Part shown: one piece after another, positions 1-43,883 of the stretch
Layout: each line of letters begins with the position of its first letter
How positions within the stretch are numbered: the first letter of the stretch is position 1
The notes under the pieces: model-generated
What the model was told of the DNA's origin: nothing
The model's input: only the letters and a program-made list of their open reading frames with translations
The model's database searches: none
Source of the DNA: Bacteroidales bacterium
GTDB lineage: Bacteria > Bacteroidota > Bacteroidia > Bacteroidales > UBA12077
Direction: 5' to 3'
Length of the DNA stretch: 43,883 nucleotides
Assembly (NCBI GenBank): GCA_019038645.1
Contig: JAHOYT010000090.1
Location: 1-43,883 of the forward strand
Made by a program: the position numbers and the translations under genes

Positions 1-243
1 GTCACAATTAATTAAAGCCTTATTATATTCCTTTGTTTTTAAAAATGCTTCTGCTCTTGCTAAATAATAATCAGCTTTTGGGTTTTCTGAAATAATCTTA
101 TCTAATGTATCTAATGCGCTTTGGTAATTTCCTTTTTTAAGTTCCGAAAATGAATACAATGCCGAAATATTAATATTCTGGGATATTAATACAAACGGGA
201 TTATCATAAAATATAATAATGCTATGTATTTTTTTCTACTCAT
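1..243 (-). CDS. TPR-repeat protein, exported, C-terminus outside window
   Basis: This partial gene is read on the minus strand from an ATG at 243 down to the left edge; 81 codons are visible without a stop. The N-terminus begins MSRKKYIALLYFMIIPFVLI, a typical signal peptide with a basic start and a long hydrophobic core. It is followed by a helical stretch containing SALDTLDKIISENPKADYYLARAEAFLKTKEY in pieces, which fits one tetratricopeptide repeat and the start of another. TPR proteins are interaction scaffolds, so no enzymatic role can be inferred. The ATG overlaps the last 8 bases of the upstream secreted-protein gene (ATGAGTAG contains that gene's TAG stop), which suggests translational coupling. 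In Bacteroidota, TPR proteins often sit beside type IX cargo or gliding-type proteins, but the partner here is unknown. Confidence 0.75.
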   Translation of the reverse strand, partial: MSRKKYIALLYFMIIPFVLISQNINISALYSFSELKKGNYQSALDTLDKIISENPKADYYLARAEAFLKTKEYNKALINCD

Positions 244-2848
244 AAAATGTATTTACTCCTGAGCTATTTGTATAAACATGAATAAATCCTGTTGCAATTC
301 TTACTTCAAGTCCCGAAATCCGTGATTCCCAAATATCGCAAATATAATAATAGACACCTGTGGGAACATCCTCATTTGATTTATTTGTTTTTCCGTCCCA
401 TTCAATTAATGGATTCTGAGTTTGAAATACCAGTTCTCCCCATCTGTTAAAAATCTTCATATCAACTTTTTCAACAAAGCTAAGTGGATTGTCAGCAATA
501 AATATATCATTTATTCCATCGCCATTAGGTGAAAAAACATTAGGTAACTTATAGTAAGAGCAATTATCAACACATTGTATAACAGATAATTCACTTTCGT
601 TATTAAACGAATCGACTGCTGCAACAGCGTAACATCCTCCCATTGATGATTCAGGAAAATGCTCAAAAAAAGTGTTTTCTGCACCTTCAATTCTTACAAT
701 TGAATCCGGAGTAGATTCAGTGCTGTTAGTATAATAGATTTTATAGGCAACCACATCGTCGGCACAGGAAAGATTCGGGTTATTCCAGTTTAAAATATTT
801 TTGAGACTATCGCATGAAGACCTTACATTTAACGAAGGAGGACATGGCCGCTGATAATCATTTGGTGTACGACAATTTTCATGTGACCAGTTTATTGTTG
901 GATATTCCTGAGTATCTATTTTATACACACCTATACTTTTTATTTTGTAACAGTATGATTTTCCATTTTTTAATTCATCATCTGAGTAATTTCTGGACGT
1001 TGTATAATCTATAGAATCGAAAACCAGAGTTGTATTATTAAGTCTGTATATCACATATTCATTATCGTACCACGGTGTGTTTTTATGGATATCCATTTCA
1101 ACTTTATTATCGGAAGGTGTTAATTCAAGAAAAATAGTGGATGCCAGCTGAGGAATTCCGATACGGAATCTGTCGCCCGGAGTATCGTTAAATAATGCAA
1201 CCTCATATGAATATTGTGTTTCCGCTGTGTTTAATCCAATATCATTAAAAAGAGTATCATCCAGTCCTTCAATAGTATCAATAATTTTTAAACGCATTCC
1301 TAATGCATCATCTGATCTGTATATGACATATTCAAAAGGGCCTATTGCTCCTGAAACTGTATCAAGACGATCCGGTTTTGCCCATTTTACCATAATCTCA
1401 CCGTTTGTAACATCTGTATTTAAAATCGAAACATTTGTAATTACCGGGAATCCCGGTTCAAGTGAAGCACAAGTTTCTTCGGACGGATAACTTTGGGCCC
1501 CGTCTGCAAACTCAGCAACAACTCTGTAACAGTAATTAAAACTCTGAACCAAACCTTCCCCATCATCATTATCGATAAAAGTTGTATCAATTGTTTCGCC
1601 TGCATATTCATAACCAGTTTCTTCAGGCAATCCTGTTGTGCAGCTATCTGGTGTATAATCGAGAGAACCTTCTTTTCTTCGATAAATTAAATATTTTTCA
1701 GGATTACAATCAGGTGCTACCCAGTTTAATCTTATATATGCATTACCCGGATCAGTTTCCAGCCCGTAAGGTGCCGGACCAATAACTTTTACCAGCATTC
1801 TTTCAACTCCAACTAATTTTACTTCCGGGTGATCATCTTTTGCAGAAATAATAACCATATATGAATCATCTCTTATATGATTGCAATCTGTAATCCATTG
1901 GAATCTTGACACAGCCTCACCCGGAACACTTGATACTTCGGTAAGTATTGCCGGTTTTGTCTCAAATAAAAATGGACCACCAGTAGCAGTAAGTTCAATA
2001 TTATTAAGATCAGAATCGGTACTTCTGAATAATACTTCAATAGTATCGCCTGCCAGAACACATATTTCACCAATAGAATCTATTTCGGGAGGATGATTTT
2101 CCGATGCGTATACATCAATCTGAATATCTCTTGTAATTGAACCCATTTTAACACCCTTGCGCCACTCATCAATCAATATTGCAATGTTAAATTTCCCGGT
2201 ATCCGGAGGCGTATCCCATGTCAAATCACCGGTTATTTCATTAATTCCAATGGAACTTGTTGCCGGAGGCAGAGTATAACCAACGATAGGCTCACCATCT
2301 TCACCTGTACAGATCGATAATGAATAACGAAGATCATCACCATCAATATCATAGGCGCCAGGGTTATGTACAAATACCCTGTATTGGGCTGCCAGGTTAA
2401 TCGGAGGATTTAAAAGAACCGGTGCATTATTGGGTCCCATTGACGGATTAACAAATAAAGTTGTTTTTACAGAAAAAACTGTGTTAACAGAGTTGGGTAT
2501 ATTCTCAACCCCAAAATTTCTGTTTGGGTCCTGAACAAGAATTTCATAAACTCCGGGTCCGGGAAAAGTATGAAGAGCAATATATCTGTTTCTCTGGTAA
2601 AAATCAGGTAATTCTAACATTTCACTTCTGGGAATAGTTGAAAAAGTTCCGTCGCCCCATTCTACCTCAAGCTCTTCTCTGTCAACGCTGCTTAAGGTAT
2701 AAGTATATGTTGTAACTGTAATTTCATATGTTAATTCTGATACCTGAATATATGTAATTTCTCCGGCCCTGTTATGTGTTGCATACATACAGGTTATTCC
2801 TGAAAAAAAGAATATTATTAACAAGCTATAAAATTTTTTAAAATTCAT
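236..2848 (-). CDS. Secreted multi-domain protein with gliding-motility (CHU_C/type IX) C-terminal domain
   Basis: This 870-aa protein starts with a signal peptide (MNFKKFYSLLIIFFFSG, then CMYATHNRAGEITY). The N-terminal third looks like PKD/cadherin-type beta-sandwich modules, with phrases such as DIDGDDLRYSLSI and ITGDLTWDTPPDTGKFN. The middle has several fibronectin type III-like modules (APYGLETDPGNAYIRLNW and similar). From about residue 768 the C-terminus is a classical CHU_C domain: LPNVFSPNGDGINDIF, then KIFNRWGELVFQT, then EWDGK and VPTGVYYYICD. In Bacteroidota this domain marks export by the type IX system and often cell-surface attachment. The N-terminus overlaps the stop of the DUF6702 gene by 11 bases, and the 3' end overlaps the TPR gene by 8 bases, so the three probably form one transcript. 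The ligand or substrate is unknown; it is likely an adhesin or surface structural protein. Confidence 0.88.
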   Translation of the reverse strand: MNFKKFYSLLIIFFFSGITCMYATHNRAGEITYIQVSELTYEITVTTYTYTLSSVDREELEVEWGDGTFSTIPRSEMLELPDFYQRNRYIALHTFPGPGVYEILVQDPNRNFGVENIPNSVNTVFSVKTTLFVNPSMGPNNAPVLLNPPINLAAQYRVFVHNPGAYDIDGDDLRYSLSICTGEDGEPIVGYTLPPATSSIGINEITGDLTWDTPPDTGKFNIAILIDEWRKGVKMGSITRDIQIDVYASENHPPEIDSIGEICVLAGDTIEVLFRSTDSDLNNIELTATGGPFLFETKPAILTEVSSVPGEAVSRFQWITDCNHIRDDSYMVIISAKDDHPEVKLVGVERMLVKVIGPAPYGLETDPGNAYIRLNWVAPDCNPEKYLIYRRKEGSLDYTPDSCTTGLPEETGYEYAGETIDTTFIDNDDGEGLVQSFNYCYRVVAEFADGAQSYPSEETCASLEPGFPVITNVSILNTDVTNGEIMVKWAKPDRLDTVSGAIGPFEYVIYRSDDALGMRLKIIDTIEGLDDTLFNDIGLNTAETQYSYEVALFNDTPGDRFRIGIPQLASTIFLELTPSDNKVEMDIHKNTPWYDNEYVIYRLNNTTLVFDSIDYTTSRNYSDDELKNGKSYCYKIKSIGVYKIDTQEYPTINWSHENCRTPNDYQRPCPPSLNVRSSCDSLKNILNWNNPNLSCADDVVAYKIYYTNSTESTPDSIVRIEGAENTFFEHFPESSMGGCYAVAAVDSFNNESELSVIQCVDNCSYYKLPNVFSPNGDGINDIFIADNPLSFVEKVDMKIFNRWGELVFQTQNPLIEWDGKTNKSNEDVPTGVYYYICDIWESRISGLEVRIATGFIHVYTNSSGVNTFYE

Positions 2849-3341
2849 CAGATATAATTATATATTCATTATTTTTTATGTTGAACTGATATCCTTTTTC
2901 CAATTTTCCGTTTTTAAATATCAGTAAATTTTTCTGATCAGGATACAAATCCAGTAATAAAGTATTTTTTACAATTAAATTTCCTTCTATCTCACTCACT
3001 GCACAATCATAAAAAAACCAGGTAGCTTCAAAGTTCGATTTTATTCCTGTATTTTTTAAAACTAATTCTTTGTCTTTAAAAAGTACTTTAAAATGTTCTG
3101 CAAAATAATTATCAATTACTTCCTGATATAAGCTATAATTGCCATTTTCATTAAAATCAATTTTAATGTTATATAAGTGCGAAAATAAGATTTGAAAATC
3201 GTCAGTAAAAATTTTAAATGATAAAGAGATATTATCTTTTTCAGGTTGATATTCCATATTCGTAACTGACACATGTACAGGGTGCATCAGAAAACTATTT
3301 GAAAAAATGAATATATAAAGGCATTTTAGTAATAAATTCAT
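2838..3341 (-). CDS. DUF6702 family exported protein
   Basis: A 167-aa protein with a signal peptide (LLLKCLYIFIFSNSFLMHP) followed directly by HPVHVSVTNMEYQPEKDNIS and then LSFKIFTDDFQILF. The HP(V/L)HVSVTxxEY start and the KIFTDDFE-like motif are what I recognise as the DUF6702 family, common in Bacteroidota and often next to HupE/UreJ-type membrane proteins and M1 peptidases. Here a HupE-like gene diverges 55 bp upstream, which supports the assignment. The biochemical role is unknown. The single histidine after the signal peptide and the HupE link could suggest metal handling, but that is inference. Its last bases overlap the start of the secreted CHU_C gene, so it is probably the first gene of a three-gene unit. 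Confidence 0.75.
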   Translation of the reverse strand: MNLLLKCLYIFIFSNSFLMHPVHVSVTNMEYQPEKDNISLSFKIFTDDFQILFSHLYNIKIDFNENGNYSLYQEVIDNYFAEHFKVLFKDKELVLKNTGIKSNFEATWFFYDCAVSEIEGNLIVKNTLLLDLYPDQKNLLIFKNGKLEKGYQFNIKNNEYIIISDEF

Positions 3342-3396
3342 AGCTTAAAATTACGATTTTTTTATTTCTTTGAACTAAATTTTTGAATTAACAAAA

Positions 3397-3981
3397 ATGA
3401 GCATTTTTCAACTTTACTTTCAACTTGGCGTTACACATATAACAGATATTCAGGGATATGATCATATTTTATTTTTATTAACTCTTTGTGCTGTTTATAC
3501 TATAAAACAGTGGAAAAATGTTTTGGTATTAATAACAGCCTTTACTTTAGGCCATTGCACAACTTTGGTTTTAGCTACATTAAATATATTAAGCATCCCG
3601 TCTACTGTTATTGAATTTTTAATTCCGGTAACAATATTGTTAACAGCAATTGCTAACATCGTTCAAAAAGGCGATTACGTAACACCTAAATTACATGCTA
3701 TAAAATATATGACAGCACTGTTTTTTGGTTTAATTCATGGTTTGGGCTTTTCAAACTACTTAAATAGCTTATTAGGGCTGGAATCAAATATCGTAAAACC
3801 TCTTTTTGCTTTTAATATAGGGATCGAAGCAGGTCAAATGCTTATTGTTTTAATTATTTTCGGTATAACCGGATTAATAACTAATGTTCTTAAGTTTAAT
3901 AAGCGTGAATGGAACATGGTCTTATCAGGCGCAGGAATAGGTGTGTCACTGATATTAATTTTAGAACGACTCCCTTTCTAA
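3397..3981 (+). CDS. HupE/UreJ-like membrane protein
   Basis: A 194-aa integral membrane protein with about six hydrophobic segments. The N-terminus has THITDIQGYDHILFLLTLCA, matching the HupE/UreJ family signature (Gly/Asp-His-Ile pattern in the first helix), then AFTLGHCTTLVLATL and FFGLIHGLGFSNYL, each with a conserved His in a Gly-rich context. The histidines H14, H23 and those in LGHC and LIHG could coordinate a metal, and members elsewhere act as nickel or cobalt permeases. No hydrogenase or urease genes are in the window, so a nickel role is only a possibility. It is transcribed away from the DUF6702 gene across a 55-bp divergent region, an arrangement seen in other Bacteroidota. The family assignment is good; the substrate is not known. 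Confidence 0.8.
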   Translation: MSIFQLYFQLGVTHITDIQGYDHILFLLTLCAVYTIKQWKNVLVLITAFTLGHCTTLVLATLNILSIPSTVIEFLIPVTILLTAIANIVQKGDYVTPKLHAIKYMTALFFGLIHGLGFSNYLNSLLGLESNIVKPLFAFNIGIEAGQMLIVLIIFGITGLITNVLKFNKREWNMVLSGAGIGVSLILILERLPF

Positions 3982-4015
3982 TACTTTCACGATGAGCTAA
4001 ATCATCATAATATAA

Positions 4016-4045
4016 TTGGAAACCTGATTATTATTAATTATTTTG
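4016..4045 (+). promoter_or_regulatory. Bacteroidetes-type promoter of the caspase-like gene
   Basis: TTG at 4016-4018, a 20-bp spacer, then TATTTTG at 4039-4045, about 31 bp before the ATG at 4077. This fits the Bacteroidetes primary sigma consensus (TTTG, 19-21 bp, TAnnTTTG) with a slightly short -7 element. The plsY promoter at 16354-16384 has the same arrangement, TTTG-20-TATTTTG. Expected transcription start is about 4052. No experimental support. Confidence 0.45.
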
Positions 4046-4076
4046 GTGAGGCCTAATCAAAATCATTATTTGAATT

Positions 4077-5963
4077 ATGAAAAATTTAAAAATATTCTTG
4101 ATATTCCTTGCTATTACAAGTTTTTCTACGAAGACTATTGCTCAGCAAATTGAGAATCTTAGAATAAAAACATTAGAAGATAAACTAAACCTGATATATG
4201 ATATATCGCATGAAAAAGCAGGTCAGTTATTTGATATTAAAGTCTTATGTTCCGATAATGAAGGACAAAATTTTAATATTCCGTTAACTTCTGTCTCCGG
4301 CGATTATGGCAATAACGTTGAAGGTGGGAAAGACAAAATTATTATTTGGGATGTATTAAAAGACAGGAAAAACCTGAAAGGTGAAAATTATGTTTTTAAA
4401 ATTATTGCGTCACCAGGCAAAGTTGTAAATCAAACTGATCATGCTGAATCATTTCATTTCGAACTGGTTGATTGTTATAAAAAAGATAAAAAAATTGTTT
4501 GTGCATTAAAAATTACTAACAAAGGTAAAGAACGCGATCTTAAAATAATTAACCGCTTAGCCCGCGTTTATGATTTTAAAGGCAAAAATATTGCAGCACA
4601 ATATTCAAAACTCGGAAGAGTTCAGGGCGATGCCCGTTATGCAGCACCTACATTAACATTTCAGCCAAATCAAACAGATATTGCTTTATTTAGTTTTAAT
4701 ATTCCGGATAGTTTTTCAAACAGAATAAAGATGCTTGAATTTGGAGTTGAAATTTTGGAAATAACTTACGGCCTTGACCTGAAAACAGGGAATATTCAGT
4801 TCAGGGATATTTCTTTTGATAATCCTCAGGAATCTGCCAAAACAGAATTAATATCTCAGGCAACGAACCTCAATATTGGTCCTGAACTAACAAGAACCGT
4901 AGATACAAAACCTCCGCAAATAAGCTTTAGTAATCCACAATTAACCAAGGATAAAGCTACAGTGGTTAATACCGAAGAAGTAATTGTTCACGGAAAAGTA
5001 ACCGACGAAAATGGTATTTTTGAGCTTACCATAAATGGAATGAGTGCAAATCTAAAAGATAATGGTAATTTTGAATCAGATATTTATCTTGTTGGAGGTA
5101 AGAATAATATTTTTGTAAGAGCTACAGATAAGTTTAATAATTCCATTGAAGAAACTTATGCAATTGTTTATCAACCTTTATATAAGCAGGATCAGCGACA
5201 AACAAGTATTAATAAAAATGATCCTTCGGTGCTTGATGAAAAAACTGCGAAAGAAGGAAAATACTATGCATTGTTGATTGGTGTTAACGAATATCCTGAT
5301 CCGGAAATTATGAATCTTGATCAGCCTGTAACTGATGCACAAAAGCTTTATAATACATTAACAACAAAATATACTTTCGAAAAGGAAAATGTAAAGCTTC
5401 TTCAAAGTCCTACACGTGAGCAAATAATATCCGAACTTGACCGGCTAAACAGGGTAATCACAGAAGATGATAACTTACTTGTATTTTATGCAGGTCATGG
5501 TTATTGGGATAAACAAGATGAAGTTGGATATTGGCTACCATCAGATTCAAAAAAAGCAAATACAGCCAATTGGATGAGAAACACAACCATACGCGACTAT
5601 TTAAGAACAGTAAAAACCAAACACACACTATTAGTCGCCGATGCGTGTTTTAGTGGTGGTATTTTTAAAACCAGAAAAGCATTTGCCGATGCGCCAAAAT
5701 CCGTTCAAAAATTGTACGAAGTTCCAAGCCGTAAGGCAATGACAAGCGGAACGTTAAAGGAAGTACCGGACCGAAGCGTGTTCTTACTTTATTTAAATAA
5801 GAGATTGTCAGAAAATACAAAGCCCTATATTTCAGCTGAAGAGGTTTTTAGTAGTTTCAAAATTGCAGTTTTAAATAATAGCCCTAATATTCCTCAATAT
5901 GGTGAAATAAAAGATACCGGTGACGAAGGAGGTGATTTTATTTTTATAAAAAGAGCAAATTAG
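4077..5963 (+). CDS. Exported caspase-family (C14) protein with N-terminal beta-sandwich modules
   Basis: A 628-aa protein starting with a signal peptide (MKNLKIFLIFLAITSFSTKT, then IAQQ). Residues 25-115 match a beta-rich domain common in Bacteroidota, with SVSGDYGNNVEGGKDKIIIW as its most conserved part. Residues about 280-370 form a glucodextranase/bacterial Ig-like module (TKPPQISFSNP to IFVRATDKFNNS). The caspase fold begins near residue 395 (KYYALLIGVNEYPD) and carries the catalytic dyad: His474 in YAGHGYW and Cys524 in VADACFSGG. Family knowledge predicts a cysteine endopeptidase with basic P1 preference (metacaspase-like) or caspase-like. The signal peptide places it in the periplasm or outside the cell, so an intracellular death role is unlikely. 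A promoter lies just upstream. A small STAS-like gene follows 28 bp downstream and may share the transcript. Substrate and activating signal are unknown. Confidence 0.88.
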   Translation: MKNLKIFLIFLAITSFSTKTIAQQIENLRIKTLEDKLNLIYDISHEKAGQLFDIKVLCSDNEGQNFNIPLTSVSGDYGNNVEGGKDKIIIWDVLKDRKNLKGENYVFKIIASPGKVVNQTDHAESFHFELVDCYKKDKKIVCALKITNKGKERDLKIINRLARVYDFKGKNIAAQYSKLGRVQGDARYAAPTLTFQPNQTDIALFSFNIPDSFSNRIKMLEFGVEILEITYGLDLKTGNIQFRDISFDNPQESAKTELISQATNLNIGPELTRTVDTKPPQISFSNPQLTKDKATVVNTEEVIVHGKVTDENGIFELTINGMSANLKDNGNFESDIYLVGGKNNIFVRATDKFNNSIEETYAIVYQPLYKQDQRQTSINKNDPSVLDEKTAKEGKYYALLIGVNEYPDPEIMNLDQPVTDAQKLYNTLTTKYTFEKENVKLLQSPTREQIISELDRLNRVITEDDNLLVFYAGHGYWDKQDEVGYWLPSDSKKANTANWMRNTTIRDYLRTVKTKHTLLVADACFSGGIFKTRKAFADAPKSVQKLYEVPSRKAMTSGTLKEVPDRSVFLLYLNKRLSENTKPYISAEEVFSSFKIAVLNNSPNIPQYGEIKDTGDEGGDFIFIKRAN

Positions 5964-5991
5964 CATAACTGGTGTAGGTAAACTTAATATT

Positions 5992-6360
5992 ATGAGTTAT
6001 AAAGTTAAATATATTAAGAAAAAGAACTATTTAATTAGAAAAATAAGTGGGAAACTTAATTTTTCCAATGTGATGGATTCCTGGCAATATTTGGTCGAGA
6101 ATGACCTGAAAGGGAAAAAATATAAAGGAATAATTAATGATTTTAGTGATACGGATTTAGTAATGAATTTTGAAAAGTTAGAACAACTTTTAAAATTTTT
6201 TAAATTAAACAACGAATTGTTTGAAAGCTTAAAAATAGCAGTAATTATGACAAATCCGGATAATATTGTTTTCCCTGTTTTTGCAAAAAAAATTTCCTCT
6301 TTTAATATTAAAGCATTTTCTACACTGGAAGGCGCTGAAAAATGGATGCTTACTAAATAA
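5992..6360 (+). CDS. Small STAS/SpoIIAA-like protein, function unknown
   Basis: A 122-aa soluble protein without signal peptide. The N-terminus (YKVKYIKKKNYLIRKISGKL) reads as a pair of beta strands ending in a G-K-L turn, followed by alternating helices and strands (KYKGIINDFSDTDL, LKIAVIMTNPDNIVFP, FNIKAFSTLEGAEKWM). This is the order of elements in the SpoIIAA-like/STAS-like proteins common in Bacteroidota, where the ending SxxEAxxWL is typical. No serine in a DS motif marks a clear phosphorylation site. It lies 28 bp after the caspase-like gene in the same direction and 84 bp before the KamA-family gene. The fold assignment rests on pattern only, and no function can be given. Confidence 0.55.
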   Translation: MSYKVKYIKKKNYLIRKISGKLNFSNVMDSWQYLVENDLKGKKYKGIINDFSDTDLVMNFEKLEQLLKFFKLNNELFESLKIAVIMTNPDNIVFPVFAKKISSFNIKAFSTLEGAEKWMLTK

Positions 6361-6444
6361 ATTGTTATTTAATTCCTACAAAACATAATTATTGTATATC
6401 TCCCCTATTTTTGTTATCTTATTGCACCACTAATTGAATAAAAA

Positions 6445-8640
6445 ATGTCTGCAATAGTCCACGAATTAGATCAAATTGCCATATCTGTAAAATCGCATAT
6501 GCTTCTGAGAAAGTTACTAAGAGAAAATCCTGTGCTTGATGAAATTATGCGAAATGCACGCAATGAAACTGAAGCTTTAATCGGTGTTAGAAACTATATT
6601 CTTGAGGAGTTAAAAAAACACAAAGATGCGTACAGGTTTTATAAACGTGAAGCAATTGGCCGTGAAACGTTTGAAAAACTAGAATGGAAAGATTTTGCGG
6701 CAATTCGTTTGTTAGATTATATAGATAATGCAGGTCGTGAATTCGATGATCTAAACTTACGTGGCGAAAAGGCTATAAGTAACCCAATCGCTTTAATTTG
6801 GTTAGCAGTAAACTTTGGAACCGGAGGAGCAAAACCATTCTTTTTTGAAGATATGCTACAGCTTTTCAGACAATTTACAGGTAAATTAAAAAAAGAAAAT
6901 CCATCAAAGGAACAAGTGGAACAGTGGATGGAAAGATGGTGTTATGGTCTGGATCCACGCATTGCAAAACTTCGTGAAGAAAATCGTGAACGTATATTAA
7001 AAATCATAATTGAAAAAATTGATTCAGGAGAAATTAAAGATTCTAAATATTCCTTTGAAAAAGGAATGTCGCAGGAGCAAAAATTCCTAAAAACATTAGA
7101 ATGGTGGGACGATCGTCTTTTTCATTTACGATTTGCTGTCCGGTCACCGGATTTGTTAAATGAGCTTTTAGGGAATTCTCTGGATCCCGATACTATGAAA
7201 GTATTATATGAAGCTAAAGAAAAAGGTATTCCGTTTTTTGTAAATCCATATTATTTATCATTGTTGCATGTGCGTGTGCCATACTTTGCGGTTGGTGCCG
7301 ATCTGGCTATTCGGCATTATGTAATTTATAGTAAACAATTACTTAATGAATTTGGTCACATAATTGCCTGGGAAAAAGAAGATATAGTTGAACCCGGAAA
7401 ACCAAATGCTGCTGGCTGGCTTTTACCCAACGATCATAATATTCATCGTCGTTATCCGGAAGTGGCAATTCTGATACCTGACACAATTGGCCGTGCATGT
7501 GGCGGACTGTGCGCATCATGTCAGCGATTGTATGATTTCCAGAGAGGAAATCTTAACTTTAATCTCGACAAATTAAAACCACGCGAAACCTGGGATGAAA
7601 AGCTACAAAGTCTGTTAAAATATTTTGAAGACGATCCTCAACTACGTGATATACTGATCACAGGGGGTGATGCGCTAATGAGTTCTGATAAATCACTTGA
7701 AAAAATCTTAACCGGAATCTACGAAATGGCTCTTCGTAAAAAGGAAATCAATAAATCGAGAGCTAATGGTGAAAAATATGCTGAGATTCTAAGAGTTAGA
7801 CTTGGATCAAGATTACCGGTTTATCTGCCTCAAAGAATTACATATGATTTAACCCAAATCTTAAAAGATTTTAAAGAGAAAGCATCTAAAATTGGGATTA
7901 AACAATTTGTTATTCAAACGCATTTTGAATCGCCAATGGAAGTTACGCCTGAAGCACGTGAAGGAATTCGAAAGCTTATAACTGCCGGATGGACGGTTAC
8001 AAATCAACTGGTATTTACAACTGCTGCATCACGCCGGGGGCATTCTGCAAAACTAAGAAAAGTACTTAACGATATTGGAATTATAAATTACTATACTTTT
8101 AGTGTTAAAGGTTATATGGAAAACAATTTCAATTTTGCTACCAACGAAAGAGCTGTTCAGGAACAAATGGAAGAAAAGATCTATGGTAAAATTCCTGAGA
8201 AATATTATAATAAAATAAAAGATTTTCCTAATCATTCGGAAACATTGGTTGAAAATATTTCTGATCTTAGAAACAAAGCTGAACTTCCTTTTCTTGGTAC
8301 CGATCGTAATGTACTAAACTTGCCGGGAGTTGGGAAAAGTCTTACTTTCAGAACCATCGGAATTACACGCTACGGCCGACGAATTTTGGAATTTGATCAT
8401 GATACAAATCGTAATCATAGTCCGATTATTAAAAAAATGGGAAAAGTTATTATCATTGAATCTAAATCTATTAGTGAATACCTGCAACAACTTGAAAGTA
8501 TTGGCGAAGATATATCCGATTATGAAAGCATCTGGGGATATTCAATTGGAGAAACAGAACCACGGGTTCCTATATATGAATATCCTGAGTACGAATTTGA
8601 AATAACCAAGGAAAATACAAATCTGGAGATTATAGAATAA
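6445..8640 (+). CDS. Divergent KamA-family (lysine 2,3-aminomutase-like) radical SAM protein
   Basis: A 731-aa protein, much longer than the roughly 415-residue clostridial lysine 2,3-aminomutase. The radical-SAM cluster motif is clear: Cys352, Cys356 and Cys359 in RACGGLCASCQRLYDFQ (CxxxCxxC). Downstream are DILITGGDALMSSD (SAM-binding GGD-type motif), RVRLGSRLPVYLPQRIT and FVIQTHFESPMEVTPEA, all typical of KamA. Lys631 in NLPGVGKSLTF lies where KamA has its PLP-binding PGGGGK lysine, so both SAM and PLP binding are plausible. About 300 residues precede the radical-SAM core. No kamD/kamE, kdd or other lysine-fermentation gene is nearby, so the substrate is not predictable. A possible -7 element, TATTTTTG, is at 6406-6413. 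The gene converges on pyk with a 9-bp gap and no evident terminator. Confidence 0.85.
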   Translation: MSAIVHELDQIAISVKSHMLLRKLLRENPVLDEIMRNARNETEALIGVRNYILEELKKHKDAYRFYKREAIGRETFEKLEWKDFAAIRLLDYIDNAGREFDDLNLRGEKAISNPIALIWLAVNFGTGGAKPFFFEDMLQLFRQFTGKLKKENPSKEQVEQWMERWCYGLDPRIAKLREENRERILKIIIEKIDSGEIKDSKYSFEKGMSQEQKFLKTLEWWDDRLFHLRFAVRSPDLLNELLGNSLDPDTMKVLYEAKEKGIPFFVNPYYLSLLHVRVPYFAVGADLAIRHYVIYSKQLLNEFGHIIAWEKEDIVEPGKPNAAGWLLPNDHNIHRRYPEVAILIPDTIGRACGGLCASCQRLYDFQRGNLNFNLDKLKPRETWDEKLQSLLKYFEDDPQLRDILITGGDALMSSDKSLEKILTGIYEMALRKKEINKSRANGEKYAEILRVRLGSRLPVYLPQRITYDLTQILKDFKEKASKIGIKQFVIQTHFESPMEVTPEAREGIRKLITAGWTVTNQLVFTTAASRRGHSAKLRKVLNDIGIINYYTFSVKGYMENNFNFATNERAVQEQMEEKIYGKIPEKYYNKIKDFPNHSETLVENISDLRNKAELPFLGTDRNVLNLPGVGKSLTFRTIGITRYGRRILEFDHDTNRNHSPIIKKMGKVIIIESKSISEYLQQLESIGEDISDYESIWGYSIGETEPRVPIYEYPEYEFEITKENTNLEIIE

Positions 8641-8649
8641 AATCAATTA

Positions 8650-10065
8650 TTATAAATTCCCCATCAAATTTTCGATTGTACCAATTTCAGTATAGGAAAC
8701 ACCATTACTACGTCCAAAATTTCCGGCAGCAACAACAATTAAGTCATCTTTATTAAAAGTGTATTTATTTAGCAGGTTTGTAAGAGCTTCCGATAGAAAT
8801 TTATGTGATGTTTCCTGAGGTACCATATAATCGGCATTAACACCATAACTTAAAGCCATTTCGCGCATGGTGCGTTTTGAATAACATTGTGCAAATATTG
8901 GTTTTGCACCCCTGAATGCAGCAAGACTCCGCAAAGTTCTCCCCGACATTGAATCCGCAACTATTGCTTTTGCATCCAGTCTTAATGCTCCTTTTACGGC
9001 TGCTTTACATAAATACGCTGAAACCTTATTATTGATAACAACCGCAGGAATATCATTAAAAGACTCTTTTGATTTTTCTACTTCCCTTGCTATTTTCGCC
9101 ATAGTACAAACAGACTCAACAGGATAATCACCATTAGCCGTTTCTCCGCTAAGCATTATAGCATCTGCATTTCGGTACACAGCACTGGCCACATCGTTCA
9201 CTTCAGCCCGCGTTGCCCGGGGGTTTTCAATCATACTATGCAGCATTTGAGTTGCTATAATTACAGGCTTTCTTTTTTCAATGCATTTACTTATAAGGTA
9301 TCTTTGCAAGCCCGGAATTTTCTCATAAGGAATTTCTACTGCGAGATCACCGCGAGCAACCATAACACCATAAACATGATCCAGAATTTCATCTATGTTA
9401 TCAACTCCCTGCTGATTTTCAATTTTGGCAATAATCTTTATTTCACTATTCTTAGCATCCAGTAATTTCTGAATCTCTATTACATCTTCTTTGCTTCTAA
9501 CAAACGAATGAGCAATAAAATCAATATCCTGTTCAATTGCTAACTGAATAAATTCCTTATCACGATCGCTAACGGAAGGCAAATTAAATGTAACATTTGG
9601 TACATTAATACTTTTACGTCCTTTTATAAAACCATCATTTGTTGCTTCACACAACAATGAATCATCTTGTTTTTTAATTACTTTTAATTCAATATATCCA
9701 TCGTCAAATAATATAGTTGACTGGTCAGGAACATCTTGCACAAAATTTTTATATGAAACATAAATATATTCATCGTTCGTTTCTTTTGCCGGATCACCTT
9801 TAATTAAAATCTGTTGCCCGGTTTTTAATTCTACAACCTTATCTGTTTTTACGGTTCTTACTTCAGGTCCTTTTGTGTCGATTAAGAGAGCAATTTTTTC
9901 AGAAACCTGTCGTACATCATTAATTACTTTTATCGCATCGGCAGGAGATTGGTGTGCTGTATTCATTCGTACAACATCCATTCCTTCTTTATATAAAGTT
10001 TCAATAAATTCAGGGGAACAGGTTTTATCCGATATAGTAGCAACAATTTTAGTTTTCTTAATCAT
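8650..10065 (-). CDS. pyk: Pyruvate kinase
   Basis: A 471-aa protein, the usual length. It catalyses PEP + ADP to pyruvate + ATP in the last step of glycolysis, in the cytosol. Visible motifs are TKIVATISDKTCSPE at the start, VVRMNTAHQSP, LIDTKGPEVRT (substrate loop), IIAKIENQQGVDNIDEIL (the catalytic lysine strand), GVMVARGDLAVEIPYEKIP and IATQMLHSMIENPRATRAE, followed by the C-terminal domain. The start begins MIKKTKIVAT, as in family members. It lies 82 bp downstream of aroQ on the same strand; aroQ next to pyk, divergent from xerD, is a familiar Bacteroidales order. The leader contains a GTTTAAN-type repeat also found before the DUF1015 gene at the right end, and a 14-bp tandem repeat. 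Opposing ppdK and pckA lie 1.6-6.2 kb away. Confidence 0.97.
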   Translation of the reverse strand: MIKKTKIVATISDKTCSPEFIETLYKEGMDVVRMNTAHQSPADAIKVINDVRQVSEKIALLIDTKGPEVRTVKTDKVVELKTGQQILIKGDPAKETNDEYIYVSYKNFVQDVPDQSTILFDDGYIELKVIKKQDDSLLCEATNDGFIKGRKSINVPNVTFNLPSVSDRDKEFIQLAIEQDIDFIAHSFVRSKEDVIEIQKLLDAKNSEIKIIAKIENQQGVDNIDEILDHVYGVMVARGDLAVEIPYEKIPGLQRYLISKCIEKRKPVIIATQMLHSMIENPRATRAEVNDVASAVYRNADAIMLSGETANGDYPVESVCTMAKIAREVEKSKESFNDIPAVVINNKVSAYLCKAAVKGALRLDAKAIVADSMSGRTLRSLAAFRGAKPIFAQCYSKRTMREMALSYGVNADYMVPQETSHKFLSEALTNLLNKYTFNKDDLIVVAAGNFGRSNGVSYTEIGTIENLMGNL

Positions 10066-10078
10066 CTTATGATATAAA

Positions 10079-10096
10079 GTTTAATGTTTAAGGTTC
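10079..10096 (-). repeat. GTTTAAN heptamer repeat in the pyk leader
   Basis: On the plus strand 10079-10096 reads GTTTAATGTTTAAGGTTC, two GTTTAAN heptamers followed by GTTC. It sits 13 bp upstream of the pyk start codon. A near copy, GTTTAAAGTTTAAAGTTC (16 of 18 bases identical), lies at 43785-43802, 9 bp upstream of the DUF1015 start codon and in the same orientation. Confidence 0.5.
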
Positions 10097-10119
10097 AAAT
10101 TTAAAAGATAAGAAATATT

Positions 10120-10145
10120 ATTCTGTGTTCTGTATTCTGTGTTCC
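10120..10145. repeat. 14-bp tandem repeat, 1.9 copies
   Basis: ATTCTGTGTTCTGT at 10120-10133 is followed directly by ATTCTGTGTTCC at 10134-10145. It lies between the aroQ stop codon and the pyk leader. Such short TTCTGT-type tracts can change copy number by slippage. No secondary structure or terminator is evident in it. Confidence 0.6.
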
Positions 10146-10147
10146 AA

Positions 10148-10573
10148 TTACTTCTTAATCACCCTCAGACCTTCAATTGCCAGTCTGTAACTATCCAATC
10201 CAAAACCGGAAATGTTTCCCAAACAGTTAGGTGCAATTAAAGATTTATGACGATATTCTTCTCTTTCAAAAACATTGGAAATATGGACTTCTATCACAGG
10301 AGATTTTATTGCTTTTATTGCATCTGCAATTGCAACAGATGTATGCGTATACCCGCCGGCGTTTAAAATTATACCGTCGTAACTAAAACCGGTTTCATGC
10401 AATTTATTTATTATTTCGCCTTCAACATTCGATTGATAATAATCAATTTGAACTTTCCCGAAATGCTCATGAAGAAGTTTTAAATATTTTTCAAATGTAA
10501 TTTCTCCGTATATTTCTTTTTCGCGTGTACCTAATAAGTTTAAATTAGGTCCGTTAATGATTTGAATTTTCAT
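10148..10573 (-). CDS. aroQ: 3-dehydroquinate dehydratase, type II
   Basis: A 141-aa protein, the normal size for the small type II enzyme, which forms a dodecamer and converts 3-dehydroquinate to 3-dehydroshikimate in the shikimate pathway. Motifs seen: IINGPNLNLLGTREKEIYG (with the catalytic tyrosine and arginine loop), LNAGGYTHTSVAIADAI, VIEVHISNVFEREEYRH (catalytic histidine and substrate-binding loop) and NISGFGLDSYRLAIEGL. The start at MKIQIINGPN is typical. It is divergent from xerD (82 bp between start codons) and probably co-transcribed with pyk downstream. Confidence 0.97.
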   Translation of the reverse strand: MKIQIINGPNLNLLGTREKEIYGEITFEKYLKLLHEHFGKVQIDYYQSNVEGEIINKLHETGFSYDGIILNAGGYTHTSVAIADAIKAIKSPVIEVHISNVFEREEYRHKSLIAPNCLGNISGFGLDSYRLAIEGLRVIKK

Positions 10574-10655
10574 ATATCTTTATTTAAATCCTTATGCAAA
10601 TTTAAGCATAAACATTAACTTTGAAAGATGATCATTTAATATTAACAATAAATTA

Positions 10656-11555
10656 ATGAACTGGGAAAGTAGCATAATACAATTTAGAAATTTTTTAAAG
10701 CTTGAAAGATCATTATCTGATAATTCAATTACAGCATACGAAACCGACATTAGAAAATTTGTTGCCTTTCTTGAAATAAAAGAATTAAACCTTTCTCCAG
10801 TGCAGGTTAAACTCAGGGATTTAAAAAACTTTTTAGAATGGATTAACGTACTCGGGCTAAATGCACGATCCCAGGCAAGAATAATTTCCGGGTTAAAAGC
10901 GTTTTTTAAATATTTAATTCTTGAAGATATTATTGACACCGATCCATGTAGCTTATTAGAATCGCCAAGGTTGGGCCGAAAATTACCTGAAGTTCTATCC
11001 ATTGAAGAAATAGATCGTATTATTGCTGCCATTGATTTAAGTCAATCCGAAGGACAGCGAAATAAAGCTATTATTGAAACACTTTATAGTTGCGGACTTC
11101 GTGTTTCCGAATTAACTAATCTTAAAATATCAAATCTGTATTTTAATGAAGGCTTTATCCGGGTTATTGGAAAAGGCGACAAAGAACGTCTTGTTCCCAT
11201 AGGACAAAAAGCTATGATAGAAATTAAATACTATTTTCAGGATCGTAATTTGCAATCAAACATAGATAAAACAAGTCAAAATATTGTTTTTCTAAATCGT
11301 AGAGGTAAGCAATTAACACGTGTTATGATTTTTACAATAATTAAAAAACTGGCTGAAAAGGCAAATATCAATAAAAACATTAGCCCGCATACATTTCGTC
11401 ATTCATTTGCTTCACACTTGATTGATGGCGGTGCCGATTTACGTGCTGTGCAGGAAATGTTGGGCCACGAATCAATTCTAACAACAGAAATTTATACTCA
11501 TCTTGACCGCGAATATTTGCGCGATGCTATAATTCGGTTCCATCCCAGAGCTTAA
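10656..11555 (+). CDS. xerD: Site-specific tyrosine recombinase XerD
   Basis: A 299-aa tyrosine recombinase of chromosomal XerC/XerD length. The N-terminal core-binding domain runs to about residue 90 (FLKLERSLSDNSITAYETDI). The catalytic domain carries Arg149 (YSCGLRVSELTNL), the lysine beta-hairpin (IGKGDKERLVP), His245 and Arg248 (HTFRHSFASHL), His271 (LGHESILTTE) and Tyr280 (IYTHL), so the active site is complete. XerD resolves chromosome dimers at dif with a partner recombinase. The housekeeping neighbours (aroQ, pyk, ppdK) and the absence of attachment repeats argue for the cellular recombinase rather than a mobile-element integrase. No dif site was recognised in the window. Confidence 0.92.
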   Translation: MNWESSIIQFRNFLKLERSLSDNSITAYETDIRKFVAFLEIKELNLSPVQVKLRDLKNFLEWINVLGLNARSQARIISGLKAFFKYLILEDIIDTDPCSLLESPRLGRKLPEVLSIEEIDRIIAAIDLSQSEGQRNKAIIETLYSCGLRVSELTNLKISNLYFNEGFIRVIGKGDKERLVPIGQKAMIEIKYYFQDRNLQSNIDKTSQNIVFLNRRGKQLTRVMIFTIIKKLAEKANINKNISPHTFRHSFASHLIDGGADLRAVQEMLGHESILTTEIYTHLDREYLRDAIIRFHPRA

Positions 11556-11694
11556 TTAAATTACAAAATATTTATAATAAATTAAATCACTTCATGTTAA
11601 CAATTTGATATTTTTTAAATATCTTTGATAACACTAATATTTTTTGTTAAAGCAATTATATTCAATTATTTATAAATAATAAATCATGTAAAAT

Positions 11695-14412
11695 ATGTCA
11701 AACGTTAAACGAGTTTACACTTTTGGAAATAAAAAAGCTGAAGGTGATGCTACAATGAAAAATCTTCTTGGTGGAAAAGGTGCTAACCTGGCTGAGATGA
11801 ATCTTATCGGTGTACCGGTTCCTGCCGGATTTACTATTACAACTGAAGTTTGCACTGAATATAATCTAAAGGGAAAAGATGCAGTTGTTGAACTTATGAA
11901 ATCTGAAGTTGAAGCTGGTATTACTGAAACTGAAAAAACAATGAATGCTAAATTCGGTGCAAATAGTGAAGGTTTTCCTCTGTTAGTATCAGTACGTTCT
12001 GGTGCTCGCGCTTCTATGCCCGGAATGATGAATACTGTTCTTAATCTTGGTATGAATGATGAAACTGTAAAAGTTATTGCTGAGAGATCAGGAAATGAAA
12101 AATTTGCTTATGATTCATATCGTCGTTTCATACAAATGTATGGTGATGTTGTAATGGGTGTTGAAGCTGAAGATGGTGAACATTGTCCTTTCGAACAAGT
12201 ACTTGATAAAATAAAAGATGCCAATGGTTACTCTTCTGATAATGAAATGACAGTAGAAGATCTGAAAGCTGTTGTAGAAGATTTTAAAGCTGTTGTTAAA
12301 GCTAAAGCTGGTGAAGATTTCCCAATTAATCCATGGGATCAGTTATGGGGCGCTATATGTGCAGTTTTCGATTCATGGAATACTGAAAGAGCTATCCTTT
12401 ACCGTCGAATGGAGCAAATTCCTGATGAGTGGGGAACAGCTGTAAACGTTCAGGCAATGGTATACGGAAATATGGGTGATAACTCCGGAACAGGAGTTGC
12501 TTTTTCTCGTGATGCTGCTACAGGTGAAGATCTGTTTAATGGTGAGTATCTGATTAATGCTCAAGGCGAAGACGTTGTATCCGGTGTTCGCACTCCTTTA
12601 GAAATAACTAAAATTGGTTCTCTGCGTTGGGCTGAACGTAATGGTACTTCAGAAGAAGTTCGTACAAAAGATTTCCCTTCATTGGAAGAATCAATGCCTG
12701 ATTTATATAACGAACTTAATGAAGTTCAACAGAAATTAGAAGATCATTATAAAGATATGCAGGATATGGAGTTCACTATTCAGGACGGTAAACTTTGGAT
12801 GTTGCAAACAAGAAATGGTAAACGTACCGGCGCTGCAATGGTCAAAATGGCTGTTGATATGTTAGACCAGGGAATTATAGACGAAAAAACTGCTGTTTTA
12901 CGTCTGGTGCCTAATAAATTAGATGAGCTTCTTCACCCTGTATTTGATACTGCGGCTATTGCTTCTGCAAAAGTTCTTTCTAAAGGTCTGCCTGCTTCTC
13001 CGGGCGCTGCTACAGGAAAAATTGTATTTACTGCTCACGATGCTGAAGTTGAAGCTGACAATGGCGAAAAAGTAATTCTTGTTCGCCGCGAAACTTCTCC
13101 TGAAGATTTAAAAGGAATGTATGCTGCTGAAGGTATTCTTACCGAGCGCGGAGGTATGACTTCTCATGCGGCTGTAGTTGCACGTGGAATGGGTAAATGT
13201 TGCATCTCTTCTGCTGCAGGTATTTCTGTTTCTAATACATCTTTAACAATTAATGGTGTAGCCTTTAATAAAGGCGATTATATATCTCTTGATGGTTCAA
13301 CTGGTGTTGTTTATGAAGGTAAAGTTGCAACCATTACTCCTGAATTATCCGGAAACTTCGGTAAAATCATGGATCTTGCTGAGAAAAATACTAAAATGTA
13401 CGTAAGAACAAATGCTGATTCTCCTGCTGATGCTAAAACGGCACGTGAATTTGGTGCTAAAGGAATTGGCCTTTGTCGTACAGAGCATATGTTCTTTGAA
13501 GGTGAACGAATTTGGGCTATCCGCGAAATGATTCTTGCTGAAGATCTTGAAGGTCGTGAAAAAGCTCTTGCTAAATTATTACCTATCCAACGGGAAGATT
13601 TTACCGGTATTTTAGAAGCAATGGACGGTTTTGGTGTAACAATACGTTTGCTGGATCCACCATTACACGAGTTTACTCCAAACGATAAAGAGTCACAAGC
13701 TGAAATGGCTGAAAAATTAGGTGTTTCTATTGATGTTGTTAAAGCTAAAGTAGATTCTTTACACGAATTTAATCCAATGTTAGGTCACCGTGGATGTCGT
13801 TTAGGTAACACTTACCCTGAAATTACAGAGATGCAGGCTAGAGCTATTATCGAAGCTACCTGCGACTTAAAAGCTAAAGGACTTAATCCAAAACCTGAAA
13901 TTATGGTTCCTTTAATTGGTACTGTTGAAGAGTATACAATGCAGGAAAAAATTATTCGTACAGTTGCTGAAAAAGTTTTTAAGGAAAAAGGAATTACTGT
14001 TGATTATATGGTTGGTACAATGATTGAGATTCCTCGTGCGTGTTTAACTGCTAACGAAATTGCTAAACATGCAGAATTCTTCTCATTTGGTACAAACGAC
14101 TTAACCCAGATGACTTTCGGATATTCACGTGATGATGCCGGTAAATTCTTACCAATCTACATCAATAAAGGTATTCTGAAAAATGATCCATTCCAGCAAT
14201 TAGATCAAACAGGTGTTGGTCAATTGGTTGAAATGGCTACTCAAAAGGGTAGATCCGTTAACTCTGAGCTGAAAGTGGGTATCTGTGGTGAACATGGTGG
14301 TGAGCCATCGTCTGTTGAATTCTGTCACAGAACAGGCTTGGACTACGTTTCATGTTCTCCTTTCAGGGTTCCGATTGCTAGATTAGCTGCTGCTCAGGCT
14401 GCATTAAGATAA
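11695..14412 (+). CDS. ppdK: Pyruvate, phosphate dikinase
   Basis: A 905-aa protein, slightly longer than the roughly 875 residues of the clostridial enzyme. It reversibly converts PEP, AMP and PPi to pyruvate, ATP and Pi. The order is an N-terminal nucleotide-binding domain (GGKGANLAEMNLIGVPVPAG, SVRSGARASMPGMMNTVLNLG), the phospho-histidine swivel domain with His491 in ERGGMTSHAAVVARG, and the PEP-binding barrel (RTEHMFFEGERI, MLGHRGCRLG, FFSFGTNDLTQMTFGYSRDD, and VGICGEHGGEP with the conserved Cys). GCT and GGT codons are notably frequent compared with neighbours, as expected of a highly expressed gene. A possible -7 element, TATCTTTG, is at 11620-11627. A strong terminator follows, so it is probably monocistronic. 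With pyk and pckA nearby it controls flux at PEP. Confidence 0.97.
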   Translation: MSNVKRVYTFGNKKAEGDATMKNLLGGKGANLAEMNLIGVPVPAGFTITTEVCTEYNLKGKDAVVELMKSEVEAGITETEKTMNAKFGANSEGFPLLVSVRSGARASMPGMMNTVLNLGMNDETVKVIAERSGNEKFAYDSYRRFIQMYGDVVMGVEAEDGEHCPFEQVLDKIKDANGYSSDNEMTVEDLKAVVEDFKAVVKAKAGEDFPINPWDQLWGAICAVFDSWNTERAILYRRMEQIPDEWGTAVNVQAMVYGNMGDNSGTGVAFSRDAATGEDLFNGEYLINAQGEDVVSGVRTPLEITKIGSLRWAERNGTSEEVRTKDFPSLEESMPDLYNELNEVQQKLEDHYKDMQDMEFTIQDGKLWMLQTRNGKRTGAAMVKMAVDMLDQGIIDEKTAVLRLVPNKLDELLHPVFDTAAIASAKVLSKGLPASPGAATGKIVFTAHDAEVEADNGEKVILVRRETSPEDLKGMYAAEGILTERGGMTSHAAVVARGMGKCCISSAAGISVSNTSLTINGVAFNKGDYISLDGSTGVVYEGKVATITPELSGNFGKIMDLAEKNTKMYVRTNADSPADAKTAREFGAKGIGLCRTEHMFFEGERIWAIREMILAEDLEGREKALAKLLPIQREDFTGILEAMDGFGVTIRLLDPPLHEFTPNDKESQAEMAEKLGVSIDVVKAKVDSLHEFNPMLGHRGCRLGNTYPEITEMQARAIIEATCDLKAKGLNPKPEIMVPLIGTVEEYTMQEKIIRTVAEKVFKEKGITVDYMVGTMIEIPRACLTANEIAKHAEFFSFGTNDLTQMTFGYSRDDAGKFLPIYINKGILKNDPFQQLDQTGVGQLVEMATQKGRSVNSELKVGICGEHGGEPSSVEFCHRTGLDYVSCSPFRVPIARLAAAQAALR

Positions 14413-14430
14413 AAAAGTAAAACTCTTTTT

Positions 14431-14460
14431 AAAAGCCATCAGAACTGATGGCTTTTTTTT
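14431..14460 (+). terminator. Rho-independent terminator after ppdK
   Basis: AAGCCATCA, a GAAC loop and TGATGGCTT form a perfect stem, followed by a run of eight T's. It starts 18 bp after the ppdK stop codon and separates ppdK from pckA. Confidence 0.9.
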
Positions 14461-14554
14461 ATCTTTAAGGGCGATAATTGAAGATTATGTGTAGTTTAAA
14501 GATGAATATTTATTAAATTTGCCCTTTATTTTAAATTGAAACGATTAGGTAATT

Positions 14555-16216
14555 ATGGACAAAAATCTGGAATCCTCTTTTAATAAATCTATTATTGACA
14601 TTATTGAAGGACACAAAAATGTACTTGTAAATCTTGACCGAAAAAAGTTAATAAAGCACGTTCTGGATAACAGAGAAGCAATAGCTTCAAAAAATGGAGC
14701 TTTAGCAACATGGACATCTCCTGATTCAACCGGTCGAAGACCTAAAGATACTTATATTGTAAAAAGAGCCACAAGTGAAGAGAATATTGACTGGACGTCA
14801 TCAAACAACATACCTGTCAGGGAAGATGTATTTAACATGATATTTTCTGATGCTTTAGATTTGCTATTAAAAAAAGAGAATATTTATATTACCGACAGAG
14901 TTATTGGTGCTGATTCAAAATATGCATTACCGGTTAGAACTATTACCAGTCAGGCATTAACATCACTTTTTAGTGATAATATGTTCAGACCTGTCCCTGA
15001 AGATATAAAAAAGAGTGTTTTTGTTAATCGTGGTTTTCAGCTGGTAACTGTACCTTTTGATAAGTTAAATAGTATTAAATATAAAAGTCTGCTAAGAGTT
15101 TTACCTAATGGAGATACTTCAAATGTTGCTGTTATTATGGACTTTGACAGAAGATTAGGTGTGATTGTAGGTTCTGCATATTTGGGTAGTGTTAAAAAAC
15201 TAATGTTCACTGTAATGAATTATTATCTTCCGTTTGGAGGAGTATTACCTTTACATTGTTCAGCGAATGAAGACAAAAATGGAAATTCAGCATTGTTATT
15301 AGGTTTATCAGGAACAGGAAAAACTACATTATCTGCTGATCAGGAGAGATCCCTTTTAGGCGATGATGAACACGGCTGGGGTATTGATGGAATTGCAAAT
15401 TTTGAAAATGGTTGTTATGCTAAAATGCTGGATATTAATCCTGACAAAGAACCTGAGATTTATGATGCAGTTATGCATAAGGATGATCCGTTAAACCACG
15501 GAGCTATTATTGAAAATGCTATGATTTATCCAAATGGCGAATTTGATTTTAGTGATAACCGGATAACTGAAAACTCAAGAACATCTTATCCCTTATCCTT
15601 TTTGAGTAATATTAAAGAATCTTCAATATCAGGTCATCCTACTACTATATTATTTTTAACTGCAGATGCATCTGGTGTTCTGCCTCCAATATCAAAATTA
15701 GATCCTGATCAGGCTATGTTATGGTTTTTAATGGGCTACACAAGCAAATTAGCTGGTACCGAAACAGGAGTTACAGAACCACAGGCAACATTCTCAAGAT
15801 TTTTTGGACAACCGTTTATGCCACTTAATCCTGAAATTTATTCGGTAATGCTTGGTGAAAAGATGCAACAATTTAATACAAAAGTTTATCTGGTCAACAC
15901 AGGATGGTTTGGTGGTGTTTACGGAATTGGTAAAAGAATAGATCTTAAACTAACACGTGCAATGGTAAACGCAGCATTAAATGGTGATCTGGAAGATGTT
16001 GAATATATTTATGATGAGTTATTTCATTTGAACATACCAAAAACATGTCCCGGCATACCAAATAAAATTTTGAATCCCGTAAATATGTGGATCGAAAAGA
16101 AAGATTATGATTTAACAGCTACAAGGTTAGCCAATAAATTCAGTGCTGCTTTTGATGAGGCATACGGAGAAAAAAACATAAAGGAAAGTGTAAGAAATCA
16201 ATGCCCGGGCAAATAA
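14555..16216 (+). CDS. pckA: Phosphoenolpyruvate carboxykinase (ATP)
   Basis: A 553-aa protein of the ATP-dependent PEPCK family (usual length 530-550). It interconverts oxaloacetate + ATP and PEP + CO2 + ADP. In fermenting Bacteroidota it often runs toward oxaloacetate as part of succinate formation; the direction here is inference. Motifs include LPLHCSANEDKNG, the kinase-1a P-loop GLSGTGKTTLSAD at residues 250-261, GDDEHGWGIDGIANFENGCYAK (metal and oxaloacetate site), ENSRTSYPL and NTGWFGGVYGIGKRI. A possible -7 element, TAAATTTG, is at 14514-14521, 34 bp before the start. Flanking terminators on both sides suggest its own transcript. The C-terminus continues about 15 residues past the usual end. 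Confidence 0.97.
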   Translation: MDKNLESSFNKSIIDIIEGHKNVLVNLDRKKLIKHVLDNREAIASKNGALATWTSPDSTGRRPKDTYIVKRATSEENIDWTSSNNIPVREDVFNMIFSDALDLLLKKENIYITDRVIGADSKYALPVRTITSQALTSLFSDNMFRPVPEDIKKSVFVNRGFQLVTVPFDKLNSIKYKSLLRVLPNGDTSNVAVIMDFDRRLGVIVGSAYLGSVKKLMFTVMNYYLPFGGVLPLHCSANEDKNGNSALLLGLSGTGKTTLSADQERSLLGDDEHGWGIDGIANFENGCYAKMLDINPDKEPEIYDAVMHKDDPLNHGAIIENAMIYPNGEFDFSDNRITENSRTSYPLSFLSNIKESSISGHPTTILFLTADASGVLPPISKLDPDQAMLWFLMGYTSKLAGTETGVTEPQATFSRFFGQPFMPLNPEIYSVMLGEKMQQFNTKVYLVNTGWFGGVYGIGKRIDLKLTRAMVNAALNGDLEDVEYIYDELFHLNIPKTCPGIPNKILNPVNMWIEKKDYDLTATRLANKFSAAFDEAYGEKNIKESVRNQCPGK

Positions 16217-16284
16217 TTATTTAATTTAAAACATTTCTAAATACCAACTCAAAAAATAAAGATTCAAGTAATTAATTTGACTCT

Positions 16285-16326
16285 AACCTTCTTTATAATA
16301 AAAAGTAAAGAAGGTTTCTTTTTTTT
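16285..16326 (+). terminator. Rho-independent terminator after pckA
   Basis: AACCTTCTTT at 16285-16294 pairs perfectly with AAAGAAGGTT at 16307-16316 across a 12-nt loop. It is followed by TC and a run of T's to 16326. It lies about 70 bp after the pckA stop codon. Confidence 0.85.
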
Positions 16327-16353
16327 GGTTTTTACAATGCAACAATCACAAAC

Positions 16354-16384
16354 TTTGATGCTTAAAAAATTATTTGTTATTTTG
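16354..16384 (+). promoter_or_regulatory. Bacteroidetes-type promoter of plsY
   Basis: TTTG at 16354-16357, a 20-bp spacer, then TATTTTG at 16378-16384, 24 bp upstream of the plsY ATG. It sits between the pckA terminator and plsY and fits the Bacteroidetes primary sigma consensus apart from the shortened -7 element. Expected start of transcription is near 16391, giving a leader of less than 20 nt. Confidence 0.45.
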
Positions 16385-16407
16385 CGTGTCTTTAAAAATT
16401 TACTTAT

Positions 16408-17085
16408 ATGCATATTGTAGTAAATATAATTATTACAATCGTAGCGTACCTTATTGGTTCAATACCAACTTCCGTATGGATAAGCCGATCTTTCTATAAA
16501 ATAGATATCAGAGAATATGGTAGTAAAAATGCGGGCGCTACAAATACGTTCAGGGTTTTAGGCGTTAGAGCAGGGATTGTTGTATTTATTGTTGATATTC
16601 TTAAAGGGTTTCTAGCTGTAAACCTTATTCACTTTACAAAATATTACATTCCCCATAGCGGTGATTACATTAATATTCAACTTCTTTTAGGAATTGCGGC
16701 AATGATAGGGCATATATTCCCTGTTTATGTTGGATTCAGAGGTGGCAAAGGCGTTGCAACATTGTTTGGTGTTATTTGCGCAATAAGTTTCTATCCCACA
16801 CTTATTATGGCCGGTGTATTCTTTACAACACTGATTCTTACCAGATATGTTTCATTAAGCTCAATGATTTCAGGGTTTTCTTTTCCGGTTTTAATAATTG
16901 TTATATTTCAGGAAACAACTCCAACGCTAGTAATTTTTTCTCTGATAATGGCCGTACTTATGCTATTTACTCATCAAAAAAACATTGAAAGATTACTCCG
17001 TAAAGAAGAGAAGAAAGCAAATTTACCAAAGCTTAAAAAGAAAAATAAACAACTAAAAAAAGAAGAAGAACCGGTGCTTATTTAG
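16408..17085 (+). CDS. plsY: Acyl-phosphate:glycerol-3-phosphate acyltransferase PlsY
   Basis: A 225-aa membrane enzyme that transfers an acyl group from acyl-phosphate to glycerol-3-phosphate, the first step of phosphatidic acid synthesis. Motifs seen: LIGSIPTSVWISRSFYKIDI, then REYGSKNAGATNTFRVLG (the conserved glycine/asparagine loop) and GHIFPVYVGFRGGKGVATLFG (the second conserved loop). There are about five to six hydrophobic segments. The C-terminal 25 residues are an unusually lysine-rich tail (KKANLPKLKKKNKQLKKEEE), a cytosolic extension. The gene converges with the mscS-like gene, and the last 8 bases of the two overlap. Confidence 0.95.
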   Translation: MHIVVNIIITIVAYLIGSIPTSVWISRSFYKIDIREYGSKNAGATNTFRVLGVRAGIVVFIVDILKGFLAVNLIHFTKYYIPHSGDYINIQLLLGIAAMIGHIFPVYVGFRGGKGVATLFGVICAISFYPTLIMAGVFFTTLILTRYVSLSSMISGFSFPVLIIVIFQETTPTLVIFSLIMAVLMLFTHQKNIERLLRKEEKKANLPKLKKKNKQLKKEEEPVLI

Positions 17086-17908
17086 AAATAATATGAACAT
17101 CCGTTTGAGGGAATGGAATCTGAATTTTATTTTCCCTGAATTTTCTATCAATTTCAAACCGTAAATCACTTTTTATATTTTCAACATAGAAGGATTCGTC
17201 AGTCCAGAAAAATACCTGAAATTCTAACGATGACTCACCAAAATCATTAAATCGTACAAAAGGGTCGGGTTTATTTGATATTTTTTTATGATTTATAGCA
17301 CAATCATGTAATACTTTCTCTACAAGTCTTACGTCTGATCCATAAGCAACCCCAACCTGAACATAAAAACGGGTACGTTTCTGAATATGACTCCAGTTAA
17401 TAACATTTCCTATAATAAATTTAGAATTTGGAATTACCAGAACAATATTATCCCTTGTTTCTATTTTTGAAGTACGAAAACCAATTTCTTTTACTTTCCC
17501 AATTTCATCATCTAATTCAACAACATCGTTTATTTTAAGGTTTCTTTCGAAAAGAAGGATTAATCCTGATACAATATCTTTAAATATCTCCTGCATTCCC
17601 AGCCCTAATCCTACCAATAAAGCAGCAGATCCGGCTAACAGGAATGTTACTTTAACACCAATTGTCTGTAATATTAAAAATATAGCGGCTATCCAAAGAA
17701 AATATTTTAATAACCGATAAATCGTATGACTTTTCCCAATATCAATATTTGGCTTTGGATATATTTTTTTCTTAAAAATTCGATGTATAACCCAAATAAT
17801 AATTTCGGCAATAATAAAAATAAAAACAACCAATAATATATTATAAACTGTAATGTGCAGATTATTAGTCTCAATTATCGTATGATTCAGTATTTCCTTA
17901 ATATTCAT
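17078..17908 (-). CDS. Small-conductance mechanosensitive channel (MscS family)
   Basis: A 276-aa MscS-type channel close to the minimal E. coli MscS length. It has three N-terminal transmembrane helices (ILLVVFIFIIAEIIIWVI; LLKYFLWIAAIFLILQTIGV; VTFLLAGSAALLVGLGLGMQ). The third is the Gly/Ala-rich pore helix and runs into EIFKDIVSGLILLFERNL, then the beta domain (VVELDDEIGKVKEIGFRTSKI) and the alpha/beta C-terminal domain ending FPQTDVHI. It releases solutes under hypo-osmotic shock. It starts 20 bp after cdaA and is likely in the folP-cdaA operon, so an osmotic valve is co-transcribed with a c-di-AMP synthase, a nucleotide that controls osmolyte uptake in many bacteria. The 3' end overlaps plsY on the other strand. 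Confidence 0.92.
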   Translation of the reverse strand: MNIKEILNHTIIETNNLHITVYNILLVVFIFIIAEIIIWVIHRIFKKKIYPKPNIDIGKSHTIYRLLKYFLWIAAIFLILQTIGVKVTFLLAGSAALLVGLGLGMQEIFKDIVSGLILLFERNLKINDVVELDDEIGKVKEIGFRTSKIETRDNIVLVIPNSKFIIGNVINWSHIQKRTRFYVQVGVAYGSDVRLVEKVLHDCAINHKKISNKPDPFVRFNDFGESSLEFQVFFWTDESFYVENIKSDLRFEIDRKFRENKIQIPFPQTDVHIISK

Positions 17909-17928
17909 ACCAAATTAATTTTATTTTA

Positions 17929-18714
17929 TCAATCTAAAGAAAACTCTTTTTCTAGAATTTGCCTTAAGCGATTCGGGCCAATATTTGTTTCAATACTTTC
18001 CTCTTTTGCATAAGAAATTGCTCCTGTCTCTTCAGATACAAGAATAACTACTGCATCAGTCTTTTCAGAAATACCCAGTGCTGCTCTATGACGCATCCCA
18101 AACTGAGGTGGCAAATCTATTCTTTCAGTTGTTGGTAATATACATCGTGCAGCTGCTATTTTATCATTTTTAATAATTACCGCCCCGTCATGTAAAGGGC
18201 TGTTCTTAAAAAATATACTCTCCAGGAGCCGACTTGAAGTATCAGCATTTAACATGTCACCAGTTCTTATAAAGCTCAGCAAATCAGACTTTTTACATAT
18301 AGCGATCAATGCTCCCGTTTTAAAAGCAGACATGTTCGAACAAGCATTAACAATAGAGTCAATACTTACTATTTTTTCTTTTTTTTCACCGAACGAAAAC
18401 ATTTTTTCAAATGAAAACCTTCGTTTTGTTATATAGCGTGTGCTGATTATTAATAAAAACCTCCTGATTTCCTGTTGAAATACAATAATAAGAGCAATAA
18501 CACCAACCCCGATAACTTGTCCAAGAATACTGCTGAGCAAATCCATATTCAGAGCTTTTACCACAAGCCACAACAGGTATAATGTAAAAATTCCAATAAA
18601 AATATTTATTGCGGTAGTTCCTCGTATCAAATTATATATCTGATACAAAAGTAACGCCACAAGAAGAATATCAAGGATATCCAGAAACCGAACAGAGATA
18701 AAAGCAGTTATCAT
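17929..18714 (-). CDS. cdaA: Diadenylate cyclase CdaA
   Basis: A 261-aa membrane-anchored diadenylate cyclase making c-di-AMP from two ATP. Three N-terminal helices are visible (LDILLVALLLYQIYNLI; INIFIGIFTLYLLWLVV; VIGVGVIALIIVFQQEI), followed by the DAC (DisA_N) domain. The catalytic motifs are intact: Asp176-Gly177-Ala178 in LHDGAVII and Arg208-His209-Arg210 in GMRHRAALGIS. The segment ILPTTERIDLPPQFG between them is also typical. It is 54 bp downstream of folP, an association conserved in Bacteroidota, and 20 bp upstream of an MscS channel. In Firmicutes, CdaA works with CdaR and GlmM; neither is here. Confidence 0.95.
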   Translation of the reverse strand: MITAFISVRFLDILDILLVALLLYQIYNLIRGTTAINIFIGIFTLYLLWLVVKALNMDLLSSILGQVIGVGVIALIIVFQQEIRRFLLIISTRYITKRRFSFEKMFSFGEKKEKIVSIDSIVNACSNMSAFKTGALIAICKKSDLLSFIRTGDMLNADTSSRLLESIFFKNSPLHDGAVIIKNDKIAAARCILPTTERIDLPPQFGMRHRAALGISEKTDAVVILVSEETGAISYAKEESIETNIGPNRLRQILEKEFSLD

Positions 18715-18768
18715 AATATTAAGAAGTAACTAAATTGCTTTGTTTTAACAAATTTAATAAAATAATTA

Positions 18769-19653
18769 TCAATCGTACCAATTATCAACTTTTGAACCTA
18801 AAAACTTAGTTGTAAGTTTAATCGTTTCTTTTGCTTCCTTAACATCGTGAACCCTTAAAATATTTGCACCATTTAATATTGCAATGGTGTTTAATACGGA
18901 GGTTCCGTTTAATGATTCTTCCGGTGTGGAATCAAGTGTTTTGAAAATCATTGACTTACGTGAAACTCCAGCCAGAATCGGAAGTTCAAATATTTTAAAA
19001 TCATTTAAATGATGTAGCAATTGATAATTATGTTCAATCGTTTTTCCAAATCCAAATCCGGGATCAATTATTACATCATTAACACCATATAATTTAAGTT
19101 TGTTGATTTTTTCCACAAAATAATCCGTAACAGTTTTAACAACGTTATCGTATTTAGGATTATCCTGCATATTATTCGGCGTTCCCTGCATATGCATCAT
19201 TATATAAGGAACATTTAAATCAGCAATAATTTCAAACATTTTACTGTCAAGTTCACCTGCCGATATATCATTAATAATATCAACCTCATAATTCTTTACA
19301 ACTTCAGTAGCAACTTCAGACCTAAATGTATCAACAGAAATAATTAACCCGGGAAAACTTTTTCGAATATTATTAAGAACAGGTGTTAAACGTTTTAGCT
19401 CTTCAGTTGTCGATATATTGTTTGCACCAGGTCTTGATGAATATGCACCAATATCAATAATATCGCAACCATCCTTAACCATCAGATCCACACGTTTTAA
19501 AACTTCATCTTCCTGATAATATTTTCCTCCGTCATAAAAGGAATCGGGAGTAATATTTAATATTCCCATAATCTTAGCCTGACTTAAATCAATCAAATCT
19601 CCCCTGCAATTGATATTTAGTTTTCTTGAAAAAAATGTATCTTTAGGCTGCAT
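18769..19653 (-). CDS. folP: Dihydropteroate synthase
   Basis: A 294-aa enzyme (counting from the internal ATG) that joins p-aminobenzoate to dihydropterin pyrophosphate in folate synthesis. Motifs: IMGILNITPDSFYDGGKYY, CDIIDIGAYSSRPGA, PGLIISVDTFRSEVA, INDISAG, YIMMHMQGTP, VIIDPGFGFGKTIEHNYQLL and LAGVSRKSMI. The frame is open to an ATG at 19725, but I place the start at 19653 (MQPKDTFFSRKLNINC). The 24 extra residues are hydrophobic and unlike the family. A -7-like TACATTTG lies on this strand at 19679-19686, 26 bp before 19653. The longer version would also overlap the tmk promoter. Probably the first gene of a folP-cdaA-mscS operon. Confidence 0.93.
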   Translation of the reverse strand: MQPKDTFFSRKLNINCRGDLIDLSQAKIMGILNITPDSFYDGGKYYQEDEVLKRVDLMVKDGCDIIDIGAYSSRPGANNISTTEELKRLTPVLNNIRKSFPGLIISVDTFRSEVATEVVKNYEVDIINDISAGELDSKMFEIIADLNVPYIMMHMQGTPNNMQDNPKYDNVVKTVTDYFVEKINKLKLYGVNDVIIDPGFGFGKTIEHNYQLLHHLNDFKIFELPILAGVSRKSMIFKTLDSTPEESLNGTSVLNTIAILNGANILRVHDVKEAKETIKLTTKFLGSKVDNWYD

Positions 19654-19707
19654 TTTTTGAATATTATTGATTACTACACAAATGTAATAAAATTGAACAT
19701 AGAATAG

Positions 19708-19739
19708 TTTGATGAGCGTAATCATTAAAAAGTAATTTG
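19708..19739 (+). promoter_or_regulatory. Bacteroidetes-type promoter of tmk
   Basis: TTTG at 19708-19711, a 21-bp spacer, then TAATTTG at 19733-19739, 22 bp upstream of the tmk ATG. It is divergent from the folP -7-like box at 19679-19686, giving a compact bidirectional promoter region of about 108 bp between the two start codons. Confidence 0.4.
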
Positions 19740-19761
19740 AATTTAAAACTGGTATTCTTAT

Positions 19762-20448
19762 ATGAAATTTATTGTTATCGAAGGATTGGATGGATCGGGT
19801 AAATCTACTCAGTTACGAATGTTAAGAAAATATCTTGAAGATCATAACATAAATTATGAATACCTTCATTTTCCAAGAGCCGGTTCCGGAATTTTCGGAG
19901 ATCTGGCTGCCCGGTTCCTTTGTGGTGAACTGGGTGATATAAATACGGTAAACCCATATCTGATTTCTTTAATTTATGCCGGTGATAGAAATGATGCTAA
20001 AAACAAAATTACTCAATGGCTATCTGAAGAAAAGCTGGTAATAGTTGACAGATACGTGTATTCAAACATTGCTTTTCAATGCGCCAAACTAAGTAATCAG
20101 AAAGAAATTGAAAAACTTAGTGAGTGGATAAAGGATTTGGAATATGACTATTATAAAATCCCTAAACCAGCGCTAAATATCTTTTTAAATGTGCCATTCG
20201 AATTCACACGAAAAAATCTTTCTAATCAAAGATCGGGTGATGACAGAGATTACCTGAACGGAAAAGTTGATATTCACGAAGAAGATATTAATTTTCAGGA
20301 TAAAGTAAGGAATGTATATTTAAATGAAGTAAAAAAAGATCAACATTTAAAAATAATTAATTGTGCCAATGATAAGGGGGAAATGTCAGAAGCCAAAGAG
20401 ATTTTTTCAAAAATAATTCAATTATTAAAATCTGAAAGCATTATATAA
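19762..20448 (+). CDS. tmk: Thymidylate kinase
   Basis: A 228-aa P-loop kinase converting dTMP to dTDP with ATP. The N-terminus MKFIVIEGLDGSGKSTQLR holds the P-loop at residues 8-16. The substrate motif is YEYLHFPRAGSGIFGDL and the DRY motif is VIVDRYVYSNIAFQ. A lid region lies around NQRSGDDRDYLNG. It is slightly longer than E. coli Tmk (213 aa). It is followed 12 bp later by a BT_3928-like gene and then a permease gene, so three genes probably share a transcript. It diverges from folP, and both products serve thymidylate/folate metabolism, though the pairing may be coincidental. Confidence 0.93.
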   Translation: MKFIVIEGLDGSGKSTQLRMLRKYLEDHNINYEYLHFPRAGSGIFGDLAARFLCGELGDINTVNPYLISLIYAGDRNDAKNKITQWLSEEKLVIVDRYVYSNIAFQCAKLSNQKEIEKLSEWIKDLEYDYYKIPKPALNIFLNVPFEFTRKNLSNQRSGDDRDYLNGKVDIHEEDINFQDKVRNVYLNEVKKDQHLKIINCANDKGEMSEAKEIFSKIIQLLKSESII

Positions 20449-20460
20449 AATACAATCACA

Positions 20461-21636
20461 ATGAAAATATTAAATAACGTTAGTCAATTTATAGTTGGAA
20501 TAGTTTTCATTTTTTCAGGATTTGTTAAGGCAATTGATCCGTTGGGATCCACTTACAAGTTTGTTGATTATTTTGAAGCTTTTGGGATGGATTTTTTCAA
20601 TTCTATTGCCTTTCCTTTAGCAATAATTTTAAGTTCTCTCGAATTTATTATTGGTTTTTCAATTCTCTTCTCAATAAAGAAAAGACTAACAACAAGGTTG
20701 CTCCTGATCTTTATGGTTTTTTTCACAGTTTTAACTTTCGTTTTGGCAATATATAATCCGGTAACCGATTGTGGTTGTTTTGGCGACGCAATAATTATGA
20801 CTAACTGGCAAACCTTCTGGAAAAATATATTTTTAATGATTTTTACTATAATTCTCGTTATCAATAGAAATAACTTTGAGGTTAAATGGAATAACGTAAA
20901 ACAATGGTCGTATTTATCTGTAGCATTCTTACTTATAATTACAATATCTGTTTATTACTATAATAATCTGCCATTGATAGATTTCAGACCATATAAGGTT
21001 GGAACCTATATTCCGGAAAAAATGGTCGTTCCTGAGAATGCACAAAAAGCTGAATACGAAACTATTCTAAAGTATCAGAAAAATGATGAAGTAAAGGAAT
21101 TCACACTTGAAAACCTTCCTGATTCAACATGGGAATGGGTATCAACAGAAAATATTCTAATATCAAAAGGAGATGATCCTAAAATCCATGACTTTACCAT
21201 TGAAACATTATTTGGAAATGATATTACAGAAATTGTTTTGAACGACGATAAATTTACTTTTATGTTAATTGCTTACGATCTCACAAAAACAAATACTAAA
21301 AATATCTCCGGAATTAATGAATTAGCCGGATTTGTTCAGGAATCAGGTAAATGCAATTTCATTTGTATGACATCATCTTTAGAGTCTGATATTAACGATT
21401 TTAAGGAAAAAACAAATGCTTCGTATACATTTTTTAATACTGATGAAATTACGCTAAAAACAATAATTAGGTCTAATCCGGGGATTGTTCTGTTAAAAAA
21501 AGGTACAATCATTGGCAAATGGCATCATAGAAATATACCTTCAACCGAAGATATTGTGAATGAATACCTTGAAAATCCCAAATACCAATATACAGCTGCT
21601 GATAAAGAAGAAGTTTTAGCTTTATCAGAAAATTAA
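20461..21636 (+). CDS. BT_3928-type DoxX/MauE-like membrane protein
   Basis: A 391-aa protein. The N-terminal 130-150 residues form a four-helix DoxX/MauE-like membrane domain (FIVGIVFIFSGFVKAIDPLG; FPLAIILSSLEFIIGFSILF; LLLIFMVFFTVLTFVLAIY; NIFLMIFTIILVINR) with the conserved loop NPVTDCGCFGDAI. A fifth hydrophobic segment (YLSVAFLLIITISVYYY) precedes a periplasmic portion of about 220 residues, part of which (KFTFMLIAYDLTKTN to KKGTIIGKWHH) looks like a thioredoxin-like fold without a CxxC pair. Family knowledge links MauE domains to disulfide and redox maturation; the role in Bacteroidota is not known. In many Bacteroidales this gene type sits next to tpiA; here one permease gene separates them. 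Confidence 0.8.
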   Translation: MKILNNVSQFIVGIVFIFSGFVKAIDPLGSTYKFVDYFEAFGMDFFNSIAFPLAIILSSLEFIIGFSILFSIKKRLTTRLLLIFMVFFTVLTFVLAIYNPVTDCGCFGDAIIMTNWQTFWKNIFLMIFTIILVINRNNFEVKWNNVKQWSYLSVAFLLIITISVYYYNNLPLIDFRPYKVGTYIPEKMVVPENAQKAEYETILKYQKNDEVKEFTLENLPDSTWEWVSTENILISKGDDPKIHDFTIETLFGNDITEIVLNDDKFTFMLIAYDLTKTNTKNISGINELAGFVQESGKCNFICMTSSLESDINDFKEKTNASYTFFNTDEITLKTIIRSNPGIVLLKKGTIIGKWHHRNIPSTEDIVNEYLENPKYQYTAADKEEVLALSEN

Positions 21637-21646
21637 AACGCTTTTT

Positions 21647-22726
21647 GTGGCTAATTTTTTATTAAAACGCTTGTTATATGCACTGCTCATTTTATGGGGA
21701 GTAGTTACATTGGTTTTTTTTCTTTTTAATATATTACCTGGCGATCCTGCCAAAATGATGCTTGGTCAAAGATCAGATATTTCGACTATTGAATCAATAA
21801 GGAAAGAATTGGGACTGGATAAATCAAAAGGAGCTCAGTATTTAAAATACTTAAATGATTTATCGCCTTTTTCTCTTCATAACGAAAGAAATCCAGACAG
21901 TTATATTTATCTTGATAATGATAAGTATCAGTATATAAAACTTATCAGGTTTTCCGAAAAACGAGTTCTGGTATTAAAATCACCTTATTTAAGACGATCG
22001 TATCAAAGCAAAAAACAAGTTTCACAAATAATAAAAGAAACCCTTCCCAATACATTTATCCTGGCATTTGTTTCTATCATTTTTGCCACAGTTATAGGAA
22101 TATTCCTGGGTGTTATTGCAGCTATAAAAAAAGATAGTTTGTTTGATCGGGTATCACTTTTGTTTTCTGCTTTTGGAATGTCGCTTCCCTCCTTTTTTGC
22201 AGCAATTCTTATTGGTTGGATTTTCGCATTTGTATTAGGTGATCTTACCGGACTAAATTTAACCGGAAATATATACGAAATTGATGATTTTGGAGAAGGT
22301 ATTCACCTTCAGTTAAAGAATCTTATTCTTCCTGCTTTCACCCTTGGAATAAGGCCTCTGGCCATAGTTATACAGCTTTCCAGAAACTCTATGCTGGATG
22401 TATTATCACAAGATTATATCAGAACAGCAAAAGCTAAAGGTCTTTCATTCAGCCGTATAATTTGGAAGCATGCTTTGAAAAACTCGCTGAATCCTGTTAT
22501 TACAGCTATATCAGGTTGGTTTGCTTCATTAATGGCTGGTGTTGTCTTTATTGAATATATTTTTGGCTGGAAAGGCTTAGGATATGTTATTGTTGATTCA
22601 TTAAATAACTATGATCTGCCTGTAGTGGTAGGCAGTGTTTTAACAATTTCTGTTATCTTTATTATAATTAATACATTAACTGACCTGTTATACGGTTTTC
22701 TTGATCCCCGAATCAAAATGGAATAA
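21647..22726 (+). CDS. DppB/OppB-type ABC transporter permease, lone subunit
   Basis: A 359-aa integral membrane permease of the peptide/nickel ABC family. The start is GTG at 21647 (no upstream in-frame ATG), giving V/M-ANFLLKRLLYALLILWGVVTL, the usual first helix. It continues with FFLFNILPGDPAKMMLGQR. Residues about 60-125 form a family-specific periplasmic loop. Helices follow from LPNTFILAFVSIIFATVIGI. The EAA loop that docks on the ATPase is QDYIRTAKAKGLSFSRIIW, and the C-terminus ends LYGFLDPRIKME, as in DppB. The partner DppC permease, ATPases and binding protein are not in the window. It follows the BT_3928-like gene after 10 bp and may be co-transcribed. The substrate is unknown. 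Confidence 0.9.
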   Translation: MANFLLKRLLYALLILWGVVTLVFFLFNILPGDPAKMMLGQRSDISTIESIRKELGLDKSKGAQYLKYLNDLSPFSLHNERNPDSYIYLDNDKYQYIKLIRFSEKRVLVLKSPYLRRSYQSKKQVSQIIKETLPNTFILAFVSIIFATVIGIFLGVIAAIKKDSLFDRVSLLFSAFGMSLPSFFAAILIGWIFAFVLGDLTGLNLTGNIYEIDDFGEGIHLQLKNLILPAFTLGIRPLAIVIQLSRNSMLDVLSQDYIRTAKAKGLSFSRIIWKHALKNSLNPVITAISGWFASLMAGVVFIEYIFGWKGLGYVIVDSLNNYDLPVVVGSVLTISVIFIIINTLTDLLYGFLDPRIKME

Positions 22727-22826
22727 TATTAAACCATCACATTTTTACCAATATTAAATTTTATAAGCTCATAATTTCTTATTTTTGATAATACAATCAT
22801 AACCCTGTTAAATAAGATCAGAACTT

Positions 22827-23579
22827 ATGAGAAAACAAATTGTAGCCGGAAACTGGAAAATGAATATGACCTTTCCGGATGGAATCAATCTGATTAATAC
22901 GATCAATAAGAATTCAAACACTTTAAAGAATGTTCAACTAATTGTTGCGCCTCCTTATATATTTCTAAATGAAACGGTAAATCTTCTAAAAGAAACAAAC
23001 TTTGGAATCGCAGCGCAAAATTGTTCTGAACACGAAAAAGGTGCTTTTACCGGAGAAATTTCAACACAAATGTTAAAATCCGTTGAACTTCAATATGTAA
23101 TTCTGGGACATTCAGAGCGCAGAGCATATTTTAAGGAGACCGACGAAATTGTAAATGCTAAGATAAAGCAATGCTTGAATAATGGATTAATACCAATTGT
23201 TTGCTGCGGTGAAGTCCTGAAAGAAAGAGAAAACAATGAGCATTTCAGCGTTGTTTCAAAACAAATAAAAGGAATGTTTGAAGGAATTACTGCTGATGAA
23301 TTCAAATCAATCATTATTGCGTATGAACCGGTTTGGGCTATAGGAACAGGGAAAACAGCATCACCTGAGCAGGCACAGGAAATGCATCATTTTATAAGAG
23401 AAACCTTGCAGAACTCATACGGATCGGAAATTGCTCAGAATTTATCAATTCTTTATGGTGGAAGCTGCAAACCTTCTAATGCGAAGGAATTATTTGCAAA
23501 TCCGGATGTAGATGGTGGATTGATTGGTGGTGCTTCACTGGTTGCAGATGATTTTATTGCAATTGCTAACTCGTTTTAA
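22827..23579 (+). CDS. tpiA: Triosephosphate isomerase
   Basis: A 250-aa TIM-barrel enzyme of standard length that interconverts dihydroxyacetone phosphate and glyceraldehyde 3-phosphate. The active site is complete: the lysine in VAGNWKMN, His95 in VILGHSERR, Glu167 in AYEPVWAIGTG (followed by the flexible loop) and the phosphate-binding YGGSCKPSNA and GGLIGGASL. A -7-like TATTTTTG lies at 22780-22787, 39 bp before the start, so it probably has its own promoter. It is followed 12 bp later by prmA and then by a giant exported protein gene. Confidence 0.97.
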   Translation: MRKQIVAGNWKMNMTFPDGINLINTINKNSNTLKNVQLIVAPPYIFLNETVNLLKETNFGIAAQNCSEHEKGAFTGEISTQMLKSVELQYVILGHSERRAYFKETDEIVNAKIKQCLNNGLIPIVCCGEVLKERENNEHFSVVSKQIKGMFEGITADEFKSIIIAYEPVWAIGTGKTASPEQAQEMHHFIRETLQNSYGSEIAQNLSILYGGSCKPSNAKELFANPDVDGGLIGGASLVADDFIAIANSF

Positions 23580-23591
23580 ATTACAATATTC

Positions 23592-24431
23592 ATGGATTAC
23601 ATTGAATTACAATGCAAAATTTCATCTGAAAAAATTCAGGACATTTCCGAAATACTTATTGCCGAACTGAATGAAATTGGCTATGAGAGTTACGATGAAA
23701 CCGAAGAAGGAATTAATGCATATATTCTTGAAAAGTTTTTTGATTTAAATAAAATAAAGGATCTTCAGGTAAACCAAATTCAGGGAGTTGAAATCATTTA
23801 CTCCCATGAAATAATAAAAACACAAAACTGGAATGCAGTTTGGGAGAAAAGTTTTGAGCCAATATTAATTGACGATAAGTGTATTATTCGGGCTCCGTTT
23901 CATACTAATACTCCAAAAGCACAATACGAAATCATTATTGAACCTAAAATGTCTTTTGGAACTGGTCATCATGAAACAACATATTTAATGTTAAAAACAA
24001 TGCTGGAAATTGATTTTAACGAAAAAATTGTACTTGATATGGGCTGTGGTACTGGTGTTTTAGCAATTCTTGCTTCACATAAACATGCTAAAAAAATTAC
24101 AGCAATCGATATTGATGAATGGGCTTACAATAATACACTGGAAAATATTCAAAAAAACAACTGTACAAATATTGAAGTATACCAGGGAGATGCATCTCTT
24201 TTAAAAGATCAGAAATTCGATATTATAGTTGCTAATATCAATAGAAATATACTGATGGATGATATAAAGCATTATGCTTCAGTATTAAATTCCCATGGTA
24301 TTTTACTTTTAAGTGGTATTTACGATAAAGATATGTCAATGATCAGGGATGTAACATCAGAAAACGATCTTAATTACATCAGTCATATTGAGAAACATAG
24401 CTGGGTTGCAGTTAAATTTCATAAAAATTAA
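23592..24431 (+). CDS. prmA: Ribosomal protein L11 methyltransferase
   Basis: A 279-aa class I SAM methyltransferase that trimethylates ribosomal protein L11. The N-terminal substrate-recognition domain covers about residues 1-90 (YIELQCKIS, ELNEIGYESYDETEEG). The KPSMSFGTGHH-type element appears as PKMSFGTGHHETT, followed by the SAM-binding VLDMGCGTGVLAILA from about residue 148, IDIDEWAYNNTLENI and IIVANINRNILM (motif IV, NPPY-like in this family as N-I-N-R). It lies 12 bp after tpiA, and the next gene starts 19 bp after its stop, which suggests one operon. Confidence 0.95.
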   Translation: MDYIELQCKISSEKIQDISEILIAELNEIGYESYDETEEGINAYILEKFFDLNKIKDLQVNQIQGVEIIYSHEIIKTQNWNAVWEKSFEPILIDDKCIIRAPFHTNTPKAQYEIIIEPKMSFGTGHHETTYLMLKTMLEIDFNEKIVLDMGCGTGVLAILASHKHAKKITAIDIDEWAYNNTLENIQKNNCTNIEVYQGDASLLKDQKFDIIVANINRNILMDDIKHYASVLNSHGILLLSGIYDKDMSMIRDVTSENDLNYISHIEKHSWVAVKFHKN

Positions 24432-24450
24432 ATTCGATAAATTACTTATA

Positions 24451-27400
24451 ATGAAAAAAGCTCTTTTTTATAGTCTGGTTTTTATATTCGCTGGTTTTAG
24501 TTTTTTCTCCTCTTTTGCACAAGACATTACTGAATTCGGAAAAGATTCAACTTTATTTATTGAGCAATTTGAAGAATATGTTAACCGAAACTTACCTGAA
24601 CAGGAAGAAGATAGTCTGGAATCATTCATTGAAAAATGGAATACCAACTATTATACCGAAGATATTAAGAACAGATTTATTGACATTTGTAATTTACTAT
24701 TGAAAAATAAAGCAAGTCGAAAACCTCATTTTACTAAATATTTTGACATAGTAATGGCTTTTCATCATTCTGAAGAAGCTTTAAAGCACTATGATAATTG
24801 GGAAAAAGGAATATACTTTATTTTTGAATCAGAAAAACTCCCCTTAAGTGCTCTTACAAAATATTTTAATAATTCTAAATCACTAATTGAAGAAAACTTA
24901 ATATATAGCACATATTCAACAAGTTGGCATACAAGCTCCGATGATTTTAAAATTGTAGTTGATGATGATTTGAAAATAGTATTTAGTAAAACAAACCTTA
25001 CATGTAAAATAAAAAAGGATTCAATTGATATATTTGAAACTACAGGTACGTTTTTTCCAATAACTAATCAATGGATTGGGGAAGGTGGATTTATTACCTG
25101 GGAAAGAGCAGATTATAATCCTGAAAATGTAAAGGCCGAATTTAAAAACTATAAAATTGATTTTTCAAAATCAGGATATACAGCTGATTCTGTTACTTTT
25201 ATTAACAAACTCTACTTTGATGAACCAATATTAGGTAGAGTTTCCGATCAGGTTGTACATATTATGTCGCCTGGTAAGGCCATTTATCCTGAATTCATCT
25301 CTTATCAAAAGCGGTTCCGTATCGGTAATATATTCCCTGATATTGATTATGACGGTGGGTTTACAATGAAAGGCGCAAATCTCATGGGCTCAGGTGACAG
25401 GGAAAACGATGCATATCTATTTATCCAAAAAAATGATACTACTATTTTAACAGCAAAGGCCAAAACTTTTATGTTTAAAAAAGATAGAGCTGTTTCAAAT
25501 AACGCGCAAATAACGATTCATTTTAAAAACGATTCAATTTATCATCCGGGAATTCTCTTAACATACCTTGAAGGCAACAGAGAGATTTTCCTGACACCTT
25601 CCGACCGGATTGTATCAAAAAGCCCTTATTTTGATTCATATCATAACATTTCTATGAGTTTTGACCGTCTTCAGTGGCAAATTGATGACAATAAGGTCTA
25701 TTTGACCAAACGTCGCGGTGCTGCTATCGGAAATGCAACATACACATCATCAAACTTTTATAACCTCGTGGAATTTGAAAGAATTATGATGCGTGACGAT
25801 TTTCACCCCTTACTTGTACTTAGAAATTTTTCAAATAAAATAGGTTCTGAAGTTTTTTCAGGAGAAGAATTAGCTCGTTTTATGAAATATGACGATTACC
25901 AGATTAAGCAAATGCTTATGTTCCTTAGTGTTGATGGCTTTATCTTTTATGATACAGATGAGGATCGGGCAATAATAAAAAAGAAGTTGTATGATTTTAT
26001 CGAAGCCAGATTTGGGAAAATTGATTATGATGTAATAAAATTTAATTCCGTAACAGAAGATCTTGTTCATAATGGAATTCTGGATCTAAAATCAAATGAA
26101 CTGGAGATTTATGGTGTGCCGCAAATATTCCTTTCTGATTCGCAGAATGTAGCAATTTACCCAAAGAATCACAAAATAGTAATGAAAAAAAACAGGGATT
26201 TTGAATTTGGAGGTATAATTGAAGCAGGCTTATTTACTTTTTTTGGACAGGACTTTGATTTTAGTTACGATACTTTTAAAATTAATCTGCATAATATCGA
26301 TTCGTTAAGGATCAGAGTACAAACAGAAGAACGAGATATGTACAATAATCCTGTTTTAGCCCATATAAAAAATACAGTTGAGATTATTAGTGGAGAATTA
26401 CTTATAGATAATCCAAACAACAAATCCGGACTTCTTAATTACCCACAGTTTCCGATTTTTAAGAGTAACGAAAATTCTTTTGTTTATTACGATGCTTCAA
26501 ATATTTTTAATGGAGTATATAAACGTGATAGCTTTTACTTCGAACTTGAACCTTTTACCATTGACAGTCTTGACAACTTTAAACCCGAAGGCTTAAGATT
26601 TGACGGAAGATTTACATCTACAAATATATTTCCTCCCTTTAATGATGCAATATATATGAGACCTGATTACTCTCTGGGTTTCAGAAGAAATACACCGGAA
26701 GAAGGATTCCCCCTTTATTCCGGAAAAGGCACTTATTATGATATAATTGACTTAAGCAACCATGGATTAAAAGGATCAGGAACACTTGAATATCTGTCAA
26801 CATCAACACAAACCGACAGCATTATTTTCTTTCCTGATTCCACAAAAATTCTAGCAAAAGATTTTACTATGTCGCAACGAACATCAGGAATAGAGTTTCC
26901 TGAAATGGTCTCTACTGATGTTTATATTAAATGGTATCCGTACAAGGATATAATGCTGGCGGAACCAACAAAAGGGCCGTTTAGAATGTATGGCAATAAT
27001 TCTATGTTTTACGGATCACTTAACATTCAGCCAATTGGTTTAAATGGTGGGGGTGTTATGAATCTGGAAAAGGCAGAATTACATTCAAACTTATTCAGTT
27101 TTGAGGCAAATTCGTTCAGCTCTGATACTACAAGTTTTAGCCTTAAATCACTTAATAAATCAGACTTTAATTTCATTACTGAAAATCTAAAAGGAGAAAT
27201 TAATTTTGACGCACAAACGGGAAGCTTTAATTCAAATGAATCCTTTACGCTTGCACAATTCCCTAAGAACCTGTATGTGAGCTACCTCGATAGGTTTAGC
27301 TGGAATATTACTGAAGATCAGTTGGAAATTGAATCAAGCCCACAGATTGATACAACTGCTTCTCCTGAAGTTAAAAAGCTGGCAAAATTAAAAGACGATG

Positions 27401-29115
27401 ATCTGCCCGGTGCTTTGTATATGTCAATTCACCGAAGTCAGGATTCGCTTCGCTTTACCTCCACCAAAGCGGTTTATAGTTTAAATGACAGTTCAATAAG
27501 AGCAACTGAAGTGGAATACATAAAAGTTGCCGATGCACTTATTTTCCCTGACGAAAATGATATTACAATAGGCAATTTGGCCAAAATAAGCACCTTAACA
27601 AACTCTGAAATAATTGCAAATTCAGAGAATAAATTTCATAGAATCTATAACGCTAAAATCAACATCAAAGGAAGATATAAATACTTAGGAACCGGCGATT
27701 ATGATTACATTGATGAAAATAGCGATATTCAGAATATCCATTTTACAGATATTTATACCGATAGTTCTTATCATACGGTTGCAAAAGGTAAAATAAGCAT
27801 GGCTGATAATTTTACACTAAGCCCGGTTTATAATTATCAGGGTGAGGCAATATTATTTGCCAACAGAGAATATTTAACGTTTAAAGGAGGTATAAGAATT
27901 GAATACGACTGTCCCGGAACCGATAAACATTATGCATATTTTGAAAGTGAAATAAATCCGGATAGTATTTATATTCCGGTAACAAATACATTAAAAAGTA
28001 TTAACGGACGTGGATTATTTGCAGCTTCATTTATTACAAAAGATTCATCTCATATTTACTCGAGATTTCTTGACAGAAGAAGAGATCCTAATGATGTAGC
28101 TTTAATAAAAGCAACAGGATTTCTACATTATAATAAAAAATCAAACAAATACATTGTTGCTGAAAAATCGAAACTTGATGATCCTGACACTACTGGAAAT
28201 CTTGTGAATCTGCATAAAGATTTTTGCATACAACATGCTGAAGGTAAAGTTGATCTTGGAATTAATTTGGGGCAGGTTAAATTAAACCAGGCAGGGTCTG
28301 TAAATCATTTACTTGATGTAAATGAGATAAAAACGGAAATTGTTATAGCTCTTGATTTTTTCTTTTCGGAAGATGCGCTCGACACACTTGTAAGGGAGAT
28401 TCAATCATTACGCTTACTTGAACCAATGAGTATTACTTCCAGGTTTTTTGAAAAAAACATGAACGAATTAGTTGGAAGTAATGATTACAATGAATTTAAC
28501 AATCAGATAATGCTATATGCCAACGAAGCTAAATTACCTGAATCTGCTCAACATACATTTCTTCTTGGTAACGTAAAACTACAATGGCATACTGAAACGG
28601 GATCATATCTTAATTACGGTAAAATAGGGATAGCAACCATTAATAATAAACCGGTAAATAAATATGTAGAAGGATATTTCCAGTTACTTAAAAGGCGAAG
28701 CGGAGATTTAATGAAATTTTATTTTGAACTCCCGAATAATGATTATTATTATTTTACATACTCTCGTGGTGTAATGCAAACCCTTTCAAATAATCAGGAT
28801 TTTGTTGATGCGATACAAAACTTAAAGAAAAAAGCCAGAAAACTAAAAACGCCAAGAGGAGAAACACCTTACCGATATATTATTGCAACCGAACAGAATA
28901 AAGCTCAGTTCATACGAAATATGAAATTATTTGAAGAGGCGCAAATAGCTAAGGAAGATGAATTAAAACAAATAGAGCTGGAAAATAAAGATCCGGAACA
29001 AGGAGAAGAATTAAAAATTGAAAAACCTGAGGAAGAAAAAGAAGGAGAAGATGAAAATATTGAAGTAAAAGAACAGACTAACGAAGAAGAAGGCTTGAAT
29101 GAAGAAGGAAATTAG
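24451..29115 (+). CDS. Very large exported beta-rich protein, function unknown
   Basis: I place the start at the ATG at 24451 (MKKALFYSLVFIFAGFSFFS, then SFAQD), giving 1554 aa with a clear signal peptide. The frame is open further upstream (ATG 24388), but that would overlap prmA and bury the signal peptide. No domain I recognise is present. The body alternates short beta strands with repeated themes such as FRIGNIFPDIDYDGGFTMKG, a G-x-GxxE/D followed by xIFF/FP pattern, and KAKTFMFKK-like phrases, resembling stacked beta-solenoid or AsmA/OstA-like sheets, but this is impression only. The last 40 residues are an acidic Glu/Lys-rich tail (EEKEGEDENIEVKEQ). No TIGR-like T9SS C-terminal domain is visible. 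It probably lies in the periplasm or is surface exposed. It is likely co-transcribed with tpiA and prmA. Confidence 0.8.
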   Translation: MKKALFYSLVFIFAGFSFFSSFAQDITEFGKDSTLFIEQFEEYVNRNLPEQEEDSLESFIEKWNTNYYTEDIKNRFIDICNLLLKNKASRKPHFTKYFDIVMAFHHSEEALKHYDNWEKGIYFIFESEKLPLSALTKYFNNSKSLIEENLIYSTYSTSWHTSSDDFKIVVDDDLKIVFSKTNLTCKIKKDSIDIFETTGTFFPITNQWIGEGGFITWERADYNPENVKAEFKNYKIDFSKSGYTADSVTFINKLYFDEPILGRVSDQVVHIMSPGKAIYPEFISYQKRFRIGNIFPDIDYDGGFTMKGANLMGSGDRENDAYLFIQKNDTTILTAKAKTFMFKKDRAVSNNAQITIHFKNDSIYHPGILLTYLEGNREIFLTPSDRIVSKSPYFDSYHNISMSFDRLQWQIDDNKVYLTKRRGAAIGNATYTSSNFYNLVEFERIMMRDDFHPLLVLRNFSNKIGSEVFSGEELARFMKYDDYQIKQMLMFLSVDGFIFYDTDEDRAIIKKKLYDFIEARFGKIDYDVIKFNSVTEDLVHNGILDLKSNELEIYGVPQIFLSDSQNVAIYPKNHKIVMKKNRDFEFGGIIEAGLFTFFGQDFDFSYDTFKINLHNIDSLRIRVQTEERDMYNNPVLAHIKNTVEIISGELLIDNPNNKSGLLNYPQFPIFKSNENSFVYYDASNIFNGVYKRDSFYFELEPFTIDSLDNFKPEGLRFDGRFTSTNIFPPFNDAIYMRPDYSLGFRRNTPEEGFPLYSGKGTYYDIIDLSNHGLKGSGTLEYLSTSTQTDSIIFFPDSTKILAKDFTMSQRTSGIEFPEMVSTDVYIKWYPYKDIMLAEPTKGPFRMYGNNSMFYGSLNIQPIGLNGGGVMNLEKAELHSNLFSFEANSFSSDTTSFSLKSLNKSDFNFITENLKGEINFDAQTGSFNSNESFTLAQFPKNLYVSYLDRFSWNITEDQLEIESSPQIDTTASPEVKKLAKLKDDDLPGALYMSIHRSQDSLRFTSTKAVYSLNDSSIRATEVEYIKVADALIFPDENDITIGNLAKISTLTNSEIIANSENKFHRIYNAKINIKGRYKYLGTGDYDYIDENSDIQNIHFTDIYTDSSYHTVAKGKISMADNFTLSPVYNYQGEAILFANREYLTFKGGIRIEYDCPGTDKHYAYFESEINPDSIYIPVTNTLKSINGRGLFAASFITKDSSHIYSRFLDRRRDPNDVALIKATGFLHYNKKSNKYIVAEKSKLDDPDTTGNLVNLHKDFCIQHAEGKVDLGINLGQVKLNQAGSVNHLLDVNEIKTEIVIALDFFFSEDALDTLVREIQSLRLLEPMSITSRFFEKNMNELVGSNDYNEFNNQIMLYANEAKLPESAQHTFLLGNVKLQWHTETGSYLNYGKIGIATINNKPVNKYVEGYFQLLKRRSGDLMKFYFELPNNDYYYFTYSRGVMQTLSNNQDFVDAIQNLKKKARKLKTPRGETPYRYIIATEQNKAQFIRNMKLFEEAQIAKEDELKQIELENKDPEQGEELKIEKPEEEKEGEDENIEVKEQTNEEEGLNEEGN

Positions 29116-29138
29116 TTGATAATTAAATACTAATTCGG

Positions 29139-29633
29139 TTAACTTCTGTTTTTTTCAAAAACTTCTAAATCTTTTATTTCTTTACCGTCAATAATAAATC
29201 TAACCGCAGTCTGGAGTTTGTGCAATCCTGATTTCCCTGCAGCACCAGGATTTATATGTAATAATTTATTTTTATCATCATAAATTACTTTTAAAATATG
29301 TGAATGCCCGGAAATAAAAATATTTGGCACAAAATTCTTTATCAACTCTTTCACTCCCTTTTCATATTTCCCAGGATAACCACCAATGTGAGTCATTAAA
29401 ACTTTTACTTTTTCACAAGTAAACGATTGAATCTTAGGATAAACAATCCTTACCTCCTGCCCGTCGATATTTCCGTAAACAGCTTTTAATGGTTTTAGTT
29501 TTGATATTTTATCGGCGGTTTCAATATTTCCAATATCACCGGCATGCCATAACTCATCACAATCTTTAAAAAAGTCTATTATCTTTTCATCAGTAAAAGC
29601 ATGTGTATCCGACAATAAACCAATTCTTTTCAT
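29139..29633 (-). CDS. YfcE-like metallophosphoesterase
   Basis: A 164-aa calcineurin-like phosphoesterase of the small MJ0936/YfcE type. The metal-binding set is complete: GLLSDTHA (Asp and His), LWHAGDIGN (Asp), VYGNIDG (Asn), MTHIGG (His) and ISGHSHILKV (GHxH). YfcE and relatives hydrolyse phosphodiesters with Mn2+; the physiological substrate is not known. The C-terminus LLHINPGAAGKSGLHKLQT matches the family's NPGS motif. It is convergent with the large exported gene (23-bp gap) and divergent from rsmE. Confidence 0.88.
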   Translation of the reverse strand: MKRIGLLSDTHAFTDEKIIDFFKDCDELWHAGDIGNIETADKISKLKPLKAVYGNIDGQEVRIVYPKIQSFTCEKVKVLMTHIGGYPGKYEKGVKELIKNFVPNIFISGHSHILKVIYDDKNKLLHINPGAAGKSGLHKLQTAVRFIIDGKEIKDLEVFEKNRS

Positions 29634-29687
29634 CTAATTATTCCTTTTCAATGATTATATTTGTTATTGATCAAAACACAAAGATAA

Positions 29688-30389
29688 ATGCATTTATTCT
29701 ACACTCCTGATATTTCGGAAGAAACTTATACTCTCGATGAAATTGAATCGAAACATTGCATTAAAGTTTTACGCTTAAACACAGGTGATCAGATTGAGTT
29801 AATTGATGGCAAGGGTACATTTTACGAAGCAAAAATAATTGATCCAAATCCTAAAAAATGTAAAATTGAAATTACTAAAACAATTAAAGAATTTGGGAAA
29901 CGAAACCATTATCTACACATTGCAATTGCTCCAACAAAGAATATGGATCGTTTTGAGTGGTTTCTTGAAAAAGCAACAGAGATTGGAGTAGATGAAATAA
30001 CCCCTATTCTTTGCGATCGTTCTGAAAGAAAAATAATAAAACTTGAAAGGCTTGAAAAAATAATTATCTCAGCCGTTAAACAATCCATAAAAGCATATAA
30101 ACCTAAATTAAATTCCTTGACTAATTATAGTGATTTTGTTAAGCTAAACTTCAATGGATCAAAGTATATCGCTCATTGTGAAGAGAATGAAAAGCAAAGC
30201 TTAAAAACCAGTTATAAAACTGGTAATAATGCTTTAATATTAATTGGTCCGGAGGGTGATTTTAGTACAAAAGAAATTGAACTTGCTAAAATATTAAATT
30301 TTCATGAAATAAGTTTAGGACAAAGTCGTCTTAGAACAGAAACAGCAGGTTTAGTTGCATGCCTTACTATTAACCTGCGCAGCGAATAA
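29688..30389 (+). CDS. rsmE: 16S rRNA m3U1498 methyltransferase
   Basis: A 233-aa SPOUT-class methyltransferase that methylates U1498 of 16S rRNA. The N-terminal PUA-like domain includes ESKHCIKVLRLNTGDQIELIDGKG. The trefoil-knot domain has IAPTKNMDRFEWFLEKATEIGVDEITPI, then the SAM-binding knot ALILIGPEGDFSTKEIELA and SLGQSRLRTETAGLVA. Standard length. A -7-like TATATTTG is at 29656-29663, 24 bp before the start. The next gene (DUF885) begins 32 bp after the stop and is possibly co-transcribed. Confidence 0.94.
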   Translation: MHLFYTPDISEETYTLDEIESKHCIKVLRLNTGDQIELIDGKGTFYEAKIIDPNPKKCKIEITKTIKEFGKRNHYLHIAIAPTKNMDRFEWFLEKATEIGVDEITPILCDRSERKIIKLERLEKIIISAVKQSIKAYKPKLNSLTNYSDFVKLNFNGSKYIAHCEENEKQSLKTSYKTGNNALILIGPEGDFSTKEIELAKILNFHEISLGQSRLRTETAGLVACLTINLRSE

Positions 30390-30421
30390 ATAAGACACAT
30401 ATAAACTTAATAGTTTTCAAA

Positions 30422-32236
30422 ATGAAAAAGATTTTAAAAATATTAAAATACTTAGTTCTAACTGCTGTTGCAGCATTATTAGTTTTTATTGTCAATATAA
30501 TTTGGTTCAAACCATTTTCAATAAATCATTATTACGAAAAGGTATTTATTGAGTTTGTGCTTGATGAACCGGAATTGATATCCACACTTGGGGTTCCTGT
30601 CCTAAGAGGAATGTACAATGATGAATTGGGAGACATTTCTCCTGAAGTAGAATTGGAAAAGCAAAAAAAGGTTGAAGAGTTTCTTCAAACTTTGCAAAGT
30701 TATAATAAGGATAAACAGTCCGAAGATCAACTGTTAAGTACAAAAATCCTTGAGTGGTTTTTAACAGATATGGTTAACGCCAACCAATATCATTTGCACA
30801 ACTATCCTGTTAACCAATCATCTGGAATTCAAAGCGGTATGCTTACATTTATGGAAAGTAGTCATAACGTAAAATCCAAAAAGGATGCTTTGGCCTATAT
30901 AAAAAGACTTAATGCATTTGAAAAAAAGTTTGATCAACTTCTGGAAGGATTAAAAAAGCGGGAAGACCTGAATATAATTCCACCCAAGTTTGTAATTCAG
31001 AAAGTAATTACTGAAATGAGCAATTTTGTAAATACTCCCTTAGAGAAAAATATTCTGTATGCTTCTTTTAATACAAAAATCAATAAAGTTGATGATATAA
31101 AAGAAAAAGAAATTCTGTTGCAAAATGTTGAAGATGCAATTAATAATTCTGTATTCCCGGCTTATCAAAAATTGATAGATTACTTTTCGTTACTTGAAGA
31201 AAAGGCGATAACAGATGATGGCGTATGGAAATTCCCAAATGGTGATGAGTTTTATGCATATCAGGTTAGAAGTCATACTACTTTAAATATTACACCAAAA
31301 GAAATTCATGAAATTGGACTCACGGAAGTTGCCAGAATTCAAAATGAAATGAAAAAAATATTGTATTCATTAGAATTTGCAGACACTACGAAAAACATAA
31401 GCTTTTATATGGAACAATTTAGCAATAATCCGGAATTTGCCTATGAAGATTCTGACGAAGGCAGAGAGCTTTGTTTAGCTGATTACAATAAAATAATTAA
31501 TGAAATCAGCTTAAAAATAGACGACTATTTTAATGTTAAACCAAAAGCAGAGCTCGAAATTAAACGAGTACCAGTATTTAATGAAGCTACATCACCCGGA
31601 GGATATTATTCTATGGCTCCCATGGATGGCTCCAGACCAGGTATTTTCTATGTTAATTTATACGATATTAAGGGAAACTTAAAATATGCTATGCCAACTT
31701 TAGCATTTCACGAAGGAGTTCCGGGTCATCATTTTCAGATTTCAATAGCATCTGAACTTCAGGGTGTACCAACATTTCGAAAACTTGTTCCTTTTACTGC
31801 GTATGCTGAAGGCTGGGCTATGTATTCAGAACAACTGGCATATGAAATGGGATATTATTCTGATAAACCATATGCAAATTTAGGACGCTTGCAATCTGAG
31901 TTATTCCGCGCAGTAAGACTTGTTGTTGATAGCGGAATACATTATAAAAAATGGACACGCGAAGAAGCTATTGAATATATGCTTGTAAATACTGGTATGG
32001 TTAAAAGTGAAGTTGTATCCGAAATAGAAAGGTATATTGTAACTCCGGGTCAGGCTTGTGCTTATAAAATAGGAATGATAAAGTTCCTGCAGTTAAGGGA
32101 AAAAGCAAAATCAGTGTTAAAAGATAAATTCAATATTAAAGAATTTCATGATGTTGTACTTAAAAACGGGGCAGTCCCTTTAGACATTCTTGACGAACTG
32201 GTTAATGATTATATTAATGATAAACCAGAAGTATAG
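30422..32236 (+). CDS. DUF885 family, metallopeptidase-like protein
   Basis: A 604-aa protein with an N-terminal hydrophobic anchor (YLVLTAVAALLVFIVNIIWF) that suggests an inner-membrane or lipid-free periplasmic location. The C-terminal half carries the DUF885 signature: GGYYSMAPMDGSRPGIFYVN, then AFHEGVPGHHFQ with His430, Glu431, His436 and His437, and AYAEGWAMYSEQLAYEMG. The HExxPGHH motif followed by an Asp/Glu helix is that of a gluzincin-like zinc peptidase. Family members have been described only as putative carboxypeptidase-like enzymes, so no specific substrate is claimed. The late VTPGQACAYKIGMIK motif is also conserved. The gene is followed by the only gene-free stretch above 300 bp in the window. 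Confidence 0.9.
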   Translation: MKKILKILKYLVLTAVAALLVFIVNIIWFKPFSINHYYEKVFIEFVLDEPELISTLGVPVLRGMYNDELGDISPEVELEKQKKVEEFLQTLQSYNKDKQSEDQLLSTKILEWFLTDMVNANQYHLHNYPVNQSSGIQSGMLTFMESSHNVKSKKDALAYIKRLNAFEKKFDQLLEGLKKREDLNIIPPKFVIQKVITEMSNFVNTPLEKNILYASFNTKINKVDDIKEKEILLQNVEDAINNSVFPAYQKLIDYFSLLEEKAITDDGVWKFPNGDEFYAYQVRSHTTLNITPKEIHEIGLTEVARIQNEMKKILYSLEFADTTKNISFYMEQFSNNPEFAYEDSDEGRELCLADYNKIINEISLKIDDYFNVKPKAELEIKRVPVFNEATSPGGYYSMAPMDGSRPGIFYVNLYDIKGNLKYAMPTLAFHEGVPGHHFQISIASELQGVPTFRKLVPFTAYAEGWAMYSEQLAYEMGYYSDKPYANLGRLQSELFRAVRLVVDSGIHYKKWTREEAIEYMLVNTGMVKSEVVSEIERYIVTPGQACAYKIGMIKFLQLREKAKSVLKDKFNIKEFHDVVLKNGAVPLDILDELVNDYINDKPEV

Positions 32237-32261
32237 CAAAGTTTATTAAAAAGAGTCATTC

Positions 32262-32315
32262 TGAGCGTAAGCGAAGAATCTTTAAACAATCAATAAGATA
32301 TTTCGCTAACGCTCA
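32262..32315. repeat. Short inverted repeat, possible interspersed-repeat fragment
   Basis: TGAGCGTAAGCGAA at 32262-32275 is matched by TTCGCTAACGCTCA at 32302-32315, whose reverse complement agrees at 13 of 14 positions, around a 26-nt centre. The left arm extends a GTCATTCTGAGCG...GAAGAATCT sequence, a type I recall as a common intergenic repeat in bacterial genomes. No coding content. Confidence 0.6.
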
Positions 32316-32429
32316 ATATAACAAGTTTATGTTTTTCAATCGGGCACACTTATGGTACAAACCATCCGTGTAGGCAAACAGGCATCTCTCACTTATGCCT
32401 TTTTCTATAACCAAGCAAGAAATAAAAAA

Positions 32430-32570
32430 AGGATGTCTCAAAAGTCTAATTTGTCATCTCCAACCTGATTGGAGATCTCATGATTGTGTATGATTCCCTT
32501 TCCTGCTTGCCGGTCAGTCAGGACAGAAAAGTTCAAGGGAATGACAGGCTAATTACTTTTGAGACAACCT
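32430..32570. mobile_element. MITE-like element with 16-bp terminal inverted repeats
   Basis: AGGATGTCTCAAAAGT at 32430-32445 and ACTTTTGAGACAACCT at 32555-32570 are terminal inverted repeats matching at 15 of 16 positions. The complementarity extends inward with gaps (TCTAATTTGTCAT against ATGACAGGCTAATT), so the 141-bp unit could fold into one long hairpin. It contains no open frame. The TGTCTCAAAA end type resembles termini of several bacterial insertion sequences, so it may be a non-autonomous derivative. No target-site duplication is obvious at the flanks. Confidence 0.6.
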
Positions 32571-32589
32571 CAATTATAATTATTTCAAT

Positions 32590-32802
32590 TTAATTAGTGA
32601 AAAAATCAACTACATTTCCAAATTTATTACTCGATGTTTTATATAGTTCTGTATACTGACATTTAGAACAAGTAACCGTAGTAAACTTAATATTCTGAAT
32701 ATTAAAAAGTTTCATCATAAAACTACCTGTTGTTCTAATTTCACCTATTTCATACTTTTTGTTATTGCATTTCGGACAAGTGTATTTATATTTATTATAC
32801 AT
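32590..32802 (-). CDS. Small zinc-ribbon protein
   Basis: A 70-aa protein with a four-cysteine zinc ribbon: Cys9 and Cys12 in YTCPKCNNKKY and Cys45 and Cys48 in VTCSKCQYTELYK. Between them is EIRTTGSFMMKLFNIQNIKF. It resembles the small 'nucleic-acid-binding Zn-ribbon' family, whose members have the same GEIRTTG...KLFNIQN-type linker and a C-terminal YK. It could be a nucleic-acid or protein adaptor; nothing more can be said. It is the last gene of a four-gene minus-strand run, 11 bp after the 196-aa protein. Confidence 0.75.
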   Translation of the reverse strand: MYNKYKYTCPKCNNKKYEIGEIRTTGSFMMKLFNIQNIKFTTVTCSKCQYTELYKTSSNKFGNVVDFFTN

Positions 32803-32813
32803 ATTATATGATT

Positions 32814-33404
32814 TTAGTTTAACTTATTTCTTATACGATAACCCAGATTATGAGCTTTATCAATCAGTTCTTTGTCAAGTATCCAATTCGACGCCATGAA
32901 TACAGACAGGAATTTCTTTCCCTTTAATTCTGTATTAAAGGTTGGATTAATTTCATTAAATCCAACATATAAACAATCGTCTGTATTTAAAAATTCAATA
33001 ATTTCTAATTGAATTTTTGAGCTACTCAGCAACTTATGTGTTTCTATATCATTATTCGTTTCAATAAGAACCTTAGAATCGAAGCTACTGTTTCCAATTT
33101 TAAATCTCAGCCTGTTTTTACGGAAGCTCAACTTATCAAGTGAATGCCTTTTCCTAATCAATAATTTATAATTATCATATCCTGAAACCGGAAAAAATAT
33201 ACCACTATATAAACTGTATTTATCAAAATTAGCCGATTGTACAGAAATGAAATATGAGTTTTTTATTTGATAATTTCTTATTATAACCTTGCGAACAGTG
33301 ATTCCATGTCTGCTATTTCTGGTTTCTTCTTTAATATTAATTTCCCAATCAGCCTTTTTTGCTATAGCCTTTAATATGTCAACTGATGATATATCTTTTT
33401 CCAT
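32814..33404 (-). CDS. 196-aa protein of unknown function in SPFH operon
   Basis: I do not recognise this family. The 196-residue product is soluble, without signal peptide or membrane helix. It starts with a helical segment (DISSVDILKAIAKKADWEINI), continues with mostly beta-type alternating residues (RKVIIRNYQIKNSYFISVQ, YKLLIRKRHSLDKLSF) and has a short conserved-looking centre (RFKIGNSSFDSKVLIETND) that reads like a ligand-binding or effector domain. Basic residues are frequent (pI likely above 9). It lies 11 bp after the ribbon-helix-helix gene and 11 bp before the zinc-ribbon gene, so it is surely in the same transcript. It may be the effector part of this module, but that is inference. 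Confidence 0.7.
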   Translation of the reverse strand: MEKDISSVDILKAIAKKADWEINIKEETRNSRHGITVRKVIIRNYQIKNSYFISVQSANFDKYSLYSGIFFPVSGYDNYKLLIRKRHSLDKLSFRKNRLRFKIGNSSFDSKVLIETNNDIETHKLLSSSKIQLEIIEFLNTDDCLYVGFNEINPTFNTELKGKKFLSVFMASNWILDKELIDKAHNLGYRIRNKLN

Positions 33405-33415
33405 TGTTTCGTATA

Positions 33416-33598
33416 TTATTCTTTTTTAGAATTTGATAAGTCCTGGTTTTTTAACCTATGGGAATCTTTAAGTGCCTTAGTAATAATCCATTCAATTTGC
33501 CCGTTGGTACTGCGAAATTCATCGGCAGCCCACTTCTCAAGCGCTTTCATCTTTTCCTCGCTAATTCTAAGTACAAAAGATTTCTTTTTAGACATCAT
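33416..33598 (-). CDS. Arc/MetJ-type ribbon-helix-helix DNA-binding protein
   Basis: A 60-aa protein. Residues about 4-45 (KKSFVLRISEEKMKALEKWA, then STNGQIEWIITKALKDSHR) match the Arc-like ribbon-helix-helix fold: a beta strand KSFVLRIS that would lie in the DNA major groove, and two helices, the second beginning after STNGQ. The tail is short and polar. Its ATG abuts the SPFH stop codon with no gap, so the two are translationally linked. Toxin-antitoxin systems use such proteins as antitoxins, but no toxin-like gene is adjacent. More likely it is an autoregulator: two TGATATCA palindromes 11 bp apart lie in the operon promoter, as Arc/MetJ operators do. Confidence 0.82.
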   Translation of the reverse strand: MMSKKKSFVLRISEEKMKALEKWAADEFRSTNGQIEWIITKALKDSHRLKNQDLSNSKKE

Positions 33599-34453
33599 CT
33601 AATGATTTAATGTTCCTGTATTTACAACAGGTCTTGCTGATTCTTCAGAACAAAGTACAACCATTAAATTACTAACCATTGCAGCTTTGCTTTCCTGATC
33701 CATATCAATTATATCTTTACCAGACAATTGTTCCAAAGCTATTTCAACCATACTAACCGCACCTTCCACAATTTTATGTCGCGCTGCAACTACTGCTGTA
33801 GCTTGCTGTCTTCTTAACATAGCACTGGCAATTTCCTCAGCATAAGCAATATAATTTATTCGTGCTTCTATTACATGAATTCCTGCTATTTCTAATCTTT
33901 CTATAATCTCCTTTTCTAATTCATGATTTACTTCTTCAACACCTGATCGTAATGTAACTTCTGCTTGTTCATCCTCAAAATTATCATACGGATATTTTCC
34001 GGCAAGCTTACGTAATGCCGCGTCGCTTTGGACCACAACAAAGTGCTCATATTCATCTACTTCAAAGGCGGCTTTATAAGTTTCTTCAACCTTCCAAACT
34101 AAAACAACTCCAATCTTAATTGGGTTTCCAACTTTATCGTTTACTTTGCTGGGATCGCTATCAAAATTCCGTGCCCGTAACGAAATCTTTTTGCGAGTAA
34201 AAAACGGATTTACCCAGAAAAAACCATTTTCCTTTATTGTTCCTTTATAAGCTCCGAAAAGAACCAGAACCATAGATTCGTTTGGATTTACAATTACCAG
34301 CCCGATTAACATAAAAATGCCAATTATCACTAATGCCAGAAACCATAGGTTATGCAGCATAATTAAACCTGCAATACCCACTCCAATCATTATTAAATCC
34401 AAAAATAACATTAAAAAACCTGATGCTGCCGAGAATACTTTTTCTTTTTTCAT
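33599..34453 (-). CDS. SPFH/band 7 domain membrane protein
   Basis: A 284-aa protein with two N-terminal hydrophobic segments (FLMLFLDLIMIGVGIAGLIML and LWFLALVIIGIFMLIGLVIV), then the SPFH domain from about residue 52 (VNPNESMVLVLFGAYKGTIK, ENGFFWVNPFFTRKKISLRA) with the typical RNFDSDPSKVNDKVGNPI and VLVWKVEETYKAAFEVD sections. A helical C-terminus (ERLEIAGIHVIEARINYIAY, MLRRQQATAVVAARHKIVEG) matches stomatin/slipin-like proteins. Such proteins form membrane-associated oligomers and organise membrane domains. It is the first gene of a four-gene unit ending in a zinc-ribbon protein; the promoter and operator are described separately. The partner role is unknown. Confidence 0.9.
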   Translation of the reverse strand: MKKEKVFSAASGFLMLFLDLIMIGVGIAGLIMLHNLWFLALVIIGIFMLIGLVIVNPNESMVLVLFGAYKGTIKENGFFWVNPFFTRKKISLRARNFDSDPSKVNDKVGNPIKIGVVLVWKVEETYKAAFEVDEYEHFVVVQSDAALRKLAGKYPYDNFEDEQAEVTLRSGVEEVNHELEKEIIERLEIAGIHVIEARINYIAYAEEIASAMLRRQQATAVVAARHKIVEGAVSMVEIALEQLSGKDIIDMDQESKAAMVSNLMVVLCSEESARPVVNTGTLNH

Positions 34454-34478
34454 GACTTAAATTTATTTAATTAAAATC

Positions 34479-34510
34479 CAAATTATATGATATCAGTTTG
34501 ATATCACAAT
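34479..34510 (-). promoter_or_regulatory. SPFH-operon promoter with tandem TGATATCA operator
   Basis: On the minus strand ATTG (34507-34510) is followed by TGATATCA, AAC and TGATATCA, then TATAATTTG (34479-34487). The 19 bp of palindromes and AAC fill exactly the gap between a -33-like TTG and a -7-like TAnnTTG/TATAATTTG. The two perfect 8-bp palindromes lie at 34488-34495 and 34499-34506, centres 11 bp apart. This spacing matches tandem sites of MetJ and Arc. The SPFH ATG (34453) is 26 bp beyond. A repressor bound here would block the promoter; the operon's RHH protein is the obvious candidate. Confidence 0.6.
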
Positions 34511-34547
34511 AATATTAATTATTTTAATACAAGTCAAGTTTTTTTAT

Positions 34548-34580
34548 AAAAAAAAGAGATGATATAAAACATCATCTCTT
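34548..34580 (-). terminator. Rho-independent terminator for the minus-strand 64-aa/sigma unit
   Basis: A perfect 10-bp stem, AAGAGATGAT (34554-34563) and ATCATCTCTT (34571-34580), with a 7-nt loop. On the minus strand it is followed by a run of eight T's. It ends the transcript of the 64-aa gene, isolating it from the SPFH operon. Confidence 0.85.
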
Positions 34581-34602
34581 ATAAGTCTTGTTAATTCTAT
34601 CC

Positions 34603-34797
34603 TTAAGAATAGTTATTCGCAAAATTAATTACATTATCCACTATTCTTTTCGGAACCTTTCTGGTGTTTTCCTCAATAAACTTAATTACATAATCAAATT
34701 CACTAAAATCATATTTTTCAACATCTACCGATATTGATTCGCTTATTTCACTGTAACTAAGAAGATTAATCGGAGTAAAAGTTTTTCCCATACGCAT
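34603..34797 (-). CDS. 64-aa protein downstream of ECF sigma factor, unknown function
   Basis: A 64-aa product starting MRMGKTFTPINLLSYSEIS. It is acidic in the middle (DVEKYDFSEFDYVIKFIEEN) and ends in PKRIVDNVINFANNYS. No signal peptide or membrane helix, so it is not a classical membrane anti-sigma factor. The ending P-x-x-x-V-x-x-I-x-N-F-A resembles short proteins often found beside ECF sigma factors in Bacteroidota, an impression from memory. It starts 73 bp after the sigma-factor gene's stop and shares a strong terminator, so it may be co-transcribed. It could be a small regulator of the sigma factor; no function is assigned. Confidence 0.6.
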   Translation of the reverse strand: MRMGKTFTPINLLSYSEISESISVDVEKYDFSEFDYVIKFIEENTRKVPKRIVDNVINFANNYS

Positions 34798-34870
34798 TAT
34801 TTATTGTTAATTCATTTAAATAACGTGTATGGGAATTTCTTTATTATACTTTACCTAAACTTTTTTTATC

Positions 34871-35461
34871 TTAAGTAATAGTTAAGCTTAAGTTTTTCTC
34901 TTCAACCAACTTACGCATATTGATTAATGCGTATCTCATACGCCCTAAAGCTGTATTTATGCTTACATTCGTCTGTTCAGCAATTTCTTTAAAACTTAGC
35001 CCAAGAAAATGACGTAGTAAAATAACTTCCTTTTGTTCATCCGGAAGAAAATCAACCAGCGAACGAACATCCGACATTATCTGATCATGAATGATATCTT
35101 CTTCTATTGTATTATCAGAAAACCTTGAAGAATTAAAAATATCAGTTTCATAATCATCGTTCGAGAAAGTTTTCATTTGCTTTTCTTTCCGGAAATGATC
35201 TATAATTAAATTATGAGCTATACGAATTACCCATGAAATAAATTTCCCGTTCTCCTGATATTTTCCAGCATGTAGCGATTTAACAACTTTAATAAAAGTT
35301 TCCTGAAAGATATCCTGAGCTAAATATTCTTTTTTAACCATTAACAAGATATAGGTATAAACCTTATCTTTGTGACGACTAATCAGGATTTCGAAACTGG
35401 ATTGTTCACCTTCCACAAACTGCTTTACCAGTTCATGATCGGTAAGTTTTGATTTTTTCAA
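34871..35461 (-). CDS. ECF-type RNA polymerase sigma-70 factor
   Basis: A 196-aa sigma factor with regions 2 and 4 only, typical of the ECF group. Region 2 includes KDKVYTYILLMVKKEYLAQD and IFQETFIKVVKSLHAGKYQ, ending WVIRIAHNLIIDHFRKEKQM. Region 4 is LPDEQKEVILLRHFLGLSFK followed by EIAEQTNVSINTALGRMRYA, with the helix-turn-helix. The start is TTG at 35461, giving MKKSKLTDHELVKQFVEGEQ. A strong Shine-Dalgarno AGGAGG on the minus strand at 35467-35472 lies 5 bp before it, unusual in this AT-rich genome and decisive for the start. No adjacent membrane anti-sigma gene is visible; a 64-aa orphan follows. It is divergent from uvrA with a 175-bp gap. Confidence 0.92.
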   Translation of the reverse strand: MKKSKLTDHELVKQFVEGEQSSFEILISRHKDKVYTYILLMVKKEYLAQDIFQETFIKVVKSLHAGKYQENGKFISWVIRIAHNLIIDHFRKEKQMKTFSNDDYETDIFNSSRFSDNTIEEDIIHDQIMSDVRSLVDFLPDEQKEVILLRHFLGLSFKEIAEQTNVSINTALGRMRYALINMRKLVEEKNLSLTIT

Positions 35462-35466
35462 AACAA

Positions 35467-35472
35467 CCTCCT
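35467..35472 (-). promoter_or_regulatory. Strong Shine-Dalgarno for the sigma factor TTG start
   Basis: AGGAGG on the minus strand, 5 nt before the TTG at 35461. Most genes in this window have no recognisable Shine-Dalgarno, so this perfect anti-16S match fixes the TTG start. Confidence 0.7.
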
Positions 35473-35636
35473 TTTTTATGAATAAAAAGGTAGAAGTTTA
35501 ATCGATAAACAATCCTCCAGGTTTTGGGTTAGTAATTAATTAAATTAATTTAGTGCAATTTAAACAAAAAATCTTTTTAATTCAAAACCATTTATGTTTT
35601 GTTAACATTCTTTAAGAGTATTATTTCTCAATATTT

Positions 35637-38432
35637 ATGCCAAATAAGGAACAATATATCAAAATAAAAGGTGCTAAAGTTCATAATTTAAAGAACATTG
35701 ATATAAATATTACCCGTGATAAATTCATTGTTATTACCGGTGTTTCAGGTTCAGGAAAATCTTCGCTTGCTTTTGACACGATCTATGCCGAAGGCCAAAG
35801 AAGATATGTTGAGAGCTTATCGTCATACGCAAGACAGTTTCTAGGTAAAATTAATAAACCTGATGTGGAATTTATTAGCGGTATTCCACCTGCCATTGCA
35901 ATAGAACAAAAAGTTAATACCCGAAATCCCCGGTCAACTGTTGGTACATCAACAGAAGTTTATGACTATCTTAAACTTTTGTTTGCAAGAATTGGGAAAA
36001 CTTATTCACCCGTTTCAGGCAAAATAGTACAGCGTCATTCTGTAACAGATGTAGTAAATTACATAACAGCATTCAGCGAAAATACTAAGCTTTTAATTCT
36101 TGCTCCCTACAATATTAAAAATGGAAAACCATTTAATGAATATTTAACAATGCTCCAAAATGAGGGCATTTCAAGAATAGAACAAGATTTTGTAATTTAT
36201 AAGATTAACGATTTGCTTGAAAATTCTTCAACCCTAAATATAAAGGAGCCAATAAATATTGTTGTGGACAGAATAAGTGTTAAAACAAATGAAGATTCGT
36301 TAAGTAGATTTGGAGATTCAGTTCAAATCGCGTTTTCTGAGGGCAACGGACACTGTATTATTAAAGCTTTTGGAGATAAAATTGTTTCAGAAACTTTTTC
36401 GAATAAATTTGAAGCAGATGGAATTGAATTTGAAGAACCTACTGTTCACACATTTAGTTTTAACAACCCTGTTGGTGCATGCCCCAGATGCGAAGGATAT
36501 GGTAAAATTATTGGGATTGATGAAGATTTAGTAGTTCCAAATAAAGGATTATCAATTTATGAGGAAGCTATAGCATGCTGGCGGGGCGAAAAAATGCAGG
36601 AATGGAAAAACAGACTGGTATACAATGCAGATAAATTTGATTTTCCAATACATAAGCCTTATGTGGGTCTGACTGAAGAGCAAAAACTATTACTCTGGTC
36701 CGGGAATAATCATTTTTGGGGTTTAAATGCCTTTTTTGATCATTTAGAGGAACAAAAATATAAAATACAATATCGTGTTATGTTATCAAGATATCGCGGT
36801 AAAACGACATGTCCGGATTGTAGAGGAACAAGACTGAAAAAAGAAGCTTCCTGGGTTAAAATTAGAAATAAATCTTTACAGGATTTAGTTTTAATTCCAA
36901 TTGATGAGCTACAAGAATTCTTTAAAGATCTTAAATTAACAAATTATGAAAAAGATGTCTCTAAACGCATCTTAACTGAAATAAATAGTCGATTAGACTT
37001 TCTTATGAATGTTGGGTTGGGATATCTTACGTTAAACAGATTATCTTCAACACTATCAGGAGGGGAATCACAACGAATTAATTTAGCAACCTCGTTGGGG
37101 AGTAGTCTGGTTGGTTCCCTGTATATTCTTGACGAACCAAGCATCGGTTTACATTCACGGGATAACGACAGGTTAATAAAAGTACTAAAAGAACTACAAG
37201 AAATCGGGAATACTGTTATTGTTGTTGAACACGACGAAGATATTATTAAATCGGCCGATGAAATAATTGATATTGGGCCTTTTGCAGGAAGATTAGGCGG
37301 GGAAATTATTTTTCAGGGAAATCATAAAGACATTATTAAGAACAAGCAAAGTTTAACTGCTAAATATCTTACCGGAAAAGAATTTATAGCGGTTCCTCAG
37401 CAACGACGTAAATGGACCAATTATATTGAAATATCCGGGGCAAGAGAAAATAATCTAAAAAATATTGATGTAAAATTCCCTTTAAATATAATAACCCTAA
37501 TTACAGGTGTAAGTGGATCAGGAAAATCTTCACTTGTAGGTAACATACTTTCACCTGCCCTTAGTAAAATTATTTTGGGAACAGGAGAAAAAACAGGAAA
37601 ACATGATGAAATTAAAGGAGACTTAAAACAGCTTAGCGGTATAGAATTCGTTGATCAAAATCCTATTGGAAGATCTTCAAGATCAAATCCTGTTACTTAT
37701 TTAAAGGCTTATGATGAAATAAGAAAGCTATACGCCAGCCAACAATTATCAAAAATAAATAACTATAAGGCTTCTCATTTTTCTTTTAATATTGATGGTG
37801 GTCGTTGCGAAGAATGCCAGGGAGAAGGAATAATTAAAGTAGAAATGCAGTTTATGGCTGATGTAAATCTTATTTGTGATCATTGTCATGGGAAAAGATT
37901 TAAAGAAGAAATACTGGAAGTAAAGTATCGCGAAAAGAGCATTTTTGATATTTTAGAAATGACAGTTAATGAGGCAATTGAATTTTTCAACATGGGCAAT
38001 GAAACTATTGAAAAGAAAATAGTTGATAAGCTTTCTCCATTAGCTGAAGTAGGTTTAGGTTATATCAAATTAGGACAGTCATCGAGTACATTAAGTGGTG
38101 GAGAAAGTCAACGGGTAAAACTGGCATCGTTTTTAAGCAAAGAAAATTCCAAACAATCTACTTTATTCATTTTCGATGAACCAACTACCGGACTTCATTT
38201 TCATGATATAAAAAAGCTCCTGGAAGCTTTTAATGCTTTAATATCAAGAGGGAACTCTATAATAATAATTGAGCATAACCTTGAAATAATTAAATCGGCC
38301 GACTGGATAATAGATCTTGGCCCTGAAGGAGGAAAATACGGAGGAGAAATAATGTTTGAAGGAACTCCTGAGGAATTAATTAATTGTAAAACTTCCTACA
38401 CCAGTAAATATTTAGAAGAAAAACTCCAATAA
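35637..38432 (+). CDS. uvrA: Excinuclease ABC subunit A
   Basis: A 931-aa UvrA, the usual length, that scans DNA for bulky damage with UvrB in nucleotide excision repair. Two ABC ATPase modules are visible: Walker A at about residue 35 ([13 protein letters not shown]) and residue 624 ([13 protein letters not shown]), and [12 protein letters not shown] near 470 and [12 protein letters not shown] near 818. Zinc-finger cysteines are in [29 protein letters not shown] and CDHCHGKRF. The signature [20 protein letters not shown] is intact. It is followed by a stem shared with the convergent gene. The divergent neighbour is an ECF sigma factor. Confidence 0.98.
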
Positions 38433-38450
38433 TACTATACAGTATTAAAT

Positions 38451-38477
38451 AAAAAAGCCTGTATTAAATACAGGCTT
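38451..38477 (-). terminator. Terminator between uvrA and the convergent secreted-protein gene
   Basis: AAGCCTGTAT (38455-38464), loop TAA, then ATACAGGCTT (38468-38477): a perfect 10-bp stem. On the minus strand it is followed by a T-run (plus-strand A's 38451-38456), so it best serves the minus-strand gene at 38507. It may also weakly stop uvrA readthrough, as the plus side has no T-run. Confidence 0.8.
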
Positions 38478-38506
38478 CACATTTATAATATATTATATTA
38501 ATAAAT

Positions 38507-38953
38507 TTAATTCGTATCTTCTTTTAAACCAAACATTATTGCCACACAACCACTAACTAATTCATCCGTTTCCCCTTCACTATTTCTTACTCTTAACGAA
38601 ATAATAAGTTGTTGACTGGATTCGAGTTTAAAATCCCATATTCTTGAATAATCACTTTTTCTGTTATCATACAATACATTTCTGCTTACATCCAGAACCT
38701 GAAATTCAATATCAGGTAAAGCACCTGATCCACAAATATATATACGATAATTTTGACCTGCATAAAATGTTTTATATAATTCTGCATCCTCACCCTCAGT
38801 TAAAACAGCAGCATTAAAATTACCATCATGTATATACGGGGTTAATTCTAATTTACAAACCTTTTTAGCAAAACTTTTACACTGAGAATTACCATAAATA
38901 GGTATCAGAGCTAATATTGTCAGTATAATTAATGTCTGGTATATTTTTTTCAT
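38507..38953 (-). CDS. Small exported protein, unknown function
   Basis: A 148-aa protein with signal peptide (MKKIYQTLIILTILALIPIY, then GNSQCKSFAKKVCK). Mature cysteines Cys24 and Cys33 lie close to the N-terminus in CKSFAKKVCKLELTPYIHDG. The rest is beta-rich (YKTFYAGQNYRIYICGSGAL, PDIEFQVLDVSRNVLYDN, QQLIISLRVRN) with a third and fourth cysteine, suggesting disulfides in the periplasm. I do not recognise the family. It follows the lipoprotein gene on the same strand after 14 bp and is probably co-transcribed with it. It ends in the terminator shared with uvrA. Confidence 0.75.
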   Translation of the reverse strand: MKKIYQTLIILTILALIPIYGNSQCKSFAKKVCKLELTPYIHDGNFNAAVLTEGEDAELYKTFYAGQNYRIYICGSGALPDIEFQVLDVSRNVLYDNRKSDYSRIWDFKLESSQQLIISLRVRNSEGETDELVSGCVAIMFGLKEDTN

Positions 38954-38967
38954 AACAGAGGATATTT

Positions 38968-39900
38968 TTATAATATATAATTACTTCGTATTACCTTCAC
39001 TTTTTCTTTAAGCTCATTGTATGTTTCAGTACTCATTGAAATTGTAGTCTTTGATTTAAGAGTTGTTACATTGGTTTCTTCATCAGTAATGGGTTCAATT
39101 TTTGACGATGTAATTTCTATTTTATCAAAAATTGTCTTTAATTCATTAACATTAACCATAATCATTTGTACATCCTCATTATCTGAATTCTCATCTAACA
39201 AGCTTTGTACCGTACTTAAAGTAAGTTTCTGATCAATAATACGCTTTATCAACTCATTATTGTTGAAATCAACTTCATCCTCAACTAAATTGGTAGCAAT
39301 ATATAAACCTTCAACCCAGCCACCAACCAAAACAATAGTTGACATTGCCTGTCTGTCATTTTCTTCAAAAAATGAACTTGAATTCATAATGGTTTCTGAA
39401 ATGATATCCATTATAACATCTCTGTTATTAATGTTTGCCTCAAGTCGTTCTATAACATTTTCATCAATAGCATTTAAAATACCTAAACCTTCAGCCATTT
39501 TTTTAGAAGCATTCATGTAATTAATAGTTGCCTGAGTCTGATCAAACAGGCTTGCGTAACTCAAATCGGTTGTATAAATACCCAGATTTAATGCCATGCT
39601 TTTATTTGTAACATATCCTGAAGTGTTGTCAGTTGGGTTCAGTAGCTCTTCATTATATTTTGCTCCTGCCTGCTTTAATATCATTGCAGTTTCCAAAGGC
39701 GAAGGCAATGAATAAAAAATTTCCTTAACGGATTTAACATCCTTAATGAGCTGTTCATCAATCTCAAGTGAGTCAATTGTCACCAGTTCATCAGAATCAC
39801 TACTTTTATCTTTATCAGAAGAACAACTTGTTATTATACCCAATGCAATAATAACTGCCAAAAAAGATAAAGTTTTACGATGTAATAATTTAATATTCAT
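38968..39900 (-). CDS. Lipoprotein, unknown function
   Basis: A 310-aa lipoprotein: the signal sequence ends in the lipobox LGIITSC with Cys26. It is followed by SSDKDKSSDSDELVTID, a Ser/Asp/Lys-rich stretch like the surface-export signals described for Bacteroidota lipoproteins, so it may be displayed outside. The body is mostly helical (SALFDQTQATINYMNASKKM, AEGLGILNAIDENVIERLEA) with a central STIVLVGGWVEGLYIATNLV that is conserved in style across Bacteroidota homologues I recall. No domain name can be given. It lies upstream of the small exported gene. It starts 268 bp from the divergent HEAT-like gene in a region with a long palindrome. Confidence 0.75.
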   Translation of the reverse strand: MNIKLLHRKTLSFLAVIIALGIITSCSSDKDKSSDSDELVTIDSLEIDEQLIKDVKSVKEIFYSLPSPLETAMILKQAGAKYNEELLNPTDNTSGYVTNKSMALNLGIYTTDLSYASLFDQTQATINYMNASKKMAEGLGILNAIDENVIERLEANINNRDVIMDIISETIMNSSSFFEENDRQAMSTIVLVGGWVEGLYIATNLVEDEVDFNNNELIKRIIDQKLTLSTVQSLLDENSDNEDVQMIMVNVNELKTIFDKIEITSSKIEPITDEETNVTTLKSKTTISMSTETYNELKEKVKVIRSNYIL

Positions 39901-40005
39901 AATTAGCTATCTATTGATTGTTACCAATTCTAAAACAATATGTAGTAAAATTAACACTTTTTTTTAAAAAACAAAATATACACCGTACGCAAATACCTGA
40001 AAATA

Positions 40006-40037
40006 CAAGATTTTATAAGTCGACTTATAAAACTTGT
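40006..40037. promoter_or_regulatory. Long palindrome between lipoprotein and HEAT-like genes
   Basis: A perfect 22-bp palindrome at 40011-40032 centred on GTCGAC (arms TTTTATAAGTC and GACTTATAAAA). The symmetry extends outward to ACAAG on the left and CTTGT on the right, with one extra A on the left. It lies 106 bp from the lipoprotein start and 137 bp from the HEAT-like start. It has no T-run beyond the stem, so an operator or other protein-binding site is more likely than a terminator. Confidence 0.5.
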
Positions 40038-40168
40038 TTTAAAAAACAAAGTAATTTGCAGAACCAATATAAAAAATAATAAAATGAATATCTTATTAAT
40101 CCGTAGAATTGTTCTAATTTTGTAAGGCTTAGTAGCCGTATACATGAGTTAGAAAATGTTGAAGAACC

Positions 40169-40684
40169 ATGGATAATAACGAAATAATTAAAAATTTAAG
40201 ATCTAATAAAACTTCAGTTGTACAGGAAACTTTACAGTACATATCAAAAGAAGGTAACAAAGAAATATTAGATAAGGTTATCGATTTATTACATAGTACA
40301 TCTGATACAATTATCCGTGATGATATTATTAAAATTCTTGAGAATCTTAAAAATCAGGATTGTGTACCCTCTTTGATTCAGGCAATAGAAAATCCTGATT
40401 ATAAAGATATTTTATCAATTTTAGTTTCGGCATGTTGGAAAAACGGGTTAGACTTTAATAGGTACATTGAAGTGTTTGCTGATGTATTTATTCAGGCTGA
40501 TTTTCAACTTGCATTTGATGCTTTTACGGTAATTGATAGTTTTGAAGATATTGAAGCAGGTTTGGCGAAAACTTGTTTATTGCGATTGGAAAACTCGGTC
40601 GAAGACATTAAGGATGATAAAAAATCTTTGAATTTCGAGCTAATTAATCTAATTGAAACCAAAAAAGAAAATCCCGCTGAATAG
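40169..40684 (+). CDS. HEAT-repeat-like protein, unknown function
   Basis: A 171-aa soluble, all-helical protein. The first half has two to three HEAT-type helix pairs (VVQETLQYISKEGNKEILDK, TIIRDDIIKILENLKNQD, CVPSLIQAIENPDYKD). No membrane segment or signal. Such repeats mediate protein contacts. A -7-like TAATTTTG lies at 40115-40122, 46 bp before the start. The stop codon lies inside a bidirectional terminator hairpin shared with the convergent dihydroorotate dehydrogenase-like gene. Small HEAT-type proteins like this are common in Bacteroidota and have no assigned role. Confidence 0.65.
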   Translation: MDNNEIIKNLRSNKTSVVQETLQYISKEGNKEILDKVIDLLHSTSDTIIRDDIIKILENLKNQDCVPSLIQAIENPDYKDILSILVSACWKNGLDFNRYIEVFADVFIQADFQLAFDAFTVIDSFEDIEAGLAKTCLLRLENSVEDIKDDKKSLNFELINLIETKKENPAE

Positions 40685-40692
40685 CGGGATTT
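40669..40692. terminator. Bidirectional terminator overlapping a stop codon
   Basis: AAATCCCGCT (40669-40678), loop GAAT, then AGCGGGATTT (40683-40692). The stem is perfect and GC-rich, with T-rich sequence on both sides (TTTGTTTATTG on plus; TTTTCTTTTTT on minus). The HEAT-like gene's TAG stop (40682-40684) lies in its loop and right arm. Confidence 0.85.
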
Positions 40693-40694
40693 GT

Positions 40695-41663
40695 TTATTG
40701 TACACTTGAAAAATATTTCATAAACTGAGATCTTTCATAAATTAAAGGATCGTCAATTTTTGAATAACTCATTTTTCCTCTAAACTCATCAATATTATTA
40801 TAACCATGTTTATTCATCCATTCTTCCAGATCTTTAATAATAGTTTCCAAATAATCGATACCATTTTTATATAAAGTAGAGCATACCTGAACTGTACTTG
40901 CGCCAGCTAACAGTTGCTTAACCACAGCTTTACCATCGTGCACTCCTGTAGAAGCAGCTATATCCAAATCAGTTATTTTCGATGAAATAATACCTACCCA
41001 GCGTAATGAGTTTCTAATATCTGCAGGATTACTAAATACTTCTGATGTAGTAAATTTCATCTTATCAATATCGATATCAGGAGCATAAAAACGATTAAAT
41101 AAAACCACTCCGGGAACATTCAATTTTTGGATAAATCCAACCAAATTAGAAAAATGAGAACCTAATTTAAATGCAAAAGGAATATTTAAAGTACTTTTCA
41201 ATTTCTCTGCTAATTCGAAATATATATTTTCATATTGCTCCGCTGAAGCATTTCTATCATTTGGTAATACAAAAACATTAATTTCAATTGCATCAGCTCC
41301 TGCTTCTTCAATACTTTTTGCAAATCCGGTCCATTCTTTTGAAGAAACACAATTTATACTTGCGATTACCGGGATTTTCACTTCCTCTTTCGCTTTTTTA
41401 ATCAAATCGAGATATTCCGCAACATTATTATTCTTAACATAATAATTAACGTAATCCCAGGCTTCCGGAGAATCTGATCCATTAGCCATTTTACCGGCTT
41501 CAAATTTAATTTGCTCCTCGAAAATTGACTTTAGAACAATTGCGCCAGCACCTTTTTCTTCAATTTTTCTGATCTTCTCGATTGAACTAGTAAGGCCTGA
41601 ACTTCCTACTATCACAGGATTCTTGAGCTTCAATCCTAAATAAGTGGTTTCTAATTGACTCAT
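40695..41663 (-). CDS. Dihydroorotate dehydrogenase-like FMN-barrel protein lacking the usual catalytic Cys
   Basis: A 322-aa TIM-barrel flavoprotein of the class 1 dihydroorotate dehydrogenase type. The N-terminus (LETTYLGLKLKNPVIVGSSG, then AGAIVLKSIFEEQI) and FMN-binding features (ASTGVHDGKAVVKQLLAGAS, VQVCSTLYKNG) are clear. The segment that carries the catalytic base in class 1A enzymes (NLSCPN) is here NVFVLPN at residues 129-135, with Leu133 at the Cys position. This suggests a changed or lost pyrimidine-synthesis activity, so I do not call it pyrD. It lies 22 bp after yggS and is probably co-transcribed. It ends at the bidirectional terminator. Confidence 0.85.
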   Translation of the reverse strand: MSQLETTYLGLKLKNPVIVGSSGLTSSIEKIRKIEEKGAGAIVLKSIFEEQIKFEAGKMANGSDSPEAWDYVNYYVKNNNVAEYLDLIKKAKEEVKIPVIASINCVSSKEWTGFAKSIEEAGADAIEINVFVLPNDRNASAEQYENIYFELAEKLKSTLNIPFAFKLGSHFSNLVGFIQKLNVPGVVLFNRFYAPDIDIDKMKFTTSEVFSNPADIRNSLRWVGIISSKITDLDIAASTGVHDGKAVVKQLLAGASTVQVCSTLYKNGIDYLETIIKDLEEWMNKHGYNNIDEFRGKMSYSKIDDPLIYERSQFMKYFSSVQ

Positions 41664-41685
41664 AATAAGTGTTTATTTATATTAT

Positions 41686-42360
41686 CTACTTTGTATAATT
41701 TCTTGCTCCGAATAACAAACTTCCAATACGAATCATTGTAGCTCCTTCTTCAATTGCTATTTTGTAATCGCCGGACATTCCCATCGAAACTTCTTTAAAT
41801 TCGCTATTTGAAAAATAAGTATTTTTCAATTGATTAAAGATATGAACTAATTCTCTAAACTCAGAACGTATTGTATCTTCATTTTCTGTATAAGTTGCCA
41901 TTCCCATCACACCACAAATATTTACGTAATTCATATTTTTAAACTCTTCTGAGCTTAAAAACTCTACTGCTTCACTTAAATCTAATCCAAACTTAGTTTC
42001 TTCTTTTGCGATATGAAATTGAAGAAGGCAATCAATTTTTCTATTATTCTTCAATCCTTCCTTATTGATTACTTTCAATAATTTGAAACTGTCAACACCA
42101 TGAATTAAAGACACAAATGGAGCTATATATTTGACCTTATTGCTTTGCATATGTCCAATCATATGCCATTCAATATCCTTAGGCAATTCATTATATTTAT
42201 CAGCCAGATCCTGAACTTTATTTTCACCAAACATTTTATGTCCTGATTTACAAGCTTCCAGTATAGTTTCAACTGGCTTGGTTTTCGAAACAGCAATCAA
42301 TTTTACATTTGAAGGTATCTCATTGGAAAGGAAGTGTTTAATATTTTCAGAAACGCCCAT
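41686..42360 (-). CDS. yggS: YggS-family pyridoxal phosphate homeostasis protein
   Basis: A 224-aa single-domain PLP-binding barrel protein with Lys26 as the PLP lysine in LIAVSKTKP. Other features are MFGENKVQDLADKYNELP, IEWHMIGHMQSNKVKYI and the C-terminal phosphate-binding SMGMSGDYKIAIEEGATMIR, then IGSLLFGAR. Family proteins bind PLP and affect its homeostasis without known catalysis. A -7-like TACATTTG lies on this strand at 42397-42404, 37 bp before the start. The dihydroorotate dehydrogenase-like gene follows after 22 bp. Confidence 0.93.
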   Translation of the reverse strand: MGVSENIKHFLSNEIPSNVKLIAVSKTKPVETILEACKSGHKMFGENKVQDLADKYNELPKDIEWHMIGHMQSNKVKYIAPFVSLIHGVDSFKLLKVINKEGLKNNRKIDCLLQFHIAKEETKFGLDLSEAVEFLSSEEFKNMNYVNICGVMGMATYTENEDTIRSEFRELVHIFNQLKNTYFSNSEFKEVSMGMSGDYKIAIEEGATMIRIGSLLFGARNYTK

Positions 42361-42457
42361 TATGACCGCATTTTAATTATATAATTAATTGTGATTCAAA
42401 TGTAATAAAAAAGTTCTTTCTTAAAAAAGATAACACTCAGGTTTAGTAAATGTTTAC

Positions 42458-42487
42458 AAAAAAAGAGGATTGCTTTAACAATCCCCT
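42458..42487 (-). terminator. Rho-independent terminator after the DUF1015 gene
   Basis: On the minus strand AGGGGATTG, loop TTAAAG and CAATCCTCT form a 9-bp stem with one G-T pair, followed by a run of T's (plus-strand A's 42458-42464). It starts 38 bp after the DUF1015 stop codon and separates it from yggS. Confidence 0.8.
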
Positions 42488-42524
42488 TAATACACCCCCT
42501 TGAAGGGCAGTCTTTATTTAAGAG

Positions 42525-43775
42525 TTAATCCAGTTTATGAATTACTAAACCGCTTCTTAACTTTGGTTCAAACCAGGTTGTTTTTGGAGGCATAATATTC
42601 CCGCTATCAGCAATATCGATTAATTGTTTTAATGATGTAGCATACAATGCAAATGCTACTTTCATCAAACCACTGTCTACGCGTTTTTGCAGCTCTCCTA
42701 AACCACGAATTCCACCAACAAAATCGATTCTGGTTGAAGTTCTTAAATCTACAATGTCAAATATTGGTTCCAAAACCTGTTTTGAAAGAATTGTTACATC
42801 AAGCACTCCAATTGGATCACTATCATCGTAAGTTCCTTCTTTTGCGGTTAATTTATACCAACCTCCGGCAAGATACATACTGAATTCATGCAGTTTTGCG
42901 GGTTTGTAAATATCAGCACCAATTTTTTCAACCTCGAATGAAGTTTTTAATTTCTCAATTAATTCCTCTTCTGATAAACCATTTAAATCTTTAACAACAC
43001 GATTGTAGTCAATAATTTTTAATTGATTATCAGGAAAATGAACCGCCATAAAGAAATTATATTCTTCGTTTCCTGTATGATTTGGATTTTGCTCCTGTTT
43101 TTCAATTCCAATACGTGCTGCTGCTGCCGTTCTATGATGACCATCAGCAACATATGTATACGGTACTTTTGTTGCAAATAATTCTTCTAATTTAATATTT
43201 GTATCAGCATCGTTTATTGCCCAAAAATGGTGACCAAAACCATCGTCAGCCACAAAATCATAATCAGCAGCCTGACTTTTTACAATATTCTCAACTATTG
43301 TATCAATTTCAGGAACAGCTTTGTATGAAAAGAAAACAGGTTCGATATTCGCATTTGTATAACGAGTCAGAATCATTCTGTCATCTTCTTTTTCCGGACG
43401 TGTTAATTCATGTTTTTTAATTATCTCGTTATTATAATCTTCACAGGCGGCAGCACCCACTATTCCATACTGAGTACGCCCATCCATAGTTTGAGCATAA
43501 ATGTAAAATTTTGCTTCCTGGTCCTGAACTAACCATCCTTTTTCCTGAAACGCCTTAAAATTATCAACAGCCTTATTATAAACAGTTTCAGAATGAATAT
43601 CAGTTCCGGCAGGACAATCTATCTCGGCTTTCGTAATATGCAATAAAGAACAATCTTTGCCTTCAGCCATAACAGCTGCTTCTTCACTATTCATAACATC
43701 ATATGGTAATGATGCTACATTTTTAGAAATATCTTTAGGAGGTCTTAATCCTTTAAATGGTTTAATTATTGCCAT
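42525..43775 (-). CDS. DUF1015 family protein
   Basis: A 416-aa protein starting MAIIKPFKGLRPPKDISKNV, the DUF1015 beginning, with VASLPYDVMNSEEA next. The central part is YVADGHHRTAAAARIG, the family's most conserved motif and suggestive of a nucleotide- or kinase-related active site, followed by YNFFMAVHFPDNQLKIIDYN. The C-terminus (DFVGGIRGLGELQKRVDSG, LMKVAFALYATSLKQL, MPPKTTWFEPKLRSGLVIHK) is typical. DUF1015 genes in Bacteroidales commonly lie next to serC and serA; any such neighbours would be beyond the right edge. Upstream is the GTTTAAN heptamer leader. Function unknown. Confidence 0.92.
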   Translation of the reverse strand: MAIIKPFKGLRPPKDISKNVASLPYDVMNSEEAAVMAEGKDCSLLHITKAEIDCPAGTDIHSETVYNKAVDNFKAFQEKGWLVQDQEAKFYIYAQTMDGRTQYGIVGAAACEDYNNEIIKKHELTRPEKEDDRMILTRYTNANIEPVFFSYKAVPEIDTIVENIVKSQAADYDFVADDGFGHHFWAINDADTNIKLEELFATKVPYTYVADGHHRTAAAARIGIEKQEQNPNHTGNEEYNFFMAVHFPDNQLKIIDYNRVVKDLNGLSEEELIEKLKTSFEVEKIGADIYKPAKLHEFSMYLAGGWYKLTAKEGTYDDSDPIGVLDVTILSKQVLEPIFDIVDLRTSTRIDFVGGIRGLGELQKRVDSGLMKVAFALYATSLKQLIDIADSGNIMPPKTTWFEPKLRSGLVIHKLD

Positions 43776-43784
43776 ATTTAAATA

Positions 43785-43802
43785 GTTTAAAGTTTAAAGT
43801 TC
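43785..43802 (-). repeat. GTTTAAN heptamer repeat in the DUF1015 leader
   Basis: Plus-strand 43785-43802 reads GTTTAAAGTTTAAAGTTC, 9 bp from the DUF1015 start codon at 43775. It matches 16 of 18 bases of 10079-10096 before pyk. The remaining 80 bp to the window edge contain no gene I can support. Confidence 0.5.
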
Positions 43803-43883
43803 TTAGATTAAAGTTATATTCAAATTCACATACCTGAATCTATTACCAGAACTCTATCTTAATTTATATTAATTTAATTATAT

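Follow-up and report, generated by a model that had tools for sequence, protein, structure and literature searches.

We propose that two tandem copies of the palindrome TGATATCA in front of an operon for an SPFH protein and a small Arc-like ribbon-helix-helix (RHH) protein form a private autoregulatory operator through which the RHH protein, encoded by the second gene, would shut off the SPFH-RHH operon. From comparisons of sequence, we consider this reading to be right with a probability of about 0.8. The DNA studied here (the "window") is a stretch of 43,883 bases in which exactly two copies of TGATATCA are found, box A and box B, which form a pair at 34488–34506 with centres 11 bp apart and the 3-bp spacer AAC (Table 1). 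Read along the minus strand, the order of elements is TTGAC, 15 nt, TAATATTATTG, TGATATCA, AAC, TGATATCA, and TATAATTTG, with the SPFH start codon 34 nt past box B. The two perfect palindromes, their spacing, and the flanking TATAATTTG (34479–34487) and ATTG (34507–34510) had been described in a first-pass annotation of this DNA and were confirmed at these positions. A degenerate third box, TAATATTA, is absent from that annotation; at its offset, at least 6 of 8 positions match in 44 of 100 regions, as against about 0.6% of background positions. A lone TGATATCA is not rare (1.70 copies expected per window), and the exact pair with 11-bp centres is a single occurrence in the 3.39-Mb genome, where the next best match to the operator has 2 mismatches.

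Table 1. Coordinates of the operator, promoter, and operon features in the window.
Feature	Position	Strand	Remarks
Box A, TGATATCA	34499..34506	-	perfect palindrome; sequence and conservation
Box B, TGATATCA	34488..34495	-	perfect palindrome; sequence and conservation
Degenerate third box, TAATATTA	34510..34517	-	same 11-bp register; overlaps the -7 element
-7 element, TATTATTG	34507..34514	-	one mismatch to TAnnTTTG; adjoins box A on its 5' side
-33 element, TTG (of TTGACT)	34535..34537	-	20 nt from the -7 element
Inferred transcription start	34502 (about)	-	inside box A; inferred from the -7 position in F. psychrophilum
Intrinsic-terminator-like hairpin	34554..34580	-	12-pair stem and T tail; shuffle mean 0.0
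SPFH / Band 7 protein, 284 aa, gene 1	33599..34453	-	PF01145, E 5e-23
Arc-like RHH protein, 60 aa, gene 2, proposed repressor	33416..33598	-	
196-aa protein	32814..33404	-	no Pfam match; 11-bp gap after the RHH gene
70-aa zinc-ribbon protein	32590..32802	-	PF09855, E 1.7e-25

Conservation of the operator was scored as the number of matches, out of 16, to TGATATCA-N3-TGATATCA in up to 200 nt of sequence preceding the SPFH start. A first set of 76 regions comprised the window and 75 of 80 related loci that were readable upstream of SPFH; L086, L087, L089, L092, and L101, where the match starts in the gene or near a contig end, were left out, and only L025–L037 were counted of two series that largely represent the same contigs (L006–L024 and L025–L037). 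Scores of at least 13/16 were reached by 73 of the 76 regions and scores of at least 14/16 by 69, while among 1,520 shuffles of this set 8 reach 13 and none reaches 14. The three misses are L064 (10), L065 (12), and L079 (12), and L064 and L079 keep only box B. L060 is counted at 13, yet its site lies 73 nt upstream and looks like a chance match, and the 14/16 site of L039 is located together with its -7 element 104 nt from the start. A second set gave the same picture, with at least 13/16 in all 54 SPFH-positive Bacteroidota genomes other than the window's own and at least 14 in 52 of them (2 of 1,080 shuffles reach 13); it contains two identical rows (L160 and L161) and may share species with the first set. 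When the spacer was varied from 0 to 15 bp over the 76 regions, 69 reach 14 matches at 3 bp and 0 to 15 do so at any other length, the second-best spacer being 14 bp (15/76), which is the next multiple of 11 bp.

The operator is also nearly private to the operon. Searching the 24 family genomes with at most one mismatch, we found the site in 18 of them, directly upstream of SPFH in 17 and, in the remaining one (G012), at a contig edge next to the neighbour that normally precedes SPFH. Three further such sites in the 24 genomes all lie inside open reading frames, and of the 6 genomes without a site of this quality, only G004 has an SPFH match, which comes with a 13/16 site. A wider regulon was considered and, as far as near-exact sites are concerned, rejected, since such a site is next to unique in each genome. 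In the window's own genome, a single separate site has 2 mismatches (C33:10218); it coincides with the start of a reading frame and was taken as chance. Those with 3 mismatches are numerous there.

SPFH and RHH genes travel together. Among 296 Bacteroidota genomes, the RHH protein was detected in 57 (E up to 1e-6) and SPFH in 55 (E up to 1e-25), and all 55 SPFH genomes also encode RHH. In 97 of 100 loci (about a dozen of them represented twice), SPFH is followed by an RHH match in the same orientation, and the contig ends before the RHH position in the other 3; the RHH reading frame of L049 is split. Cultured relatives that have the operon include Labilibaculum and Marinifilum. One genome, G218, has lost most of the 3' part of SPFH and also has a frame change and a stop in this gene (L177 = G218:C47, about 1790–2200), yet retains a 14/16 operator and an open RHH frame. 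This agrees with an operator that belongs to RHH, though weakly, as it is a single genome. Another one, G061, encodes RHH without SPFH and has only a weak 13/16 site about 200 bp upstream.

The 60-aa protein alone has no Pfam match at E 0.001, so that its designation as an RHH protein in the first-pass annotation had to be tested. Compared to the PDB, a profile of 24 orthologues matches Arc, with a best E of 2.3e-5 (the tandem Arc construct pArc, in two weak stretches) and E values of 0.0013–0.0086 for the next four Arc sequences. With E values of up to 1 accepted, 23 of the 24 family members match Pfam Arc, the best of them at 1.6e-7. The window protein itself reaches 17.7 bits, below the cut-off of 20.4, and a search of its own genome with the Pfam Arc model gave no match at E 0.001. 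On sequence similarity, the protein is an Arc-like RHH protein. In the alignment, the window protein shows S-V-R at Arc positions 9, 11, and 13, and an arginine occupies the R13 position in 152 of 152 RHH sequences (some genomes counted twice), a count for which the search pattern itself required the arginine and was matched by all 152. The AlphaFold model of the single chain has helices at 14–27 and 31–45 and no formed strand, which might be normal for one chain taken out of an intertwined dimer. With this model, Foldseek returned only an endoribonuclease-antitoxin entry (E 3.8) and one other entry (E 5.2), both weak matches, and VIA-align, which compared only these two, yielded nothing useful. 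The strand of L060, a locus that also is without a convincing operator, reads K-S-I-L-L-R as opposed to F-V-L-R in most relatives. Within Bacteroidota, beta strand and operator both hardly vary, too little for a comparison of co-variation.

Half-sites of Arc, the repressor of phage P22, are spaced 11 bp apart, and met boxes are contiguous and follow each other in 8-bp steps. MetJ and the protein described here are both RHH proteins associated with tandem 8-bp palindromes; the boxes of the window, unlike met boxes, are set at 11-bp steps. An array of contiguous boxes as for MetJ was rejected, since a spacer of 0 leaves 0 of the 76 regions at 14 or more compared to 69 with a spacer of 3. The 11-bp steps fit an Arc-type rather than a MetJ-type array. 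With Arc (PF03869; PDB 1par and 1bdt), the window protein has in common its small size, profile similarity over the RHH domain, the arginine at R13, and the spacing of half-sites. It differs from Arc in that it is chromosomal and encoded within an SPFH operon, in that each half-site is a full palindrome TGATATCA with often three boxes per array, and in that the Q9 and N11 positions are mostly S/P/A/K and V/L/A, respectively. AmrZ of Pseudomonas, another Arc-like RHH protein, is an autorepressor that occupies two half-sites as a dimer of dimers (available text of PMC3325190); its own sites, at -93 and -161, are not its only targets, whereas the window operator covers the inferred start and seems private. 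RelB and other RHH antitoxins likewise repress their own operons via paired sites with critical spacing (PMC2812701, in its accessible portion), but the partner in our case is a membrane SPFH protein and no recognised toxin family is adjacent: A Pfam search of the neighbours of the SPFH-RHH pair found none, but the 196-aa neighbour is without a Pfam match.

How the boxes would act depends on the position of the promoter. The Bacteroidota -7 consensus is TAnnTTTG and the -33 element is of the TTTG type (available parts of PMC7366714 and PMC9723704), and TAnnTTTG occupies -12 to -5 in F. psychrophilum (the same portion of PMC9723704). This housekeeping arrangement, TAnnTTTG with a TTG around 20 nt upstream, is present in the window with one mismatch. 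Among the 73 regions scoring at least 13, on which all promoter sub-counts rest, 60 have TAnnTTTG immediately before box A with no more than one mismatch (35 of them exactly), and all 60 also have a TTG 18–22 nt further up; TTG stands at the window's own -33 offset in 57 of 100 regions. The conserved promoter is probably TTG-N20-TATTATTG just upstream of the pair, which would place the boxes over the start site and not in the -33/-7 spacer.

The first-pass annotation had assumed the same RHH repressor with another layout, in which the boxes fill the spacer between ATTG as -33 and TATAATTTG as -7 element. A plain sigma-70 consensus scan of the window cannot separate the two candidate promoters, since both score 10/12, and the first box does sit between -35 and -10 in 16 of 26 loci from other classes of the phylum. 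However, TATAATTTG misfits TAnnTTTG in its spacing, and a -7 element downstream of the boxes is not conserved: At offsets of 18–22 from box A, the exact TAnnTTTG is found 0 times per offset among 42–45 sequences and a version within one mismatch in at most 2 of them, as against the 60 of 73 regions for the upstream -7 element. Furthermore, box B ends no more than 8 nt before the start codon in 31 of 73 regions, so close that a -7 element downstream of the boxes would start the transcript inside the gene. We therefore abandoned the spacer-filling layout, which we regard as very unlikely.

The other classes of the phylum show how array and promoter can shift against each other. Of 26 loci scored (L143 was left out), 16 have TTGAC (twice TTGAT) followed by boxes starting at +9, +20, and +31, with a perfect middle box that supplies the -10 element TATCAT; the remaining 10 depart from this layout. 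The window differs by one 11-bp unit: Its boxes begin at +20, +31, and +42 when counted from TTGAC, so that array and promoter have moved against each other but the register is kept. One may ask at this point whether the boxes serve an activator or act as a leader RNA element instead of forming a repressor operator, given that around half of the array falls into the predicted 5' leader in Bacteroidia if the inferred start is right. We see hardly any likelihood in this: The array overlaps the -7 or -10 element and the inferred start, where a bound protein should block polymerase, and the window and the 16 other-class loci share its 11-bp register to TTGAC despite the shift by one unit, which favours DNA binding over an RNA fold.

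For the proposed repressor operator, the mechanism would be as follows. One Arc-like RHH dimer would bind each TGATATCA via its two-stranded beta sheet, and two or three such dimers would line up along the same face of the helix in 11-bp steps and cooperate, as the spacing and the example of Arc suggest. With the -7 element and the predicted start both lying under the array, RHH protein that has accumulated would block RNA polymerase and thereby switch the SPFH-RHH operon off.

Beyond Bacteroidota, a tblastn search of a plasmid library with the window RHH protein gave 8 records, all of which have SPFH directly upstream of RHH and a 13–16/16 site upstream of SPFH. These come from Prevotella, Parabacteroides, Phocaeicola, two Deinococcus, Nonomuraea (Actinomycetota), Acetoanaerobium (Bacillota), and Qipengyuania (Alphaproteobacteria), so that five records carry the operator outside Bacteroidota, in Deinococcota, Actinomycetota, Bacillota, and Alphaproteobacteria. 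Four of the stretches are GC-rich (60–72% GC), and their next best site outside the array scores only 9–11. The paired palindromes and their spacing are thus kept across Bacteroidota and four other phyla, and the comparison of orthologous promoters that the first-pass annotation had named as its own check came out in its favour. A phage library contributed three short, unverified metagenome contigs, one with SPFH pieces, RHH, and a 14/16 site and two that begin inside SPFH, with the upstream region beyond the contig.

A divergent RHH query added 4 plasmid records, from Bosea, Rhizobium, and two Thermus thermophilus. The SPFH-RHH pairs of Bosea (12/16, one perfect box) and Rhizobium (best 10/16) are without the full operator, and the two Thermus plasmids have an RHH relative without an SPFH match or operator (best 10/16). 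Altogether, the operator accompanies 8 of 12 plasmid-library records, all 8 of them SPFH-RHH, and the 4 without it are the two divergent pairs and the two records without SPFH. On the Thermus records (L187 and L190, 2977–3168), the RHH relative follows an ABC transporter ATP-binding gene, and a lanthionine synthetase gene also precedes it on one of them. In the divergent Rhizobium and Bosea pairs, the beta strand of the RHH protein differs along with the operator (G-P-R in Rhizobium, A-S-R in Bosea), a joint change that is suggestive but limited to two cases.

These exceptions are what speaks for another transcription factor acting on the boxes, with the RHH protein acting elsewhere or binding them only in some lineages: Thermus has an RHH relative without such a site nearby, the Rhizobium and Bosea pairs are without the full operator, and RHH binding to the boxes is deduced from sequence comparison. 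On the other hand, the site accompanies SPFH-RHH in five phyla with differing other neighbours, RHH is the DNA-binding protein common to these loci, tandem half-sites at 11 bp suit a protein of the Arc family, and G218 keeps the site and RHH although its SPFH is broken. We consider a different factor improbable and the assignment of RHH as the regulator of the boxes very likely correct. A conserved SPFH-RHH pair with a palindromic start site shared by several phyla points to an ancient self-regulating pair.

The neighbourhood of the pair is more variable. The 196-aa protein gene probably belongs to the same operon, and relatives of its product turned up in 24 of the 99 loci searched, with some genomes represented twice; 23 of these relatives are 53–78% identical and one 26%. 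The zinc-ribbon protein may be part of the operon's function because relatives (PF09855) are encoded in 52 of 99 loci (again with some genomes twice), often downstream of the RHH gene. On the other side, the terminator-like hairpin separates the promoter from a 64-aa ORF and an ECF sigma factor gene located just upstream (34603–35461), and relatives of the latter are present in 67 of 99 loci (some genomes twice). In L113 and L119, an alpha/beta-hydrolase-like ORF and the gene for a membrane protein of some 171 aa (names read from sequence) immediately precede the RHH gene.

SPFH genes in conserved operons are known from the survey of SPFH subfamilies 1–12 and NfeD operons (PMC2636767, available text), and the partners described there are NfeD proteins; the words "ribbon" and "DNA-binding" are absent from the main text of that paper in its available form. 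According to the same portion of this 2009 survey, there was no documented member of the small SPFH subfamilies 6–12. Literature searches among open-licence papers found no description of a pair of SPFH and an Arc-like or RHH repressor, no membrane-scaffold-controlled RHH repressor of this type, and no account of the regulation of this SPFH gene. Judged by the available text of the matching papers, a co-mention of SPFH and ribbon-helix-helix came from a cited title about VirC2 and is unrelated, a match for three of the four terms Band 7, CopG, Bacteroidetes, and autoregulation concerns, to judge by its entry, a plasmid toxin-antitoxin system, and the matches listed for TGATATCA as a term are unrelated by title.

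What the SPFH partner contributes can be approached through its C-terminal tail. The motif P..N.G[TSN][LIV] plus up to three residues ends 155 of 155 sequences from five phyla (some genomes counted twice) and is encoded at 33602–33640 in the window. Our guess would be that this tail could dock a partner, with RHH as the candidate since it is what accompanies SPFH. It is conceivable, if rather doubtful, that SPFH and the Arc-like repressor are a signalling pair, present in at least five phyla, in which a membrane assembly of SPFH binds or releases the repressor, perhaps via the tail. If so, the state of the membrane would set the expression of the operon.

The predicted system is in kind an Arc-like autorepressor with a tandem operator and is unusual in its partner and its reach. 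It provides a defined 19-bp site that is now available to be searched for, footprinted, and mutated. With a box serving as the -10 element in other classes and lying one 11-bp unit off in Bacteroidia, the register of the operator appears to have been kept while the type of promoter changed. Since the repressor gene is kept with SPFH and the same operator is found in AT-rich Bacteroidota as well as in stretches of 60–72% GC, our results suggest that the SPFH level is subject to negative control of its own in distantly related bacteria.
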